Source: Adhaeribacter aerolatus (GTDB lineage: Bacteria; Bacteroidota; Bacteroidia; Cytophagales; Hymenobacteraceae). Taken from it: a stretch of 64,000 nt of DNA. The translations under genes were made by a program, and so were the position numbers. The notes under the pieces are model-generated. The model saw nothing but the letters and a program-made list of their open reading frames with translations, was not told where the DNA came from and ran no database searches. Shown here in pieces: positions 1 to 64,000 of the stretch (position 1 is the stretch's first letter; each line of letters opens with the position of its first letter). The stretch covers positions 62,001 to 126,000 of the forward strand of contig NZ_BJYS01000009.1 in NCBI RefSeq assembly GCF_007991635.1, read 5' to 3'.

Positions 1-591
1 TCGCTCACTATTTAAACACTCAAATTAGGAATCGATATAAATATTTGGCCTTTTTCTGCATTTTTTCTAAAAATACTACCCCATTTTGCTTTTAAATTTT
101 TATAGAGTAGGTTTGCGGCGGTAAAAATAACCCGACAGCAGTTTTCAAACTTTTATTATACGTTATGGATTATGTAAAGTTTCGACAAAGTCGATACGGT
201 TAAAAAAAATAAAAAAGTGCAATCAATCTTAATAAAGGGGCAAACCCCGGAAATATTGCTTATTCCTTGACTTTCAAAAGGTTGCAGAACAGAGCAATAA
301 GAACAATGTTTTAGCTTTTTTTGACCGATAGCAGAAAATTTTGGTACAGTAATCAACTTTTTTATGCTTTGTCTTTCTACACTTACTTTCCGAATTCATT
401 TTTACCGCTCATAGAAAGACAAACCAGTTACAAAAAGCTTACAGGAGAGTTTAGAAAATCAGCTACACACTCCTATTAAAACTTTTTCGGTTATCCCTTA
501 AAATTAAAAATATCCAATTACCATTTACCAACATTCAAATTTCAGTCTATCGAAAAAAATCTACAGAAACTTTAATTAAATCAGTGCTATA
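1..591. other. Gene-free leader before the large exported protein gene
   Basis: AT-rich sequence in which I find no convincing gene. A 66-codon open frame on the minus strand (156-356) has no family resemblance. The only structure seen is a perfect 12-bp inverted repeat (368-379 and 412-423), listed separately. No good TTTG/TAnnTTTG promoter pair was found just ahead of the ATG at 592. Confidence 0.5.
368..423. repeat. 12-bp perfect inverted repeat, 32-bp spacer
   Basis: TTTGTCTTTCTA at 368-379 is repeated as its exact reverse complement at 412-423. It lies about 170 bp before the ATG of the large beta-helix protein. It could be a leader hairpin or a pair of half-sites. No T-run follows, so it is not an obvious terminator. 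Confidence 0.5.
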
Positions 592-3500
592 ATGTCCTTA
601 ATACTACCCAAAACACAGCCAAGACGACGACAGCAAATCCTACGTCTTTTAATCGTTCTTCTAACCTGGGGCAATTTCCTCTCTCTACAAGCGCAAACTA
701 CTTACCCTGCCATACCGCGCATAACCAAACCTAGTCCGGAACCGGCTGCTCCCGGCGATGCCTTTACACCTCCTGTTAGTGGCGCAGCTTCATCTTCCGC
801 TCCTCAGGCCGCTGAGTGGACCCGCACGGCCGGCCCCGATGAATCAATTGTACTTACCGGAGTAAACTTTTCGCGGTATACCGGTACCGATGAAGGAAAA
901 GACACCCGTTTCCTGATCTACGGCCGGAATTCAACTCAGAAAGAAGCGCAGATTCAGCGCTTGGATAATGACAAGGCCGTCATAACAATGCCAAAAGATT
1001 TACCGGGCTGGTCGATGTATCTGATTTGGCCCGGCAACGAAGCGGGGTACGGCGCCCCTATTGCCGTAAACAAAACCGATGTTTGGTGGGCCGGGCCTGA
1101 GAAAGCAACCCGCAACCAAACTGTATCGGTGTTTGGCCGAAACTTAGCCCAGAACAATGACACCCTGCGTTCTTATGTGTACCTGAAAGCAGTTGGTGGC
1201 GGCGGCCAATGGGTTAATATTACCGATGTAAACCCTTACCGGGTAGATTTTACGGTACCATCTGGTTTACCAAATGGCGAATATGAAATTTGGGCTCATA
1301 ATGGACATGGTGGCCAGTACGGCTGGAGCGGCCCACAACCATTAACTATTTATGACGGGCCGCAATGGACCAGCACCGTTTTTAACGTTAAAAATTATGG
1401 TGCCGCCGGTAACGGCTATAATAACGATACCGATGCCATCCGGAAAGCGATTGACGCAGCCCGCCAATCGCCGGGTGCTACAGTTTATTTCCCGGCCGGC
1501 ACTTACATGATAACCAGTTACCTGCACATTTATAATGATGTAAAATGGAAAGGCGATGGCCGAAACAACACGATCGTTAAATGCGCTCCTAACTTTTACT
1601 CAGAATACGGCATGGTATTCGGCAATGTGGCCCGAACCTTTTCGATTAGCGACATGGGCTTCGACACGAATAATAACTTCCGGGGTAACCGCGATAAACC
1701 CATTATTCTGCGGGATTGCCAGGATGTTTGGATAAACAACGTTCGGTTTAATTTTAAAGGATTTAACCTGCTGGATCTGCACAACAGCCGCCGGGTATTT
1801 ATGACCAATACCGATCATATTGGAATTTCTACCTTCCTGGGAAATTGCTCCCAGCTTTTTATCGATCGGAATAACTTCTACATGACCAACGACAGCGACA
1901 TGGCCCTGCACACCTGGGGCGGTGCCGGCATCAGCATGACCCGCTCTACCTGCCGCGATTTAGATAATTCCAATTTATCAAGTGGTGCTGGTTGGGGCAA
2001 AGGCCGGTTCTTTGTAGGAAATGGCTCTTGGGGCAGCAACCACTTAACTTATTTAGCCAATAATATTACTTACGATCTTACGCCCCGGCCAGCCGGCGAC
2101 GTAGATCAGAACTCCGGCGAGCAATTTTTATGGGAAGGTAACCTGGCTTCCTGGGCTGGCTATCCTTCTTCATCTTCGGCCACTTCTACCACCCTGAATG
2201 GGCTTAGTGGCTATACCAACGAATCTAACTCTAAGTATGTAGCAATTGTAAAAGGGCGAGGCTTGGGCCAGACCCGCCGGATAATTACCAACAGCGGCGG
2301 TATCATAACCCTGGATGAACCCTGGAACGTACTTCCGGATGCCAGCAGTTACATGGTGGTAGGTGATTTTGCCGACCGCATTGCCATTTACAAAAACTAC
2401 TTCGATGGTAAAGACCGGGCCTCTACCAGTCCTACCCATATTGCGGCCGCGGCTGTTGAGCCATTTGGCGGTTCCTTTAACGTAATTGCCGATAACAACA
2501 TCATGAATGATTTGCGGCAGGGCATTGCCAACTGGTCCACGCAGCACACCACGGGGATGGATCCAAACTATTTCAACCTCTTCACCAACAACACCATGCG
2601 GAATGTGCGGTGGGGAATGTACAACGAAGTAGGTCGTTTCTCCAGAAACGAAGGTACGTTTATGCTGGGAATAACTTACCGCAACAACACGGTAGAATCG
2701 GCGGTAGTATCTGGTTTCTACAACAGTTTGCCCCAGGCAAGTGGGGTATTAAACGCCAGTGTTTACGAGCATAACGCCATAAATAATGCTCCGCAGGGTT
2801 TAATTACCGGCCAAGTAGGATTAGCCAATTTGCTTTTCTATAAAAATAATTTCAACGGGGTAAGTAAAGCCCTGCCAGTCGGCACTAAAATGGCCTTCCG
2901 GGAAAATAGCTATTCTGGCGTTAGTCAAATTTATGACGGTTTACTGCCCGGTGCTATAATTGAAGCGCCCCAGCACGTAGTTGATATGGAAGGCAAAGCA
3001 GGCGGCAGCGCGGTTAAAACAAATTTTGTTTTATACAACGCTGGCTATACCGCTATGAATTGGGCTGCCACCAGCAGTGCTACCTGGCTTACCTTTTCTG
3101 CCAACGGTGGTACTATTGAAGATGAAAGAGGCATTAGCCTGATAGAACTGACCGCCAATCCGGCAGGCTTACCAATCGGAACCCATAAAGCAACCATTAC
3201 CGTTACTGCCGGTGCCCTCACCGAGAAATACACCGTAGAACTGAAACTAACCGCACCGAACAATGGGGTTACGATTACCGCTCCTACCGCCAATGCTGTA
3301 TTCGGCGCATCTGAACAGATTACGATAACGGCTACCGCTGCAGACGCTAATGCACCAATTGCAAAAGTTGAGTTTTTTGCCGGTTCTACCAAGATTGGCG
3401 AAGACCTGAGCAGCCCTTATAGCTTTACGTGGACCAATGCCCCGGCGGGTACACATTCGTTAACAGCCAAAGCAACTAATGGCAGCGGGCAAGTTACCAC

Positions 3501-6471
3501 ATCGGCCGCGGTTAGCATTACCAAAACAACTAATGCCGAACCAACCATTGCCCTCACAGCGCCAACAGCCAACAGTAGTACTGCCGCTCCGGCCACCTTT
3601 AATATTTCGACCAATGCTTCGGATTCGGATGGTACTATTACCAAAGTTGAATTCTTTAACGGCAACACCAAAATAGGCGAAGACCTGAGCAGCCCTTATT
3701 CGTTTAGCTGGTATAATGTGTCCATTGGTACTTATTCAATAACGGCCAAGGCTACCGATAACGCGGGTAGCGTTACCACCTCGGAGCCAATAATGGTTAC
3801 CGCCTTAACGGCTACGGCTCCTACTGTTTCGATTGTAACGCCCGGCGATAACAGCACCATCTATGCGCCTACCAATGTGCATATTTTAGCCAATGCAGAA
3901 CTAACCAATGGCAGTATCAGCCGGGTAGAATTCTATGCCAACGGTAACAAGATAGCGGACCGGGGTTATGCACCTTTTGAAATACACTGGATGAACATCC
4001 CAACCGGTATTTACACCATTACGGCCCGGGCTTACGGCAGCAATGGCGCAGTAGGCACCTCGGCGCCGGTAAAGTTTAATGTGGTAAATTATGGAACAAT
4101 AATAAATACTTCCCCTACGGTTAGTATTGCATCGCCAACCACTACCAGCAGCTTTAAGGCACCGGCGGGCATCTCTATTACCGCCAATGCCTCTGATGCC
4201 AACGGTTCTATCAGCAAGGTTGAATATTTTTATGGCACTATTAAACTGGGTGAAAGCACCACGGCGCCTTATTCATTTAACTGGAATAATGTAATTGCCG
4301 GTACTTACGATATTACAGCTAAAGCTACCGACAACGCCGGTACTTCTGCTACTTCGGCTCCCGTAACGGTTACTGTTGGCACCTCCAATACCACTAACAG
4401 TGCTGCGCCAACGGTAAATATTACATCGCCAACCGCCAGCACCAGTTTACTGGCGCCAGCCATCATCAATATTAGCGCGAATGCAGTAGATTCGGATGGT
4501 TCGGTGAGCAAAGTAGAGTTTTATCTAGGAAGTGTAAAGTTAGGCGAGGATACCAGCAGCCCTTACAATTTCACCTGGCAGAACGTGGCGACGGGTAATT
4601 ACTCGTTAACCGCTAAAGCAATCGATAATACAGGACTTTCTTCCACTTCGGCTCCGGTTAATGTAACGGTTCAAACGCCTTTAGCAGCACCAGCCGCACC
4701 AGCCGCACCCGCGCCGGCAGCACCTGTTGTAGCACTAACCTCGCCTAGTACCAGCAGCAGCTTTATCGCCCCGGCTAGTGTTAGCCTGGCGGCTAATGCC
4801 AGCGATTCGGATGGCAGTGTAAGCAAAGTAGAGTTCTTTAACGGCACTACTAAACTGGGCGAAGACCTGAGCAGTCCGTACAGCTTTACCTGGAGCAATG
4901 TAAGCGCCGGTTCGTACACCCTTACGGCCAAAGCAACCGATAACGCGGGCTTGTCCACCACTTCGGCTCCGGTAAATATTACCGTGGCGCCGGCAACTAC
5001 CACCACAGCACCGGCGCCGGTGCCTGCTCCTGCCCCAAGCACAGCTGGTGTTACCATTGCAATTACAGCTCCGGTTACCAATAGTTCGCAGGTAATTCCA
5101 ACCAACTTATATTTGGCTGCTAACGCCACTACCAATGATGGTGGCATCAGTAAAGTTGAATTCTACAATGGTTCAACTAAACTGGGAGAAAAAACCTGGG
5201 CACCTTATGAGATTTACGTAATAAACGCCGCAGCCGGTACTTATACCATTACAGCTAAAGTTTTTACCACTAGTGGCATTACGGCTACTTCTGCACCGGT
5301 AACGGTTTCGGTATTGACTCAGAACAGTACCGCATCTGCACCCGCGCCGGCAGCACCTGTTGTAGCACTAACCTCACCTAGTACCAGCAACAGCTTTATC
5401 GCCCCGGCCAGTGTTAGTCTGGCGGCTAATGCCAGCGATTCGGATGGCAGTGTAAGCAAAGTAGAGTTCTTTAACGGTACTACTAAACTGGGCGAAGACC
5501 TGAGCAGTCCGTACAGCTTTACTTGGAGCAATGTAAGCGCCGGTTCTTACACTGTTACGGCCAAAGCTACCGATAACGCGGGCTTGACCACCACTTCGGC
5601 TCTGGTAAATATTACCGTTGCGCCGGCTACTATTACCGCTCCTGCACCAGCTCCTACTACGACGGCTTGTGCCGGCACCGGAAGTATTTCTTACGACTAT
5701 TGGTTAAATGTACCGGCCTGGTATGGCGTTTCGCAAATACCCGTTAACACCACCCCTAACGGTTCAAGAAAACAAACTTCATTTAGCAGCCCTGCCAACG
5801 TAGCCGATTACTTTGGTGCCCGGATGAGGGGTTATATTTGCCCGCCAACCTCCGGTAACTATGTCTTCTACATCGCAGGCGACGATCAGGCTGATTTGTT
5901 TTTAAGTACCGATGATAATCCTGCCAATAAACAGATGATTGCTTATCTGAGCAGTACGACCGGGGCGGATCAGTATACCAAAGATGCCTCGCAGCAATCT
6001 AAAACTGTCTATTTGCAAGCTGGCCGTCGTTATTATATCGAGGCTTTGCATAAAGAAGGAGTTGGACTGGATAATGTAAATGTAGCCTGGAAACTGCCGG
6101 ATGGTACCATGCAGGCTCCGATTGCCGGTGCGCACCTGATGCCTTTTGAATCTACCAGTTTACTCACTGCCAGAAATCCAGCAGGATCGGAAGAATTCTT
6201 CGCTACTGGTACAGACAAGGCTTTAAGTGCTTATCCAAATCCATTCACCGCCAGTACAGCTATTGAATTCTCTTTGGCTAAAGACGAAGCCTATACCCTG
6301 AGCATTTTTGATATGAAAGGCGCGCTGATTAAAACCATGCAAAAAGGTAATGCCAAAGCCAACGAGTTAGTGCGGGTAACGTGGGAGGCCGGCAATTTGC
6401 CTTCCGGCATCTATGTGGCCAAACTCGTTACCAAAAGCGGCGTTCAGAATGTTAAGATTGTGCGGGAATAA
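592..6471 (+). CDS. Large exported beta-helix (pectate lyase-like) protein with Ig-like repeats, PA14 and T9SS sorting domain
   Basis: Predicted multidomain extracellular protein of 1959 residues. A signal peptide covers about residues 1-35 (ends LQAQ). An IPT/TIG-like region follows at about 75-255. A parallel beta-helix of the Pectate_lyase_3 type begins near 263 (VFNVKNYGAAGNG; VYFPAGTYMI) and runs to about 795. A BACON-like domain lies at about 797-889. Eight Ig-like repeats of about 90-100 residues follow (about 890-1680), each with a core such as KVEFFNGTTKLGEDLSSPYS, and Ala/Pro/Thr linkers between the later ones. A PA14-like domain is at about 1693-1852. The type A T9SS sorting domain (AYPNPF, GIYVAKLVT) is at about 1880-1959. 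By family knowledge it should be secreted through the type IX system and attached at the surface. The substrate is unknown: beta-helix proteins can be lyases, epimerases or adhesins. A GH113-like gene follows, which suggests polysaccharide work. Repeats 6 and 8 are nearly identical in DNA. Confidence 0.85.
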   Translation: MSLILPKTQPRRRQQILRLLIVLLTWGNFLSLQAQTTYPAIPRITKPSPEPAAPGDAFTPPVSGAASSSAPQAAEWTRTAGPDESIVLTGVNFSRYTGTDEGKDTRFLIYGRNSTQKEAQIQRLDNDKAVITMPKDLPGWSMYLIWPGNEAGYGAPIAVNKTDVWWAGPEKATRNQTVSVFGRNLAQNNDTLRSYVYLKAVGGGGQWVNITDVNPYRVDFTVPSGLPNGEYEIWAHNGHGGQYGWSGPQPLTIYDGPQWTSTVFNVKNYGAAGNGYNNDTDAIRKAIDAARQSPGATVYFPAGTYMITSYLHIYNDVKWKGDGRNNTIVKCAPNFYSEYGMVFGNVARTFSISDMGFDTNNNFRGNRDKPIILRDCQDVWINNVRFNFKGFNLLDLHNSRRVFMTNTDHIGISTFLGNCSQLFIDRNNFYMTNDSDMALHTWGGAGISMTRSTCRDLDNSNLSSGAGWGKGRFFVGNGSWGSNHLTYLANNITYDLTPRPAGDVDQNSGEQFLWEGNLASWAGYPSSSSATSTTLNGLSGYTNESNSKYVAIVKGRGLGQTRRIITNSGGIITLDEPWNVLPDASSYMVVGDFADRIAIYKNYFDGKDRASTSPTHIAAAAVEPFGGSFNVIADNNIMNDLRQGIANWSTQHTTGMDPNYFNLFTNNTMRNVRWGMYNEVGRFSRNEGTFMLGITYRNNTVESAVVSGFYNSLPQASGVLNASVYEHNAINNAPQGLITGQVGLANLLFYKNNFNGVSKALPVGTKMAFRENSYSGVSQIYDGLLPGAIIEAPQHVVDMEGKAGGSAVKTNFVLYNAGYTAMNWAATSSATWLTFSANGGTIEDERGISLIELTANPAGLPIGTHKATITVTAGALTEKYTVELKLTAPNNGVTITAPTANAVFGASEQITITATAADANAPIAKVEFFAGSTKIGEDLSSPYSFTWTNAPAGTHSLTAKATNGSGQVTTSAAVSITKTTNAEPTIALTAPTANSSTAAPATFNISTNASDSDGTITKVEFFNGNTKIGEDLSSPYSFSWYNVSIGTYSITAKATDNAGSVTTSEPIMVTALTATAPTVSIVTPGDNSTIYAPTNVHILANAELTNGSISRVEFYANGNKIADRGYAPFEIHWMNIPTGIYTITARAYGSNGAVGTSAPVKFNVVNYGTIINTSPTVSIASPTTTSSFKAPAGISITANASDANGSISKVEYFYGTIKLGESTTAPYSFNWNNVIAGTYDITAKATDNAGTSATSAPVTVTVGTSNTTNSAAPTVNITSPTASTSLLAPAIINISANAVDSDGSVSKVEFYLGSVKLGEDTSSPYNFTWQNVATGNYSLTAKAIDNTGLSSTSAPVNVTVQTPLAAPAAPAAPAPAAPVVALTSPSTSSSFIAPASVSLAANASDSDGSVSKVEFFNGTTKLGEDLSSPYSFTWSNVSAGSYTLTAKATDNAGLSTTSAPVNITVAPATTTTAPAPVPAPAPSTAGVTIAITAPVTNSSQVIPTNLYLAANATTNDGGISKVEFYNGSTKLGEKTWAPYEIYVINAAAGTYTITAKVFTTSGITATSAPVTVSVLTQNSTASAPAPAAPVVALTSPSTSNSFIAPASVSLAANASDSDGSVSKVEFFNGTTKLGEDLSSPYSFTWSNVSAGSYTVTAKATDNAGLTTTSALVNITVAPATITAPAPAPTTTACAGTGSISYDYWLNVPAWYGVSQIPVNTTPNGSRKQTSFSSPANVADYFGARMRGYICPPTSGNYVFYIAGDDQADLFLSTDDNPANKQMIAYLSSTTGADQYTKDASQQSKTVYLQAGRRYYIEALHKEGVGLDNVNVAWKLPDGTMQAPIAGAHLMPFESTSLLTARNPAGSEEFFATGTDKALSAYPNPFTASTAIEFSLAKDEAYTLSIFDMKGALIKTMQKGNAKANELVRVTWEAGNLPSGIYVAKLVTKSGVQNVKIVRE
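3259..5628 (+). repeat. In-gene array of eight Ig-like repeat units
   Basis: Eight tandem segments of roughly 290 bp encode Ig-like domains. Most are diverged, but unit 6 (4705-4995) and unit 8 (5338-5628, offset 633 bp) differ at only about 15 positions by eye. Unit 7 between them is much more different. This points to recent duplication of a unit pair or to gene conversion. Confidence 0.8.
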
Positions 6472-6496
6472 CGTTTAATCTTTAGTTTTTAACTTC

Positions 6497-6526
6497 AAAA
6501 GGAATCTGCCGGGCAGATCTCCTTTT
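6497..6526 (+). terminator. First of two tandem hairpins after the beta-helix gene
   Basis: AAAAGGA and TCTGCC pair with GCAGA and TCCTTTT around a small loop. It lies 26 bp after the stop codon and is followed at once by a second hairpin. Confidence 0.6.
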
Positions 6527-6530
6527 CCTA

Positions 6531-6569
6531 AAAAGCTCTAGCCGTTTAAACCGGTTAGAGCTTTTTTTA
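6531..6569 (+). terminator. Rho-independent terminator
   Basis: AAAGCTCTAgCCG pairs with CGGttAGAGCTTT and runs into a T7 tract. It is a strong intrinsic terminator for the beta-helix gene and separates it from the glycosidase gene. Confidence 0.8.
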
Positions 6570-6760
6570 TCGGGGTATACCTAAGGTGGTAGTAATCCTA
6601 ACAACTGTAGCTAGAAATGCATCCACCTTGGTTAAAACAAAAGCTATAAACGCCCACTACCGGTTTTGCAATTATAAATAAATATTATTTACCGGCTACC
6701 TGATGGTATAAACTTATAAAATTTATAACTTGAATTTTAAGGAAGTAATCTTAATGAAAG

Positions 6761-7852
6761 ATGGGGAAAAAAGGCAAGTTGTTTCTGTTTGGCGCTACCC
6801 TTTTAAGCCTGGCTTTTATTTGCTGGATATTTAAAGTACCCGGCAAGGGCACTCTGAATGAGCATGCTTCTAACGCCTATTGGCCTCGTCAGCAAATTAT
6901 GCGCGGCGTAAGTTGGGTTGCCGCCGACTCGGTAAGCGTAGAGCAACTCCAACAATTAAAACAAAATAATATTCAATGGATCTCACAAACGCCTTTTGGC
7001 TGGCAGGGCGCTTATAATTCTCCCGAAATAAGATTAAAAACCAATGCCTCCCGCGCATTTTGGGGTGAAAGCGATCTGGGTCTTATTCATACCACCCGCC
7101 AGGCAAAAAAATTAGGCATCAAAACTTTATTAAAACCGCACATCTGGCTGCACGATCGCTCGGGCAAATGGCTGGGCGACATAGACATGTCCACCGAAGC
7201 CCAATGGCAGGAATGGTTTGCCAATTACCGGACTTTTATTTTACACTATGCCCAATTGGCCCAGCAGGAACAGATAGAAGCGCTCTGCATTGGTACTGAA
7301 CTGCACAAACCGGCCGTTACCCACGAGGGAGCCTGGCGCAAATTAATTAAGGAAATCCGCCAGGTATATAGTGGCCAACTCACCTATGCCGCTAACTGGT
7401 ACCTCGAGTATGAAGAAATAAAATTCTGGGATGCCCTGGATTTTATCGGGGTCCAGGCCTATTTCCCACTCACCCAAAACAATAACCCTAATCTATTGCA
7501 ATTAAAAAAAGGTTGGGAAAAGCATTTGCCGGACCTGGCCAGGCTATCTAAGCGATACAAAAAGCCTATTGTTTTTACTGAGGCCGGTTACAAAAGTACG
7601 CCCGACGCGGGCATAGAACCCTGGAAGTGGCCGGAGCGTGGTGCCCTCGCCGATCTTCCCGAGGCAAAGGCGACCCAGGCCCTCTGTTACGAGGCCATGT
7701 TCCAATCGGTGTGGCACCAGCCCTGGTTTGGCGGTATGTATATCTGGAAGTGGTACCCCCAGCTTAGGGAAAACAGGAGTTACCACGGCGATTTTACGCC
7801 CCAAAATAAACCGGCTGCGCAAGTCCTGGCGCAATGGTATGCCAAACCATAA
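6761..7852 (+). CDS. GH113-like glycoside hydrolase, membrane-anchored
   Basis: Protein of 363 residues with a hydrophobic N-terminal segment (LFLFGATLLSLAFICWIF, about residues 7-24). This could be an uncleaved anchor or a signal peptide. The rest reads as the TIM-barrel fold of glycoside hydrolase family 113: MRGVSWVAADS at the start, then KTLLKPHIWLHDRSGKW, ALCIGTEL and PIVFTEAGYKS, ending IWKWYP. Family GH113 contains beta-mannanases. E180 in IGTEL and E274 in FTEAG sit where a clan GH-A acid/base and nucleophile are expected. The exact substrate cannot be read from sequence. It lies downstream of the exported beta-helix protein on the same strand, but two terminators intervene, so it probably has its own promoter. 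The start at 6761 puts the hydrophobic stretch right after MGKKGK. Confidence 0.8.
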   Translation: MGKKGKLFLFGATLLSLAFICWIFKVPGKGTLNEHASNAYWPRQQIMRGVSWVAADSVSVEQLQQLKQNNIQWISQTPFGWQGAYNSPEIRLKTNASRAFWGESDLGLIHTTRQAKKLGIKTLLKPHIWLHDRSGKWLGDIDMSTEAQWQEWFANYRTFILHYAQLAQQEQIEALCIGTELHKPAVTHEGAWRKLIKEIRQVYSGQLTYAANWYLEYEEIKFWDALDFIGVQAYFPLTQNNNPNLLQLKKGWEKHLPDLARLSKRYKKPIVFTEAGYKSTPDAGIEPWKWPERGALADLPEAKATQALCYEAMFQSVWHQPWFGGMYIWKWYPQLRENRSYHGDFTPQNKPAAQVLAQWYAKP

Positions 7853-7853
7853 T

Positions 7854-8026
7854 TGGTTGTTCGTTGGTCGTTATCTGTCGGTCGGTATTAGAAATTAGCG
7901 GTAATCGTGCTAGTAACTGCTTAAACCAAGGTAAATTGGTCATAAATTATTACCGAATTCCGCCTAACGTAAATAACGAATCAGAATTTACCGAACAACG
8001 AATAACGGTTAACGAATAACGAATAG
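7854..8026. repeat. Inverted pair of AATAACG-word repeats without a gene (MITE-like)
   Basis: The right arm (7991-8026) begins CCGAACAACGAATAACG and continues GTTAACGAATAACGAATA. The left arm (about 7854-7877) reads GGTTGTTCGTTGGTCG, a decayed reverse complement of the same words. About 110 bp of non-coding sequence lies between them. The right arm matches the inverted repeat flanking the four-helix-bundle gene at 44.6-45.1 kb. It ends 2 bp before the -33 element of the predicted sucC promoter. Confidence 0.65.
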
Positions 8027-8028
8027 TG

Positions 8029-8060
8029 TTTGAATTTAAAAGGAATATGATTTACTTTCG
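8029..8060 (+). promoter_or_regulatory. Predicted sucC promoter (Bacteroidota type)
   Basis: TTTG at 8029-8032, a 20-bp spacer, then TACTTTCG at 8053-8060. This fits the Bacteroidota consensus TTTG-N19/20-TAnnTTTG with one mismatch. Transcription would start near 8067, about 15 nt before the sucC ATG. Confidence 0.65.
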
Positions 8061-8081
8061 TGCCGGATAAAACCTGAACCT

Positions 8082-9272
8082 ATGAACATACACGAATATC
8101 AAGGTAAAGAAATATTAAAAAGCTACGGCGTACGTATCCAGGAGGGCATTGTGGTCCGGAACCCGGACCAGGCAGTGGAAGCCGCCAAACGCTTAACCGC
8201 CGAAACCGGAACGGGCTGGCACGTAGTTAAAGCGCAGATTCACGCGGGTGGCCGCGGTAAAGGTGGTGGTGTAAAGCTGGCCAAAAACCTGGATCAGGTG
8301 CGCGACCATGCCAAAGCTATTTTGGGCATGAACCTGGTAACGCACCAAACCGGCCCCGAAGGCCGCACAGTGCATAAAATATTAATTGCCCAGGATGTGT
8401 ATTATCCGGGTCCGTCGGAGCCAAAAGAATTTTATCTGAGTATTTTGTTGGATCGGGCTAAAGGCCGCAACGTAATTATGGCCAGCACCGAAGGCGGTAT
8501 GGACATTGAAGAAGTTGCCGAGCACTCTCCGGAAAAAATATTAAAAGAGTGGATAGATCCACGGGTAGGTTTGCAGCCTTTCCAGGCGCGTAAAGTAGCT
8601 TTTAACTTAGGCTTAGAAGGCGAGGCATTTAAGGAAATGGTTAAATTTATTCAGGCCTTGTATCGCGCTTACGAAGATACCGATGCTTCGCAGTTTGAAA
8701 TTAACCCGGTTTTAAAGACCTCTGACAATAAAATATTAGCCGTTGACGCGAAAGTAAACCTCGACGATAACGCCCTCTACCGGCACAAAGCTTTTGAAGA
8801 CTTACGCGACCTGAACGAAGAAGATCCGCTGGAAGTAGAAGCCAGTGCTCATAACCTGAATTACGTAAAACTGGACGGTAACGTAGGCTGTATGGTAAAC
8901 GGTGCTGGTCTGGCCATGGCTACCATGGATATTATTAAATTATCCGGCGGCGAACCAGCCAACTTCCTCGATGTAGGCGGCAGTGCCAATGCCCAAACAG
9001 TAGAAGCCGGCTTCCGGATTATCTTAAAAGATCCGAACGTAAAAGCTATTCTGATTAATATTTTCGGGGGTATTGTGCGTTGCGACCGCGTAGCCAACGG
9101 GGTGGTAGAAGCTTATAAAAATATTGGGGATATCCGGGTACCGATTATTGTGCGCCTGCAAGGCACCAACGCCGAAGAAGGCGCCCGCATCATCGACGAA
9201 TCTGGCCTGAAAGTTTACTCCGCTGTTTTATTAAAAGATGCCGCAGCGCGGGTAAAAGAAGTATTAGCCTAA
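8082..9272 (+). CDS. sucC: Succinyl-CoA ligase [ADP-forming] subunit beta
   Basis: Beta subunit of succinyl-CoA synthetase, which makes succinate, CoA and ATP (or GTP) from succinyl-CoA in the TCA cycle in the cytoplasm. The 396 residues match the usual length. The protein starts MNIHEYQGKEILKSYGV, as family members do. The ATP-grasp part shows HAGGRGKGGGVKLA and FEINPVLKT, and the C-terminal CoA-ligase part shows NIFGGIVRCDRVANGVV. The alpha subunit gene sucD is not next to it, so the complex must be assembled from two loci. It is transcribed alone, from a predicted promoter at 8029-8060 to a perfect 12-bp hairpin at 9318. Confidence 0.97.
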   Translation: MNIHEYQGKEILKSYGVRIQEGIVVRNPDQAVEAAKRLTAETGTGWHVVKAQIHAGGRGKGGGVKLAKNLDQVRDHAKAILGMNLVTHQTGPEGRTVHKILIAQDVYYPGPSEPKEFYLSILLDRAKGRNVIMASTEGGMDIEEVAEHSPEKILKEWIDPRVGLQPFQARKVAFNLGLEGEAFKEMVKFIQALYRAYEDTDASQFEINPVLKTSDNKILAVDAKVNLDDNALYRHKAFEDLRDLNEEDPLEVEASAHNLNYVKLDGNVGCMVNGAGLAMATMDIIKLSGGEPANFLDVGGSANAQTVEAGFRIILKDPNVKAILINIFGGIVRCDRVANGVVEAYKNIGDIRVPIIVRLQGTNAEEGARIIDESGLKVYSAVLLKDAAARVKEVLA

Positions 9273-9317
9273 ATTAAAAAAGAAAATATTTCATATCATT
9301 TAATATTACTTACAAAT

Positions 9318-9351
9318 AAAGAACCGCCTCAGAATACTAAGGCGGTTCTTT
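9318..9351. terminator. Bidirectional terminator between sucC and ohr
   Basis: Perfect 12-bp stem, AAAGAACCGCCT with its complement AGGCGGTTCTTT, and a 10-nt loop. T or A runs on both sides let it serve both converging genes. Confidence 0.85.
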
Positions 9352-9376
9352 ATTTTATAGCGCAACTTAAAACTAC

Positions 9377-9793
9377 TTACACCACATTTAGCTCTACATT
9401 TATATTGCCGCGGGTTCCTACCGAGTACGGGCAAACTTCATGCGCCTGGTGAACCAGCTTTTTAGCCTGTTCCTTATCTAATCCTTTAACATCCACATCC
9501 AGTTTTACACTCAAGCCATAATTACCATTATCCAGTTGGTTCAGGCTTACGTGCGCCGTTACCGTCGAGTCTTTTTCTAAACGCACCCGCTCCTTGCCGG
9601 CTACCAGCAATAAAGCACTCTGAAAACAAGCCGCGTACCCCGCCGCAAATAATTGTTCCGGGTTGGTACTACCGCCTTTACCTCCTAAACCCTCCGGCAC
9701 TGTAACCGGTAAATCAATTATACCATCCGATGAGGTAACGTGGCCGCTGCGGCCGCCGGTAGCGGTAACCTCTGCCGTATATAAAGTCTTCAT
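9377..9793 (-). CDS. ohr: Organic hydroperoxide resistance protein (Ohr/OsmC family)
   Basis: Thiol peroxidase of 138 residues that reduces organic hydroperoxides in the cytoplasm. The Ohr-type motifs are clear: NPEQLFAAGYAACF with C56 as the peroxidatic cysteine, and AHEVCPYSVGTRGN with C121 as the resolving cysteine. The start MKTLYTAEVTATGGR is typical. It converges with sucC over a shared hairpin. No ohrR-type repressor gene is adjacent. Ohr fits better than OsmC because of the NPEQLFAAGYAACF and CPYS signatures. Confidence 0.92.
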   Translation of the reverse strand: MKTLYTAEVTATGGRSGHVTSSDGIIDLPVTVPEGLGGKGGSTNPEQLFAAGYAACFQSALLLVAGKERVRLEKDSTVTAHVSLNQLDNGNYGLSVKLDVDVKGLDKEQAKKLVHQAHEVCPYSVGTRGNINVELNVV

Positions 9794-10646
9794 AGCTTTT
9801 AAATTATTAAAGGGTTAAACGTAACAGCTTACTAAACCCATTTTAATCTTTTTTGTTTTGCATCATAAGAAAAATCGTGGCGCAAGCAATATCCTGAATA
9901 CTGATTATGCTTTGAGCTATAACCACAACAGCCAATAATTAGCGTACTGAATTACTGGTAGACAAAATGGCAAAGGTAACCCGTTAAAAGTGCTGGAGTA
10001 AGGTGAATACCCGGAAACTTCGGCCAAAGCATTTATAATAATAGTAAAGCGAAAAGCCTTTCGATCTGCCATCTATAATTACTGGAAAAGTAATTCTGCT
10101 CCGGAATGCTAACCCAGTCAGCTTTAAGCGAATTTATCCTCCTTTTTCTCAAAACATCCGCTGACTAAGCAGGTCTCTAAACTTCTTTCAACCGGGCTTT
10201 TTAGTTTTTTGTAAATAAAAATTTGAAGCTCTTTACGGGAGAAGGCTTTTTATCATAACAAAAACCTTTTAAAGTAATCTGGCAAAAGTCAAAAATAATA
10301 TATAAATATAAGTATAAATAACTATAGGAAATGAAATATACTTTGTATTACTTGCATCCATAATTTATTCAATAAGGCTAAATATATCAGGGTGTCCTGG
10401 CAAGCCCAGGCAGGATAAATTATTTCCGGTTTATTCCGCAAAAGTGCCTATATATAAAGGAAAACAACTGGAGGAGCATAACGAAACAGATAAACTTAGA
10501 TAAGCTAAAATCTGCGTGAACAATTAAGTTATAATAAAACTTATAAACACCCTTTCCAAATTTTGGAAAATTTACCACTACAAAAATTACACTAATTTTT
10601 AAATCATTATATCTATAAGCCTAACCAACTTTTTAAATTTTATTCT
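9794..10646. other. Gene-free 853-bp region
   Basis: AT-rich spacer between the divergent ohr and lipoprotein genes. I see no open frame with coding character, no tRNA and no recognisable riboswitch. It holds a 17-bp near-palindrome, TTTCCAAA-t-TTTGGAAA (10553-10569), about 80 bp before the lipoprotein ATG, which could be an operator. Confidence 0.45.
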
Positions 10647-11465
10647 ATGCAAAAAATATCTACCCTACTCATTGCCTTATTTATGGCAAGCGCCATTTTC
10701 ACTTCCTGTAAGGAAAACGAAATTGATGGTCCTAAGACGGAAACCGACTGTGCTACCTTAAAGGAATGGACTGATAACCAGGGCAAGCGCGTCCTGCTGA
10801 ATCAATATGCCTTTAACGGTGACAAAATATCTAAAATGACCCATTTTGGTTTAGATGGTAAAAAAACCGAGAGCTTAGCAGAATACGATAACCAAGGCCG
10901 GTTAGTAAAAATTTCTGATAAAATAAGCAGCGAAGGAGTTGATGCGGGAACGCAGTATTTAACCACCTTTGCTTATTATAATGATGGTACCTTGAGCCAA
11001 ACTGATTACTATAAAGTGGAGGATGGCAAAAATAATCTGCTCCAAACCCGTATTTTCTATTACGAAAATAATAAGGTAACTAAATTAGTTTCGAGTGGCG
11101 GAGTACATTGGCGTTATGAGTACAACGAAGGCGGCAATGTAACCAAAACTTACTTCCAGCCGGCCAGCGGTGCTGAATATTTAGAAGAAGAATACACCGC
11201 TTATGATGATAAATTGCTAGCCAACTCATTACCAAACGTGGTGGTTTTGCAAAACATCAGCAGTTCATCGGCAGGTTTAAATTTCAGCAAAAATAATGCG
11301 ATAGCTTACAAAGTTTACAACCCCGATGGCAGCTTAAAAACCGCTTATAGCTTCAACCGGGCGTATAATCCGGCCGGCAGCCAAACCAAAGTGGTTAACA
11401 CCACAATTACCGGCGGTACTACGGCTACTGCTACTGTAGAAACAGAATATCCTACTTGTAAATAA
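10647..11465 (+). CDS. Surface lipoprotein candidate, function unknown
   Basis: Protein of 272 residues with a lipoprotein signal peptide (MQKISTLLIALFMASAIFTSC; the lipidated cysteine is C21). The residues after the cysteine, KENE, resemble the charged lipoprotein export signal of Bacteroidota, so surface display is plausible. The body has repeated Tyr/Asp/Gly-rich segments (AEYDNQGRLVKI, YEYNEGGNVTK, YNPDGSLKTAY, YNPAGSQTKVV) like the YD repeats of RHS-type beta-strand proteins. I cannot assign a function. It appears to be a single-gene unit ended by a hairpin at 11598-11634. Confidence 0.7.
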   Translation: MQKISTLLIALFMASAIFTSCKENEIDGPKTETDCATLKEWTDNQGKRVLLNQYAFNGDKISKMTHFGLDGKKTESLAEYDNQGRLVKISDKISSEGVDAGTQYLTTFAYYNDGTLSQTDYYKVEDGKNNLLQTRIFYYENNKVTKLVSSGGVHWRYEYNEGGNVTKTYFQPASGAEYLEEEYTAYDDKLLANSLPNVVVLQNISSSSAGLNFSKNNAIAYKVYNPDGSLKTAYSFNRAYNPAGSQTKVVNTTITGGTTATATVETEYPTCK

Positions 11466-11827
11466 TTATTTGGCTACCCTTATAAAAAAGCAGGCCCGTA
11501 CTAGCTGTTGCGCAAAGCAGGAATATCAAAAGGCGATTACTGGCAGCTAGCCGGGCTTAATTTAACCAGCTTATTTTATTATAAATTTAAATCACCCAAT
11601 AACCTGTAGAGCTGCTTTACAGGTTATTGTTTTTGATCTGGCTAACAGTTGCTTCTGATTGCGGGCGTTGCCGTTAGAATATTTAATCCGGCCGCTTTTA
11701 GGAGTGCATTCTGATTACTTTTTAAATCTTTTTTCCGGAATATAAGTAATTATCTTAATCAGTGTTTCTGCTTTATAAAAGCGGAACATCAGAACGATAA
11801 AAATTACTAAACTAAATTACTATACTT
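11466..11827. other. Intergenic region with terminator and a repeated 13-mer
   Basis: No gene seen. It contains the hairpin terminator at 11598-11634 and one copy (11678-11690) of AATATTTAATCCG, a 13-mer also present at 14117-14129 and 14208-14220 in the spacer before the subtilase gene. Confidence 0.5.
11598..11634 (+). terminator. Rho-independent terminator after the lipoprotein gene
   Basis: A 10-bp perfect stem (AATAACCTGT with ACAGGTTATT) with an 11-nt loop, followed by GTTTTTG. It lies about 130 bp after the stop codon. Confidence 0.65.
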
Positions 11828-12130
11828 ATGACCTTATATCCGCCAAAACCAGAAAGCGTACGGGCGCCGGAACATCTAAGCCACGAAGAAATCAGAAAAA
11901 GCCTGGAAGAATTAGATGGCAAAATAAAAATATTGCAAGGCCGGGCACATGCTACCACCGCCGACTCAAACCATACTTACCATGAGCATATTGCGGCTCT
12001 GGAACGTAAGCGGAGTTTAATTGCCGAGAAACTAAATGCATCGGCCAACGACTCCAACCAAAGTACCTGGACCGATATAAAAAATGGTATTGATGGTTTA
12101 GCCGATGATATTAAGAAGATCTGGCAATAA
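11828..12130 (+). CDS. Small hydrophilic coiled-coil protein, unknown function
   Basis: Protein of 100 residues with no signal peptide and no membrane segment. Two charged helical stretches (HLSHEEIRKSLEELDGKIKI and HIAALERKRSLIAEKLNA) flank a His/Asp-rich loop, and the end (IKNGIDGLADDIKKIW) is amphipathic. It may form a helical hairpin or coiled coil. I do not recognise the family. The codon usage resembles its neighbours and a strong terminator follows directly, so it is probably a real gene. Confidence 0.6.
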   Translation: MTLYPPKPESVRAPEHLSHEEIRKSLEELDGKIKILQGRAHATTADSNHTYHEHIAALERKRSLIAEKLNASANDSNQSTWTDIKNGIDGLADDIKKIWQ

Positions 12131-12142
12131 TTTTTATTTAAC

Positions 12143-12196
12143 CTGTACAACAAAGCAAAAGCCAGCTTCTTAGCTGGCTTTTGCTTTGTTGTACAG
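12143..12196. terminator. 25-bp perfect hairpin shared by two converging genes
   Basis: Positions 12143-12167 are exactly complementary to 12172-12196 around a TCTT loop. The inner stem, GCAAAAGCCAGCT, ends as AGCTGGCTTTTGC, giving T-rich and A-rich tracts on both strands. It serves the small coiled-coil gene on plus and paaN on minus. The stem is unusually long for an intrinsic terminator. Confidence 0.85.
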
Positions 12197-12211
12197 CGCG
12201 TAAGCGGCACC

Positions 12212-13879
12212 TTATTCCCGAACGGGCTCCCGGAAACCCACCCAGGTAAATCGTTTCACAATAAATTCGGGATTAGTAAAAGATGCATTACCCGCCGGAT
12301 TACCGCCCGTTACATGAAAATCGGAGAAACTGGCATGCTGGTTCAGGTAAATATTGCCCGTTAAATTAAAGCTAACCGGAGTTCCGGCCAGGCTCATTTC
12401 GTCTTTTATCTGCTCTTTTATATCGGAGTTGGTAGTATACGCGCCGCACGAGATAGCGCCGTGTTCCTGGGCCAATTCCTTCGCCAAAGCAATCGACTCC
12501 TCCGTATTCTGGGTTTTAATAACTAACGCAATAGGCCCGAAAAGCTCCCGGTTATAAACTTCTTTGGCGCTGGCCGGCACCTCGTAAATAACCGGTGAGC
12601 ACAACCGGGCCCCGGCAAACTGCGGGTTAGCTAAATCGCAAGTGGTTAAAAGCGGCTTACCCGGTATATTTTCCATATCCTTTACCCGCTGGGCAGTAAC
12701 CGGGCTTTGGATAGCCCCCAACACGTGTGGCCCCACCTTCGGATTATTAATGAGTGCACTTACGGCATCGGCAAATTTCTGCACTACCTGTTCGTACGGA
12801 ATCTGGGTTCCGTTTACGTTAAGGCCCGATTCGGGAATGAAGAAGTTTTGCGGCGCGGTACACATTTGCCCGGAGTACAACGAAACCGAAAATGCCAGGT
12901 TTTGCATTACTTTATCTAAATCCGAAGCAGAATCCAGGATAACCGAATTAACCCCGGCTTTTTCGGTAAACACTATTTTGCCAGGTAAACTTTCGAGGTA
13001 ATTGCCAAAGGCGGTATTGCCGGTATAATCTATTATTTTAACGACTGGATGTTCGGCCAGATCTTTTGTGATTAACCGGTCGTCGGGGTCTACGGCGAGC
13101 TGGCAGATTTGCGGGTTCAGGCCATGCGTTGCTAAGGCTTTCTGCACTTCGGCCACTATCAGCGCCATGGGCAACACGCTTTTAGGGTGCGGTTTCACAA
13201 TCACGGGGTTGCCCGTTATCAAACTGCCAAACATGCCGGGTACGGTATTCCAGGTCGGGAAGGTAGAGCAGCCAATGGCCACCGCTACCCCTTTGGGTAC
13301 CGCCACCCAGGATTTCTGTAGCTTCAGGTTATATTTACCCATTGGTTTTTCCCAGTTAGCTTCTTTCGGAAAACGGTTTAACTCTTCGTAGCCGGCTGCA
13401 ATGGCTTCCAGGGCCCGGTCGGCGGCGTGCGGCCCCGAAGCCTGAAATGCCATCATAAAAGCCTGACCGGTGGTGTGCATGGTAGCATACGCCAACTCGA
13501 AAAAGCGATTTTGCAAATTGCTTAAGGCATCGAGCAGGATAGTAGCGCGGGTATCGGCCGGCACTTTGCGCCATTGGTGAAAGGTTTCCTGGGCATGCGC
13601 AACCAACTTACCCGGGCTGAAATACGGATACTTAATACCCAAAGACTCCTGCGTATAAGGCGATTCCTCCTGCCCTACCCAAGCTTCGGGCTCGCCTTGC
13701 CTTAACTCCTCATAAGGTTTATTTAACAGGTTATTAAATAGCTTCTGGCCTTTTGCATCGGCATCCGCGCCATAATTATCCGGCGACGGGTTTTCCGGGA
13801 AGCCGGCAAAATAAGTACGGTCGTGCAAAGCATTAATAGCTTGTTTTAATATTTGCTCGTGTTCATTTAAGTCTATCAT
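12212..13879 (-). CDS. paaN: Phenylacetic acid degradation protein PaaN (aldehyde dehydrogenase family)
   Basis: Aldehyde dehydrogenase-superfamily protein of 555 residues. Family members are assigned to aerobic phenylacetate catabolism, where an aldehyde dehydrogenase oxidises the ring-opened semialdehyde CoA intermediate. Residues fitting the catalytic pair are E306 in VFTEKAG and C340 in SGQMCTAP, the 34-residue spacing usual for the superfamily. The N-terminal part (ALHDRTYFAGFPENPSPDNYG) is characteristic of PaaN rather than of ordinary ALDH. There is no C-terminal MaoC-like hydratase domain as in PaaZ. No other paa gene lies nearby, so the pathway genes, if present, are elsewhere. The gene stands alone and ends on the shared hairpin at 12143-12196. 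Confidence 0.85.
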   Translation of the reverse strand: MIDLNEHEQILKQAINALHDRTYFAGFPENPSPDNYGADADAKGQKLFNNLLNKPYEELRQGEPEAWVGQEESPYTQESLGIKYPYFSPGKLVAHAQETFHQWRKVPADTRATILLDALSNLQNRFFELAYATMHTTGQAFMMAFQASGPHAADRALEAIAAGYEELNRFPKEANWEKPMGKYNLKLQKSWVAVPKGVAVAIGCSTFPTWNTVPGMFGSLITGNPVIVKPHPKSVLPMALIVAEVQKALATHGLNPQICQLAVDPDDRLITKDLAEHPVVKIIDYTGNTAFGNYLESLPGKIVFTEKAGVNSVILDSASDLDKVMQNLAFSVSLYSGQMCTAPQNFFIPESGLNVNGTQIPYEQVVQKFADAVSALINNPKVGPHVLGAIQSPVTAQRVKDMENIPGKPLLTTCDLANPQFAGARLCSPVIYEVPASAKEVYNRELFGPIALVIKTQNTEESIALAKELAQEHGAISCGAYTTNSDIKEQIKDEMSLAGTPVSFNLTGNIYLNQHASFSDFHVTGGNPAGNASFTNPEFIVKRFTWVGFREPVRE

Positions 13880-14407
13880 ACAGCGCTATATTTTTGGAGT
13901 AACTCAGAAAAGAATAAATAAACCGGTACTTTTTACCAGAAACTCAGATCAACCCTATTGGTAAAAGGCCATATAAGTACAAACGGATTTTCCGGAATTT
14001 TGATAAGCAGGAATTTACCTATCAGCTGAAGCAAAGAAATTGCGGCTTTTCTGAAAACAGGACTAAACTTAGCCAGACCTCTGACATTATCTTAATGGCA
14101 GGGCTAAAAATGGCAGAATATTTAATCCGGATAAAAGCAGGAATATTTTTATCCTGGAAATAAAATCCTTTATTTAAAATATTATCCCCAAAAAATTATC
14201 GTATATTAATATTTAATCCGCTTTTATTGGGGAAATTTACAACTCTTATATATATTAGCGTTTTAATATATTTAAGGGAAATATTATGCTTGACTAATGT
14301 AACAAATTTGGGCAGGCGGTGTAATCTTAATTTAGAAGCTGTTTCGGCATAAAGCCGGAAAATTTCTAATTTAAAGGGTTGTTTTTATAGTTAGCAGGTA
14401 TGATATA
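13880..14407. other. Divergent intergenic region, paaN / subtilase
   Basis: No gene seen in 528 bp. It carries two copies of AATATTTAATCCG (14117-14129 and 14208-14220), a word also found at 11678-11690. Directly before the subtilase start lies a minimal ATG-ATA-TAA frame (14400-14408) whose stop overlaps the gene's ATG. Confidence 0.5.
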
Positions 14408-17400
14408 ATGTTTACCCATTTCTTTTTTACCAGAACTTTTCTAAGTATTCTTTTTACTTTTTCGGTTATTCTTTGTTCGGCTCAGCAGTCCGGTGCACCG
14501 GCAGCACCTACAACAAAGCCTAATACGCTCATTTTTAAGTTAAAGTCTGATTATGAGCTACAAAGCTATTTTTTGAAGGAAGTAAAAAAATTACTTCAGC
14601 CTATTCAGTCTTATCATTTAAAGCAAAAATTCCCGAAGGCAGCGCCACAGCCCTTTCTAAAACCCGGCGAAGTTGATTTAACCCTACTTTACGAACTGGA
14701 ATATAGCCCCGGCCTGACGTTTAACAAACTAAAAGCCCAACTATTAAATAGCGGTGTAGTAAGTTATGTAGAGCCCGTTTATATTCCCGAAATCTTAAAA
14801 ATGCCCAACGACCCGTTGGCCGATTCGCTGACAGGAGCCCAATATTATCTCAAAAACATAAAGGCTTATAAGGGCTGGGATATTCAGCAGGGCGATTCAT
14901 CGGTGGTAATTGGCGTATTAGACACTGGCATCAATTTAAAGCACGAAGATTTACAAGATAAAATAAAATACAATTATGCCGATCCGATTAATGGCGTAGA
15001 TGACGACAAAGATGGCTATGTAGATAATTTCTACGGGTGGGATATGGCTGATAACGACAATGACCCCTCGGCTGATGCCAATACCCACGGCATTTTGGTA
15101 AGCGGGGTTATTGCGGCGGCGGCGAACAATGGCAAAGGCGTGACCGGGGTTGGTTATAATTGTAAGCTGTTACCCCTTAAAGTATTTCAATCTAAAGCTA
15201 AAGGCAGCTTTGCCGGGTACGAAGCCATTGTTTATGCCGCCGATCACGGCTGTAAAGTTATTAATATTTCCTGGGGTTCGCCGGGGTTTAATTCGGCTTA
15301 CGAGCAGGATATTATTAATTATGCCGTTATAAATAAAAATGTGGTGGTAGTGGCCGCCGGCGGAAACACCAACGGAGACCTTGATTTTTATCCTGCCTCT
15401 TACGACAATGTCATTTCGGTTACTTCTACCGATGGCAGCGATAACCGTTTTTTTTCGCATACTTACAGTAATAAAATAGACGTACTGGCCCCGGGAGTAG
15501 GTATCTGGACTACTGGCGCCCGCAACAACGAATATACGTATGCCGGCGGTACTTCCTTTGCCGCTCCTATTGTAGCCGGCGCGGCGGCCTTGGTTTTCAA
15601 GCAGTTTCCTAACTATACAGCCCAGCAGGTTGCCGAACAACTCCGCATAACCGCCGATGATATTTACCAACGACCAGCTAACACTCCTTTTCTGGAAAGA
15701 TTAGGCCGGGGCCGGCTAAACATATACCGGGCGCTAACCGAAATCAATACCAAGTCGGTTAGGAATATTCAGAACCAATTTAGCAAAGGCAATAGCTTAA
15801 TGGCAGGTGATACACTACGGATTACCGGTACTTTTTTAAATTTGCTTTCTCCCACCTCTAATTTAAAGATTACACTTTCCAGCACCTCGCCGTACGTTAC
15901 CATTTTGCAAAAAGAATATGTGGCCGGTGCCCTGGCCACCCGGAATGCTGCAACCAATACAGATCAGGCTTTTGTCATTTATATTCACCCCGATATTCCG
16001 CTCAATTCATCCATCAATTTCCGGTATGGCTTTAGCGACGGCAGTTATAACGATTATCAATATTTTAAAGTAGCAGCCAATCCCGATTTTCTGACTATTA
16101 ACATTAACAACCTGGGGGTTTCTATTACGAGTAAAGGCAATATTGGCTACAATGGTTTGGACTACCAGCAAGGCGACGGGGTGTTTTATAAAAAAGGGAA
16201 CCCCTTACTGGCCGAGGGTGGTCTGATGATTGGCGCTTCGCCGGGCCGTGTGACTGATAATATCCGCAATCACCTACTCGAATCAGATAATAACTATTAT
16301 CAGGTAGCGCCGGTCCGGTTTTTACCTAACCCCAAATTTGCCGATATAGCGGCGCAGGGTGCCATTCAGGATTCCTTCCCCGCAGCTAATGTAGCCGGCG
16401 TACGCGTAACGCACCGGGCCTACGCCTGGAAAGATGCGCCTAATCATAAATTTGTAGTGCTGGAATACAAAATTACCAACAATACATTGAGCCCGTTTCA
16501 GGACCTATACGCCGGCATGTTTACCGACTGGGATATTGATGGCGCTTTTCGTAATGCGGCCGACTGGGACCCCGTGCACAACATGGGTTATGCGTATAAC
16601 GTAGACCGCCGCAATGTATACGCCGGCATTAAATTACTCTCCGATTTACCGGCAACCCATTATGCCATCGATAATTTGTATGGTCCTTTGGAAAATATCA
16701 GTCTTTCGGATGGGTTCAGCGATGCTAAAAAATACCGGGCTCTTTCTAATCCGCCCGATAAAAACCAGAAAGCCGGTTTAAATGGCCAGGGCAACGATGT
16801 TTCGGATGTAACCGGCGCCCGGATTGCTTACCTGGCTCCCGGCGAAAGTATTACGGTTGCTTTTGCTATTTTAGCCGGCGATAATTTAGAGGACCTGCAG
16901 CGTAGCGCCACGGAAGCTAAGGCCCGCTACATGCAGGTAAAGAGCAGCCCGGTACCGTATGTGCAAAACGATACCATTTGTCCGGGCTCGCCAACGGTTA
17001 TCAGCCCGGAAAACGGTTCTAAGTTCAGGTTTTACGCCGATAATGCCCGCAAAACACTTTTAGGTACCGGTTTAAGGTATGTTACACCCAAGCTTAACAC
17101 CAACACCACCTACTACGTGAGCAATACCGATTCGCTTTACGAAAGCTCCCTGGTACCGGTAATGGTGGCGGTAGAAAAACCCCAGGTAGCCTTTAATTAT
17201 ACTCCAGCTCCGGAAACATTGGCTTTAAATGGATTAATCAATTTTGCCGACCAAACGCCTAATGCCGTTAGCTGGCACTGGTACTTCGGCGACAAAGGCG
17301 AAAGCCGGGCGAAAGCGCCTGTAATACAATACCAGCAACCCGGCAACTACCAGGTTAAACTGGTGGTAACCGACAACAAAGGCTGTGTGGATTCGCTTAC

Positions 17401-17695
17401 CAATACTATCCGGATTAAGTATTTAAATTATAGCAACAACTGGCAAGCCTCCGATTTCTTGGTATATCCGAATCCTACCCCCGACCAGTTATTCATTAGG
17501 GTTCCCGAAAATATTGATGTAAGCAGCCCGGTAACATTGGAAGTAATAAACCTGATTGGCGAAGTAGTAAAACACCAGACTATTACCACTACCGGCTTAC
17601 ACAACCTAAGACTAGCCGGTGTGGCCAAAGGCATGTACGTCCTCCAGATTAGGGGTAAAGATGGTGTTTACCGCCAGAAGTTTCAGCACCTGTAA
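14408..17695 (+). CDS. Exported S8 family (subtilisin-like) serine peptidase with PKD and T9SS sorting domains
   Basis: Secreted protease of 1095 residues. A signal peptide covers about residues 1-26 (LFTFSVILCSAQ) and an N-terminal propeptide-like region reaches about 150. The subtilase domain shows all three catalytic residues: D172 in GVLDTGI, H227 in NTHGILVSG and S383 in GGTSFAAPIV. A long beta-rich middle region (about 460-910) has no family I recognise. A PKD domain lies at about 930-1005 (VSWHWYFGDKG; GNYQVKLVVTDNKGC). The type A T9SS signal starts at VYPNPTPDQLF (about 1019) and ends GMYVLQIRGKDG. It should be secreted by the type IX system. It converges with aconitase over a shared hairpin. 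Confidence 0.9.
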   Translation: MFTHFFFTRTFLSILFTFSVILCSAQQSGAPAAPTTKPNTLIFKLKSDYELQSYFLKEVKKLLQPIQSYHLKQKFPKAAPQPFLKPGEVDLTLLYELEYSPGLTFNKLKAQLLNSGVVSYVEPVYIPEILKMPNDPLADSLTGAQYYLKNIKAYKGWDIQQGDSSVVIGVLDTGINLKHEDLQDKIKYNYADPINGVDDDKDGYVDNFYGWDMADNDNDPSADANTHGILVSGVIAAAANNGKGVTGVGYNCKLLPLKVFQSKAKGSFAGYEAIVYAADHGCKVINISWGSPGFNSAYEQDIINYAVINKNVVVVAAGGNTNGDLDFYPASYDNVISVTSTDGSDNRFFSHTYSNKIDVLAPGVGIWTTGARNNEYTYAGGTSFAAPIVAGAAALVFKQFPNYTAQQVAEQLRITADDIYQRPANTPFLERLGRGRLNIYRALTEINTKSVRNIQNQFSKGNSLMAGDTLRITGTFLNLLSPTSNLKITLSSTSPYVTILQKEYVAGALATRNAATNTDQAFVIYIHPDIPLNSSINFRYGFSDGSYNDYQYFKVAANPDFLTININNLGVSITSKGNIGYNGLDYQQGDGVFYKKGNPLLAEGGLMIGASPGRVTDNIRNHLLESDNNYYQVAPVRFLPNPKFADIAAQGAIQDSFPAANVAGVRVTHRAYAWKDAPNHKFVVLEYKITNNTLSPFQDLYAGMFTDWDIDGAFRNAADWDPVHNMGYAYNVDRRNVYAGIKLLSDLPATHYAIDNLYGPLENISLSDGFSDAKKYRALSNPPDKNQKAGLNGQGNDVSDVTGARIAYLAPGESITVAFAILAGDNLEDLQRSATEAKARYMQVKSSPVPYVQNDTICPGSPTVISPENGSKFRFYADNARKTLLGTGLRYVTPKLNTNTTYYVSNTDSLYESSLVPVMVAVEKPQVAFNYTPAPETLALNGLINFADQTPNAVSWHWYFGDKGESRAKAPVIQYQQPGNYQVKLVVTDNKGCVDSLTNTIRIKYLNYSNNWQASDFLVYPNPTPDQLFIRVPENIDVSSPVTLEVINLIGEVVKHQTITTTGLHNLRLAGVAKGMYVLQIRGKDGVYRQKFQHL

Positions 17696-17796
17696 TTGCC
17701 GGCACCTTACTTATATAATTTCCGGATTTACATTACTTCAGAAAAACAAAAGCATCAGCCTAAGGCCACCCAGAACGATAATTGAAACTTTTACCA

Positions 17797-17828
17797 ATAA
17801 AAAAGCCCTCTTGCGGAGGGCTTTTTTT
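17797..17828. terminator. Terminator between subtilase and aconitase genes
   Basis: AAAAAGCCCTC pairs with GAGGGCTTTTT around a 5-nt loop. The T-run extends to T7. The A/T-rich arms allow use from both sides. Confidence 0.85.
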
Positions 17829-17849
17829 ATAAGTTAATATTCTATTGCA

Positions 17850-20153
17850 TTAACCTTGCTGCACAAAACCTTCGCTGGCTTTGCCTGCTCCTTGCAACCG
17901 AATAAGATTTAACGCAGAACCAGCCTTAAACCAGGCAATTTGTCCTTCGTTGTAGGTATGGTTGGCTTCAAAGGTATGGGTGCTGCCATCGGCATGGTGC
18001 AATACCACCTGCAATGGTTTGCCTGGAGTAAATGAGGTCAGACCAATTACATCAATAAAGTCGTTCTCCTGAACCTCGTCGTAATCCGCTTTATTAGCAA
18101 ACGTTAAGGCCAGCATACCTTGTTTTTTCAGGTTGGTTTCGTGAATACGGGCAAAAGATTTCACCAGCACTACTCTAACTCCCAAATGACGGGGTTCCAT
18201 GGCCGCATGTTCACGCGATGAACCTTCGCCATAGTTTTCGTCGCCGACTACGATAGAACCAACGCCGGCTGCTTTGTAGGCCCGGGCTACGGTTGGTACT
18301 TCCTGGTAAGGCGTGCCTTGTACCGTATGGTTCTTAACACTGTTAGCTTCACCGTTAAAAGCATTAATGGCGCCAATCAGCATGTTATTCGAAATATTAT
18401 CCAGGTGACCGCGGTATTTCAGCCAAGGGCCTGCCATCGAAATATGGTCGGTGGTACATTTACCCTGGGCTTTAATCAGCAGGCGTAAGCCTTGCAAATC
18501 GTTGCCGTTCCAGGGCTGGAACGGATCCAATAATTGCAAACGATCCGATTGCGGATCCACAATTACTTCTACGTGGCTGCCATCTTGGGCAGGTGCTACA
18601 TAACCGGCATCTTCTACGGCAAAACCATTCACCGGCAATTCCACGCCTCTGGGTTCATCCAGTTTTACAGCCTCGCCATTCTTATTTACCAGGGTATCGG
18701 TTAAAGGATTAAATGTTAAGTCACCGGCAATCGCAAAAGCGGTTACAATTTCGGGCGAAGCCACAAAAGCGTGGGTATTTGGGTTACCATCGTTCCGCTT
18801 AGCGAAGTTCCGGTTAAAAGAAGTAATAATAGAATTTTTACGCTTCGGATCATCCGTATGACGGGCCCATTGACCAATACACGGTCCGCAGGCATTAGCC
18901 AATACCACGCCGCCCATTTCGGCAAAAGTATCTAAGAGGCCATCGCGCTGCACGGTGTAGCGCACCAGTTCCGAACCCGGGGTTACGGTAAATTCCGCAT
19001 TAACCGCTAAGCCTTTTTCAATGGCCTGGTGAGCAATAGAAGCGGCGCGGGTAATATCTTCGTAAGAAGAGTTGGTACACGAGCCAATTAAACCTACTTC
19101 TAACTTAGCCGGCCAATCGTGTTCTTTAACCGCAGCGGCAAATTGAGAAATCGGCCAGGCCGCATCCGGGGTAAACGGACCGTTTACGTGCGGCTCCAGT
19201 TCTGTTAAATTAATTTCGATTAATTGATCGTAGAAAGCAGCCGGATTGGCATAAACCTCATCGTCGGCCCGCAGGTGCTCCGCTACCTGGTCAGCTAAAT
19301 CGGCAATTTCAGCCCGCTCGGTTCCTACCAGGTAGTCACGCATTTTGCCATCATAAGCAAATACCGAAGTGGTAGCACCAATCTCGGCGCCCATGTTACA
19401 TATGGTGGCTTTACCGGTACAAGACAAACTGTTGGCACCCTCGCCAAAATATTCTACGATAGCACCGGTTCCTCCTTTTACGGTTAAAATACCGGCTACT
19501 TTCAAAATTACGTCTTTCGGTGAAGTCCAGCCACTCATGCGGCCGGTTAACTTAACCCCGATCACTTTCGGAAACTTTAACTCCCAGGCCATACCGGCCA
19601 TTACGTCCACGGCATCGGCCCCCCCTACTCCAATGGCAATCATACCCAAACCACCGGCATTAGGTGTATGCGAGTCGGTACCAATCATCATGCCGCCCGG
19701 AAAGGCGTAATTTTCCAGCACTACCTGGTGAATAATACCGGCACCTGGTTTCCAGAAGCCAATGCCGTATTTGTTCGAAACCGAAGCCAGGAAATCATAA
19801 ACCTCTTTGTTTTCGGTAACAGCCACTTCTAAATCTTCGTTGGCGCCATCACGGGCCTGAATTAAGTGATCGCAATGTACCGTAGACGGAACCGAAACCT
19901 GCGGCTTACCGGCCTGCATAAACTGCAACAAGGCCATCTGGGCCGTAGCGTCCTGCATGGCTACCCGGTCCGGCGCAAAATCTACGTAAGACTTACCGCG
20001 ATCAAAAGCCTGGGTAGCTTTGCCTTCATATAAATGTGCGTAAAGAATTTTTTCAGTTTGGGTAAGCGGACGGCCTACCGCCGCACGGGCAGCGGCTATG
20101 CGCTCGCCTAAGCCGGCATACACCGCCTTAATCATGTCTATATCAAATGCCAT
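17850..20153 (-). CDS. acn: Aconitate hydratase (mitochondrial-type)
   Basis: [4Fe-4S] enzyme of 767 residues that interconverts citrate and isocitrate in the TCA cycle. The cluster cysteines are visible: C359 in GSCTNSS, and C422 and C425 in [10 protein letters not shown]. Other marks are [26 protein letters not shown], and the swivel-domain motifs [17 protein letters not shown] and [15 protein letters not shown]. Length and motifs fit the mitochondrial-like aconitase found in many Bacteroidota rather than AcnA/IRP or AcnB. A TATATTTG box lies in the upstream spacer but lacks a good -33 partner. It stands alone as a unit. Confidence 0.95.
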
Positions 20154-20339
20154 AATAATTGGTTTTGAAGGTTTGTCAATATCGGGCTAACTGCCAACCG
20201 GAAAACACGCCGGGACAAGCCCATTTAAATTTGCGCAAATATATATAACCTGATATAAAAGTGCTATTTAATGTAATCCTATTTTATTATTTAAAATTAA
20301 AACAAATAACCACTGCTTTTATAAAACGAATTGCTGCTG

Positions 20340-20567
20340 CTACTTGGTACGCAGGTTATTGGCATTACTGCCATCCAGCTTATCAGTTTCCTTTTCGTCT
20401 TCGGCCGCTACATTGCCCGCTTCCCGCACGCCTTCGTAATGGGTATCCAGTTCATCTGTTTGCCGTGGAGGCTGCATTTCGGAATTATTGCCGGGCAGTT
20501 CTTTGCTCTCATCGGCGTTGGTTATTTTATCTGGTTCTATCGGATTGGGAGTTGGATTGGGGCACAT
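20340..20567 (-). CDS. Small acidic hydrophilic protein, unknown function
   Basis: Protein of 75 residues, very rich in Asp, Glu, Asn and Pro (PNPIEPDKITNADESKELPG; ELDTHYEGVREAG) and without hydrophobic stretches, so probably cytosolic and disordered. An A-rich leader (CAAAAGAAATATT) precedes the ATG, as is common in this genome. The opposite strand has an overlapping frame that is hydrophobic, the expected mirror of an acidic coding strand. I do not recognise a family. It sits between aconitase, on the same strand, and the redox lipoprotein. Confidence 0.5.
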   Translation of the reverse strand: MCPNPTPNPIEPDKITNADESKELPGNNSEMQPPRQTDELDTHYEGVREAGNVAAEDEKETDKLDGSNANNLRTK

Positions 20568-20737
20568 AATATTTCTTTTGCTATTGGTAACCTGGTTTTA
20601 CGTATAATTTACAATTTGGGCTAAATTTAATGTCTACCGCTCCGGCAGATATTTATTTAGAACAAAGGGGTATTCTTTTTACTTTTGCTACCGGTTTTTG
20701 TTCCGAAAGGGGACGAGTAACGATTCTTTACTTTAAC

Positions 20738-21988
20738 ATGAAACATTTATTTAATTATATATTTTTTGGTTTAATTATCGGTTCTATGGTGCTTTCCCTA
20801 AATGCTTGCCGGCCAAAAAATAAAACTTTAAAGTCAGGTACCTGGCGCGGCATCCTGACCATATCGAACCAGGAAGTACCTTTTTTGCTGGAAGTAGCCC
20901 AGGATTCGGCGGGTAAAACGGTGGCTTACCTGGTAAACGGTACCGAGAGAATATTATTGGACGAAATTACCATTGCCGGCGACTCGGTAAAAATACCCTT
21001 GCATATTTTTGATGCCGACCTGAAAGCCCACATTAACGACCAGGAAGACGGCATGAAAGGCAAATGGATCCGGTACAACCTGGAAGAACCTTACGAAGTG
21101 GCGTTTAGCGCTAAACACGTCCAGGATGACCGCTTCTCGCGCAACCCTGCTAAGGCTACCCAAAATTATACCGGTAATTGGGAAGTATTATTTAACCACA
21201 ACGACGGCACCGAAGAAAAAGCCATTGGCGTGTTTAACCAGCAAGGCAATCATTTATCCGGCACTTTCCTGAGTCCTACCGGCGATTATCGCTACCTCGA
21301 TGGTGAAGTAAACGGCGATGAATTGCGTTTATCTACGTTTGATGGGTACCATGCCTATTTATTTAAGGCCGAACCAGACAACGATGGCAAACTAAAAGGC
21401 AAATTCTTTTCGGGTAAAACCGGCCGGAGCACCTGGACGGCCACCCGCAACGATAATGCCGTACTACCTGCCGCCGACACCCTAACCTACCTGAAGCCCG
21501 GCTATGCCAAATTAGCTTTTACTTTCCCGGATTTAAACGGCAATAAAGTTTCTTTATCCGACCCGCAGTTCCGCGGCAAAGTGGTGGTGGTGCAATTAAT
21601 GGGTTCCTGGTGCCCCAACTGCATGGACGAAACCGCTTACCTGGCTCCTTTTTACAAAGAAAACAAAGACAAAGGCTTAGAAATAATTGGTCTGGCTTAC
21701 GAACAAAGCCCGGAATTTGAGAAAGCCAAAAAGCGTTTAGAGAAACTAAAAACCCGGTTTTCTATTGAATATCCATTGCTGGTAGCCGGCACCCGCGATA
21801 AAGAGGCTGCGGCCAAAACGTTACCTATGCTCAATCACGTGCTGGCTTTCCCAACCACTATCATCATTGATAAGAAAGGCGATGTCCGGAAAATTCATAC
21901 CGGGTTTTCGGGTCCGGGTACCGGCAAATATTACGAAGCATTTGTACAGGATTTTGAAAAAACTATAGCTAAATTATTGCAGGAATAA
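20738..21988 (+). CDS. TlpA-family thioredoxin-like lipoprotein
   Basis: Envelope thiol-disulfide protein of 416 residues. The frame is open from 20630, but the start at 20738 gives a proper lipoprotein signal (MKHLFNYIFFGLIIGSMVL, then SLNAC with C24 lipidated), so I prefer it. Residues about 30-260 form a beta-rich region of unknown family (YLVNGTERILLDE; GNWEVLFNHNDGTEE). The C-terminal third is a TlpA/AhpC-TSA redoxin with the active site WCPNC (C292, C295). The cis-Pro loop is around AFPTTIIID. Such proteins reduce or isomerise periplasmic cysteines, for example in cytochrome maturation, but no partner gene is adjacent. Single-gene unit. Confidence 0.85.
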   Translation: MKHLFNYIFFGLIIGSMVLSLNACRPKNKTLKSGTWRGILTISNQEVPFLLEVAQDSAGKTVAYLVNGTERILLDEITIAGDSVKIPLHIFDADLKAHINDQEDGMKGKWIRYNLEEPYEVAFSAKHVQDDRFSRNPAKATQNYTGNWEVLFNHNDGTEEKAIGVFNQQGNHLSGTFLSPTGDYRYLDGEVNGDELRLSTFDGYHAYLFKAEPDNDGKLKGKFFSGKTGRSTWTATRNDNAVLPAADTLTYLKPGYAKLAFTFPDLNGNKVSLSDPQFRGKVVVVQLMGSWCPNCMDETAYLAPFYKENKDKGLEIIGLAYEQSPEFEKAKKRLEKLKTRFSIEYPLLVAGTRDKEAAAKTLPMLNHVLAFPTTIIIDKKGDVRKIHTGFSGPGTGKYYEAFVQDFEKTIAKLLQE

Positions 21989-22700
21989 TTCGGCATATAA
22001 AACATAAGCTGGAAAAGACAGAATCAATTAGGGTTTTCAACTAAGACGCATCTCTCCTCCGCCACTTTCACATTATCTCTAAATTTAGCCAGCGAGAAGG
22101 GTTCTATAACCTTGGTATTCTTTTCCTTGATTTGCGTAGTAAAACCAACCAGGAAAATCATAATAAGGGATACTACTTTTTTAATAAATATTACTTCCAA
22201 AAAATGCATTGTGTAGGTACTGCTGTTTTAGCTGTTTTCGTATCATAAACTTATGTAACAATACTCAGCTAAAAAAGGACAATATACCCCAAAAAGTAAC
22301 ATCTATTTTTCCTCAGTCATCCTGATCAACCATTAAAAAAACGCTATATAGCCGCCTTGCGTTTGCATTGTACTTGTATAATCGGCAGCAGAACTGCTTG
22401 ATTGTAACAAAAAACAAGAATTAAGCCAATAAAAAACTGTTCAGTTTTCCTATTTAAACTTGATGCATAACGGGTTTAGCTGTTACCAACGTAAAAACAA
22501 CTTAAAAAGGCTAGGATATAATTAGCCGTAATTACAACCAAAAATGAGTGTAGCTGGGTGGTAAGCATAAGCATTTATTTGTCCCTGAAAATGTTACCTG
22601 TGGGCTGGCGTTACGGCTAAGCAGCTTAGACTGAACGCCGTACCCACAGCGCACCACAACCCTCTCCCGAATTGCCACCTGCTTTTCAGGAAAAGGAAGT
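21989..22700. other. Low-content region with at most one tiny frame
   Basis: 712 bp with no convincing gene apart from the weak 61-codon frame at 22024-22209. A 9-bp inverted repeat (TTTTAGCTG and CAGCTAAAA) lies around 22228-22276. Together with the two damaged genes that follow, this stretch looks like decaying sequence. Confidence 0.4.
22024..22209 (-). CDS. Doubtful 61-residue exported peptide
   Basis: The frame starts MHFLEVIFIKKVVSLIMIFL, a signal-peptide-like segment, then about 40 polar residues ending CVLVENPN. It could be a truncated exported protein in a decaying region, or chance. No family recognised. Confidence 0.2.
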   Translation of the reverse strand: MHFLEVIFIKKVVSLIMIFLVGFTTQIKEKNTKVIEPFSLAKFRDNVKVAEERCVLVENPN

Positions 22701-22976
22701 TTATTCATTAACCTTATCTATCGGGCTGTTCCCAAACTCCTTAAAAATAGATGAAGTAGCTTGCTGAATTTTAACTTTATCCTTTACAATCGCACCTCCT
22801 TCCTTTAAACCGGAAGCAAAACCCTGTAATAATATTTCACCGGTTTTTTTATCCGCTATAAGTAACGTAAGTGTACCTGCATCCACCTTATAAGTTTCTT
22901 TACTTGGTTCTCTCGCTGAAAAACCACCCCAGTAATCGTTGCCTAAACCGGTAAAACCAATTAGTTGCGTAGGCTC
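22701..22976 (-). pseudogene. C-terminal remnant of a DUF4136 lipoprotein gene
   Basis: The open frame of about 91 codons begins directly after an in-frame TAG (22977-22979) with no ATG near its front. Translation gives FTGLGNDYWGGFSARE, then the stretch TYKVDAGTLTLLIADKKTGE, LLQGFASG and QQATSSIFKEFG. This matches the end of DUF4136 proteins, which have a GTL-x-hydrophobic-D-x-K-T strand, a W/L-x-G-x-A-S-G turn and a terminal helix. The N-terminal half, with its signal peptide, is missing: the next gene ends at 23045. A GTG at 22886 is the first possible start but would leave only a domain fragment. Confidence 0.65.
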
Positions 22977-23044
22977 CTAAAAACCCGAAAGGTCACTACC
23001 ACAGATTAGAAGAACTTTTGTTTAACAATAGAAAATAGCTTATA

Positions 23045-23835
23045 TCAAACGATGCCGTAACTGTTTGATTCTCCACCGTCAATTGCAATGGTTTGCCCGT
23101 TTACATAGCTGCAATCTTCGCTTAACAGGAAGGCAACAACCTTGGCTACTTCTTCGGGAAGGCCTAAGCGCTTCGTAGGATTGTTTCGAGCGTATTCGGT
23201 CTCGGCTTTTTTAGGTTCTTCCGGGTTTACCTCCCTAAAAGCTTCTGCTACCATTGGTGTAAGAATAGCGCCCGGCGCAATGGCATTGGTGATAATACCG
23301 TGCCGGCCAAATTCAAGGGCCGCGTTTTTGGTCATTCCGGAAACAGCGTGTTTGCTGGCTACATAGGGTGTTTGGTTAAGCACGCCCCTGATGCCCCCTC
23401 CGAGGCCACATTTACGATGCGTCCGTATTTTTGCGCTTGCATTACCGGAATAACATAGCGCATGCCATAAAACACCCCCATCAGGTTAATATCAATCACG
23501 CGTTTAAAAATGGCAATATCGTACTCGGTTAAGGAGGCCTGTTTGCCTTCAATGCCGGCATTGTTGTAAAAGCCATCTATACGTCCGAAAGCCTTCACGG
23601 CTTCATCCACATATTTCTTTACCTCGTCTTCTTTAGAAGCATCCGCAACTACCGTAATAATATTTGCTTGCGGAAACTGATTCATTAAATCCTGTCTGGC
23701 ATCTTCCAGTGCTTGTTCATTATAATCTGCCAGGGTAAGTTTTGCGCCTTGTCCGGCACAAACCTTGGCTGCTGCCAGTCCCAGCCCCATAGCTGCGCCG
23801 GTAATCAGAATGGACTTTGATTCTAGATTGCTCAT
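23045..23835 (-). pseudogene. Short-chain dehydrogenase/reductase (SDR) gene with one frameshift
   Basis: Two overlapping frames (23359-23835 and 23045-23383) together encode one classical SDR of about 263 residues. The first holds the cofactor motif TGAAMGLG and NNAG. The second holds the catalytic YVASK and the C-terminal YVNGQTIAIDGGES. The frame breaks in a run of five G (minus strand, about 23393-23397). Six G would restore SEGGIRGVLNQTPYVASK, a normal SDR sequence. It is either a one-base deletion in the genome or a homopolymer sequencing error. If intact, it would be an NAD(P)-dependent alcohol or sugar oxidoreductase of unknown substrate. Confidence 0.85.
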
Positions 23836-24224
23836 AATATTAAAATTTAAGGGTTAATATATTTTACCCTGTCTATTCGCAGCTTTATGTTAGCTGCTAA
23901 GCTAAGGCGGAACAGAAAGGTTTACTTATATAATACTATATTTTCAGCAAAATGGATAAATTTAAATACTACTGCGGAGGTTCTGTATTGTGGTGTATAA
24001 TTCTGGTCCCAAGGTCATGGTGAATATCTCTGCGATAGGTAACAGTCCTGACATGCTAGTTTCCAGAATGAATAATGGCTTAACAGGTTCCTGCACCAGG
24101 AGAATTAATATTGGGCAAACGCAAATAGTAGCAGGTTAGAATAAAGAAGGGCAAAAGACCTCGCCGGTTAGTGGTGGGCAGACGATCTCGTTACCAAAGG
24201 GTTTATAATACCCGGAGCGAAATT
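23836..24224. other. Gene-free 389-bp spacer
   Basis: Between the SDR start and the polyprenyl synthase stop. I see no coding frame, no hairpin terminator of note and no RNA gene. Confidence 0.4.
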
Positions 24225-25202
24225 TTATTTTTCCCGCTCGATGGTATAGGAAATGAGCTGTTCGAGCGAGGTGCGGGACGGCGACGGCTGGAAAGAGCGT
24301 AAAATCTGCAAAGCTTCTTCGGCGTATTTATTCATTTGGTTAATGGCGTATTCCAAACCGCCGGATTGCCGCACAAATTGGATAACTTTGGCCACTACTT
24401 CGTTTTTACCATTGTTGTTTTTAACATGGTAAATCATCTGACGCTTCGTCAACCAATCGGCCTGCTGCAAAGCATAAATCAGCGGCAACGTCATCTTTTT
24501 TTCTTTGATATCAATGCCCACCGGTTTACCAATTTCGGCGGTACCATAATCAAACAAATCGTCTTTAATCTGAAAAGCAATGCCCACTTTTTCACCGAAT
24601 AGCCGGGCTTTTTCAATGGTTTCGGCATTGGCCCCGGACGAAGAGGCTCCCACCGCGCAGCATGAAGCAATTAGAGATGCCGTTTTCTGGCGAATAATAT
24701 CAAAATAAACGTCTTCGGTAATATCTAGCCGGCGGGCTTTTTCAATCTGCAGTAACTCGCCTTCACTCATCTCTTTTACTGCGTTCGATACAATTTTAAG
24801 CAGGTCAAAATCATCATTCTGCAACGACAAAAGCAAACCCTTTGAGAGCAAGTAATCCCCTACCAAAACGGCAATTTTGTTTTTCCAGAGGGCATTTACC
24901 GAGAAAAATCCGCGGCGGTAATTGGCATCGTCTACCACATCGTCGTGTACCAGGGTGGCCGTGTGCAGCAATTCAATTAAAGCCGCACCGCGGTACGTAG
25001 CTTCCGTTATGCCCTTACCAAAGAGTTTGGCCGAAAAAAAAACAAACATGGGCCGCATTTGCTTGCCCTTCCGTTTTACAATGTAACCCATTATTTTATC
25101 CAGCAGTAAAACCCGTGATTGCATCGAACTCCGGAATTTTTTTTCAAATTCGGTCATTTCGGTTACAATAGGAGCCTGGATATCTTTTAAGGTTACGCGC
25201 AT
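24225..25202 (-). CDS. Polyprenyl diphosphate synthase (trans-isoprenyl)
   Basis: All-trans polyprenyl synthase of 325 residues. It adds isopentenyl units to allylic diphosphates to make the quinone side chain or another long prenyl chain. The two Asp-rich motifs are HDDVVDDANYRRG (first) and IKDDLFDYG (second), and GKQMRPMF near the N-terminus binds substrate. The frame is open from 25241, but MRVTLKDIQAPI at 25202 is the better start because members begin shortly before this point. Chain length cannot be told from sequence; menaquinone is likely in Bacteroidota. It is divergent from the hydrolase gene. Confidence 0.9.
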   Translation of the reverse strand: MRVTLKDIQAPIVTEMTEFEKKFRSSMQSRVLLLDKIMGYIVKRKGKQMRPMFVFFSAKLFGKGITEATYRGAALIELLHTATLVHDDVVDDANYRRGFFSVNALWKNKIAVLVGDYLLSKGLLLSLQNDDFDLLKIVSNAVKEMSEGELLQIEKARRLDITEDVYFDIIRQKTASLIASCCAVGASSSGANAETIEKARLFGEKVGIAFQIKDDLFDYGTAEIGKPVGIDIKEKKMTLPLIYALQQADWLTKRQMIYHVKNNNGKNEVVAKVIQFVRQSGGLEYAINQMNKYAEEALQILRSFQPSPSRTSLEQLISYTIEREK

Positions 25203-25446
25203 GTGGGCCACAATATTACTAGGTAGACGCCTCGAATCCAAACAGTTTTTTAGGACTAAAGTTTAAAGTACGCCGGGCCCTCCCGGCAGCTACGTAAAAG
25301 GTGCTCCAGAATATTTATATTTGCCGGCTATCTTGTTTCTTTTTAGAGAACCGGCTTTATCCTGAAGATGCAACGGTAACTTAAAACACAACCCGATGGT
25401 ATATTTAGGCTGAATCTTTAACCTGTAGCTACAAAATTTAAACCCA

Positions 25447-26298
25447 ATGTCTGCCCCTACCCGCCTCGATTTTGTAATTACCCCGCCGCATGGCCGGGCC
25501 ACCCGGGCCGATGCCCGCCTGCTCCCGGACAACCAACCCAAACCCGTAGTTATTTTTGTACATGGTTTTAAAGGGTTTAAAGAATGGGGACACTTTAACT
25601 TGCTAGCCGATTATTTTGCCCAACAATGCTTTGTATTTATTAAGTTAAATTTATCGCATAATGGTAGTACCCTTACCGAAGACGATGTGCTGGACCTGGA
25701 AGCTTTTGCGAACAATAATTTCTCGATAGAATTAGCCGATGTAAAAGCTTTGGTAGATACACTATTCCTGGGCAGTAGCGCCCTACCCCAAGCCGAGATT
25801 GATTTAAACCGTTTGTTTCTGATTGGGCACAGCCGGGGCGGTGGCTTGGCCATTCTGGCCGCGGCCCAGGATGAACGCATAAAAGCCGTCGCTACCTGGG
25901 CTGCCATCAGCGACCTGGAAAACCGCTGGCCACCGCACACGTTAGCCGAATGGAAGCAAAAAGGGGTGCTACACGTGGAGAATGCGCGCACCAAGAGACA
26001 AATGCCCATGTACTACCAACTCGTAGAAGATTTCCTGGCCAACAAACACAAACTGGATATTCCGGCAGCCGCCCGGCAAATGACGCAGCCATTATTATTA
26101 ATTCATGGCAACCACGACGAAACCTTGCCCCTGCAAATGGCTTATGATTTAAAAGAAAACAAACCCGATGCCGAGTTGGAAATAATTCCGGAAGCGAACC
26201 ACAGTTTTGGTGGTGCGCATCCTTATACCGGCCATAGTTTGCCAGCAGCGGCCCAAATTGCCGCCGACCGGACTATTTCTTTTTTTAGCGCATATTGA
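25447..26298 (+). CDS. Alpha/beta hydrolase (dienelactone hydrolase-like)
   Basis: Cytosolic alpha/beta hydrolase of 283 residues. The catalytic triad can be read: nucleophile S129 in GHSRGG, D224 in GNHDETLP and H252 in ANHSFGG. The oxyanion-hole region is VHGFKGFKEWG. Substrate unknown: an esterase, peptidase-like or dienelactone hydrolase activity is possible. Its TGA is followed immediately by the folK ATG, so the two are co-transcribed and probably translationally coupled. The link to folate synthesis may be only positional. Confidence 0.85.
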   Translation: MSAPTRLDFVITPPHGRATRADARLLPDNQPKPVVIFVHGFKGFKEWGHFNLLADYFAQQCFVFIKLNLSHNGSTLTEDDVLDLEAFANNNFSIELADVKALVDTLFLGSSALPQAEIDLNRLFLIGHSRGGGLAILAAAQDERIKAVATWAAISDLENRWPPHTLAEWKQKGVLHVENARTKRQMPMYYQLVEDFLANKHKLDIPAAARQMTQPLLLIHGNHDETLPLQMAYDLKENKPDAELEIIPEANHSFGGAHPYTGHSLPAAAQIAADRTISFFSAY

Positions 26299-26787
26299 AT
26301 GGCGGTTACGTATTTATTACTCGGCAGCAACCAGGGCAACCGGGAATATTTTTTAAATACCGCTACTACTGCTCTGGCAAGCCGGGTAGGTCTGGTTACC
26401 CAGCAGTCAAAAATTTACGAAACGGCTGCCTGGGGCCTGGAAGAGCAACCGGCTTTTTTAAACCAATTATTGCAAATTTCTACTGCGTTACCCCCCGAAG
26501 AACTGTTAACCCAAATAAATTTGATTGAAAAAGAGTTAGGCCGGGAACGTATAATTAAATGGGGGGCCCGGGTAATTGATATTGATATCTTATACTACAA
26601 CCACCTCATATTAAACTTACCCGAGTTGATGATTCCGCATCCACGTTTACAGGACAGGCGCTTTGCGCTCATGCCTTTAACTGAGTTAGCGCCATTATTT
26701 ATTCATCCGGTTTTCCGTAAAACCAACCAGGATTTATTAAAAGATTGCCCGGATAACTTGCCTGTACTGATTTATGAAAAAAAATAG
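26299..26787 (+). CDS. folK: 2-amino-4-hydroxy-6-hydroxymethyldihydropteridine diphosphokinase (HPPK)
   Basis: Pyrophosphokinase of 162 residues. It transfers diphosphate from ATP to 6-hydroxymethyl-7,8-dihydropterin in folate synthesis. Typical features are YLLLGSNQGNRE at the start, the signature WGARVIDIDILYY and IPHPRLQDRRFALMPLTEL. It starts right after the hydrolase stop codon. The stop TAG lies inside the left arm of the terminator hairpin at 26781-26819, so coding and terminator overlap. Confidence 0.95.
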   Translation: MAVTYLLLGSNQGNREYFLNTATTALASRVGLVTQQSKIYETAAWGLEEQPAFLNQLLQISTALPPEELLTQINLIEKELGRERIIKWGARVIDIDILYYNHLILNLPELMIPHPRLQDRRFALMPLTELAPLFIHPVFRKTNQDLLKDCPDNLPVLIYEKK

Positions 26788-26819
26788 CTTTCCTTTATCT
26801 GATAAGGGAAAGCTATTTT
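26781..26819. terminator. Terminator overlapping the folK stop codon
   Basis: AAATAGCTTTCC pairs with GGAAAGCTATTT. The folK TAG is part of the left arm. It lies about 70 bp beyond the 3' end of fabD, which converges, and may serve both genes. Confidence 0.75.
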
Positions 26820-26886
26820 GAAGTATTCTATTTACTAAACAAACCTGAAACAAAGCCTGAAATAGGAAATAAAAAGACCCCGTAAA

Positions 26887-27768
26887 TTAAGCACCGGCGC
26901 TGCTTACTTCTGCCTCTTTGTTTATTTTTTTAACCAAGCCCTGCAATACTTTCCCCGGTCCGCATTCTACAAATTCTGTAGCGCCGCCCTGTATCATATT
27001 CTGAATGGTTTGGGTCCAACGAACCGGTGCGGTAAGTTGCTTTATAAGATTCTCTTTAATTTTCTCCGGATCGGTATAAGGCCGGGCATCTACATTTTGG
27101 TAAACCGGGCAAATAGCCGTGCCAAAGGTAGTGGCATGAATAGCTTTAGCCAGTTCTTCCTCGGCGGGTTGCATCAGCGGCGAGTGAAACGCGCCGCCTA
27201 CCGGCAAAACCAGGGCCCGCTTGGCGCCAGCCGCTTTTAGTTTTTCGCAGGCAATTTCCACGCCTTTAATGCTTCCCGAGATTACCAACTGCCCCGGACA
27301 ATTATAATTAGCAGGCACCACTACTTCGTCGGTAATTTCGGCGCATATCCGGGCTACCGTTTCGTCATCCAACCCCAGCACCGCCGCCATAGTAGAAGGC
27401 TCTTTTTCGCAGGCCGCCTGCATGGCCTGGGCTCTTTTAGATACCAATTGCAAAGCGTCTTCAAAACGCAAAACTTTATTAGCTACCAGCGCCGAAAATT
27501 CGCCTAACGAATGTCCCGCAACCATATCGGGTTTAAAATCGGACAAAACAGCCGCCTGCGCCACCGAGTGCACAAAAATAGCAGGTTGGGTTACGCTGGT
27601 TTGCTTCAGGTCTACTTCGGTACCGGCAAACATAATGTCGGTTAAAGAAAACCCTAATATTTCATTGGCTGATTCAAAAAGTTTTTTGGCTTCCGGGTGC
27701 TGCAGAAATAATTCCTGGCCCATGCCCGGAAACTGAGAACCTTGTCCGGGGAAAATATATGCTTTCAT
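26887..27768 (-). CDS. fabD: Malonyl CoA-acyl carrier protein transacylase
   Basis: Enzyme of 293 residues that moves malonyl from CoA to ACP for fatty-acid synthesis. It begins KAYIFPGQGSQFPGMG. The nucleophile is S87 in GHSLGEFSAL and the catalytic histidine is H195 in GAFHSPLM; QPAIFVHS and EFVECGPGKVL are further family marks. Length is normal. No other fab gene is adjacent. A 12-bp palindrome, ATCAAATTTGAT (27805-27816), lies about 40 bp before the start and could be an operator. Confidence 0.95.
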   Translation of the reverse strand: MKAYIFPGQGSQFPGMGQELFLQHPEAKKLFESANEILGFSLTDIMFAGTEVDLKQTSVTQPAIFVHSVAQAAVLSDFKPDMVAGHSLGEFSALVANKVLRFEDALQLVSKRAQAMQAACEKEPSTMAAVLGLDDETVARICAEITDEVVVPANYNCPGQLVISGSIKGVEIACEKLKAAGAKRALVLPVGGAFHSPLMQPAEEELAKAIHATTFGTAICPVYQNVDARPYTDPEKIKENLIKQLTAPVRWTQTIQNMIQGGATEFVECGPGKVLQGLVKKINKEAEVSSAGA

Positions 27769-27804
27769 AGTTTATGCTTTAGTAAAGTTAGCAGTACGAT
27801 CAGA

Positions 27805-27816
27805 ATCAAATTTGAT
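27805..27816. promoter_or_regulatory. Palindrome upstream of fabD (possible operator)
   Basis: ATCAAATTTGAT is a perfect 12-bp palindrome inside a looser GATC...GATC frame, 37-48 bp before the fabD ATG. The position would suit a repressor site. No regulator can be named. Confidence 0.3.
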
Positions 27817-27899
27817 CGGGTTAATTTGGTATCTGCAGGATAATGGCTCCAACACCCGCAACTCCGAAACAAATTAATGGATATTACCCAATAAGAACA

Positions 27900-27932
27900 A
27901 ATAAAAAACCGGTCCTGAACAGAACCGGCTTT
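27900..27932 (-). terminator. Terminator after the gliding-motility-type adhesin gene
   Basis: On the minus strand AGCCGGTTCTG and CAGGACCGGT form a stem with G-T pairs, followed by T6. It lies about 35 bp after the stop at 27966. Confidence 0.65.
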
Positions 27933-27965
27933 CTTAAACCTTTTTGCATTTATAATTTGCTGGCG

Positions 27966-30710
27966 CTATCGCACTATCTCTACCCAGCCTTTATAAGTCT
28001 TCTTCGCGTTCTGCGGGTTAGCGGTTATAAACTCTACTTCGGCGAGGTAATAATAAACACCATCGGCCACTTGTTTACCGGCGCTATTTACCCCTTTCCA
28101 GTTAATACGCGGGTCATCGGCCCCTTCGTACACTTTTTCGCCCCAACGGTTAAACACCGTAAACTTAATAGACCGGATAAACTGCGAGCGCGGATCTGGC
28201 TGGAAAGTATCGTTTTTACCGTCGTTGTTCGGCGTAAAAATATTAGGTAACTGGAAGAAGAAGCAGTTGTCTTTACAAACAATATTGCTGGGATTGCTTT
28301 CATTACCGGTCGAGTCGGTAGCCGTTACCATATAACAACCCGCAAACGACTCCAGGTTGTTATGGGTAAAGGTATTAATATTATTTGGCGTAAAGCTGAT
28401 AGAATCAAACTCGGCTTCTTCGTTATCCTGCGCCCGGAAATAAACGGTGTAATATTTAATATCCTGCGCACAAGCCGGACTGGTATCGGGTACCCAGGTT
28501 AACACATTCTGGTAAGGTGGCCCCGTCGGGTTTTTCGCGAAGGCATCACAATCCAGCGGGTTTATGCTAAGAGTGGGTGGGCAAGGTGGTATGGTATCGC
28601 GCAGAACCACACAAAACTCCTGGCTTTTATTCAGCAGCGGATCCGGCAAACGCGGATTACCATAAGTACCATTGGTGGTAACGTAGTAGCAATATTGCAC
28701 CCCTTGTTTCAGCGGCGTATTTTTATAGGTACCGCGGTCTACGTACTCACCGCGGGTAGTAGTGGCCCGCACACTGTCAATCAGTTCGTAAGCACCGTTA
28801 CCTAATTTGCGGTAAATATAATGCGGCCGGCGGCTGTTATCCCAGGGCACCGTATACGTCCAGGCAAGCGAAACCGTTGAAGTTTGGGTGGTGGCTTTAA
28901 GCTGCACACTGGTGGCTGTAATGGCCGTATCTACCATTTCGGGCGATCCGCCAGCATTGTGGTAAAACTCTAGTTTATAAATCCATTTTACATCGCCGGC
29001 ACCCGCCGAGGTGCTAATATTTTTATCCAGAAAACTGGTGTCGTCAATATTATTAGAGCGGAAAACTTCGGTAAAATTAGTGCTGCCACCGGCTGCCCGC
29101 AACAAGCGGTATTGCAACGGCGCTACCAGGTTTTGCAGGCCTTCAACTGGTTTTACCCATTTTACTAAAATACTACCATTAGTGGGGTCAGTGGTTTCTA
29201 CCGTTACGTGGGTAAGTATCGGCATATTATTTTCCAGCATGGTACATACCGGCAAAGTAGCTATACTCTCCCCGCCTTTCGGCGCCGGGAACACGGCATA
29301 GATAACATAGCAGTAATTTACGCCACGCTTTAAGCCGGTTGCACCGCCATTATCGGTATAGGTAGTTGCATTGGCATTAACCTCGGCAATTTTGGTAAAT
29401 CCAGCCGAAGCAGGCACCCCGGTTTCGCAAGGCCCCGGCACAAAGTTAGAATTACCTTCGCGGCGGTATATATATATTTTAGAGGCATTCTGGCAAGTAT
29501 ACGAATTCCAGTTTAAAGTAATATTTCGTCCCACCGGCGTTACTTTAAAATTCTCCGGAGCCGGACCTATTACCCGGATGTTCCAGGGCTGCAAATCGGT
29601 TAAAGGCAGTTCAGTGCCGCCGGGGTTATCGGTTACTTTAAATACTACCTGGTATGGTTCGGCTTGCACGTTGGCACAAACAGTATTCCAGATAAAAGTA
29701 CCGGTGTTGCCTCTAACGGTAAAAGTGGCAGGAGGCAAAATACCGCTGAAAGCTTCCAGGGTTAAAGGATGGTTATCAGGGTCCGACGCACTTACTACCC
29801 CAGTGGCGCGGGTGCCGGCAATCACACAGGTGTCGCGCGGTACCTTCAAAACGGGCCGCTTGTTTTGTCCGCAACGGACCCGAATCTGCATATCCCGCAA
29901 AGTCTCGCCTATTTTCCGGCCGCCGCGGTATTCTTCCACAATAAAAGCCACGTTGTAATCGCCCTGCTGGCAGGGCGAGTTCCAGGTAATCTGGCCGGTA
30001 TTGGGATCGATGCTTAAAGTAGAGGGCCCGCCATTTGGCGCAGCCGAACACCCAAACGAAGGATCGTTCAGCACGCGGTAATCGGCTACCGGACCGGCTA
30101 CCGGATTATCCGCGTCGCCGGTAGTATTGCGCTGCGGCGTAATAAAACGAAATACCAGTTTATCACCATCGCGGTCATACGCACCGGGGTTGTGTACAAA
30201 AGGTTGGTTGCAGGAAGCATAATCGAGGGGCGCGACTTTTAATTCGGGCGAGGTATTTTGCCCGATAAACGGGTCGATGGTAATGGTAGTGCGTAAAAGC
30301 TCACTTTGGTTTTCGGAGTTACCAATATTCATTACCCGAATGGCGCGGTTTACCTCGGTGTAGGTTACGGTATAAGAACCTGGCCCCGGAAATTTATAGT
30401 AAAAATAATATACGCTCCGGTAGGTATCAGACCTTACCGTCGTACGTTGGTGTCTATCAACGGTTTGCTTGTCGCCGGTGCCAAAAAACATGGTAGCCGT
30501 GGGGTTATCGGCGTTGGTTTGGGCAAAATCGGTAAAGGTTATCAGCTTGAACCGATACATAAACGGATCGCCCAGCGAATCGGCCATAGATTTAGCAATA
30601 ATCTCCCCGGCCCGGATGTGGGTAGCCTGTGCTTTCTGATTTAAACCTAACAGCAAAACCCAGAAAACACAGAAAAGAAAACAACTCCTGTAAGGTATAT
30701 GTATGTGCAT
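27966..30710 (-). CDS. Exported gliding-motility-associated C-terminal domain (CHU_C) protein
   Basis: Protein of 914 residues with a signal peptide over about residues 1-29 (FWVLLLGLNQKAQA) and a mature start, THIRAGEIIAKS, common in this family. Two to three cadherin/Ig-like segments (about 120-380; YDRDGDKLVFRF; SASDPDNHPLTLEAF) precede several fibronectin type III-like segments (about 390-790; NFKVTPVGRNITLNW; TVSLAWTYTVPW). The C-terminal about 85 residues are the CHU_C / type B T9SS domain (NIFTPNNDGKNDTFQP; FTVFNRWGEKVYEG; GVYYYLAEVEF). Such proteins are secreted by the type IX system and often act as surface adhesins. The name does not prove a motility role. Single gene, divergent from sdhC. 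Confidence 0.85.
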   Translation of the reverse strand: MHIHIPYRSCFLFCVFWVLLLGLNQKAQATHIRAGEIIAKSMADSLGDPFMYRFKLITFTDFAQTNADNPTATMFFGTGDKQTVDRHQRTTVRSDTYRSVYYFYYKFPGPGSYTVTYTEVNRAIRVMNIGNSENQSELLRTTITIDPFIGQNTSPELKVAPLDYASCNQPFVHNPGAYDRDGDKLVFRFITPQRNTTGDADNPVAGPVADYRVLNDPSFGCSAAPNGGPSTLSIDPNTGQITWNSPCQQGDYNVAFIVEEYRGGRKIGETLRDMQIRVRCGQNKRPVLKVPRDTCVIAGTRATGVVSASDPDNHPLTLEAFSGILPPATFTVRGNTGTFIWNTVCANVQAEPYQVVFKVTDNPGGTELPLTDLQPWNIRVIGPAPENFKVTPVGRNITLNWNSYTCQNASKIYIYRREGNSNFVPGPCETGVPASAGFTKIAEVNANATTYTDNGGATGLKRGVNYCYVIYAVFPAPKGGESIATLPVCTMLENNMPILTHVTVETTDPTNGSILVKWVKPVEGLQNLVAPLQYRLLRAAGGSTNFTEVFRSNNIDDTSFLDKNISTSAGAGDVKWIYKLEFYHNAGGSPEMVDTAITATSVQLKATTQTSTVSLAWTYTVPWDNSRRPHYIYRKLGNGAYELIDSVRATTTRGEYVDRGTYKNTPLKQGVQYCYYVTTNGTYGNPRLPDPLLNKSQEFCVVLRDTIPPCPPTLSINPLDCDAFAKNPTGPPYQNVLTWVPDTSPACAQDIKYYTVYFRAQDNEEAEFDSISFTPNNINTFTHNNLESFAGCYMVTATDSTGNESNPSNIVCKDNCFFFQLPNIFTPNNDGKNDTFQPDPRSQFIRSIKFTVFNRWGEKVYEGADDPRINWKGVNSAGKQVADGVYYYLAEVEFITANPQNAKKTYKGWVEIVR

Positions 30711-30863
30711 AGAAAACAGTTATGTTCCAATAACGGAAATAGTATTTCGTTATTATTTAGTATGACCTATCCGGCAGACAAGTTTACGTTTTTACTCTAT
30801 AACAAGGTAGGAATATTTTCATAACGGTATGTAATTTAGATTGTTTAAAAATAGGTTTTTAAT

Positions 30864-30895
30864 ATTGTTTTATAAAAGGTCGGCCATTACCTTTG
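30864..30895 (+). promoter_or_regulatory. Predicted sdhCAB promoter (Bacteroidota type)
   Basis: ATTG at 30864-30867, a 20-bp spacer, then TACCTTTG at 30888-30895, which fits TAnnTTTG exactly. The predicted start is near 30902, giving a leader of about 38 nt to the sdhC ATG. Confidence 0.7.
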
Positions 30896-30939
30896 ACCTT
30901 CGTAAAAGTGTCATTTTTCAGATCTATTTTAATTAACAA

Positions 30940-31611
30940 ATGAGTTGGTTTACAAAAGCACTATCTAGTACCATCGGCCGAAAACTGCTGGTAGCCATTA
31001 CCGGTTTGTTTCTTTGCTCGTTTCTGGTTGTTCACCTGATTGGTAATTTACAGTTATTCTCTAACGATGAGGGAGTAGCCTTTAACGCATATACTTATTT
31101 TATGACCCATAACCCATTAATCCGGGCGATGGAAATAATCTTGTTAATAGGGTTTGTGCTGCATATTTACGAAGCCTGGTCCCTTACCCGTCGTAACCAG
31201 AGTGCCCGTTCGGTACAATACGCGGTAAACCGCCCCGAAGAAAACAGCGCTTGGTCGTCGCGGAATATGGGCTTGCTGGGTACCGTTATATTTATCTTTT
31301 TATTAGTTCATCTTTATAATTTTTATTTTAAATTAAAATTTGGAGAGATAGGATTGGATACCGCCGGAAATAAAAACCTGTACGCCATAACGGTAGAAGC
31401 TTTCAGCCATTGGTGGTACGTGGCCCTTTACGTTATCTCCATGGTAGCACTGGCCTTGCACCTGATTCACGGGTTTCAGAGTGCTTTCCAAACGCTGGGT
31501 TTAAATCATAAGAAATATACCCCGGCCATTAAGGCTTTTGGTTATTTCTTCTCGATTGTTGTTTGTGCTGGTTTTGCCGCCATGCCGCTTTATTTCTTCT
31601 TTTTATATTAA
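30940..31611 (+). CDS. sdhC: Succinate dehydrogenase cytochrome b subunit
   Basis: Membrane anchor of complex II, 223 residues with five predicted membrane helices (for example LLVAITGLFLCSFLVVHLIG and VALYVISMVALALHLIHGF). It belongs to the single-subunit cytochrome b558 type that does the work of SdhC plus SdhD, and it holds haem and the quinone site. Histidines in the helices (VVHLIGN, LHIYEAW, ALHLIHGF) are haem-ligand candidates. It is first in the operon sdhC-sdhA-sdhB, the order known from Bacteroidota and epsilon-type fumarate reductases. Confidence 0.93.
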   Translation: MSWFTKALSSTIGRKLLVAITGLFLCSFLVVHLIGNLQLFSNDEGVAFNAYTYFMTHNPLIRAMEIILLIGFVLHIYEAWSLTRRNQSARSVQYAVNRPEENSAWSSRNMGLLGTVIFIFLLVHLYNFYFKLKFGEIGLDTAGNKNLYAITVEAFSHWWYVALYVISMVALALHLIHGFQSAFQTLGLNHKKYTPAIKAFGYFFSIVVCAGFAAMPLYFFFLY

Positions 31612-31629
31612 TCCTTTCGGTTTTACTGT

Positions 31630-33573
31630 ATGATATTAGATGCCAAGATTCCTGAGGTGGTGACGTTAGATGCCAAAATTCCTGATGGCCCGTTAGCCGA
31701 GAAGTGGGAAAAACATAAATTTAATGTAAAGCTGGTAAACCCGGCTAACAAGCGTAAATACGATATTATTATAGTAGGTTCGGGATTAGCGGGTGCTTCG
31801 GCGGCGGCTACCCTGGCCGAACTAGGTTACAATGTAAAGGTTTTTTGCTTTCAGGACAGCGCCCGCCGTGCCCATAGTATTGCGGCCCAGGGTGGTATTA
31901 ATGCGGCTAAAAACTACCAGAACGACGGCGACAGTGTTTACCGTTTGTTTTACGATACCATTAAAGGCGGTGACTACCGCGCCCGCGAAGCCAACGTTTA
32001 CCGGCTGGCCCAAGTAAGTGTTAATATTATTGATCAGTGCGTAGCGCAAGGCGTTCCTTTTGCCCGCGAATACGGTGGGTTACTGGCTAACCGTTCTTTT
32101 GGGGGGGCGCAGGTATCGCGTACGTTCTACGCTAGGGGCCAAACCGGTCAGCAATTATTACTAGGAGCGTACAGTGCGCTTAACCGCCAGATTGCGTACG
32201 GCAAGGTGCAAATGTTCCCCCGCACCGAAATGCTGGATTTAGTAATGGTTGATGGCAAAGCCCGCGGTATTGTAACTCGTCATTTGGTAACCGGCCACAT
32301 CGAATCGCACAGTGCGCACGCAGTGGTACTGGCTACGGGTGGTTACGGCAATGTATTTTATTTGTCGACAAATGCCATGGGTTCTAATACCACGGCTATC
32401 TGGCGGGCTTATAAAAAAGGTGCTTTCTTTGGTAATCCTTGCTTTACCCAAATTCACCCTACCTGTATTCCGGTTTCCGGCGAATATCAATCCAAATTAA
32501 CCTTGATGTCGGAGTCGTTGCGGAACGATGGCCGGGTTTGGGTACCCAAAGCCAAAGGCGACAAACGATTAGCCAAAGATATTCCGGAAGACGAACGCGA
32601 TTATTTCCTAGAACGCAAATACCCGGCGTTTGGTAACCTGGTGCCGCGCGACGTAGCTTCCCGCAATGCCAAACTGGCCTGCGACGAAGGTCGCGGCGTG
32701 GGTTCAACCGGTTTAGCGGTTTACCTCGATTTTTCCGATGCCATTAAACGCGACGGATTAGATAAGGTAAGCCAGAAATACGGTAACCTGTTCGAGATGT
32801 ACGCCAAAATTACCGGCGAAGATCCTTACCAAACGCCCATGCGAATTTATCCGGCCGTGCATTACACCATGGGTGGTTTGTGGGTTGATTATAACCTGAT
32901 GACAACTGTCCCGGGCTTATACGCTGCCGGAGAGGCCAACTTCTCTGACCACGGTGCGAACCGCTTGGGTGCTTCGGCGCTGATGCAAGGCTTAGCCGAT
33001 GGTTATTTTGTGCTGCCTTACACCATTGGCGATTACCTGGCCCAAATGCCGGCGGCCAAAGTAACCGTTGACCACCCCGCTTTTAAAGAAGCCGAAACCA
33101 ACGTACGGGCCACTATCCAGAAACTACTTTCGATTAATGGCACCAAAACGGTTGATGAGTTCCACAAAGAACTTGGCCTGCTGATGTGGGATTACTGCGG
33201 TATGGCCCGGAATGCCGAAGGTTTGCAGTACGCCAAAGGAAAAATACAAGCCTTGCGCAAAGAATTCTGGAGCAACGTTAAACTGTACGGCGTTAACGAA
33301 GATATGAACCAGACCATTGAGAAAGCCGGCCGGGTGGCTGACTTTATAGAATTGGGCGAGCTAATGGTAACCGATGCTTTACACCGCAACGAATCATGCG
33401 GCGGTCACTTTCGGGAGGAATACCAGACGCCGGAAAACGAAGCTTTGCGCGATGATGCTAATTTTGCTTACGTGGCGGCCTGGGAATATACCGGACCAGA
33501 CTCTGAAGCCAGGTTAAACAAAGAGCCGCTGGCCTTCGAAAACGTGAAGTTAACGCAGCGCAGTTATAAATAA
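31630..33573 (+). CDS. sdhA: Succinate dehydrogenase / fumarate reductase flavoprotein subunit
   Basis: Catalytic subunit of complex II, 647 residues, with covalently bound FAD. The Rossmann motif [20 protein letters not shown] starts near residue 46. [14 protein letters not shown] contains the histidine expected to carry FAD. Other marks are [20 protein letters not shown] and [14 protein letters not shown]. It follows sdhC by 18 bp. The N-terminus has an odd 30-bp tandem duplication ([10 protein letters not shown], then LDAKIPD). With the iron-sulfur subunit it oxidises succinate to fumarate and reduces menaquinone. Confidence 0.95.
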
Positions 33574-33580
33574 GGTTAAT

Positions 33581-33694
33581 AAATTAAAAGTTAGAAATTC
33601 AAAATTAGAAATGAATAACAGGCTTTGGATATTTTCCGGCCATCTTTCATTCCTGACCAATTTCTAATTCATAATTCATAATTTCTAATTAAAT
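33581..33694. repeat. Inverted ATTAGAAATT-word repeat between sdhA and sdhB
   Basis: The left arm (33581-33614) reads AATTAAAAGTTAGAAATTC and continues AAAATTAGAAATGAA. The right arm (33661-33690) is TTTCTAATTCATAATTC plus ATAATTTCTAATT, the imperfect reverse complement. About 45 bp lies between the arms. The element fills the 123-bp gap inside the operon and could fold in the mRNA. It is a different word family from the AATAACG repeats. Confidence 0.6.
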
Positions 33695-33696
33695 AT

Positions 33697-34482
33697 ATGG
33701 CAGGTAATAACCCCAATAGCACGCCCATGAACCTGACTCTGAAAGTTTGGAGACAGAAAAATGCCAAAACCCCGGGCCAGCTGGTAACTTATAAAGTAAA
33801 CGATATCTCTCCGGATATGTCTTTCCTGGAGATGTTTGATGTATTAAACGAAGATTTATTACGGCAGGGACAGGAGCCGATTGCTTTTGACCACGACTGT
33901 CGGGAAGGCATCTGCGGGATGTGCAGTATGTATATTAACGGCCGGGCGCACGGACCAGAGAAAGGTACCACTACCTGCCAACTGCACATGCGCAAGTTTA
34001 AAGACGGGGATACCATTGTGGTAGAACCCTGGCGGGCCAATGCCTTTACCGTACACAAAGATTTAAGCGTGGATCGTTCGGCACTGGATCGGATTCAGCA
34101 GGCTGGTGGTTATGTATCGGTTAATACCGGTGGGGTACCCGATGCCAACGAAATTCCGATTCCAAAATCAATTGCTGATAAGGCCTTTGATGCCGCTACT
34201 TGTATCCAGTGTGGCGCCTGTGTGGCTGCCTGTAAAAATGCTTCGGCCATGTTGTTCTTAAGCGCCAAAGTATCGCAATTAGCTATGTTGCCGCAAGGTA
34301 AAGTAGAGCGCAAAACCCGCGTCGAAAATATGCTGGCCCAGCACGATGCCGAAGGTTTCGGGTCTTGTACCAATATTGGTGCGTGTGCCGCTGAATGCCC
34401 GGTAGGGATTTCTTTAGAAAATATTGCCATGCTGAACCGCGAATATATTGCGGCTAAAGTTACTTCTGAGAATATTGTTTAG
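33697..34482 (+). CDS. sdhB: Succinate dehydrogenase iron-sulfur subunit
   Basis: Electron-transfer subunit of 261 residues. The N-terminal [2Fe-2S] ferredoxin domain has [16 protein letters not shown] with a later TTCQLHM. The C-terminal part has two Cys clusters, [13 protein letters not shown] and [14 protein letters not shown], for the [4Fe-4S] and [3Fe-4S] centres. The start at 33697 ([10 protein letters not shown]) is chosen, but an in-frame ATG at 33727 ([11 protein letters not shown]) is possible. It is separated from sdhA by 123 bp filled by an inverted repeat, unlike the tight sdhC-sdhA junction. A strong terminator follows. Confidence 0.95.
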
Positions 34483-34502
34483 TACTCATTTCTTTAATAT
34501 TA

Positions 34503-34536
34503 GGAAAAGCGAGCCCAACAGCTCGCTTTTCTTTTT
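34503..34536 (+). terminator. Terminator of the sdhCAB operon
   Basis: GAAAAGCGAGC pairs perfectly with GCTCGCTTTTC around CCAACA, followed by TTTTT. It lies about 21 bp after the sdhB stop. Confidence 0.88.
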
Positions 34537-34638
34537 ACCAATGGGGCTAGCCTGGTTTGGCATCCTTCCCGCAACTTTATTAAAAAGCATTAGTTTTAAT
34601 AGTTAAGTTTTTAAGTTTACTTCCTCCTGAACGCAATT

Positions 34639-35163
34639 ATGATTACCATTATATCCGGTACCAATCGACCTAACGCCAACGCCCGGCTAATAGCTGCTAT
34701 TTACGCCGGACTATTACAACAAATGAACATTCCCCACCAGATTTTAGACTTACTGGAAGTACCCGCCGATTTTATTACCACGGCTTTGTACAGTAACAGT
34801 GGCAAAAATCCGGCTTTCAATAAGCTCATCAGCATGGTCGAGGATTCAGAAAAGTTCGTGTTTATTGTGCCGGAATACAATGGTTCTTTCCCAGGCATAT
34901 TAAAAACTTTTATAGATGGGCTTAGTTACCCCAATAGTTTCCGGAATAAAAAAGGAGCTCTGGTAGGCATTTCTACCGGCACCCAAGGAGGCGCATTGGC
35001 TTTAAGCCACTTAACGGATGTGCTGAATTATATGGGAATGCATGTATTAGCTGCCAAGCCTCGCCTGATGCACATTCACCGGAACATGGAGCACGGCCGC
35101 GTTACGAATAACTTATACCTTGATTTATTGCAGCAGCAAATTGATCAGTTTATTATTTTTTAG
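34639..35163 (+). CDS. NADPH-dependent FMN reductase family protein
   Basis: Flavodoxin-fold protein of 174 residues. The phosphate-binding loop is SGTNRPNANARL near the N-terminus, and the family signature is VPEYNGSFPGILKTFIDGLS. Members reduce FMN, quinones, azo compounds or chromate with NAD(P)H; the true substrate is unknown here. It lies 17 bp before the AT-rich orphan gene on the same strand but has clearly different base composition. Confidence 0.85.
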   Translation: MITIISGTNRPNANARLIAAIYAGLLQQMNIPHQILDLLEVPADFITTALYSNSGKNPAFNKLISMVEDSEKFVFIVPEYNGSFPGILKTFIDGLSYPNSFRNKKGALVGISTGTQGGALALSHLTDVLNYMGMHVLAAKPRLMHIHRNMEHGRVTNNLYLDLLQQQIDQFIIF

Positions 35164-35180
35164 ACTCTAAACAGATTTCT

Positions 35181-35762
35181 ATGCTTAAAAAAATAACTGA
35201 TTTTACTTCTGATTTTATTAAAAAATATTCACTTCCAACATTCAAATATCAAGAAAAACTAACCAATAAATTAGATAAATTAAAAGGTGATTTTGATCAA
35301 AATATAGTAAATGAAATAGTTCTCTGGAAGGTAAATAGATATGCTGAAATACCAGAAAAGACTTTAGCAAAAATCAATCAAATAGATAAAAATTCTATTC
35401 AAATAGATGAAGCCTTAACTTTTGAAATTGTAGGTGCACTTTTGAAATCAGAAAATAAAGGCTTCGGCTTACCAATGGTTTCAACTATTCTACGCTTCAA
35501 AAACCCTTATATTTACCAGATTATTGATCAACGGGTTTATCGCTTTATTTATGGGAAAAATTTAGATTTAAAATCCACTTCTAATCATTTAGAAATTGAT
35601 GTGCAGACTAATCTATATTTAAAGTACCTAATTGATTTAAGAAAGCATTGTGATGAATTCAATATTCCATTCAAAGCTGCAGATCGGATTTTATACTTGA
35701 TAGATAAAGATAAAAATAAGGACATACCATTAAACAAGTATGGTAATAGGAAAAAAATATAA
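35181..35762 (+). CDS. AT-rich orphan, HhH-GPD glycosylase-like motif
   Basis: Protein of 193 residues, Lys/Ile/Asn-rich, encoded by DNA far richer in A+T than all its neighbours, which suggests recent transfer. No signal peptide or membrane segment. The middle, GFGLPMVSTILRFKNP followed by IIDQRVYRFIYG, resembles the helix-hairpin-helix plus Pro/Asp region of HhH-GPD DNA glycosylases, in which a G-x-G-x-x-x-A-x-x-x-L turn is followed by a catalytic Asp next to Arg. No upstream catalytic Lys is evident and there is no iron-sulfur Cys set. DNA repair, a defence accessory or a non-catalytic DNA-binding role are all possible. It ends on a strong bidirectional hairpin opposite ftsZ. Confidence 0.6.
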   Translation: MLKKITDFTSDFIKKYSLPTFKYQEKLTNKLDKLKGDFDQNIVNEIVLWKVNRYAEIPEKTLAKINQIDKNSIQIDEALTFEIVGALLKSENKGFGLPMVSTILRFKNPYIYQIIDQRVYRFIYGKNLDLKSTSNHLEIDVQTNLYLKYLIDLRKHCDEFNIPFKAADRILYLIDKDKNKDIPLNKYGNRKKI

Positions 35763-35768
35763 ATGTAT

Positions 35769-35814
35769 AAAAACAAAAAGGGCCTGCTTATATAAGCCGG
35801 CCCTTTTTGTTTTT
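35769..35814. terminator. Bidirectional terminator at the end of the dcw cluster
   Basis: A 16-bp perfect stem (AAAAACAAAAAGGGCC with GGCCCTTTTTGTTTTT). An inner GCTTATATAAGC palindrome can extend the fold. It serves ftsZ on minus and the AT-rich orphan on plus. Confidence 0.85.
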
Positions 35815-35824
35815 AATTAAGTAT

Positions 35825-37360
35825 TTAATCCACGTTGTCGTGTAAAAATTTATTATCGCCTAAAATGTCGTTATCGTCGCTTAGGTTAAACCGCGAAATA
35901 CTACGGGCTGAGGAAGGCGCTACGTTTTCCAGGGCTACATTCCGGCGCAGATAAGCTGGTACTTCCAGTTTTTCTTTGATGGCTTCACTCGTAACTTCGC
36001 TGCTTAATTGCTGCAAGCGTTTTCTTCTCTCGGCCGCTTTGGCTTCCAGGCTCATCCGCTCCGCCTCGTACGGGTCAACTTCAATGCGGGTAGGCTCCGC
36101 CACCGGACGCGACGGCTCCTGATAATCATGGTTGAAATTCTTACCCGGCGAAGACTCCAGATCCATTACCACGCGGGTTGGTTCCGGCTGTTTTTTTACT
36201 GGTTCGGGTTGTTGGGGTTGCGGCTGTGGCTGTACCGGCGGCTCAACGGCCCGCGGGGCAGGTGCAGGTGGCGCAACTGGTTCTTCCCGGCGCACTACTG
36301 GCGCTGGTTCAAAAATATTGGCCAACGGATCAGAATCTAAAGAGACTACTTTTTTAGCTGGTTGCGGTTGCACGATGCTGGTTCCTTCCCGGGCAAAACC
36401 CGTAGCAATTACCGTTACCCGAATGCTTTGGCCTAAGGTAGAATCAATACCATGACCGAAAATAACTTCCGCTTCTTCACCAGCTTTATCCTGAATATAT
36501 TCGGTAATTTCAGTCAGTTCATCCATTTCCAGTTCAGCCTGGTCACCGGACATAATGGACAGCAATATTTTCTGCGCACCGTGAATATCGGTATTGTTCA
36601 GCAACGGCGAAGACAAAGCTTCTTCGGCGGCCCGCAAAGCGCGGTTTTCGCCTTCGGTAGTAGCCGAACCCATCACGGCTGCACCGGAATCTTTCATTAC
36701 CGTTTTAACATCTTCAAAGTCCACGTTAACTTCGGAAGTTACGGTAATAATTTCGGCAATACTTTTAGCAGCAGTACTCAAGACATTATCGGCTTTGGCA
36801 AAAGCCTGCCGAATGGGCAAATTGCCAAACATTTCGCGCAGCTTATCATTTAAGATCACCAGCACGGTATCGCAGCTATCGCTTAATTCCTTTATACCAT
36901 TATCGGCCTGTACCCGCTTTTTGCGGCCCTCGAACATAAAAGGCGCCGTTACAATACCTACGGTTAATATTTCCAGATCTTTGGCTACTTTGGCAATTAC
37001 CGGGGCCGCACCTGTTCCGGTACCACCACCCATACCCGCCGTAATAAACACCATTTTGGTATCGTTACCCAATAATTCCCGGATCTGCTCTTTGCTTTCC
37101 AGCGCTGCCTGCTTTCCGCGTTCCGGATTAGCGCCGGCTCCCAGCCCCTCGGTCAGGTCTACCCCAATCTGCAGCTTGTTGGGTACGCTACTGCTTTTAA
37201 GGGCCTGCGCGTCGGTATTACAAACCACAAATTCCACATCTTTGATGCCCTGGTTATACATGTGGTTTACCGCATTGCTGCCGCCTCCCCCAACGCCAAT
37301 CACCTTAATGATGGACTTAGATTGGGAAGGAATATCAAACTTATAGGATGTAAAAGCCAT
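35825..37360 (-). CDS. ftsZ: Cell division protein FtsZ
   Basis: Tubulin-like GTPase of 511 residues that forms the Z-ring at mid-cell. The nucleotide motif GGGTGTG is at residues 111-117, after the N-terminal GVGGGGSNAVNHM. The conserved core ends near 330. A Pro/Gln/Glu-rich linker follows (about 330-420; QPQPQPQQPEPVKKQ), as in other Bacteroidota. The conserved C-terminal peptide that contacts FtsA (VPAYLRR, from about 467) is not at the end: 40 further residues follow, finishing in an acidic tail (DDNDILGDNKFLHDNVD). It is the last gene of the cluster, 23 bp after ftsA, and ends on a strong hairpin. Confidence 0.97.
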   Translation of the reverse strand: MAFTSYKFDIPSQSKSIIKVIGVGGGGSNAVNHMYNQGIKDVEFVVCNTDAQALKSSSVPNKLQIGVDLTEGLGAGANPERGKQAALESKEQIRELLGNDTKMVFITAGMGGGTGTGAAPVIAKVAKDLEILTVGIVTAPFMFEGRKKRVQADNGIKELSDSCDTVLVILNDKLREMFGNLPIRQAFAKADNVLSTAAKSIAEIITVTSEVNVDFEDVKTVMKDSGAAVMGSATTEGENRALRAAEEALSSPLLNNTDIHGAQKILLSIMSGDQAELEMDELTEITEYIQDKAGEEAEVIFGHGIDSTLGQSIRVTVIATGFAREGTSIVQPQPAKKVVSLDSDPLANIFEPAPVVRREEPVAPPAPAPRAVEPPVQPQPQPQQPEPVKKQPEPTRVVMDLESSPGKNFNHDYQEPSRPVAEPTRIEVDPYEAERMSLEAKAAERRKRLQQLSSEVTSEAIKEKLEVPAYLRRNVALENVAPSSARSISRFNLSDDNDILGDNKFLHDNVD

Positions 37361-37383
37361 GTCTTGATCTGCTGCTTTAAATA

Positions 37384-38715
37384 TTAGTAGTTTTGTTTAT
37401 CGTCAAAGTCATCGATAAGCAAACCTTTGGTACGATCTAAAATCTTTTTAAAGAAATCGCCCCCACCAGAGCTTTGTTTATCTTTATTAGTCGGTACTAT
37501 CCGCTGTTCGTTCGTGCGGGTCTCGCTGTGCTTAATCTCGGTATAGCGGGTTAAGCGATCGTCCAGCGAACGGTAACCCGACAATACCAGTCCCACCGTA
37601 GTAGCATACATCGGGCTTTTTACCGCATCAATTTTGCTTTTGCCCAAATGCTCGTTCGGGTAGCCGATACGGGCATCCAAACCAGTTAAATATTCTACCA
37701 ACTGTACTAAATTCTGTAATTGCGAACCGCCACCTGTAACCACTATACCCGCGGTCAGGCTGTTGGCGTATCCGCTTCTAACAATTTCTGAGTAAACTAG
37801 TTCAACAATTTCTTCCATTCTTGCCTCGATAATATAAGCAAGATTTTTTAAAGAAATTTCTTTTGGTGTCCGGTCGCGTAAGCCCGGAATCGAAACAATC
37901 TCATTCTCAGAAGCTTCGTCGGCAATCGCCCGGCCAAATTTTACCTTCAATTGTTCGGCCTGGTTTTGCATAACCATGCAACCCTGCTTAATATCGGAAG
38001 TAATTATGTTACCGCCAAATGGCAATACCGCTGCGTGGCGGATTATGTTGTCCTTAAAAATAGCTAAATCGGTGGTACCACCCCCAATATCTATTAAGGC
38101 TACGCCGGCTTCTTTTTCTTCTTCACTCAAAACCGACATGCTGGAGGCCAATGGTTCCAGAATAAGATTCTCGATTTCAAGACCGGCCCGGTTTACGCAC
38201 TTGTTAATATTGTTGATGGCGTTGGATTGGGCCGTGATGATATGGAAGTTACCTTCCAGCCGCACGCCCGACATACCTACCGGATCCACAATACCTTCTT
38301 CATAATCTACTTTGTAATCCTGCGGCATAACGTGAATGATCTCGCTGCCCGGCGGGGTAACCAGGCGATACATATCATTCGTCAGCCGGTTTACATCGTC
38401 AACGGTAATTTCCTGATCGGTAGATGAACGGGTAATACTGCCGTTGTGCTGTAAGCTTTTTATATGCTGACCGGCTATTCCTACGTTTACGACCCCAATG
38501 TTAATCCCCGATTGTTCTTCTGCCTGCTTAATGGCTTTTTTAATAGCATCGACGGTTTTATCGATGTTGCTGACAATGCCCCGCACAACACCTTCGGAAA
38601 CCGCTTTACCCATGCCCAGGATCTCGAGTTTGCCAAACTCGTTCTTACGGCCAACCAACGCACAAATTTTGGTTGTTCCGATATCCAGGCCTACTACAAT
38701 TTTGTCGTTTTGCAT
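37384..38715 (-). CDS. ftsA: Cell division protein FtsA
   Basis: Actin-like ATPase of 443 residues that tethers FtsZ to the membrane. Phosphate loops are visible at VVGLDIGTTKICALVG and IDIGGGTTDLAIF, with GIVVTGGGSQLQ nearer the C-terminus. The end, DFFKKILDRTKGLLIDDF, contains a short amphipathic helix suited to membrane binding. It lies 9 bp after ftsQ and 23 bp before ftsZ. Confidence 0.96.
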   Translation of the reverse strand: MQNDKIVVGLDIGTTKICALVGRKNEFGKLEILGMGKAVSEGVVRGIVSNIDKTVDAIKKAIKQAEEQSGINIGVVNVGIAGQHIKSLQHNGSITRSSTDQEITVDDVNRLTNDMYRLVTPPGSEIIHVMPQDYKVDYEEGIVDPVGMSGVRLEGNFHIITAQSNAINNINKCVNRAGLEIENLILEPLASSMSVLSEEEKEAGVALIDIGGGTTDLAIFKDNIIRHAAVLPFGGNIITSDIKQGCMVMQNQAEQLKVKFGRAIADEASENEIVSIPGLRDRTPKEISLKNLAYIIEARMEEIVELVYSEIVRSGYANSLTAGIVVTGGGSQLQNLVQLVEYLTGLDARIGYPNEHLGKSKIDAVKSPMYATTVGLVLSGYRSLDDRLTRYTEIKHSETRTNEQRIVPTNKDKQSSGGGDFFKKILDRTKGLLIDDFDDKQNY

Positions 38716-38724
38716 ACCTATATT

Positions 38725-39492
38725 TTATTCACAGATGATCTGGTCTTTAAACTCCACGTTCACACGGCGATACCTATCCCATCCCATAGCGGGGAGCACC
38801 TTCCGGTAAAAGATTAAAATCTTTTTAAATTTTTGTTCAATATCTTCTGGCTTCCCAAATTCAATGGTTTCGTTACCAATCTGGGGCAGAAAAGAGATTT
38901 TACCTTTAGCGTCGATATGCATCTGGGCAAGTTGTGCTTTCCAGAAATTATCCTGCTCGATAAATTTCAAGAGCGCAAGATACGATTTACCCGTTGAATC
39001 CTGAAAAAAACCTTTACTAATCGCCGGTAAATTTTCAGCTTTTGTTATCGGAATAACACGGGCTGTAAATCTGTCGGACAACGGTAGAACACTGCCGTTC
39101 TCATCAATGTAAATATCCTTATCAGAATCGGGGTGTACGATTCGGGCAATGGGCCGGTTTTGCTGAATTTTTATGTTTACGTTGCCAGCTAAATCGCGGT
39201 AGACCTCCGCATCCTGCACAAATTTGTGCGATTTGATGCGCCTTTCCAGTTGCTTCAGGTCTATGTCATTGGCATTTAAACCTTCGATTTTACTCGTGCC
39301 GTACTGGGTCAGAATACTTTTTACTTCTCGGTCACTAATAAAGTAATTATTATATTCATTATCAATAGTAATATATATCTTTTCAACTATCCTTTTTTCC
39401 TGACGCTTATTCACAAAAGTCACCAGAAAACCAATCAGGCCAAATAGAGAAATACAAAACAACAAAAAAATGAGTCTACGCTTCCGGTACAT
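38725..39492 (-). CDS. ftsQ: Cell division protein FtsQ/DivIB
   Basis: Bitopic divisome protein of 255 residues. There is one membrane helix near the N-terminus (LIFLLFCISLFGLIGFLVTF), then a periplasmic POTRA-like part (YFISDREVKSILTQYG, LERRIKSHKFVQDAEVYRDL) and a beta-domain. It links FtsW/FtsI with FtsL and other divisome proteins. It overlaps the end of murC by 17 bp, so translation is coupled. Sequence identity in this family is low; assignment relies on position and topology. Confidence 0.9.
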   Translation of the reverse strand: MYRKRRLIFLLFCISLFGLIGFLVTFVNKRQEKRIVEKIYITIDNEYNNYFISDREVKSILTQYGTSKIEGLNANDIDLKQLERRIKSHKFVQDAEVYRDLAGNVNIKIQQNRPIARIVHPDSDKDIYIDENGSVLPLSDRFTARVIPITKAENLPAISKGFFQDSTGKSYLALLKFIEQDNFWKAQLAQMHIDAKGKISFLPQIGNETIEFGKPEDIEQKFKKILIFYRKVLPAMGWDRYRRVNVEFKDQIICE

Positions 39493-40888
39493 GATTTTGG
39501 CCTCCTAAAATTTGTTTTATGGGCTTCACAAGCGTATCAATATCGCCGGCGCCAACGGTTGCCAGGATATCAATATCGTTATTATTTTTAATACTTTTCA
39601 GTACTTCTTCCTTCGAAATAATATATTTTTTTGGCCCATTTATTTTATCCAGAATAAGTTGCGCTGTAACGCCCGGCAGGGGCTTTTCGCGCGCCGGATA
39701 AATTTCCAGCAACGCAACCTCGTCAACTTGGCTCAAACTTTGTGCAAACTCATCGGCAAAGTCGCGGGTGCGGGTATACAGGTGCGGCTGAAATATTACC
39801 TTCAGCTTTTTGCCCGGATAGAGCGCCTTCAACGACCGGATAAAGGCATCTATTTCGCCGGGATGATGCGCATAATCGTCGATGAAAATGGGTTTGTTAT
39901 TATCCACAATATATTCGAACCGGCGATGTACGCCTTCGTAGGTTTTAACCCCCGCTTTAATTTGCCCGGGTGTTACCCCTACTAATTGTGCCGCAGTGGC
40001 AGCGGCCAGCATATTTTCGACGTTATGAAAGCCCGGCACCCGCAGTTCCAAGTCGGGAATATTGCCCAGGTCGCTTTGTAAAGAAAAAGTAAAGGTTCGA
40101 CCGGCCGCTGTTACGCCTGTAGCGCTTACCTGGGAATTTTCAAATGCATACCGGATTATTTTAACCGATGGGTCAATTTTCGCTACTACCCTGCTATCCA
40201 CCTGCTCATTTAAAATCAAGTATCCGTTGGGCCGGATTTGGCTAATAAAGTCCCCGAAGCTCTTAATTAGTTCCTCTTTATTTCCATAAATATCTAAGTG
40301 ATCGGCATCAGAGGAAGTTACAATAGCGATATCCGGAAACAGGCGTAAGAACGACCGGTCATACTCGTCGGCCTCTACTACCACCGTTTGGGGAGCAGTA
40401 CTATCGGTCGCCAGCACCAGGTTAGAATTAAAATTAACGGCAATGCCACCCAGAAAAGCCGAACAATTTACACCCGCCTGGTGCAGCAAATGGGCCACCA
40501 TAGAAGACGTAGTGGTTTTGCCGTGCGTACCGGCTACGGCCACCGTGTAAGCACTCTGGGTAATCAGCCCTAAAACTTCGGAGCGTTTTTTAATGGTATA
40601 GCCCTGCTCCTGTAAATAATGCCACTCCTGGTGCTCTTTCGGAATAGCCGGGGTTAATATTACCAGCGTGGCTTCTTTATTTTCTATTACCTCCGCCGGA
40701 ATATTTTTTATATCGTCGTCGTAATGAATCTGAATACCTTCCGCTGAAAGCGTCTGCGTTAAGGGCGTTTCGGTTTTATCGTAACCCCAAACCGGATAGC
40801 CCTGCGACCGGAACCAGCGGGCAATGGCGCTCATGCCAATTCCACCAATTCCGAGGAAATAAATATATTTATAGGCTTCTAGTTTCAA
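39476..40888 (-). CDS. murC: UDP-N-acetylmuramate-L-alanine ligase
   Basis: Mur ligase of 470 residues that adds L-Ala to UDP-MurNAc. The N-terminal UDP-binding motif is FLGIGGIGMSAIARW and the ATP loop is AGTHGKTTTSSM. Other marks are EADEYDRSFL and DDYAHHPGEI. The start codon is TTG at 40888, which overlaps the murG stop (TTGA). The next in-frame Met is inside the UDP-binding motif, so the TTG is the credible start. The gene overlaps ftsQ by 17 bp. Confidence 0.95.
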   Translation of the reverse strand: MKLEAYKYIYFLGIGGIGMSAIARWFRSQGYPVWGYDKTETPLTQTLSAEGIQIHYDDDIKNIPAEVIENKEATLVILTPAIPKEHQEWHYLQEQGYTIKKRSEVLGLITQSAYTVAVAGTHGKTTTSSMVAHLLHQAGVNCSAFLGGIAVNFNSNLVLATDSTAPQTVVVEADEYDRSFLRLFPDIAIVTSSDADHLDIYGNKEELIKSFGDFISQIRPNGYLILNEQVDSRVVAKIDPSVKIIRYAFENSQVSATGVTAAGRTFTFSLQSDLGNIPDLELRVPGFHNVENMLAAATAAQLVGVTPGQIKAGVKTYEGVHRRFEYIVDNNKPIFIDDYAHHPGEIDAFIRSLKALYPGKKLKVIFQPHLYTRTRDFADEFAQSLSQVDEVALLEIYPAREKPLPGVTAQLILDKINGPKKYIISKEEVLKSIKNNNDIDILATVGAGDIDTLVKPIKQILGGQNHVPEA

Positions 40889-42000
40889 GGCAAAATATTT
40901 AAAAGTTCGTTTACAATAGCCGTAGCCGCCTGGGGCTGGGCTAGTTTCAGAATATTAGCGCTTAGTTGCTTTTGCCGGGCCGCATCGGCCATTAAGGCAA
41001 AAGCCGCAGGGTATAATTCCGTACCGGCTTCATCATCTTTAACCAGCACCGCCGCGTCTTTTTTTACCAAGGCCAAGGCATTTTTCGTTTGGTGGTCTTC
41101 GGCTACGTTTGGCGATGGTACCAGAATAACTGGCTTGCCAACGAGGCACAGTTCCGAAATTGATAGGGCTCCGGCCCGGGAAATAACCACATCGGCGGCA
41201 GCATATGCCAAATCCATGCGCCGGATAAAATCAAAAGCTTTAATATTTAAAGCTCCTATATTATCGGTAGCGGTTTGCGCCTGGTTGTGATAAAATTTAC
41301 CGGTTTGCCAGATTAATCCGTATCCCGCAGCTTTCATTTGAGCCAGACTGGCTTCGGTAGCCTGGTTAATAGTGCGGGCGCCCAGGCTACCGCCAATTAC
41401 CAATATATTCTTGTGGTTTGAGGGCAGGCCGAAATACGTTAAGGCTTCTGCCCGCTTGTCTTCTTTGGCCAGGATATCCTGCCGCACCGGATTGCCGGTT
41501 AAGACTAGTTTGGAAGCCGGGAAGAAACTTTCCATGCCTTCGTAAGCCACGCATATTTTATCTACCCGCTTGGCAAGCAGTTTATTCGTGATGCCCGCGT
41601 AAGAATTCTGTTCCTGGATCAGGCTGGGTACTTTGAGCGAGGTGCCGGCAAACAAGACCGGGGCACTGGCGTAACCACCCACCCCCACCACGGCATCGGG
41701 TTTAAAATCTTTAATAATTTTTTTAGCGGCCCGGATGCTGGAAAAAACCTTAAAAGGGAAAGACAAATTTTCTAAAGTGATGCGCCGCTGCAAACCACTA
41801 ATATTTAAACCCACAATTTTATAACCAGCTTCGGGCACCCGAGTCATTTCCATGCGGCCTTTAGCCCCTACAAATAATATTTCGGCTGTAGGGTTCCGTT
41901 GCTTTATTTCGTTAGCAATAGCTACGGCCGGAAAAATATGCCCGCCCGTGCCACCGCCGCTAATGATAACCCGGTTTATTTTTTTAGTTGCTGGACACAT
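40885..42000 (-). CDS. murG: UDP-GlcNAc:lipid I N-acetylglucosaminyltransferase
   Basis: Peripheral inner-membrane glycosyltransferase of 371 residues that turns lipid I into lipid II. Motifs: ISGGGTGGHIFPAVAIA, GVGGYASAPVL, GGSLGARTIN and, in the donor site, ISRAGALSISELCLVGKPVILVP (split: ISRAGALSISELC and VGKPVILVP). It overlaps ftsW by 17 bp and shares a TTGA junction with murC. Confidence 0.96.
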   Translation of the reverse strand: MCPATKKINRVIISGGGTGGHIFPAVAIANEIKQRNPTAEILFVGAKGRMEMTRVPEAGYKIVGLNISGLQRRITLENLSFPFKVFSSIRAAKKIIKDFKPDAVVGVGGYASAPVLFAGTSLKVPSLIQEQNSYAGITNKLLAKRVDKICVAYEGMESFFPASKLVLTGNPVRQDILAKEDKRAEALTYFGLPSNHKNILVIGGSLGARTINQATEASLAQMKAAGYGLIWQTGKFYHNQAQTATDNIGALNIKAFDFIRRMDLAYAAADVVISRAGALSISELCLVGKPVILVPSPNVAEDHQTKNALALVKKDAAVLVKDDEAGTELYPAAFALMADAARQKQLSANILKLAQPQAATAIVNELLNILP

Positions 42001-43183
42001 GGGCTACCATTTTGGACGAGAAATTGGTTTTGATATTGCCCGGTGTATTGCCTTTGGTTGACGAAGCCGCTAATTCAGCTTCGCTGCGGCTAACGCTGAG
42101 AATAATGCCAATGGAAATACCGGTAAATATCAGGGAGGTTCCACCCATACTGAGCAGCGGCAAAGGCAAACCCGTAATGGGCCCTAAGCCAACGGCCACG
42201 CCCATATTAACCATAGCCTGAATTACTAAACTAAAACTCAAGCCCGCCGAGAGCAGTCCGCCAAAGGCCCCGTAACTCTTCGTAACAGCCACCATCCCTC
42301 GATAAAGAAAGGCCAAATACAGAAAGACTACCAGCACCCCGCCAATCAAACCGTATTCTTCTATAATGATGGCGTAAATAAAGTCGGAGTATGGTAAAGG
42401 TAAAAAGTTACGCTGATCGCTTTTGCCCGGACCTTTCCCAAAAATATCGCCGGTAGCAATGGCAATATAAGACTGCTCTAACTGGAACACCGTCTCGTCT
42501 TTGTCCATAAAGTTCTCGATCCGGCTGATGGCCGTATTCATCCGTTGCCCCAACGCCAGCGACAAAGAACCCGCAATGGCGCCTACCAGAATCTGCATCA
42601 TAATATATTTCATGGGTACCCGGCCAATAAACATGAGCAGCATACAAGTCAGGAATAACAAAAGCCCGGTTGAAATATTCATCAAAGCAATTAAACCGCA
42701 GATTAAGCCCACCCAGAAAAGCATGGGAATAATGGTTTCCTTGATATTATCAATATTGAGCTGGCGTTTGGAGAGCATACTGGCCAAATGCGTGATCAAG
42801 GCCAGTTTGGCTAAGTCGGAAGGCTGGAAAGTTTGTTTGATTACCGGAATGACAATCCAGCGGGAGGCTTCGTTTACGGTAGTACCAAATTTCCAGGCAA
42901 ACAGCAGCAGCGGCACCGATAAAAACAAACCAATTAGCGACAACCGGGAGTAATAGCGGTAATTAATTTTATGGGCAAACCACATAAATATTAGACCTAT
43001 CACAATCAGGCCGGTGTGCTTAAACAAAAAGAATTCGGTATTGCCCTGCCCTTTGCGGTAAGCCAGCGTGCCAATAGCCGAATACACTACCAGAATACTA
43101 ATGAGTGAAAAAGCAATCACAATTCCCCACAAAATCGGATCACCTTTTAAGTTATCCTGCAACCAGCCTTTTACTTTATTCAT
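41984..43183 (-). CDS. ftsW: Septal peptidoglycan polymerase FtsW
   Basis: SEDS-family lipid II polymerase of 399 residues with about ten membrane helices. Characteristic stretches are KINYRYYSRLSLIGL, FQPSDLAKLALI, YIAIATGDIFGKGPGKS and, near the end, GLPLPLLSMGGTSLIF. FtsW polymerises glycan strands at the septum together with its partner transpeptidase, here the PBP encoded at 47849-49954. The C-terminal about 45 residues are a polar tail. It lies 46 bp after murD and overlaps murG. RodA is the other SEDS possibility, but the dcw position favours FtsW. Confidence 0.94.
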   Translation of the reverse strand: MNKVKGWLQDNLKGDPILWGIVIAFSLISILVVYSAIGTLAYRKGQGNTEFFLFKHTGLIVIGLIFMWFAHKINYRYYSRLSLIGLFLSVPLLLFAWKFGTTVNEASRWIVIPVIKQTFQPSDLAKLALITHLASMLSKRQLNIDNIKETIIPMLFWVGLICGLIALMNISTGLLLFLTCMLLMFIGRVPMKYIMMQILVGAIAGSLSLALGQRMNTAISRIENFMDKDETVFQLEQSYIAIATGDIFGKGPGKSDQRNFLPLPYSDFIYAIIIEEYGLIGGVLVVFLYLAFLYRGMVAVTKSYGAFGGLLSAGLSFSLVIQAMVNMGVAVGLGPITGLPLPLLSMGGTSLIFTGISIGIILSVSRSEAELAASSTKGNTPGNIKTNFSSKMVAHVSSN

Positions 43184-43229
43184 AACTTTAGTATATAGTT
43201 GTTAAACTATTATTTTTAATCCCGCTGAA

Positions 43230-44585
43230 TTATTTATTCATCGTATTTTGGTTTAATACCCATTTCTGCACAGCTTCGGCAAAACTGCGGCCCCGGTGTT
43301 CGTAGTTCTGAAACAAATCGAAACTGGCGCAGGCCGGCGACAACAGCACCACATCGCCGGGCTGGGCCAAAGCTTTGGCCTTTTGCACCACCTCGTCTAC
43401 CGATTGCGTTTCTTCAATCACCGGAACCACCTCCCCGAATGCGCGAAACAGCTTCTCGTTTTCTTTACCAAGGCAGATCAGCGCTTTAATTTTTTCTTTG
43501 GCCAACGGTTTCAGGGTTTCGTAATCGTTGCCTTTGTCCACGCCACCGGCAATCCAAATAATTGGTTGCTTAATACCCTCCAGGGCGTACCAAACCGCTT
43601 CCACGTTGGTAGCTTTCGAGTCGTTGATGTAAGTAACGCCGTTCGCTTCGCCAACCGGCTGCAAACGGTGCTCGGCATTTCTAAAAGTTGCCAATCCTTC
43701 TTCAATCCGAAATGCTTCCGCCCCGGCCAGCAAAGCCGCTGTAACCGCTGCCAGCGTATTGTATTGGTTATGCTTGCCAATTAACGGCGAAGCCGACACA
43801 TCTATGCTTTCGGGCTTTCCGGTTATATCCGTTTGGATATTGTTACCGGTAAAGGCAGCTTTTACTCCACCAGACGGCTGTAAGGCAAATGGCACCAGGG
43901 TAGCCTGCGTATTTACTTTTACTAAATGTTCATTTATCAGCGCATCCTCCTGGTTGTAAATAAAAAAATCAGTCGGTTCCATGTTTTGGGTTATGCGCAG
44001 TTTCGATTGCGCGTAATTCCCGATGTTATAGTCGTAGCGGTCCAGGTGATCCGGGGTAATATTCAGCAGAATGGCAATGTGGGCTTTAAACCCGTACATG
44101 GTGTCGAGCTGAAAGCTGCTCAGCTCCACTACGTAATATTCAGCGGTATCTTCAATTACTTTTTCAGCCAGACTCTCGCCGATATTGCCGGCCAGTTCCA
44201 CGTTAAAACCAGCAGTTTTCAGTAAGTGGTAGGTTAAAAGCGTAGTGGTAGTTTTGCCGTTGGTACCGGTAATGCATATAAATTTGGCCTTGGAATAACG
44301 GGCGCCAAACTCAATCTCCGAGATAACCGGAATGCTTTTGGCTTTGGCCAGCTTAATAATTTCGGCTTTATCCGGAATACCCGGACTTTTAATAATTTCG
44401 TCGGCCGCTAAAATCCGTTCAAAGGTGTGCTTTCCTTCTTCAAACGGAATATTTTCATGTTGCAGTTGTTCTTTATAAGCCGGCTTAATGGTACCCATAT
44501 CCGATACAAAAACCGATAGCCCTTTGGCTTTTGCCAAAAGGGCTGCTCCTACTCCGCTCTCGCCGGCTCCCAGTATCGCTATCAT
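43230..44585 (-). CDS. murD: UDP-N-acetylmuramoylalanine-D-glutamate ligase
   Basis: Mur ligase of 451 residues that adds D-Glu to UDP-MurNAc-L-Ala. The start is IAILGAGESGVGAALLAKAKG, the ATP loop is TGTNGKTTTTLLTYHL, and later motifs are LNITPDHLDRYD, INDSKATNVEAVWYAL and LLSPACASFDLFQNYEHRG. The ATG at 44585 directly touches the repeat tract of the inserted element (CTAACGAACA-ATG), so the native leader and ribosome-binding region have been replaced by repeat sequence. Confidence 0.96.
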   Translation of the reverse strand: MIAILGAGESGVGAALLAKAKGLSVFVSDMGTIKPAYKEQLQHENIPFEEGKHTFERILAADEIIKSPGIPDKAEIIKLAKAKSIPVISEIEFGARYSKAKFICITGTNGKTTTTLLTYHLLKTAGFNVELAGNIGESLAEKVIEDTAEYYVVELSSFQLDTMYGFKAHIAILLNITPDHLDRYDYNIGNYAQSKLRITQNMEPTDFFIYNQEDALINEHLVKVNTQATLVPFALQPSGGVKAAFTGNNIQTDITGKPESIDVSASPLIGKHNQYNTLAAVTAALLAGAEAFRIEEGLATFRNAEHRLQPVGEANGVTYINDSKATNVEAVWYALEGIKQPIIWIAGGVDKGNDYETLKPLAKEKIKALICLGKENEKLFRAFGEVVPVIEETQSVDEVVQKAKALAQPGDVVLLSPACASFDLFQNYEHRGRSFAEAVQKWVLNQNTMNK

Positions 44586-44662
44586 TGTTCGTTAGTCGTT
44601 AATCGTTGTTCGTTATTCGATTTGTTTGGGTCGTTGCTCGTTAATCGTTATTAGTTGTTCGG
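44586..44662. repeat. AATAACG-word repeats, murD-proximal arm
   Basis: The main arm is at 44630-44662. Its reverse complement reads CCGAACAACTAATAACG, then ATTAACGAGCAACGAC. It matches the opposite arm at 45036-45075 except for three substitutions and one missing 7-bp unit. A second degenerate block of the same words (44586-44620) continues up to the murD ATG. The arm supplies the last codons (ARTTNND) and the stop of the four-helix-bundle gene. Confidence 0.75.
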
Positions 44663-45024
44663 GCTTTTAAGGATTTGTAATAAATGATAAAGCCATTAAT
44701 CAACTGTTTGCATTTCGTAACTTCTTCTAAACATTTAGTTATTTCATCAATTGAAATATATCCTTGGTCAGAAGCTATATATAACTGTGTTTCTAATTCA
44801 TATAAAGAGCCCCTTGCAACAAAAAAGAATTGAATGGCATCTTTCGAGTATTGACGTCCACACCCTTCAGCAATATTTGAAGGAATAGACACCCCAGCGC
44901 GGCGCATCTGACTTGTTAGTCCAAATATTTCTTCTTTCGGAAACCCCTTTGTTATTTCATAAATTTTATTTGCTAAACTTCTGCTATTCTTCCATACATC
45001 TAAATCAGTATATTGCTTACCCAT
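44641..45024 (-). CDS. Four-helix-bundle protein (23S rRNA IVP / S23 family)
   Basis: Protein of 127 residues matching the four-helix-bundle family first known from intervening sequences in 23S rRNA genes; the Avd protein of diversity-generating retroelements is a relative. Marks: YTDLDVWKNSRSLANKIYEI, GLTSQMRRAGVSIPSNIAEG, and ARGSLYELETQLYIA. Function is unknown in general; nucleic-acid binding is proposed for relatives. It sits alone between mraY and murD, breaking an otherwise dense operon, and is bracketed by inverted AATAACG-word repeats. Its last seven codons (ARTTNND) and stop lie in one of them. Its base composition is more AT-rich than the dcw genes. Confidence 0.9.
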   Translation of the reverse strand: MGKQYTDLDVWKNSRSLANKIYEITKGFPKEEIFGLTSQMRRAGVSIPSNIAEGCGRQYSKDAIQFFFVARGSLYELETQLYIASDQGYISIDEITKCLEEVTKCKQLINGFIIYYKSLKARTTNND

Positions 45025-45035
45025 CTTAATTATTT

Positions 45036-45075
45036 CCGAACAACGAATAACGAATAACGATTAACGAATAACGAC
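45036..45075. repeat. AATAACG-word repeat, mraY-proximal arm
   Basis: A 40-bp arm: CCGAACAACGAATAACG, then AATAACGATTAACG and AATAACGAC. It is inverted relative to 44630-44662. It starts 11 bp outside the four-helix-bundle ATG and ends 3 bp short of the mraY stop codon. The pair with the opposite arm defines a 493-bp insert (44586-45078). Confidence 0.8.
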
Positions 45076-45078
45076 TTC

Positions 45079-46302
45079 TTATCTCAGTTTTAAAGTGGCT
45101 AAGCTTAAAATGGCCAGCATGATGCCTACAATCCAGAACCGGGATACAATTTTGGATTCGTGGTAGCCTACTTTTTGGTAGTGGTGGTGTAGCGGCGACA
45201 TTTTAAAAATGCGGCGGCCTTCGCCGTATTTCTTTTTGGTGTATTTAAAGTAGCTTACCTGCAGCATCACCGATAAATTTTCGACCAGGAAAATGCCGCA
45301 TAAAATGGGAATCAGCAGTTCTTTGCGTACAATTAGCGCCAGCACCGCAATAATGCCGCCAATGGCCAGACTGCCCGTATCGCCCATAAAAACCTGCGCC
45401 GGGTATGAGTTGTACCACAAAAAACCGATACAAGCTCCCACGAAAGCGGTACAAAAAATTACCAGTTCGCCGGAGTTCGGGATAAACATAATATTCAGGT
45501 AATCGGCAATAATGGTGTTACCGGAAATCCAGGCAAAAACCGCCAGCGTTAAACCAATAATAGCCGAAGTGCCGGCTGCGAGGCCATCTAAACCATCAGT
45601 AATATTGGCGCCGTTACTAACGGCGGTTATTATAATGATTACAAAAGGAATGTACAGGAAACAGGCCCATTGCCCGAATATTGGTTCGGCAAACGAAAAC
45701 ATGGTGCAGTAATCCAGCTCATTGTTTTTGCGGAACGGAATACTCGTAATCATCGATTTCACATCGAGGTAAGTAGGTGAAGCATCTACCGCCGACAAAG
45801 CCCCGGTACTGCCGTTTACATATTGCCGTACCACCACATCGTCGCTCACAAACAAGGTATAGCCTACAATCAAACCCAAGCCAATCTGCCCGATGACTTT
45901 AAACCGACCAGCCAAACCTTCTTTATTTTTGCGGAACACCTTGATGTAGTCATCCAGAAAACCAATAATGCCGAGCCAAACCGTAGAAATCAGCATCAGG
46001 ATAATATAAATATTATCGAGGCGGGCAAATAGCAAAGTAGGTACCAGAATGGCCAGCAGAATGATAATGCCGCCCATAGTAGGTGTACCTTTTTTCTCCA
46101 TCTGTCCGGCCAGGCCTAAATCCCGGATGCTCTCACCTACCTGCTTCCGGTGCAACATTTTAATCAGGCGGCCGCCAAATATCATGGCAATCAGCAACGA
46201 TACCAGCGTAGCCATACCTGCCCGAAACGAAATATATTGAAAAACCCCGGCGCCGAAAAAGTCAAAATTTTCTTCGAGGTAATTAAATAAGTAGTAAAGC
46301 AT
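45079..46302 (-). CDS. mraY: Phospho-N-acetylmuramoyl-pentapeptide-transferase
   Basis: Polytopic enzyme of 407 residues that moves phospho-MurNAc-pentapeptide to undecaprenyl phosphate, making lipid I. Motifs: [16 protein letters not shown], the Asp pair in [32 protein letters not shown] and PLHHHYQK. It is longer than the usual ~360 residues because of an extra loop near [15 protein letters not shown], which is common in Bacteroidota. A 83-bp gap separates it from murE. Confidence 0.96.
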
Positions 46303-46385
46303 TTATTCCCTTTAATGGTTTGAATACCAGGTTTGAGAATATTTCCCAACCTGCAACAAACCCGTATTTAGTTAGTTTTCTGTTC

Positions 46386-47849
46386 TTACTTGCCCAGTAC
46401 CTGAAAGAGTTGGGCTAATATTTTTTTATCATCGAAATCGGTTTTTACCCCCTTAACTTCCTGGTAGGTTTCGTGTCCTTTACCGGCAATTAAAATAATA
46501 TCCTGATTTTGAGCCAGCATACAGGCCGTTTTGATGGCTTCTTTCCGGTCTACCACAGTTAAGGTCTTTTTCAAATCCGGAGGCTTTACGCCCGCCTGCA
46601 TCTGGTTTAATATTTCCTGCGGGTCTTCGAACCGGGGGTTATCGGAGGTTAAAATGACGCGGTCGCTGTACTGACAGGCAATATCGGCCATGATGGGCCG
46701 CTTGGTGGCATCGCGGTTACCGCCGCAACCCACTACGGTAATTACCTGCTGGTCAGGACGGCGAATTTGCTTTATCGTATTCAGCACATTTTGCAGCGCA
46801 TCGGGGGTATGGGCATAATCAACAATACCGGTAATTTGTGTATCCGATACTATATAATCGAAGCGGCCCGCCGCCGAGGACAAGCTGGATAACACGGTTA
46901 AAACTTCGTCTGGGTCTTCGCCCAACAAATTAGCAGCGCCGTACACAGCCAGTAAATTATAGGCGTTAAACGTACCGATAAGTTTGCAGTAAACCTCTTT
47001 CCCCTCCAACTCCAGGTGCAATCCCTGAATAGAATTATCAAGGATGCGGGCTTTAAAGTCGGCGGCGGTGCGGAGCGCGTAAGTGTAGGTTTTGGCTTTG
47101 GTATTCTGCAACATCACGTTACCCCGTTTGTCGTCGGCATTTACCAAAGCAAAAGCGCTTTTTGTTAAGTTATCAAAAAATAGCTTTTTGGCCCGGATAT
47201 ATTCTTCAAACGTTTTGTGGTAGTCGAGGTGATCGTGGGTAATATTGGTAAAAATTGCACCGGCAAACTGCAGGCCGGTAACCCGGTGCTGCACCAGCGC
47301 GTGCGAGCTAACCTCCATAAAACAATAGCTACAGCCGGCTTTTACCATTTTGGCCAGCAAATTATTCAGGTTAATGGCATCGGGGGTGGTATGCGTGGCC
47401 GGTATAACGGTTTCGTTGATCTGGTTTTGCACGGTGGAGAGCATACCCACCTGGTAACCCAACTCCCGGAATAATTTGTGCAACAAGGTAACGCAGGTGG
47501 TTTTGCCGTTGGTACCGGTTACCCCTACCAGTTTTAACTGCTTGGCCGGGTGGCCGTAAAAAGCAGCGGCTATATAACCCATGGCCTCCGCACTATCGGC
47601 TACCTGCACATAGGTAACGGCCGGTGCCTGGGTTTCGGGTAATTGTTCGCAAATAACCACGGCGGTACCCGCTTCAACGGCTTTGGAAATATAGGCGTGC
47701 CCATCGGCCTGCACGCCCCGGATAGCAAAAAAAGCCATACCGGCGGCAGCCTGCCGGGAATCGAAGGTTAAGCCAAGCACTTCTACCGCCTCGGAACCAA
47801 CTACCTGAATGGGTTTTACATCTGCAAGCAGAGCGGATAAAAGCGGCAT
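46386..47849 (-). CDS. murE: UDP-MurNAc-tripeptide synthetase (meso-DAP-adding)
   Basis: Mur ligase of 487 residues that adds the third residue of the stem peptide. ATP loop: GVTGTNGKTTCVTLLHKL. Other marks are THTTPDAINLN and VDYAHTPDALQNVL. The motif DNPR in LTSDNPRFEDP is the one associated with meso-diaminopimelate specificity, so the wall should be of the DAP type. The start overlaps the stop of the upstream PBP gene by one base (TAATG). Confidence 0.95.
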   Translation of the reverse strand: MPLLSALLADVKPIQVVGSEAVEVLGLTFDSRQAAAGMAFFAIRGVQADGHAYISKAVEAGTAVVICEQLPETQAPAVTYVQVADSAEAMGYIAAAFYGHPAKQLKLVGVTGTNGKTTCVTLLHKLFRELGYQVGMLSTVQNQINETVIPATHTTPDAINLNNLLAKMVKAGCSYCFMEVSSHALVQHRVTGLQFAGAIFTNITHDHLDYHKTFEEYIRAKKLFFDNLTKSAFALVNADDKRGNVMLQNTKAKTYTYALRTAADFKARILDNSIQGLHLELEGKEVYCKLIGTFNAYNLLAVYGAANLLGEDPDEVLTVLSSLSSAAGRFDYIVSDTQITGIVDYAHTPDALQNVLNTIKQIRRPDQQVITVVGCGGNRDATKRPIMADIACQYSDRVILTSDNPRFEDPQEILNQMQAGVKPPDLKKTLTVVDRKEAIKTACMLAQNQDIILIAGKGHETYQEVKGVKTDFDDKKILAQLFQVLGK

Positions 47850-49954
47850 TAACTTAAAGTTATAATAATAATACTTCCTTTCTTAATAGGGCTACCGGGT
47901 TCCAGTGATTGGGTTTGTACCCGCCCACTGCCCTGGGTCTGCACACGTAACCCTTGGTTACCCAGCACAAAAAGCGCATCGCGTAGGGTCATTCCGGAAA
48001 CATCGGGCACCCGGCCCACCATTAATTTATTTGATTTCCAAACCAGCGAATGTCCCTGCGAATCGGCTTTTACCCATTCTTCGTCGGATCGGTTGTGGGT
48101 ACTGATACCTAATTTATTTGTAATTAAGGTTAGCTCTTCCTGGTTGCCAGCTTTTACCGGCGGTAATTTCTGGCGATCGGTAATTACCCGGCTGGCCAAC
48201 GGCTGGTGCAAGGTCAGGTCGCGGGCATAAGCTTTATCGGCCAGTTCCCGGAAAACCGGCGCTGCCACATCGCCGCCGTAGATACGGCCACTCTTTGGCG
48301 TATCAATAATTACAATGCAGGAATATTTAGGATTATCGGCGGGGAAATAACCGGCAAAAGAAGTAGAATAAACTTTTTTATCGTACTTGCCATTTTTTAC
48401 CTTCCAGGCTGTACCGGTTTTGCCGGCCACTTTGTAATACTGGCTTTTTACATGTTTTCCGGTACCGTGTTCTACTACCCCTTCCATTAGCAGCCGCAAT
48501 TTTTTCACCGTTTCTTCGGAGCAAATGCGCGTAGGGTTAAAATCCTGCGCCCCGAAACTTTCTACCACGGTGTTACCCTTCCGGATTTCCTTTACAATAA
48601 TGGGCGTAACTTTTATGCCGTTATTAGCCACAGCATTGTACAAAGCCAACGTTTGCAAAGGCGCTATTTGCAAACTATAACCAATCGCCATCCGGGTTAA
48701 AGTAGTCCGGCTCCACCGCCGGTTATCCGGCGTGTAAATAACCGGTTGGGCTTCCCCGTGCATCTGAAAACCCAATGGCTTGGTCAGCCCGAATTTTTCC
48801 AGATATTCTACATACTTCTGCGGATTTGCTTTAAAAGCGTTTTCGATTAGTTTGGCCGTGCCTGGATTAGAAGATTTTCCGAAAATATCGGCAATGGAAA
48901 GTACCCCGTAGCCGCGGCCCGTAGATTCACTCATATAAGATCCGCCAATTAGTTCACGGCCTTTACCGGTATCAAGGCTGTCATCAGGTGTTAAATCGGT
49001 TTCTTCAAAAAGTGCCATCATGGAGGCCAGCTTAAAGGTAGATCCGGGTTCGGTCCGGCCGTGATTACCAACGGCGTAGTTATAATTTTCTACATAAACC
49101 CCTTCTCCGGCTTTGCCTAGGTTAGCAATGGCTTTAATCTCGCCGGTTTTTACTTCCATCAGCACCACGCAGCCGTACTGGGCATTATTCGCAACCAGCG
49201 CTTTGTACAGTGCATTTTCGGCTACGTCCTGCAGGTTAATATCAATGGTGGTTTTAATATCGTAGCCGGGCAGTGGTTTTACGTCGGTAGCGTTGTAGAT
49301 GGGTTTGTTACCACCGGCCATTCTTTCGAACAAAGCTTCGCCGTCTTTCCCGGCCAGGTAGCTGTTGTAGGTATATTCCAGACCAGAGCCTTTTTTGTCT
49401 TCGGTAATACGGCCAATGGTCCGCTGCGCCAACGTACCGAACGGCCGGAAACGCTTATCTACCTTCTCGAAAATAACGCCGCCTCTATTTTTACCTTCCC
49501 GGAAAATAGGCCATGCAGCCATCATCTTTTTTTCCTGATAATTTAACTGGCGGCTATGAATGCGGATGTAGCGCCGTTTGGCCAGGCGGGCATTTTTTAT
49601 TTTGCGCCGGTAGCCTTCCGGCGATTTGTCTTTATAGAAACGCGATAGCAACAGGGCCAGCGAGTCGATGCCTTTTTCGAACTTTTTGTCATCGCAAATG
49701 GTGGGGTCAAAAGCTACCCGGTAAAACGGGAGCGAGGTAGCCATGATACTTTCGTTATCCGACAGCACATTGCCCCGGGTGGCATACACCGGCAAATAAA
49801 TCATCCGGCTTTCTTTTTGCAGTTGTGTCCACTTCTGGCCTTCGAAAAACTGCACGTGCACCACCTTGGCCACAATGGCAACCGCGAACAAACAAATAGC
49901 CAAAAACGCTACCCGCACCCGGGTAACGATTGATTTCTTAATATTCTTCGCCAT
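47849..49954 (-). CDS. ftsI: Division-type penicillin-binding protein (FtsI/PBP3 class) with PASTA domain
   Basis: Septal transpeptidase of 701 residues. A membrane helix lies at the N-terminus (VAFLAICLFAVAIVAKVVHV), then the PBP dimerisation domain, then the transpeptidase domain with S305 in PGSTFK (SxxK), KSSN (SxN) and AGKTGTA (KTG). The C-terminus carries one PASTA domain (RVPDVSGMTLRDALFVLGNQ). It crosslinks glycan made by FtsW. It overlaps the upstream ftsL-like gene by 17 bp and murE by 1 bp. Confidence 0.93.
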   Translation of the reverse strand: MAKNIKKSIVTRVRVAFLAICLFAVAIVAKVVHVQFFEGQKWTQLQKESRMIYLPVYATRGNVLSDNESIMATSLPFYRVAFDPTICDDKKFEKGIDSLALLLSRFYKDKSPEGYRRKIKNARLAKRRYIRIHSRQLNYQEKKMMAAWPIFREGKNRGGVIFEKVDKRFRPFGTLAQRTIGRITEDKKGSGLEYTYNSYLAGKDGEALFERMAGGNKPIYNATDVKPLPGYDIKTTIDINLQDVAENALYKALVANNAQYGCVVLMEVKTGEIKAIANLGKAGEGVYVENYNYAVGNHGRTEPGSTFKLASMMALFEETDLTPDDSLDTGKGRELIGGSYMSESTGRGYGVLSIADIFGKSSNPGTAKLIENAFKANPQKYVEYLEKFGLTKPLGFQMHGEAQPVIYTPDNRRWSRTTLTRMAIGYSLQIAPLQTLALYNAVANNGIKVTPIIVKEIRKGNTVVESFGAQDFNPTRICSEETVKKLRLLMEGVVEHGTGKHVKSQYYKVAGKTGTAWKVKNGKYDKKVYSTSFAGYFPADNPKYSCIVIIDTPKSGRIYGGDVAAPVFRELADKAYARDLTLHQPLASRVITDRQKLPPVKAGNQEELTLITNKLGISTHNRSDEEWVKADSQGHSLVWKSNKLMVGRVPDVSGMTLRDALFVLGNQGLRVQTQGSGRVQTQSLEPGSPIKKGSIIIITLS

Positions 49955-50372
49955 AAACTTCTATCTGGTAAGGAGGTGAAGAACTTTCCACAATACCGGC
50001 AGGCATTACCTTACGGGCCACTTCCGATTGCTTGCTCGCTTCCATGTAATCAGCGGCCAGGGTGGTGTAGTCAGCGCGTAAATCTTCGACTTCGCTCTTT
50101 ATCTTATCAATTTTCCGGATAGTTTTTTCGGCGTAGTGGGTGTTGCCAATATAAAACAGGCCAACAATCATTAAGTAAATAATATAGGGCAGAAACTTTA
50201 CGGGCAGGCCATACTGAAACAAGGTATCCATTTTGGTATACCTATCCAGCAGTTCAAAAATACTTGTACCCTTGGGCCGTTCCGGACGTTCCGGTTCTAC
50301 CTGGGGCAACGGTCGCTGCGTATTTACTTTACGCTGTACCCGGGGTCTTTCCTGTACTGTGTTTGCCGCCAT
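49938..50372 (-). CDS. ftsL: FtsL-like cell division protein
   Basis: Bitopic protein of 144 residues. A polar Arg/Pro-rich cytoplasmic N-terminus (about 70 residues) leads to one membrane helix (FLPYIIYLMIVGLFYIG), then a periplasmic coiled coil (KTIRKIDKIKSEVEDLRADY) and a short tail. Topology and position directly before the PBP gene fit FtsL, which connects FtsQ to FtsWI. Sequence alone would not identify it; Bacteroidota members are often annotated as an FtsL-like protein. Confidence 0.8.
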   Translation of the reverse strand: MAANTVQERPRVQRKVNTQRPLPQVEPERPERPKGTSIFELLDRYTKMDTLFQYGLPVKFLPYIIYLMIVGLFYIGNTHYAEKTIRKIDKIKSEVEDLRADYTTLAADYMEASKQSEVARKVMPAGIVESSSPPYQIEVYGEEY

Positions 50373-50490
50373 CTTCTACAGTTTTAGTTGGTGTTTGGTA
50401 AGTTTTAAGTCTTCCATTATTCTCTTTCTCCGGTTTCCTCGCTTTAATTTATTACTTATAACCTGCTACCAGATTCTTATTACGCGGTAC

Positions 50491-51393
50491 TCATAACTTT
50501 TCGGCTACCCGCAGTTTGGCACTCCGCGACCGGTTATTTTCCTGCAGCTCTAAAGCCGAAGGGGTCAGGGGTTTGCGGTACACCGAGGCAAAAGGCTTTA
50601 TTTCGTTGCCGTACAAATCTTTCTCTACTTCGCCGAAGAATTTCCCCTGCCGGATAAAGTTTTTTACCAGCCGGTCTTCGAGGGAGTGGTACGAAATCAC
50701 GACCAGACGTCCGCCTGGCTTTAACACTTCTGCCGTCTGCAGCAGCATTTCTTCCAGGGCTTTTAACTCATCGTTTACTTCCATGCGCAAGGCCTGAAAC
50801 ACCTGGGCCAAATATTTATTTTCTTTGCCTTTGGGTAAACAACTGGCAATGACTTCTTTAAACTGCCCAATGGTTTCGAGTTCCTGCGAGGCTCTTTTCA
50901 GCACTACCGTGCGGGCCAGGGTCCGGGCATTTTTCACTTCGCCGTATATGCCAAACAACTTATGCAAATCTTCTTCGGCGTAAGTCATCAGAATATCTTT
51001 GGCCGTTTTATCAGCCTCTTTATCCATGCGCATGTCCAGCGGCCCGTCGAAACGGGTAGAGAATCCTCTTTCGGAAGTATCGAACTGATAACTCGATACG
51101 CCTAAATCAGCCAGAATGCCATCGGCCTGCTTTGCCCCGTACAGGCGCAGGTACTTTTTGAGGTACCGGAAGTTGGCTTTCACAAATGTAAAAACCGGAG
51201 AGGCCAGCTTTTCGGCTTCTTTCTCAGCATCCGGGTCCTGGTCGAAACCAAATAATTTACCGGTGGTAAGCTTACTGGCTATCAGGGCCGAATGCCCTCC
51301 ACCTCCAAACGTAACATCTACATAAATCCCCGCGGGCTTTATCGCCAAAGCATCTACCGATTCCTGCAACATGACGGGCTGGTGGTACGCCAT
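50491..51393 (-). CDS. rsmH: 16S rRNA (cytosine(1402)-N(4))-methyltransferase
   Basis: SAM-dependent methyltransferase of 300 residues (MraW) that modifies C1402 of 16S rRNA. It starts YHQPVMLQESVDAL. The SAM loop is VDVTFGGGGHSALIA, followed by FGFDQDPDA, GILADLGVSSYQFD and VISYHSLEDRLVKNF. Second gene of the dcw cluster; its ATG overlaps the mraZ stop by one base (TAATG). Confidence 0.97.
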   Translation of the reverse strand: MAYHQPVMLQESVDALAIKPAGIYVDVTFGGGGHSALIASKLTTGKLFGFDQDPDAEKEAEKLASPVFTFVKANFRYLKKYLRLYGAKQADGILADLGVSSYQFDTSERGFSTRFDGPLDMRMDKEADKTAKDILMTYAEEDLHKLFGIYGEVKNARTLARTVVLKRASQELETIGQFKEVIASCLPKGKENKYLAQVFQALRMEVNDELKALEEMLLQTAEVLKPGGRLVVISYHSLEDRLVKNFIRQGKFFGEVEKDLYGNEIKPFASVYRKPLTPSALELQENNRSRSAKLRVAEKL

Positions 51394-51860
51394 TATATGC
51401 CGGGTTCGATTAAAGGTTGATCGCCTAAAAACTTCTGGGCCAACGACGAGAAACCTTGCTGGTCTTTAATCAGGAAGTCTTCGTATTTATCGGGGTTCCA
51501 GATTTCGACACGGTTGCCCAAGCCCACTACAATTACTTCTTTTTCTATGTCGGCGTAGCGCACCATGGTGCGGGGTAAAATAAACCGGCCCGCGCTATCC
51601 AGTTCTACTTCCGTGTTGCCCCGGAAAAAATTCCGCTGAAAATTCCGGTACTCTTCGTTAAACTCATTCAAACTAGCTACCTTGTCGTAAATCACTTTCC
51701 AGGCCGCCTGCGGATACAATACCAGGCACGGCTCGAACCCCCGGGTCAGCACCACCTGGTTACCAGATTCCTCGGGTAGATTGGCTTTGATTTTTGCGGG
51801 CAAAACCAATCTTCCTTTCGGGTCTAGCTTACACTCGTATTCGCCGGAAAGAAAGTTCAT
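51393..51860 (-). CDS. mraZ: Transcriptional regulator MraZ
   Basis: DNA-binding protein of 155 residues with two SpoVT/AbrB-like halves. It starts MNFLSGEYECKLDPKGRLVLPAKIK (split: MNFLSGEYECKLDP, KGRLVLPAKI) and the second half has VELDSAGRFILPRTM. The frame is open up to a GTG at 51983, but the ATG at 51860 fits the family and lies 30 bp after the predicted transcription start, so I use it. MraZ is known to bind repeats before its own gene and to repress the dcw operon. Candidate boxes and promoter are at 51899-51952. Confidence 0.95.
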   Translation of the reverse strand: MNFLSGEYECKLDPKGRLVLPAKIKANLPEESGNQVVLTRGFEPCLVLYPQAAWKVIYDKVASLNEFNEEYRNFQRNFFRGNTEVELDSAGRFILPRTMVRYADIEKEVIVVGLGNRVEIWNPDKYEDFLIKDQQGFSSLAQKFLGDQPLIEPGI

Positions 51861-51875
51861 ACAGGGCCTTTTGAT

Positions 51876-51894
51876 CTCCGGGTAGATTCCGGAG
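51876..51894 (-). promoter_or_regulatory. Hairpin in the mraZ 5' leader
   Basis: CTCCGG and CCGGAG form a 6-bp stem around a 7-nt loop, right at the predicted transcript start and before the mraZ ATG. It may stabilise the dcw mRNA; no function is proven. Confidence 0.4.
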
Positions 51895-51898
51895 TAAA

Positions 51899-51952
51899 CA
51901 AAAATACGGATAAGAAAAATTAAGTCAACCTCATTCTCCCACTTTTTACCAC
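51899..51952 (-). promoter_or_regulatory. dcw promoter with overlapping MraZ boxes
   Basis: On the minus strand GTTG (51929-51926), a 19-bp spacer and TATTTTTG (51906-51899) fit the Bacteroidota promoter. Just upstream and overlapping the -33 element are three boxes starting at 51952, 51942 and 51932: GTGGT, GTGGG and GAGGT, each separated by 5 bp. The 10-bp period matches known MraZ operators (TGGGN with N5 spacers in E. coli). Looser GTGG copies occur at 51983, 52000 and 52012. Confidence 0.7.
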
Positions 51953-52152
51953 TTTGTGGATAAATTATGGTTATCAACCCCACTTATACACATTTTCCAC
52001 ATTTTCACCCACACTTATACCCCAGTTTTCCCAACCCCTAAATGGTTTTAAAAACAATTCGCGACAAGCCGCCACGAATTAATACACTGAATATCAACCA
52101 TTTATTATATAAAAATAATATTATAAGCAGAAATTCTGAATCTGCAAATACC

Positions 52153-52178
52153 AAAGTGGGAGGAAGTGGCGAAAGTGG
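52153..52178 (+). promoter_or_regulatory. Second cluster of AAAGTGG repeats, opposite strand
   Basis: AAAGTGGG, GAAGTGG and AAAGTGG on the plus strand, with GTGG starting at 52156, 52166 and 52175. Spacing is 10 and 9 bp, like an MraZ box array but in inverted orientation and about 200 bp further upstream. It could be a remote MraZ site or chance. Confidence 0.35.
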
Positions 52179-52420
52179 AAAGAAAATTCCCTCATTGTGG
52201 AATTTTTACCCGAGTAGAGCAAATTGCTATTATTTCCCGGCTTTTGGAGCAAGATTAGCCGGGCAGAAAACAGGTTCTTCGTACGTATATATACGGGGAG
52301 TAAAAGACAATATTTAGCCGCCTGCTGCTACAAATAACTTCGCTTAAAAGCAGCTAAGAATTTACTAGCCAATGCCATAAGTGAATAAAAAATGAAGCTA
52401 ATTAAGGCCGCCGCCAATAG

Positions 52421-53101
52421 TTATTTTTTCTCTTTGTAGAGTTGCCACCAAGGCACGTAAGGCTTGTCGTGGTGCTCGTAATGGTAGCCAAAAAAGTAGC
52501 AACTAATGAAAGCCCAGGTGTGGTTTTTGGCCTGAGTATGGGATTTATGTCTATTACCAGCGTCATGTTCGCCGCGGTGCGGCAGGTAAGTACCGAAATA
52601 AAATAGCTGAAATGTAGCCAAAATGGCCGGCACCATCCAGAACAATATTACATTCTCAGCCGGAAACACCAACTTTAGTAAGTTAAAGGTAATAGCCATG
52701 AGTACCAGTTGCTGCCAGGTAATATAATTTTTAAGAAAACTGAAGTACCAGACAAAGAAATTACCGCCGTGGTAATCCGGATCCTGACCGGTTGCAACGT
52801 AATGGTGGTGGGCGTGGTGCCGGGGCAATAACCGGTTAAAATTATTGTAGGCAAACAAGCCGGCAGCAAGCGTACCAATAAATTTATTTAGTTTTCTATT
52901 CCGGGAAACGACGCCGTGCATGGCATCGTGGGCGGTAATAAATAAACCTGTATACAAATGGGTTTGCACCAGCACAAAAAAATAGGGCACCGGGGTATAA
53001 AAATTTACCGGCCAGTGCAGTAAGAACCACAAGCTGAAACCCCAGCTAAGGATAACCAAAGCGGCAATAACTTCACCTTTATGTTTCTGCAGAAAATTCA
53101 T
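52421..53101 (-). CDS. crtW: CrtW-like beta-carotene ketolase (fatty acid desaturase superfamily)
   Basis: Membrane di-iron oxygenase of 226 residues with four or more membrane segments. The histidine boxes are HDAMHG (about 59-63), HHAHHH (95-100), HRGEHD and YHYEHH. The last box, with GYHYEHHDKPYVPWW, is typical of CrtW-type 4,4'-beta-carotene oxygenases, which make keto-carotenoids such as canthaxanthin. Cytophagales are often pink or orange. No other crt gene is adjacent, so a relative acting on a different lipid cannot be excluded. Confidence 0.75.
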   Translation of the reverse strand: MNFLQKHKGEVIAALVILSWGFSLWFLLHWPVNFYTPVPYFFVLVQTHLYTGLFITAHDAMHGVVSRNRKLNKFIGTLAAGLFAYNNFNRLLPRHHAHHHYVATGQDPDYHGGNFFVWYFSFLKNYITWQQLVLMAITFNLLKLVFPAENVILFWMVPAILATFQLFYFGTYLPHRGEHDAGNRHKSHTQAKNHTWAFISCYFFGYHYEHHDKPYVPWWQLYKEKK

Positions 53102-53693
53102 GCTTTTACGAATTCCGGGCGCTCCACCCGGTTACGAAACAAACCAAATTCAATTTGGTTCTATTCCGTTTTAAATACTTACCTGCCACCAATTAAGTTC
53201 CGGTTTACTGCATCACCTGAAAAATAACATTCATAGTGTCACAACCGGGAAGTAAAACAAATTCATTTATAATTCATAAGTATTTGGTAATAAAAGAGAT
53301 AAACAATTTATAAAAAACTTTTACCTTTTTGTTTAACCTTAATGGAGTAAAAGCCCGCCATTGTACTTACGCTCATTCAATCCACAACTTTGACTTTTGA
53401 AAAAATTCTGATAGAAATAAAGGAAACTTTATCTGATCGCTTTGGAAAGTAAACAACATCCGGAAATGGATGATAAATATTTATAGTGGCAAAATGCAAT
53501 TCAATAATAGCTTAGATGCCCTTGATGATTGCTTACACCTGCTTCCTTTAATGGCTAAAGCAGGAATAATAAAGTACAAACAGTTAAATTATACCTAATT
53601 ATAAGTATTGATAATCAACTTCTTGACTTTTAATTTTATAAGAGCACGCACCTGTTGCTTAGTTGGTGATTATTCTGTTAAAATATTAAATTT
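53102..53693. other. Gene-free 592-bp divergent region
   Basis: Spacer between the CrtW-like gene (minus) and the TonB gene (plus). I see no coding frame of substance, no strong hairpin and no promoter matching the consensus. Confidence 0.4.
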
Positions 53694-54605
53694 ATGAATC
53701 AGAATTGCTGTAAAAAAGGGCTTACCGGAGAAGTAAAGCGGTTAGCTATCGCGTCTTTGCTGAGTTTAGTTATAGGCCTGAATGCTGGACATAATTCTAC
53801 GGCCGCTATTGTGCGGCTTAGCCCAAACATTCAACCTGTGCAGGTTAAATCTAATTTTAATTTACCTGCTTGTAGAACCGAGGCCAAACCCTATTGGGTA
53901 AATAATATTACAAATTTCACGGCGCTCGACAGTACTGAAAAAATTTTCACCTTCGTAGAGCAAATGCCCGTTTTCCCGGGAGGCGAAGTTGCCCAAGGTA
54001 AATTTATTAAAATGAATTTAAGGTATCCGGTGGAGGCAATGAAAGCGGGGGTAACCGGATTGGTGGTGGCCCAGTTTGTAGTAAACAAAAAGGGCAAAAT
54101 ACATGATATTACTATTGTTAAAAGTGTAAGTCCGGAGTTGAATGGAGAAGTAATACGCATCATCAGGCTAATGCCCGATTTTGAACCCGCTTTGCAAAGC
54201 GGAAAACCGGTTTCTTTTCGCTACACCTTGCCGGTGCGGTTTAGTTTGTCATCGAGCGACCTAAGCGATGTGCCGTTAGATACTTTAAAGTCCCGGATTT
54301 TTAGCCAGGCAGAAAACCCACCTCAGTTTCCCGGCGGAGAATCTGCCCTGCAGGACTTTATGAGGAAAAAACTTAGTTATCCGAAAGAAGCGAAAAGAAG
54401 TAAAATAGAAGGATTAGTGGTGGTTCAGTTTTTAGTAGATACCAACGGTAAATTATTTTATCCGAAGGTAACAAAATCAGTAAATCCTGTTTTAGATGCA
54501 GAAGCCATGCGCCTCGTAAAATCCTTACCGCCTTTTACACCGGCTAGGCAAAATAACCAGCCGGTTGTTTTCAGGTACACCTTACCTGTCCGGTTCGACC
54601 GGTAA
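53694..54605 (+). CDS. TonB-family protein with two TonB C-terminal domains
   Basis: Protein of 303 residues. One hydrophobic N-terminal segment (LAIASLLSLVIGLNAG, about 17-32) acts as anchor or signal peptide. Two tandem TonB_C domains follow, at about 95-190 and 207-303, each with PxFPGGE, a YPxEA(M/K) helix, GLVVxQFxV and a final FRYTLPVRF. There is no long proline-rich spacer as in classical TonB and no exbBD next to it. It may be an energy transducer variant or a scaffold. The doubled domain looks like an internal duplication. Confidence 0.8.
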   Translation: MNQNCCKKGLTGEVKRLAIASLLSLVIGLNAGHNSTAAIVRLSPNIQPVQVKSNFNLPACRTEAKPYWVNNITNFTALDSTEKIFTFVEQMPVFPGGEVAQGKFIKMNLRYPVEAMKAGVTGLVVAQFVVNKKGKIHDITIVKSVSPELNGEVIRIIRLMPDFEPALQSGKPVSFRYTLPVRFSLSSSDLSDVPLDTLKSRIFSQAENPPQFPGGESALQDFMRKKLSYPKEAKRSKIEGLVVVQFLVDTNGKLFYPKVTKSVNPVLDAEAMRLVKSLPPFTPARQNNQPVVFRYTLPVRFDR

Positions 54606-54629
54606 ACTTAATTTAACTCTTGTTCTTAC

Positions 54630-54668
54630 AACCAGGAAGCTTTTCCGAATCCGGGCCACTTCCTGGTT
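54630..54668. terminator. Hairpin between converging TonB and surE genes
   Basis: AACCAGGAAG pairs perfectly with CTTCCTGGTT around a 19-nt loop. T-tracts are weak, so termination strength is uncertain. Confidence 0.55.
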
Positions 54669-54684
54669 ATAGTTGCTGCAGAAC

Positions 54685-55461
54685 TTATTTATTTAATTCC
54701 CATTCGTTATTTAAGCGCACCATGGCAAAATGAGCGGTCATGTCAAACTGGCAAGGCACAATCGAAACGAAGTTATGCGCCAGCGCCCACTCGTCGGTAT
54801 CTTCGCCTTTATCGGGGTTAATAAAATTACCGGTAAGCCAGAAGTAACGGCGACCGTTTGGATCCAGGCGCTCGTCGAATTCTTCTTCCCAGCGCGCCTG
54901 GGCTTGCCGGCAGACTTTTACACCAGCAATTTTCTTATTCGATTTTTTCGGAAAATTTACATTAAGCGCCACGCCTTCGGGTATGCCATTCTTCAGGGCC
55001 TGCCGAACGATCATTTCTACGTATTCTTCGGTGTGCGAAAAATCGGCATCGTGGCCAAATTCGCACAGCGAAAAGCCAATAGCCGGCAACCCCTCAATAG
55101 CTGCTTCGATGGCCGCCGACATGGTACCGGAATACAACACACTTACGCTGGAGTTAGAGCCGTGATTAATACCGCTGACCACCAAATCGGGCTGCCGTTC
55201 TTTTAACACGTGGTGCTTGGCCAGTTTTACACAATCGGCGGGCGTACCCGAGCATTCCCAGGCTTCTACATCGTCGAAAGCCAAGGATTTATCCAGGCGC
55301 AGGGTATTGCCTACCGTAATGGCGTGCCCCATACCTGATTGCGGACTATCCGGGGCTACCACTACCACATCGCCAATTTTCTTCATTACATTTACGAGCG
55401 TACGGATACCCGGTGCGGTAATGCCGTCGTCGTTCGATACCAATATAAGTGGTTTAGCCAT
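54685..55461 (-). CDS. surE: 5'/3'-nucleotidase SurE
   Basis: Metal-dependent phosphatase of 258 residues that removes phosphate from nucleoside monophosphates. The metal-binding N-terminus is LVSNDDGITAPG with D11 and D12. Family stretches include VVVAPDSPQSGMGHAIT, VVSGINHGSNSS and YSGTMSAAIEAAI. No pcm or other usual partner is adjacent. Single gene on minus. Confidence 0.95.
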   Translation of the reverse strand: MAKPLILVSNDDGITAPGIRTLVNVMKKIGDVVVVAPDSPQSGMGHAITVGNTLRLDKSLAFDDVEAWECSGTPADCVKLAKHHVLKERQPDLVVSGINHGSNSSVSVLYSGTMSAAIEAAIEGLPAIGFSLCEFGHDADFSHTEEYVEMIVRQALKNGIPEGVALNVNFPKKSNKKIAGVKVCRQAQARWEEEFDERLDPNGRRYFWLTGNFINPDKGEDTDEWALAHNFVSIVPCQFDMTAHFAMVRLNNEWELNK

Positions 55462-55696
55462 TTTCTGTTTTAATTTAAAAGCGCCAAATTAGGCCGAACT
55501 AACCTGAATAACAAACCAGGCTGGCCATTGGTATTAACTTAATCGGCTCCGGGGAGGTTTAGGTAAAAACGATATAACCACCTTGGTAATAAATTTCGTG
55601 TCCCTCCCCGCTAATAATTAATCTGTTTATGGCTTCAGAAAACGCACGACAACCGTAAACATTTACCGGTAATAAAATTATTAATATCTTAAGCCG

Positions 55697-56125
55697 ATGA
55701 AAATAGCTGCGCTATATTATCCGCATTTTCACCAGGGTGTTTTACTCCTGCGCCTGGGCATAGGAATCTCGTTTATGTGCCACGGCTGGCCCAAGTTAGC
55801 GGCCGGTCCGGAACTCTGGGAGCCCTTAGGCGGCGCCATGGGCATCTGGGGCATTCATTTTGCACCTGTTTTCTGGGGATTTATCGGTTCGCTGGCCGAA
55901 TTTGCCGGTGGCCTGTTGCTGGCATTGGGTTTATTTTTCCGGCCCACTTGTATTCTATTAGTGATTCAGATGATAGTAGCTACCTCCTCGCACGTAAGCC
56001 AGGGCCAGTCATTTTCGGAATATTCGCACGCCCTGGAAATGGCTATTCTGTTTTTCTGCTGGTTATTTATTGGCCCGGGTAAGTACAGTCTGGATGCGCG
56101 GTTGTCTAAACCAACTCATACCTGA
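55697..56125 (+). CDS. DoxX family membrane protein
   Basis: Protein of 142 residues with four membrane helices. Marks of the family are LLRLGIGISFMCHGWPKL near the N-terminus and FIGSLAEFAGGLLLALGLFF in the middle. DoxX-like proteins are small inner-membrane proteins of mostly unknown role, sometimes linked to redox stress. It precedes corA by 79 bp on the same strand, but co-regulation is not shown. Confidence 0.8.
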   Translation: MKIAALYYPHFHQGVLLLRLGIGISFMCHGWPKLAAGPELWEPLGGAMGIWGIHFAPVFWGFIGSLAEFAGGLLLALGLFFRPTCILLVIQMIVATSSHVSQGQSFSEYSHALEMAILFFCWLFIGPGKYSLDARLSKPTHT

Positions 56126-56204
56126 GTATTATTTTGGGCTAAACATAAAAAGATAAAATACGAATAGAAACTGATAGGCCTCTAAACAGGAAAAGCATAG
56201 CTGC

Positions 56205-57110
56205 ATGGTTAAAAACTTAACTGCTGACACTAATTGCAACTGGGAATGGATTGATCTGGTAAACCCGGACAAAACCGATTTTGAAGAAATTTCGCAGAAA
56301 TACAACTTGCATCCGGCCGTTGTTTACGACTCCTTACAGCCCGACCACCTGCCCAAATACGAGCAAATTGAAGACGTGGCGTTTGCCATTGTTCGTGTTT
56401 TTGATAAAGAAATAGGTCAAGATGGCGATACCGTACAGGATTTAACTAATAAAATTGCCGTATTTTATTCGAGAGAATTCCTGATAACCGTACACCGGGA
56501 TGAATATCCTTTTTTAGAAGAAATCAAAAAAACGCTGATTGAGACCAACCATTGCAAAAGCCCTTACCACTTATTTATTCAGCTGGTAAAAGAAGTTTTA
56601 CAAAGCTTTGAGCAACCGGCCCTGAAACTAGCCACTGACCTGGATTATTACGAATCGAAAGTTTTTCTAAGAAACAACCCAAATAAATCGCTTACCACGG
56701 GCATTTACTGGCTCAAGCGCAAAGCCGAAGTTTCCAGAAGGGTGTTAAACCTTTCAAAGATTGTGCTGGATAACCTGAACCGGGAACAGAAACACGACCC
56801 GTACATTCAGGACGTTTACGACATGTATCTTCGGTTGCTAACCATGTACGAAGAAGTAGATAACGGCGCAAACAACCTGCTGAATATTTATATTGGTCTG
56901 GCCTCCCACCGCACGAACGAAATAGTACGGGTGCTCACTATTTTCTCCGTGTTTTTTATGCCTTTAACTTTTATTGTAGGCATCTACGGTATGAATTTTA
57001 AGTATATGCCCGAACTGCAAATGCGCGGGGGCTACCCGGTAACCATGCTGGCCATGCTGCTGATTACTATCGGCATTTATATCTGGTTCCGCAAAAAAGA
57101 ATGGCTATAA
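56205..57110 (+). CDS. corA: CorA-type magnesium/cobalt transporter
   Basis: Divalent cation channel of 301 residues. A long cytosolic alpha/beta funnel is followed by two C-terminal membrane helices. The selectivity motif GMN is in IYGMNFKYMPEL, directly after the first helix (VLTIFSVFFMPLTFIVG), and the protein ends WFRKKEWL. Length is slightly short of the E. coli protein but normal for the family. It could transport Mg, Co, Ni or Zn; sequence does not decide. Confidence 0.9.
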   Translation: MVKNLTADTNCNWEWIDLVNPDKTDFEEISQKYNLHPAVVYDSLQPDHLPKYEQIEDVAFAIVRVFDKEIGQDGDTVQDLTNKIAVFYSREFLITVHRDEYPFLEEIKKTLIETNHCKSPYHLFIQLVKEVLQSFEQPALKLATDLDYYESKVFLRNNPNKSLTTGIYWLKRKAEVSRRVLNLSKIVLDNLNREQKHDPYIQDVYDMYLRLLTMYEEVDNGANNLLNIYIGLASHRTNEIVRVLTIFSVFFMPLTFIVGIYGMNFKYMPELQMRGGYPVTMLAMLLITIGIYIWFRKKEWL

Positions 57111-57245
57111 GAATTATTGGCTCTAAAAATTTAGTATTTAAATCCCAAACCAATACATATACGGGACCCTATTGAAATCCACTGCTCATTCAGTTGAAAA
57201 CCTTAGCAGCAGAACCAACTTTTAACGCATAATTCTTAACTCCTC

Positions 57246-57593
57246 TTAGCCCCCGGCTTTTTTGGCCTTGTAGCCGGCCTGCAGCAGCACCTGTAATATT
57301 TTATCCCGGAAATCACCCTGAATAATTATTTCCCCGTCTTTCATAGCGCCGCCCACGCCACATTTGTTTTTCAGTAATTTACCTAATTCTTTTAAATCAT
57401 CTTCCTGCCCCACAAAACCGGTTACTAAAGTTACCTGTTTGCCACCCCGGGCTTTTTTATCCAGCATAATTTTAAGATTTTGCTGTTGCGGCGGCAAAGT
57501 ATGCGTTTGTTCTTCGCTCTGGTACTGGTACTCAAAATCCGGATTAGTAGAATACACCACCCCTTCCCGACCTTTTTTGTTTTTATCTGCCAT
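57246..57593 (-). CDS. SUI1/eIF1-like translation initiation factor
   Basis: Protein of 115 residues of the YciH/SUI1 family. The basic N-terminus ([18 protein letters not shown]) leads to the SUI1 fold, with [33 protein letters not shown] and [13 protein letters not shown]. Bacterial members resemble eIF1 and may affect start-codon fidelity, but they are not essential factors. The frame is open by two more codons to a TTG; the ATG at 57593 is chosen. It follows the lipid kinase gene after a block of short repeats. Confidence 0.88.
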
Positions 57594-57657
57594 ATTCAAT
57601 CTCTCTTCTTATTTAATTCACTCCCTTAATTCTCATTTTCCCCAATATTCACTCCGT

Positions 57658-57726
57658 CATTCAACAACTCAACCATTTAACAATTCAACCATTTAACCAT
57701 TCAACAATCTAACCATTCAACCATTC
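57658..57726. repeat. Degenerate tandem repeat of TTGAATGG-type words
   Basis: On the minus strand the block reads as alternating words TTGAATGG, TTAAATGG, TTGAATTG and TTAGATTG with an 8-9-bp period. It starts in the final codons of the lipid kinase gene (AAT-GGT-TGA, giving RNG-stop) and fills much of the gap to the SUI1 gene. Confidence 0.7.
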
Positions 57727-58616
57727 CTTCCCTCCTCCCGCGCTACTATTACGCGCAAAGCTAAGGGCGATATTTGTACGTTAAACGAAGTTGACTCCCC
57801 TATGTATTCGCCGTCGGCGTGAAATTTAAAGGCGTGTTCGCTGGTAACTAATATTTCGCGGGTTCTGAAATATTCAGCATCCGGTGATGTAGCAATTTGC
57901 TTTGTAATTAACCCGTAGCTAATACCAATGGCCTTCCGCAGGTTTAAGTGGCGGATCAGGCAAACATCCAGCAAGCCATCGCGGATATCGGCCATGGGCG
58001 CAATATAGGCGTTGTTGCCGTATTGGGAGGCGTTGGCAAAAGCCACCACAAAACACTGGGTCTCGAGCTGCTCACCGTTTAATCGCAATATTGCTTTTTG
58101 CGGTTGAAATGTAAAAAATTCGCGTAGTACCATTTGCACATACGTTTGCAAGCCGCGCCGCGTAGAGGCCGCAAAAACCGAACTCACGTGCGCATCGAAA
58201 CCAATGCCGGCGGTGCAAAAAAACGGATGATTATTAATGGTACACGCATCGATGGCGCTGGGTTCGCCCTGGTTTAAAATATTGATGGCGTGGCTTAAAT
58301 TCATGGGGATGCCCAAATGGCGGGCCAGGCCATTGCCCGAACCTTTCGGCAGAATAGCCAAAGCGGTTTGGGTACCCATTAAACCCCGTGCCACTTCGTT
58401 TACGGTACCATCGCCACCCACTGCGCAAACTACCGACACACCGGCAGTGGCCGCCTGGCTGGCAATTTCGGTAGCGTGACCGGCGTACCGGGTAAAAACA
58501 ATTTCCGGCTCATACTGCTCCGTATCCAGCAACTGGTTTAAAAGGTCCGGTACATTTACGCCACCTTTGGTACGGCCCGAAACCGGATTAATAATAAATT
58601 TTATCTGGGTACGCAC
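57717..58616 (-). CDS. Diacylglycerol/lipid kinase family protein (YegS/BmrU-like)
   Basis: Lipid kinase of 299 residues with the DAGK catalytic fold. The N-terminal INPVSGRTKGG and the nucleotide motif VGGDGTVNEVARGLMG, followed by LPKGSGNGLARHLGIP, are diagnostic. It probably phosphorylates diacylglycerol or a related lipid at the inner membrane. The last codons and stop lie in a TTGAATGG-type repeat, so the C-terminus (EEGRNG) may have been redefined by that repeat. Divided from gapA by a terminator. Confidence 0.88.
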   Translation of the reverse strand: MRTQIKFIINPVSGRTKGGVNVPDLLNQLLDTEQYEPEIVFTRYAGHATEIASQAATAGVSVVCAVGGDGTVNEVARGLMGTQTALAILPKGSGNGLARHLGIPMNLSHAINILNQGEPSAIDACTINNHPFFCTAGIGFDAHVSSVFAASTRRGLQTYVQMVLREFFTFQPQKAILRLNGEQLETQCFVVAFANASQYGNNAYIAPMADIRDGLLDVCLIRHLNLRKAIGISYGLITKQIATSPDAEYFRTREILVTSEHAFKFHADGEYIGESTSFNVQISPLALRVIVAREEGRNG

Positions 58617-58654
58617 AAATAAACCTGCAAATGAATAAGAATTAAGTTAAAACA

Positions 58655-58681
58655 AAACAGCCCATACAAGATGGGCTGTTT
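58655..58681 (-). terminator. Terminator after gapA
   Basis: AAACAGCCCAT and ATGGGCTGTTT form a perfect 11-bp stem with a 5-nt loop, followed on minus by TTGTTTT. It lies 28 bp after the gapA stop. Confidence 0.85.
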
Positions 58682-58708
58682 AATCTATTTATGCTAAGCA
58701 AAATTTAA

Positions 58709-59722
<1,014 letters not shown>

Positions 59723-59735
59723 TTATTAAACGGGG

Positions 59736-59766
59736 CGAAGTTATTAATCTAAAAACTTAAATCAAA
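59736..59766 (-). promoter_or_regulatory. Predicted gapA promoter (Bacteroidota type)
   Basis: On the minus strand TTTG (59766-59763), a 19-bp spacer and TAACTTCG (59743-59736). The downstream box has the same TTCG variant as the sucC promoter. The transcript would start near 59729, about 28 nt before the ATG. Confidence 0.65.
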
Positions 59767-59830
59767 TTAAATTTTTTCTTTCTAATAACCAGCCACTTCC
59801 GGATTGTACGTAATATTTTATAAAAAATGT

Positions 59831-59861
59831 TTTGCAGATATAAAATCACCCTCTATATTTG
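59831..59861 (+). promoter_or_regulatory. Predicted tRNA-Glu promoter (exact consensus)
   Basis: TTTG at 59831-59834, 19 bp, then TATATTTG at 59854-59861. This is a full match to TTTG-N19-TAnnTTTG. The start near 59868 leaves a 33-nt leader before the tRNA. Confidence 0.8.
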
Positions 59862-59900
59862 CACCATCAAAACGGAACAAGGACGTCAGATAAACAAAAC

Positions 59901-59972
59901 GGCCCGTTCGTCTAGGGGTTAGGACACCAGATTTTCATTCTGGTAACAGGGGTTCGATTCCCCTACGGGCTA
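59901..59972 (+). tRNA. tRNA-Glu (anticodon TTC)
   Basis: A 72-nt cloverleaf. Acceptor arms GGCCCGT and ACGGGCT pair fully (first pair G-T). The D-loop holds AGGGGTTAGGA, the anticodon stem CCAGA/TCTGG encloses TTTTCAT with anticodon TTC, and the T-arm has GGGGTTCGATTCCCC. The discriminator is A and CCA is not encoded (CTA follows). Confidence 0.96.
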
Positions 59973-59975
59973 CTA

Positions 59976-60011
59976 AAAAAGCCGCTCTATTTACTTAGAG
60001 GGGCTTTTTAT
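59976..60011 (+). terminator. Terminator after tRNA-Glu
   Basis: AAAAAGCC-g-CTCT pairs with AGAG-g-GGCTTTTT with one mismatch. It follows the tRNA by 3 bp. Confidence 0.75.
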
Positions 60012-60198
60012 ATTTCATATCCTCCCCTTTAGTTTCCTATTCCTATGATCTGCTAAAAAGATAATCTGCTAAAAGAAAACTGCTATTTTTTAATATTGAG
60101 CAAGCTTTTAATGCTAATCATTCTGAATCGCTACATTTCTGGTTGGAAATTAAAGAGCGCTTTTTAATAAAATTCCTTCCAAAAACTTCTCCGCAAAA

Positions 60199-61788
60199 TC
60201 ACCTGGCCGTCCGGTAACTCCAGGGCCGCAGCAGGATCTCCAAACCATTCATTCTCCGGCGCCATTTTACCAGTTTCCGCCGGTTAACGGGACTAAATCT
60301 GAAAAGAAATACCAGCAGCATGATAAATAGACCGCCTTGTATCACATAAACCGACATGTCCCGGGCGGCTAAAAGCATGGCTTGTCCCTGCACCGCTCCA
60401 TATAAACCCAGTGTACCGGAAGTTTGGAGGCGCGCAGATACGTTGGGGTTTAACGCATCCATGTTCTGGGCCAATTGCAGCAGGTTTTCTAACTGCCCGT
60501 GAAACAGGCCATAAGACATAACCGCTGAGAAAAATGCTGTACCAATAAACGACCGGAAAATCATCAGGAAAACCGAGGAAGCAAACATCGTCATGGGGTC
60601 CAGTTTATCGGCCATGTACACGCCAATAGTCGAAAATAGCATAACCATACCTACTCCGCGTAAAACACTTATCAGGTAAAAATCCTGCACGCCGGCCCCC
60701 GGGTTAATTTTGAAGAACAACAATACGTGCGCTATAATAAAAGCAGTAAACCCAATCAGAATATTGTACTTCAGGGAAAGTTTATGCTTGTACCAGAAAA
60801 AACAAAATACCCCGCCCAGCGCAATTCCCGGGATCATCCATAAATTCAGTTCTGCGTTTACCTGCGGGCTGAAACGCAAAATACTGGTGGTAAGCACGCT
60901 TTGGATAGAGCCAGCCGCCAGAAACAAACCCAGGAAAAAGATGAGCACAATGCTTACCCAAACGCTTTTAATCTTAAGCATGGCCAGGTTCATAAACGGT
61001 TTCTCCAGCGTTAACTGTCGCTTAATAAATATCAGCATTAAAAAGCTGAAACCAATAACTGCGCCCTGGATATTTACCGATTCAAAATAATTTTCCACCC
61101 GGGCAAAAATCATTACATAATTCAGCAGCATTAAAGATCCGCTCAGCAGGAAAAAACTTTGCCAATCCAGTTTGCCCAAAGGCCGGGGATCCATGGCATG
61201 GCCATTGTGGTAGAAAACAACCGCACAGATTAACGACAATAACAGCAGTGGCAGTGTAAACCAGTACATATATTGCCAGCCATAAACATAAGCAACTTCC
61301 GAAGAAACAAAACCGGATACTTGCCCGATTATAATGCTTACGGGGTAAAAAATGGCATAGAAACGCGCGCGGTCGCCGGCAGGGCTTATGATGGCCATTA
61401 AGGGAATAATGATCTCGATCATAGCAAACATTTTACAGCATCCGATCAGGAAATTGGCCAGAATTAAAAGCTCCGGCGAAGTAATTAAGCCGCACAAAAC
61501 GGTTAACATTACCAAAGCGCTTAAGCTTACAGATAAGATCTGCCGGGTAGTAAACCTGCCTTTCACCTGGAATAAAAACGGAAATACGGCCGGCATCCCG
61601 ATGGTAGCGGCAAAATTGGCCATTGTCAGGTATTCGGTCATTGTACCCAGGCCACCTACCATATCTGCTATATTGGCAGTATACAGACCGTTGGCGCTCA
61701 GGACAGTAAGCGTTAAAACAAACAGGATCAAAAAGCTTAGAGGCTTGGGAACCCATTCGTGAAACATTCCTTTTTTAATTTCTGCCAT
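60199..61788 (-). CDS. MFS multidrug transporter, DHA2 (EmrB/QacA) type
   Basis: Inner-membrane drug:proton antiporter of 529 residues with about 14 membrane helices. It forms the pump of a tripartite system with the EmrA-like adaptor and the TolC-like channel encoded just upstream. The N-terminal region (FLILFVLTLTVLSANGLYTA) and SLICAVVFYHNGHAMD are consistent with the family; substrate unknown. The start overlaps the adaptor stop by 14 bp. Confidence 0.85.
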   Translation of the reverse strand: MAEIKKGMFHEWVPKPLSFLILFVLTLTVLSANGLYTANIADMVGGLGTMTEYLTMANFAATIGMPAVFPFLFQVKGRFTTRQILSVSLSALVMLTVLCGLITSPELLILANFLIGCCKMFAMIEIIIPLMAIISPAGDRARFYAIFYPVSIIIGQVSGFVSSEVAYVYGWQYMYWFTLPLLLLSLICAVVFYHNGHAMDPRPLGKLDWQSFFLLSGSLMLLNYVMIFARVENYFESVNIQGAVIGFSFLMLIFIKRQLTLEKPFMNLAMLKIKSVWVSIVLIFFLGLFLAAGSIQSVLTTSILRFSPQVNAELNLWMIPGIALGGVFCFFWYKHKLSLKYNILIGFTAFIIAHVLLFFKINPGAGVQDFYLISVLRGVGMVMLFSTIGVYMADKLDPMTMFASSVFLMIFRSFIGTAFFSAVMSYGLFHGQLENLLQLAQNMDALNPNVSARLQTSGTLGLYGAVQGQAMLLAARDMSVYVIQGGLFIMLLVFLFRFSPVNRRKLVKWRRRMNGLEILLRPWSYRTAR

Positions 61789-62857
61789 CTGCTAAAATTG
61801 CTTTTACTTCTACGTTCATGCCGGCCCGCAGCTTTTCCAGGTCATTTTTGTGGTTGCCTTCGGTGAATTCGATGCGGACCGGGATACGCTGCTGCACCTT
61901 CACAAAATTACCGGTGGAGTTATCGGTTGGCACGGCGGAATATTTAGCTCCGGTGGCTTCGGAAATGGCGGTTACTTTTCCCTTAAAAACGGTACCGCTC
62001 ATGGCATCTACAGTAATATCTACCGGCTGCCCGATGCTTAAATTAGCCGTCTGGGTTTCTTTGTAATTGGCCACCACCCAAACGGGCCCGCTCCGCACAA
62101 TGGCTACCAAGGCCTGTCCGGGTTGAATAAGCTGGCCTTCCTGGATGGTGCGCCGGCCTACCACCCCATCGTAAGGCGCGGTAATTACGGTATATTTGAG
62201 GTTAAGCCGGGCCATATCCAGGGCAGCCTGCGCGCGTTTAATATTGGCTTCGTTTACCGCTAACCGGGAGCTCACTTCTTTAGTAGAAAGCTGGGTGGTT
62301 TGTTTCATTTTCAGCAGACCGTGATAGCGGGCTTTGGCCGCATCGAATTCGGTTTTTACCTGCTCAAACTGCTGGCGGGTTACGGCTTCGTCTTTTAACA
62401 AATTTTCGTACCGTTTGTAGTTTTGCTCCACGTTCCATAACCGGGCCTGCGCTTCGGCAATATTGGCTTCGGAAACAGCTATGTTGTTGCTCACGGTATT
62501 TACCCCGGCGCTGGTTACGTTGCGGCTCGCCAGGGCATCTAAATAACCGGCTTCGACCTGGGCCAGCTGAATTTTAATTTCTTTTGGATTTATTACTACC
62601 AACGTATCGCCTTTTTTAACCTGCTGGTGTTCCGTAAACCGGATCTCTTCGATGTACCCGCCTACCCGCGAATTAATGGGCGTAATGAATTGCTCTACCT
62701 GGGCATCGTTGGTAGTTTCGGTACGACTGAAATTGAAAAATAAGTTGGCCACCCAAAACAAACCACCGGCAAGTACCGCCAGCAGCAAAATATTGGTAAT
62801 GGTGGTGCCGGTCTTTTTCTTTTTCGGCTTTTCTTTTTCTATGGTATTCGCTGACAT
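61775..62857 (-). CDS. HlyD/EmrA-family membrane fusion protein
   Basis: Periplasmic adaptor of 360 residues. One N-terminal membrane helix (ILLLAVLAGGLFWVANLFF) is followed by a biotinyl-lipoyl half (INSRVGGYIEEIRFTEHQQV), a long coiled-coil hairpin (about 90-210) and the second lipoyl half (TVITAPYDGVVGRRTIQEGQ), then a beta-barrel. It bridges the MFS pump and the TolC-like channel. The start lies 67 bp after the TolC-like stop and the end overlaps the pump gene. Confidence 0.9.
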   Translation of the reverse strand: MSANTIEKEKPKKKKTGTTITNILLLAVLAGGLFWVANLFFNFSRTETTNDAQVEQFITPINSRVGGYIEEIRFTEHQQVKKGDTLVVINPKEIKIQLAQVEAGYLDALASRNVTSAGVNTVSNNIAVSEANIAEAQARLWNVEQNYKRYENLLKDEAVTRQQFEQVKTEFDAAKARYHGLLKMKQTTQLSTKEVSSRLAVNEANIKRAQAALDMARLNLKYTVITAPYDGVVGRRTIQEGQLIQPGQALVAIVRSGPVWVVANYKETQTANLSIGQPVDITVDAMSGTVFKGKVTAISEATGAKYSAVPTDNSTGNFVKVQQRIPVRIEFTEGNHKNDLEKLRAGMNVEVKAILADGRN

Positions 62858-62924
62858 TTTATTTCTGTTTAAGCTATATTTTGTTCGTTTATCCTGATTT
62901 TTTAAGGGCGAAACCCTACTGTTT

Positions 62925-64000
62925 TTACAGATTGCCGGCCAGGTATTGTAATTGGTAAAAGGTGTAAATAATATTGGCGTCGGCGTTGGTGAGTTGCAGT
63001 TCGGCGTCTAGTTTGGCGTTAGTAGCATCCAGCATGTCGGTAATCAGGGCCAGTTGCGAAGTATATTTTTTGGCAACAATGCGGTAGTTCTCGTTGGCTA
63101 ACTGCACGCCTTTTTTAAAACTTTCGCTGCGCTGCCGGGCTTCGTTGTGCTTTATAAAAGCCGTGCTCACGTCCGTTTCCAAGTTCTGGCGCTGCAAAGC
63201 CAGCGTTTGTTCCTGCTGGCTTAACTGCGCATTGGCCGCTCCAATGCTATGTTTGGCATTATAAAGCGAAGAAATATTATAGGTTACGCCCACGCCCGCA
63301 TTCCAGCCGCGCGAATACAGATCGAGCGCCGGACTAGCCGTTACAATGGGGCGCGCCAGCGAATTTCCGGCTTGTAAACTTAGTGCGGGCATGCGTTCGG
63401 CTTTGGCGATCTGCAGGTTTTTGCGGGCAATTTCACTATATACCTGCGAAGCTTTTAAGCCGGGGAAATTGGTTTGCGCCAGGTTCAGGTAATCCTGGTA
63501 TTCTACGCGGTTTGGCGTGGCTTTCAGGAAATTCGAATCCGGAAGAATGGTGGTTCCGGCAGGCAAGCCAATAATTACGCGTAGCTGCTGGTTGGTAATA
63601 TTCAGGTTGTTGGTAACTTCCTGCAGGGCCATTTCAAGGTTAGTAATCTGTAGCTCGCTCCGGATCAGATCGTTGCGGGTAACCATACCTTGTTTGTACA
63701 TATTATTGATGTTTTTCAGGCGAAGGTTAGCGGAGGCGATATGCTTTTTATAAACGGCTTCCTGTTTGCTTAAGCGGTAAAGATCGGTGTAGCGGGCCAC
63801 GAGCAGAAGCTTAATTTCGGCGCGTTTCTGGTTAAAATTCAGTTGCGCCACCTGCTGGTCTAAACCGGCCTTCTCGATGGAATTATTGATAGCGCCGCCT
63901 TTAAAAATAACCTGGCTGGCCTGCACCGAAAAGGAGTTCCCAAAATGTGGCATTTCTACCTGCTTCAATTCCGAAAGGTTGGTATTCAGGATGGTGGCGT
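62925..64000 (-). CDS. TolC-family outer membrane channel (5' end beyond window)
   Basis: C-terminal about 358 residues of an outer-membrane efflux protein. The frame is open to the window edge with codons for ATILNTNLSELKQVEMPH, so the start lies outside. The helical repeats of the TolC fold are visible (VARYTDLYRLSKQEAVYKKH; YAEIARKN-like segment SEIARKNLQIAKAERMP; LARPIVTASPALDL). The end is YQLQYLAGNL. It is the first known gene of the efflux operon, with adaptor and pump following on the same strand; a regulator may lie upstream. Confidence 0.9.
   Translation of the reverse strand, partial: ATILNTNLSELKQVEMPHFGNSFSVQASQVIFKGGAINNSIEKAGLDQQVAQLNFNQKRAEIKLLLVARYTDLYRLSKQEAVYKKHIASANLRLKNINNMYKQGMVTRNDLIRSELQITNLEMALQEVTNNLNITNQQLRVIIGLPAGTTILPDSNFLKATPNRVEYQDYLNLAQTNFPGLKASQVYSEIARKNLQIAKAERMPALSLQAGNSLARPIVTASPALDLYSRGWNAGVGVTYNISSLYNAKHSIGAANAQLSQQEQTLALQRQNLETDVSTAFIKHNEARQRSESFKKGVQLANENYRIVAKKYTSQLALITDMLDATNAKLDAELQLTNADANIIYTFYQLQYLAGNL

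Follow-up and report, generated by a model that had tools for sequence, protein, structure and literature searches.

In the stretch of 64,000 nucleotides of the Adhaeribacter aerolatus genome analyzed here (the window), the dcw genes follow each other closely except at the mraY-murD junction, which raises the question of what fills this gap, how it came to be there, and whether it belongs to a known kind of element. A first-pass annotation, made from the sequence alone, had proposed a small mobile element composed of one S23/IVP gene between inverted arms. Our findings suggest that the insert is one of a class of genetic elements that have attracted little notice and spread slowly, with a protein that may read the repeated word at their own ends.

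An S23 gene with heptad arms between mraY and murD

As stated in the first-pass annotation, the dcw genes are tight except between mraY and murD, where the gap measures 493 bp (44586-45078) and contains a single gene, of the S23/IVP family; no other gap between main genes in the mraW-ftsW interval exceeds 118 bp. That this gene lies between inverted arms is borne out by an ungapped alignment of 31 nt (44589-44619 versus 45044-45074) in which the arms are 94% complementary. The agreement at 30 of 33 bases previously given for the arms was not reproduced. Apart from the 31-nt alignment, we obtained a gapped one of 39 versus 41 nt with a score of 28 (99% control level for flank scores, 19.3 in the first set of 73 loci and 21.4 in the set of 172 loci described below). 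The 7-bp unit, proposed to be AATAACG, is indeed a 7-bp word, but is better written as TCGTT followed by two variable bases. Likewise, inverted arms are present, but the murD side holds two arrays rather than one (Table 1).

Table 1. Features of the mraY-murD insert and its neighbors, in the order of transcription
Feature	Position in the window	Strand	Description
mraY	45079..46302	-	upstream neighbor
5' array, mraY side	45037..45074	-	five TCGTTNN words, transcription sense; begins 4 bp past the mraY stop
S23/IVP (23S_rRNA_IVP, PF05635) gene	44641..45024	-	127 aa, four-helix bundle
Inner 3' array	44630..44661	-	four words of the same TCGTTNN kind; overlaps the last S23 codons and stop
Outer 3' array, murD side	44586..44619	-	four TCGTTNN words (+ strand reading) plus partials; abuts the murD start codon
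murD	43230..44585	-	downstream neighbor

In the sense of transcription, the mraY stop codon is thus followed by 4 bp, the five-word array (45074-45037), the S23 gene, the inner array of four words in complementary orientation (44661-44630), 10 bp, the outer array (44619-44586), and the murD start codon. The S23 stop codon (44641-44643) lies within the inner array, which also encodes the final residues of the protein. The pattern TCGTTNNTCGTTNNTCGTT has 40 matches in the same genome (overlaps counted), whereas the reversed control pattern has none, which argues against the heptad word being a chance repeat.

As RNA, the 493-nt insert is predicted to fold with the arms as its outer stem (-115.4 kcal/mol, z -4.03 with 100 shuffles). 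In this predicted fold it has the long stem made of terminal inverted repeats that characterizes 23S rRNA intervening sequences (IVS), but it lies between mraY and murD rather than inside a 23S rRNA gene. The adjacent reverse transcriptase and template repeat of Avd genes in diversity-generating retroelements (DGR) are missing, the insert being an S23 gene alone with mraY and murD as neighbors. Its one ORF, S23, is neither a transposase, as expected of an insertion sequence or transposon, nor a nuclease. No target-site duplication is visible by eye when the insert is compared with the 1-bp junction of G004, a comparison in which the two flanks are not near-identical.

Sequence and predicted structure of the S23 protein

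The protein encoded by the insert matches PF05635 with 134.8 bits (curated cut-off 33.8, E 1.6e-39), whereas its match to the bAvd profile PF22296 (23.1 bits, E 1.1e-4) is below the cut-off of 40; it has no match among the nuclease families in Pfam. The predicted structure (pLDDT 94.9) consists of four helices and resembles 2gsc (TMq 0.82-0.87) and 2rld (TMq 0.75-0.77), each of which contains five chains. Weaker matches (E 0.016 or weaker), with TMq values of ∼0.70-0.75 and 7-12% identity, include Avd (4dwl) and DGR reverse-transcriptase complexes. In PMC4990558, 2gsc is described as a toroidal homopentamer, and S23/IVP proteins are said to have no known function. By analogy with this five-chain homologue, the window S23 protein would be a homopentamer as well.

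S23 genes are carried by 81 of 98 relatives. Comparison of the window S23 gene with the copy at the same mraY-murD junction in G007 gives a dN/dS of 0.066, and of eight pairs of related S23 genes, seven give ratios of 0.03-0.11 and the eighth is saturated. These low values indicate that the protein is under strong purifying selection. Because synonymous sites differ by 51-84% in the eight pairs, unconstrained DNA close to S23 would have drifted far.

S23 genes of several phyla have inverted heptad arms

The genome of A. aerolatus has five PF05635 matches, all of which, by eye, lie between two same-strand genes and have repeat arms of differing words. One of them, between two ABC permease genes (L013, 1438-2000), uses 8-bp words instead of 7-bp words. 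For a wider survey, 189 S23 loci were gathered, mostly from Bacteroidota and none chosen for arms; 80 of these were picked by rank from two match lists (60 and 20), and five were mraY-site loci. The profile finds S23 in 187 loci, of which 177 are full length, 174 are distinct and encode proteins shorter than 200 aa, and 172 remain once two near contig ends are dropped. The left flank of each locus was then scored against its reverse-complemented right flank, with the flanks of mismatched loci as control.

The median flank score is 21, compared with 10 for mismatched loci, and matching inverted flanks are found above the 95% control level at 142 of the 172 loci and above the 99% level at 80. 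S23 genes therefore lie between arms far above chance, in support of the first-pass annotation, rather than having no link to arms that occur at random positions. A period-7 tract (15 of 21 or better) is present at 133 of the 172 loci, whereas lags of 4-6 and 9-12 give 2 to 9 and a lag of 8 gives 26. In the first set of 73 loci (from an initial 80, seven of which were skipped because of contig ends or frames), 54 are above the 95% level and 39 above the 99% level, the best lag being 7 in 36 of these 39. Outside Bacteroidota, loci above the 95% level include those of Omnitrophota (L078, L080), Methylocystis (L087), Nitrospira (L083), and Acidobacteria (L096). None of 187 S23 loci contained a 23S motif when screened crudely for four such motifs.

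Anatomy and seating of the arms

At loci with a period-7 arm, the same word is found on both arms in 115 of 132 cases, versus 38 of 132 for random partners. Each word has two weakly conserved positions, which are adjacent in 56 of the 115 loci (one-third expected), and in the 5' arm G exceeds C at 108 of the 132 loci and is exceeded by it at 16. Using a seed-free method (earlier core counts, which relied on a 28-nt seed, are biased at 4 and above), we identified 259 tracts in 344 flanks, with a median length of 33 and a mode of 31-33. This modal length fits an array of five 5-nt cores and four 2-nt spacers, i.e. 33 nt.

The arms are closely fitted between the neighboring genes, in keeping with the tight fit claimed for the original insert. 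In 96 loci with strong arms and neighbors on the S23 strand, the median distance from the upstream stop codon to the beginning of the 5' arm is 0 bp, with 62 loci between -6 and +20. For the 3' arm, the median distance from its end to the next in-frame start is 7.5 bp, and 63 loci do not exceed 20 bp; this second estimate is less exact since the start-codon search began 12 bp inside the arm. The neighbors are codirectional at 152 of 168 S23 loci, with S23 on their strand in 144, against baselines of 96/133 and 139/179 that rest on crude gene calls and with loci at one site not being independent. RNA pairing was considered as the sole constraint on the arms and rejected. Mismatches between the arms, read on the S23 sense strand, are not clearly skewed to G-U over A-C (69 versus 53 in 39 loci), and in-register matching is weak: of 101 loci, 56 exceed the mean of heptad-shuffled arms and 43 fall short of it (summed z 2.46). 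A stem is still compatible with weak in-register pairing, because a shift by one word retains most core pairs.

Related S23 proteins at unrelated sites share the word

The word differs between elements and is common not only to the two arms but also to related S23 proteins at unrelated sites. Among pairs of S23 loci from different sites, word similarity does not change with protein identity until the latter reaches 50%, and increases above this value. The share of pairs with a word similarity >0.6 is 4-8% when protein identity is <0.5, and then becomes 31% (identity 0.5-0.55), 42% (0.55-0.6), and 49% (0.6-0.7). In 562 different-site pairs of 0.5-0.7 identity, from 118 loci, word similarity is 0.562 versus 0.464 in permutations (0/5000) and 0.474 in GC-stratified permutations (0/5000), neither of which matched lineages. 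When the clade of the window is excluded, the remaining 264 pairs give 0.519 versus 0.464 permuted (0/5000) and 0.483 GC-stratified (0/5000). A Mantel test over all different-site pairs is weak (rho 0.065, 25/1000), the signal being in pairs above 50% identity. The link between word and S23 relatedness is apparent by eye at the thiolase/acyl-CoA dehydrogenase site, where the main S23 clade mostly carries AAGAC, TAGAT, or GTATC words, and L075 and L139, which are members of the clade of the window, carry TCGTT-like words. No different-site pair exceeds 70% identity among 132 S23 proteins and no recent transposition was thus detected, so movement, if any, is rare on the scale sampled (one genome per species).

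The mraY-murD junction in relatives

Although mraY is detected in 59 of 59 genomes, the junction was read in the 30 genomes obtained as loci, with repeats judged by eye. An S23 gene is present at six of the 30 junctions (G000, G006, G007, G009, G014, and G025, from three genera), all six with TCGTT-type arms; in G009 the S23 frame is interrupted. Five junctions have inverted repeats without S23. Of these, G001, whose mraY is 99% identical to that of the window, has another word, GTTGTNN, and G008 and G013 have ATTGTTG-type words. In the other two, G016 and G028 (L036 and L037), the inverted repeats are different-looking and made of CGCAGTG. The gap is 36 bp or less at ten junctions, including G004, where extending mraY to its stop codon leaves 1 bp, and 65-286 bp at the other nine. 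Filled and empty sites thus both exist, as the first-pass annotation had suggested comparing, and relatives do not all have the same gene in a genome devoid of other arms. In G021 (C1:637-1840), mraY is matched in two frames, which reflects a frameshift or an assembly fault.

Five of the six proteins encoded at mraY-murD cluster in a phylogeny of 36 S23 sequences (support 84/90), and monophyly of the six is not rejected (p-AU 0.303). We therefore dropped the idea of repeated insertion at this junction, for which polyphyly would be expected. The mraY-murD copy looks old and largely vertically inherited, and the simplest history of the junction is an old insertion followed by losses and replacements, rather than frequent movement.

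Arms without S23 genes in other intergenic gaps

In S23-bearing genomes, arm pairs or single arrays without S23 fill other intergenic gaps. Ten such genomes contain 61 intergenic period-7 tracts in 1200 kb, two of which are the window's own arms, whereas eight S23-free genomes (100 kb each, including the same-genus G004) contain one in 800 kb. Two S23-bearing genomes are exceptions, G010 and G045, which have eight S23 genes each and zero and one tract, respectively. At lags of 5, 6, 8, 9, 10, and 11, the counts are 4, 1, 3, 0, 2, and 5 in the S23-free genomes versus 10, 6, 33, 14, 13, and 13 in the S23-bearing ones, lag-8 tracts hence amounting to 3 in 800 kb versus 33 in 1200 kb. GC content is high (0.56-0.60) in G010 and in three of the eight S23-free genomes, and G009 has five tracts at 0.55. 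Because of these GC-rich S23-free genomes, and because S23-free samples have less intergenic DNA, composition may share in the contrast. With a criterion (fit 0.75) that proved too stringent to be informative, an inverted partner was found for eight of the 61 tracts. In G000 and G001, each of the 19 tracts for which both neighbors were called lies between codirectional genes. Over ten genomes the proportion is 45/60, equal to the baseline (96/133 and 139/179), and a preference of S23-less arms for operons was dropped.

The words of these arms are related to the S23 genes of the same genome. For 59 non-S23 arms from nine genomes, the S23 words of the own genome are closer than those of other genomes (0.619 versus 0.560, 1/5000), in a comparison that was not filtered for coding sequence and for which only some S23 genes of most genomes were read. 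Arms of the TCGTT word are not tied to the S23 gene of the insert, since the exact TCGTT pattern occurs at 18 other sites in the A. aerolatus genome, none of them at the five PF05635 matches. TCGTT matches abound in G001, G008, and G013, for which no TCGTT S23 is known (2/3, 0/5, and 4/6 of their S23 genes read, respectively). By hand count, AAGAC has extra matches off the S23 locus in five of eight genomes with a known AAGAC S23 (none in G017, G018, and G059) and in 9/90 other genomes. GTATC was also counted by hand: of four genomes known to have a GTATC-type S23, three have extra matches and G001 has none, and matches occur in 17/94 other genomes, S23-free G066 among them. Whole-genome word counts were thus rejected as proof of dependence in trans, the results for AAGAC, GTATC, and TCGTT being mixed. 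As S23 genes were not all read in the 98 genomes, the "other" genomes may hide some with a matching word.

Interpretation of the S23 insert

In the reading that accounts best for these findings, and to which we give about an even chance, the insert would be an S23 element, one of a widespread class and a relative of 23S rRNA IVS, with a pentameric protein that reads the word. The element would consist of one S23/IVP gene and inverted arms of about five 7-bp words, seated from the mraY stop to the murD start. Each subunit of an S23 pentamer might contact one 5-nt core of an arm, successive cores being separated by 2-nt spacers, in a manner comparable to the way in which the TRAP ring reads its triplets. 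Binding to its own arms, and to matching ones elsewhere, would let S23 maintain and occasionally spread these units. They could survive between genes because a hairpin-bounded insert would leave both neighbors expressed, in the way that RNase III excision does for 23S rRNA IVS. Since S23 proteins at different sites are at most 70% identical and five of the six from mraY-murD group together, the element looks old and slowly turned over rather than actively hopping. The small mobile element initially proposed is therefore upheld as regards arms, tight fit, and filled and empty junctions, but not as regards recent transposition or a fixed association of arms with the gene. A broader version, which is tentative and for which we see somewhat less than an even chance, is that S23 genes drive a widespread transposase-free class of elements with heptad-coded ends, the five cores being read by the pentamer and the word being subfamily-specific, that same-word arms elsewhere depend on them in trans, and that 23S rRNA IVS are a special landing site.

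S23 could instead be a post-transcriptional regulator, with arms by start codons as operators, S23-less arms as its regulon, an autoregulated S23 gene, and nothing mobile. This would account for arms that adjoin stop and start codons, for the excess of codirectional neighbors at S23 loci over the baseline, for arms off S23 loci that match the words of their own genome, and for a transcribed insert predicted to fold with the arms as outer stem. MacGregor 2015 (PMC4679880) proposed translational regulation for TAACTGA heptamers ahead of start codons. We nevertheless find a regulator unlikely, since one-sided binding does not explain an inverted word at both ends, arm mismatches are not clearly biased towards G-U over A-C, close relatives have at one junction S23 with arms, other arms, or nothing, and S23-less arms are no more frequent inside codirectional pairs than expected. 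Less likely again is that heptad arrays are a general intergenic minisatellite produced by polymerase slippage or template switching, with S23 genes as passengers that tolerate such gaps. The near absence of tracts from eight S23-free genomes (with the caveat of composition) and the link between word and S23 subfamily across sites argue against it, even though S23-less arms outnumber S23 genes, both in the A. aerolatus genome and in the sampled stretches, and the in-register match of the arms is as weak as for independently homogenized arrays. Finally, another enzyme, e.g. a reverse transcriptase, might move the element in trans with S23 as an Avd-like adaptor. The similarity of the predicted S23 fold to Avd and DGR complexes would fit, as would the need of a phage DGR target for a hairpin or cruciform, located downstream from the variable repeat and close to the mtd stop (PMC3240598), but the Avd matches are at 7-12% identity and we regard such a mobilizer as highly improbable.

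Relation to known systems

Searches of open-access literature identified no report of heptad arms on S23 genes, the nearest systems being the rRNA intervening sequences and the TAACTGA heptamers. The insert shares with 23S rRNA IVS the protein family, a single ORF, inverted termini forming a stem, and suspected mobility. According to PMC4990558, the stem of the Coxiella IVS is 28 bp with one mismatch and a bulge. Unlike these IVS, the S23 element lies between protein genes, its arms are arrays of words, and S23-less arms are scattered genome-wide. The TAACTGA repeats of Beggiatoaceae, Cyanobacteria, and some Bacteroidetes are likewise tandem 7-mers and mostly intergenic, end a few nt ahead of start codons, and are in some cases inside operons (PMC4679880). 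They differ in being one fixed word arranged as direct repeats; the genome analyzed in that study has 169 sets and a single indirect repeat. The term S23 is absent from the text of PMC4679880, the author of which sought an unknown repeat-binding protein that is possibly itself the mobile element.

Other systems are more distant. The predicted S23 structure shares the fold of DGR Avd (TMq about 0.70-0.75 to 4dwl and DGR complexes), which is a pentamer, but Avd acts together with a reverse transcriptase and a template repeat, both of which the mraY-murD insert lacks, and the bAvd profile match is below cut-off. REPIN/RAYT and MITE systems are short inverted units scattered in intergenic gaps that rely on a protein encoded elsewhere, and S23 arms are similarly short inverted units in intergenic gaps. 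RAYTs are nucleases, whereas S23 has no Pfam nuclease match and its arms are tandem words.

The link between protein and word provides a concrete ligand hypothesis for S23/IVP, a very common family in the genomes compared, and makes S23 a candidate for the kind of heptamer-binding protein asked for in PMC4679880. If true, it would amount to a protein-read repeat code and to a transposase-free colonization of the gaps between genes, and rRNA intervening sequences would belong to a larger class.

S23 genes on plasmids and in close proximity

S23 has no match in phages, and its matches in plasmids comprise 29 records, mainly from cyanobacteria. In the three cyanobacterial plasmid loci inspected, arms are present by eye. 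A heptad-armed S23 gene (by eye; L285, 1492-1848) lies between cas10 and cmr3 in the type III-B CRISPR operon of a Picosynechococcus plasmid. Elsewhere, several S23 genes are a few kb to tens of kb apart (G194:C14:42155-78965 and G126:C1:1511147-1513301) and perhaps form clusters or arrays.
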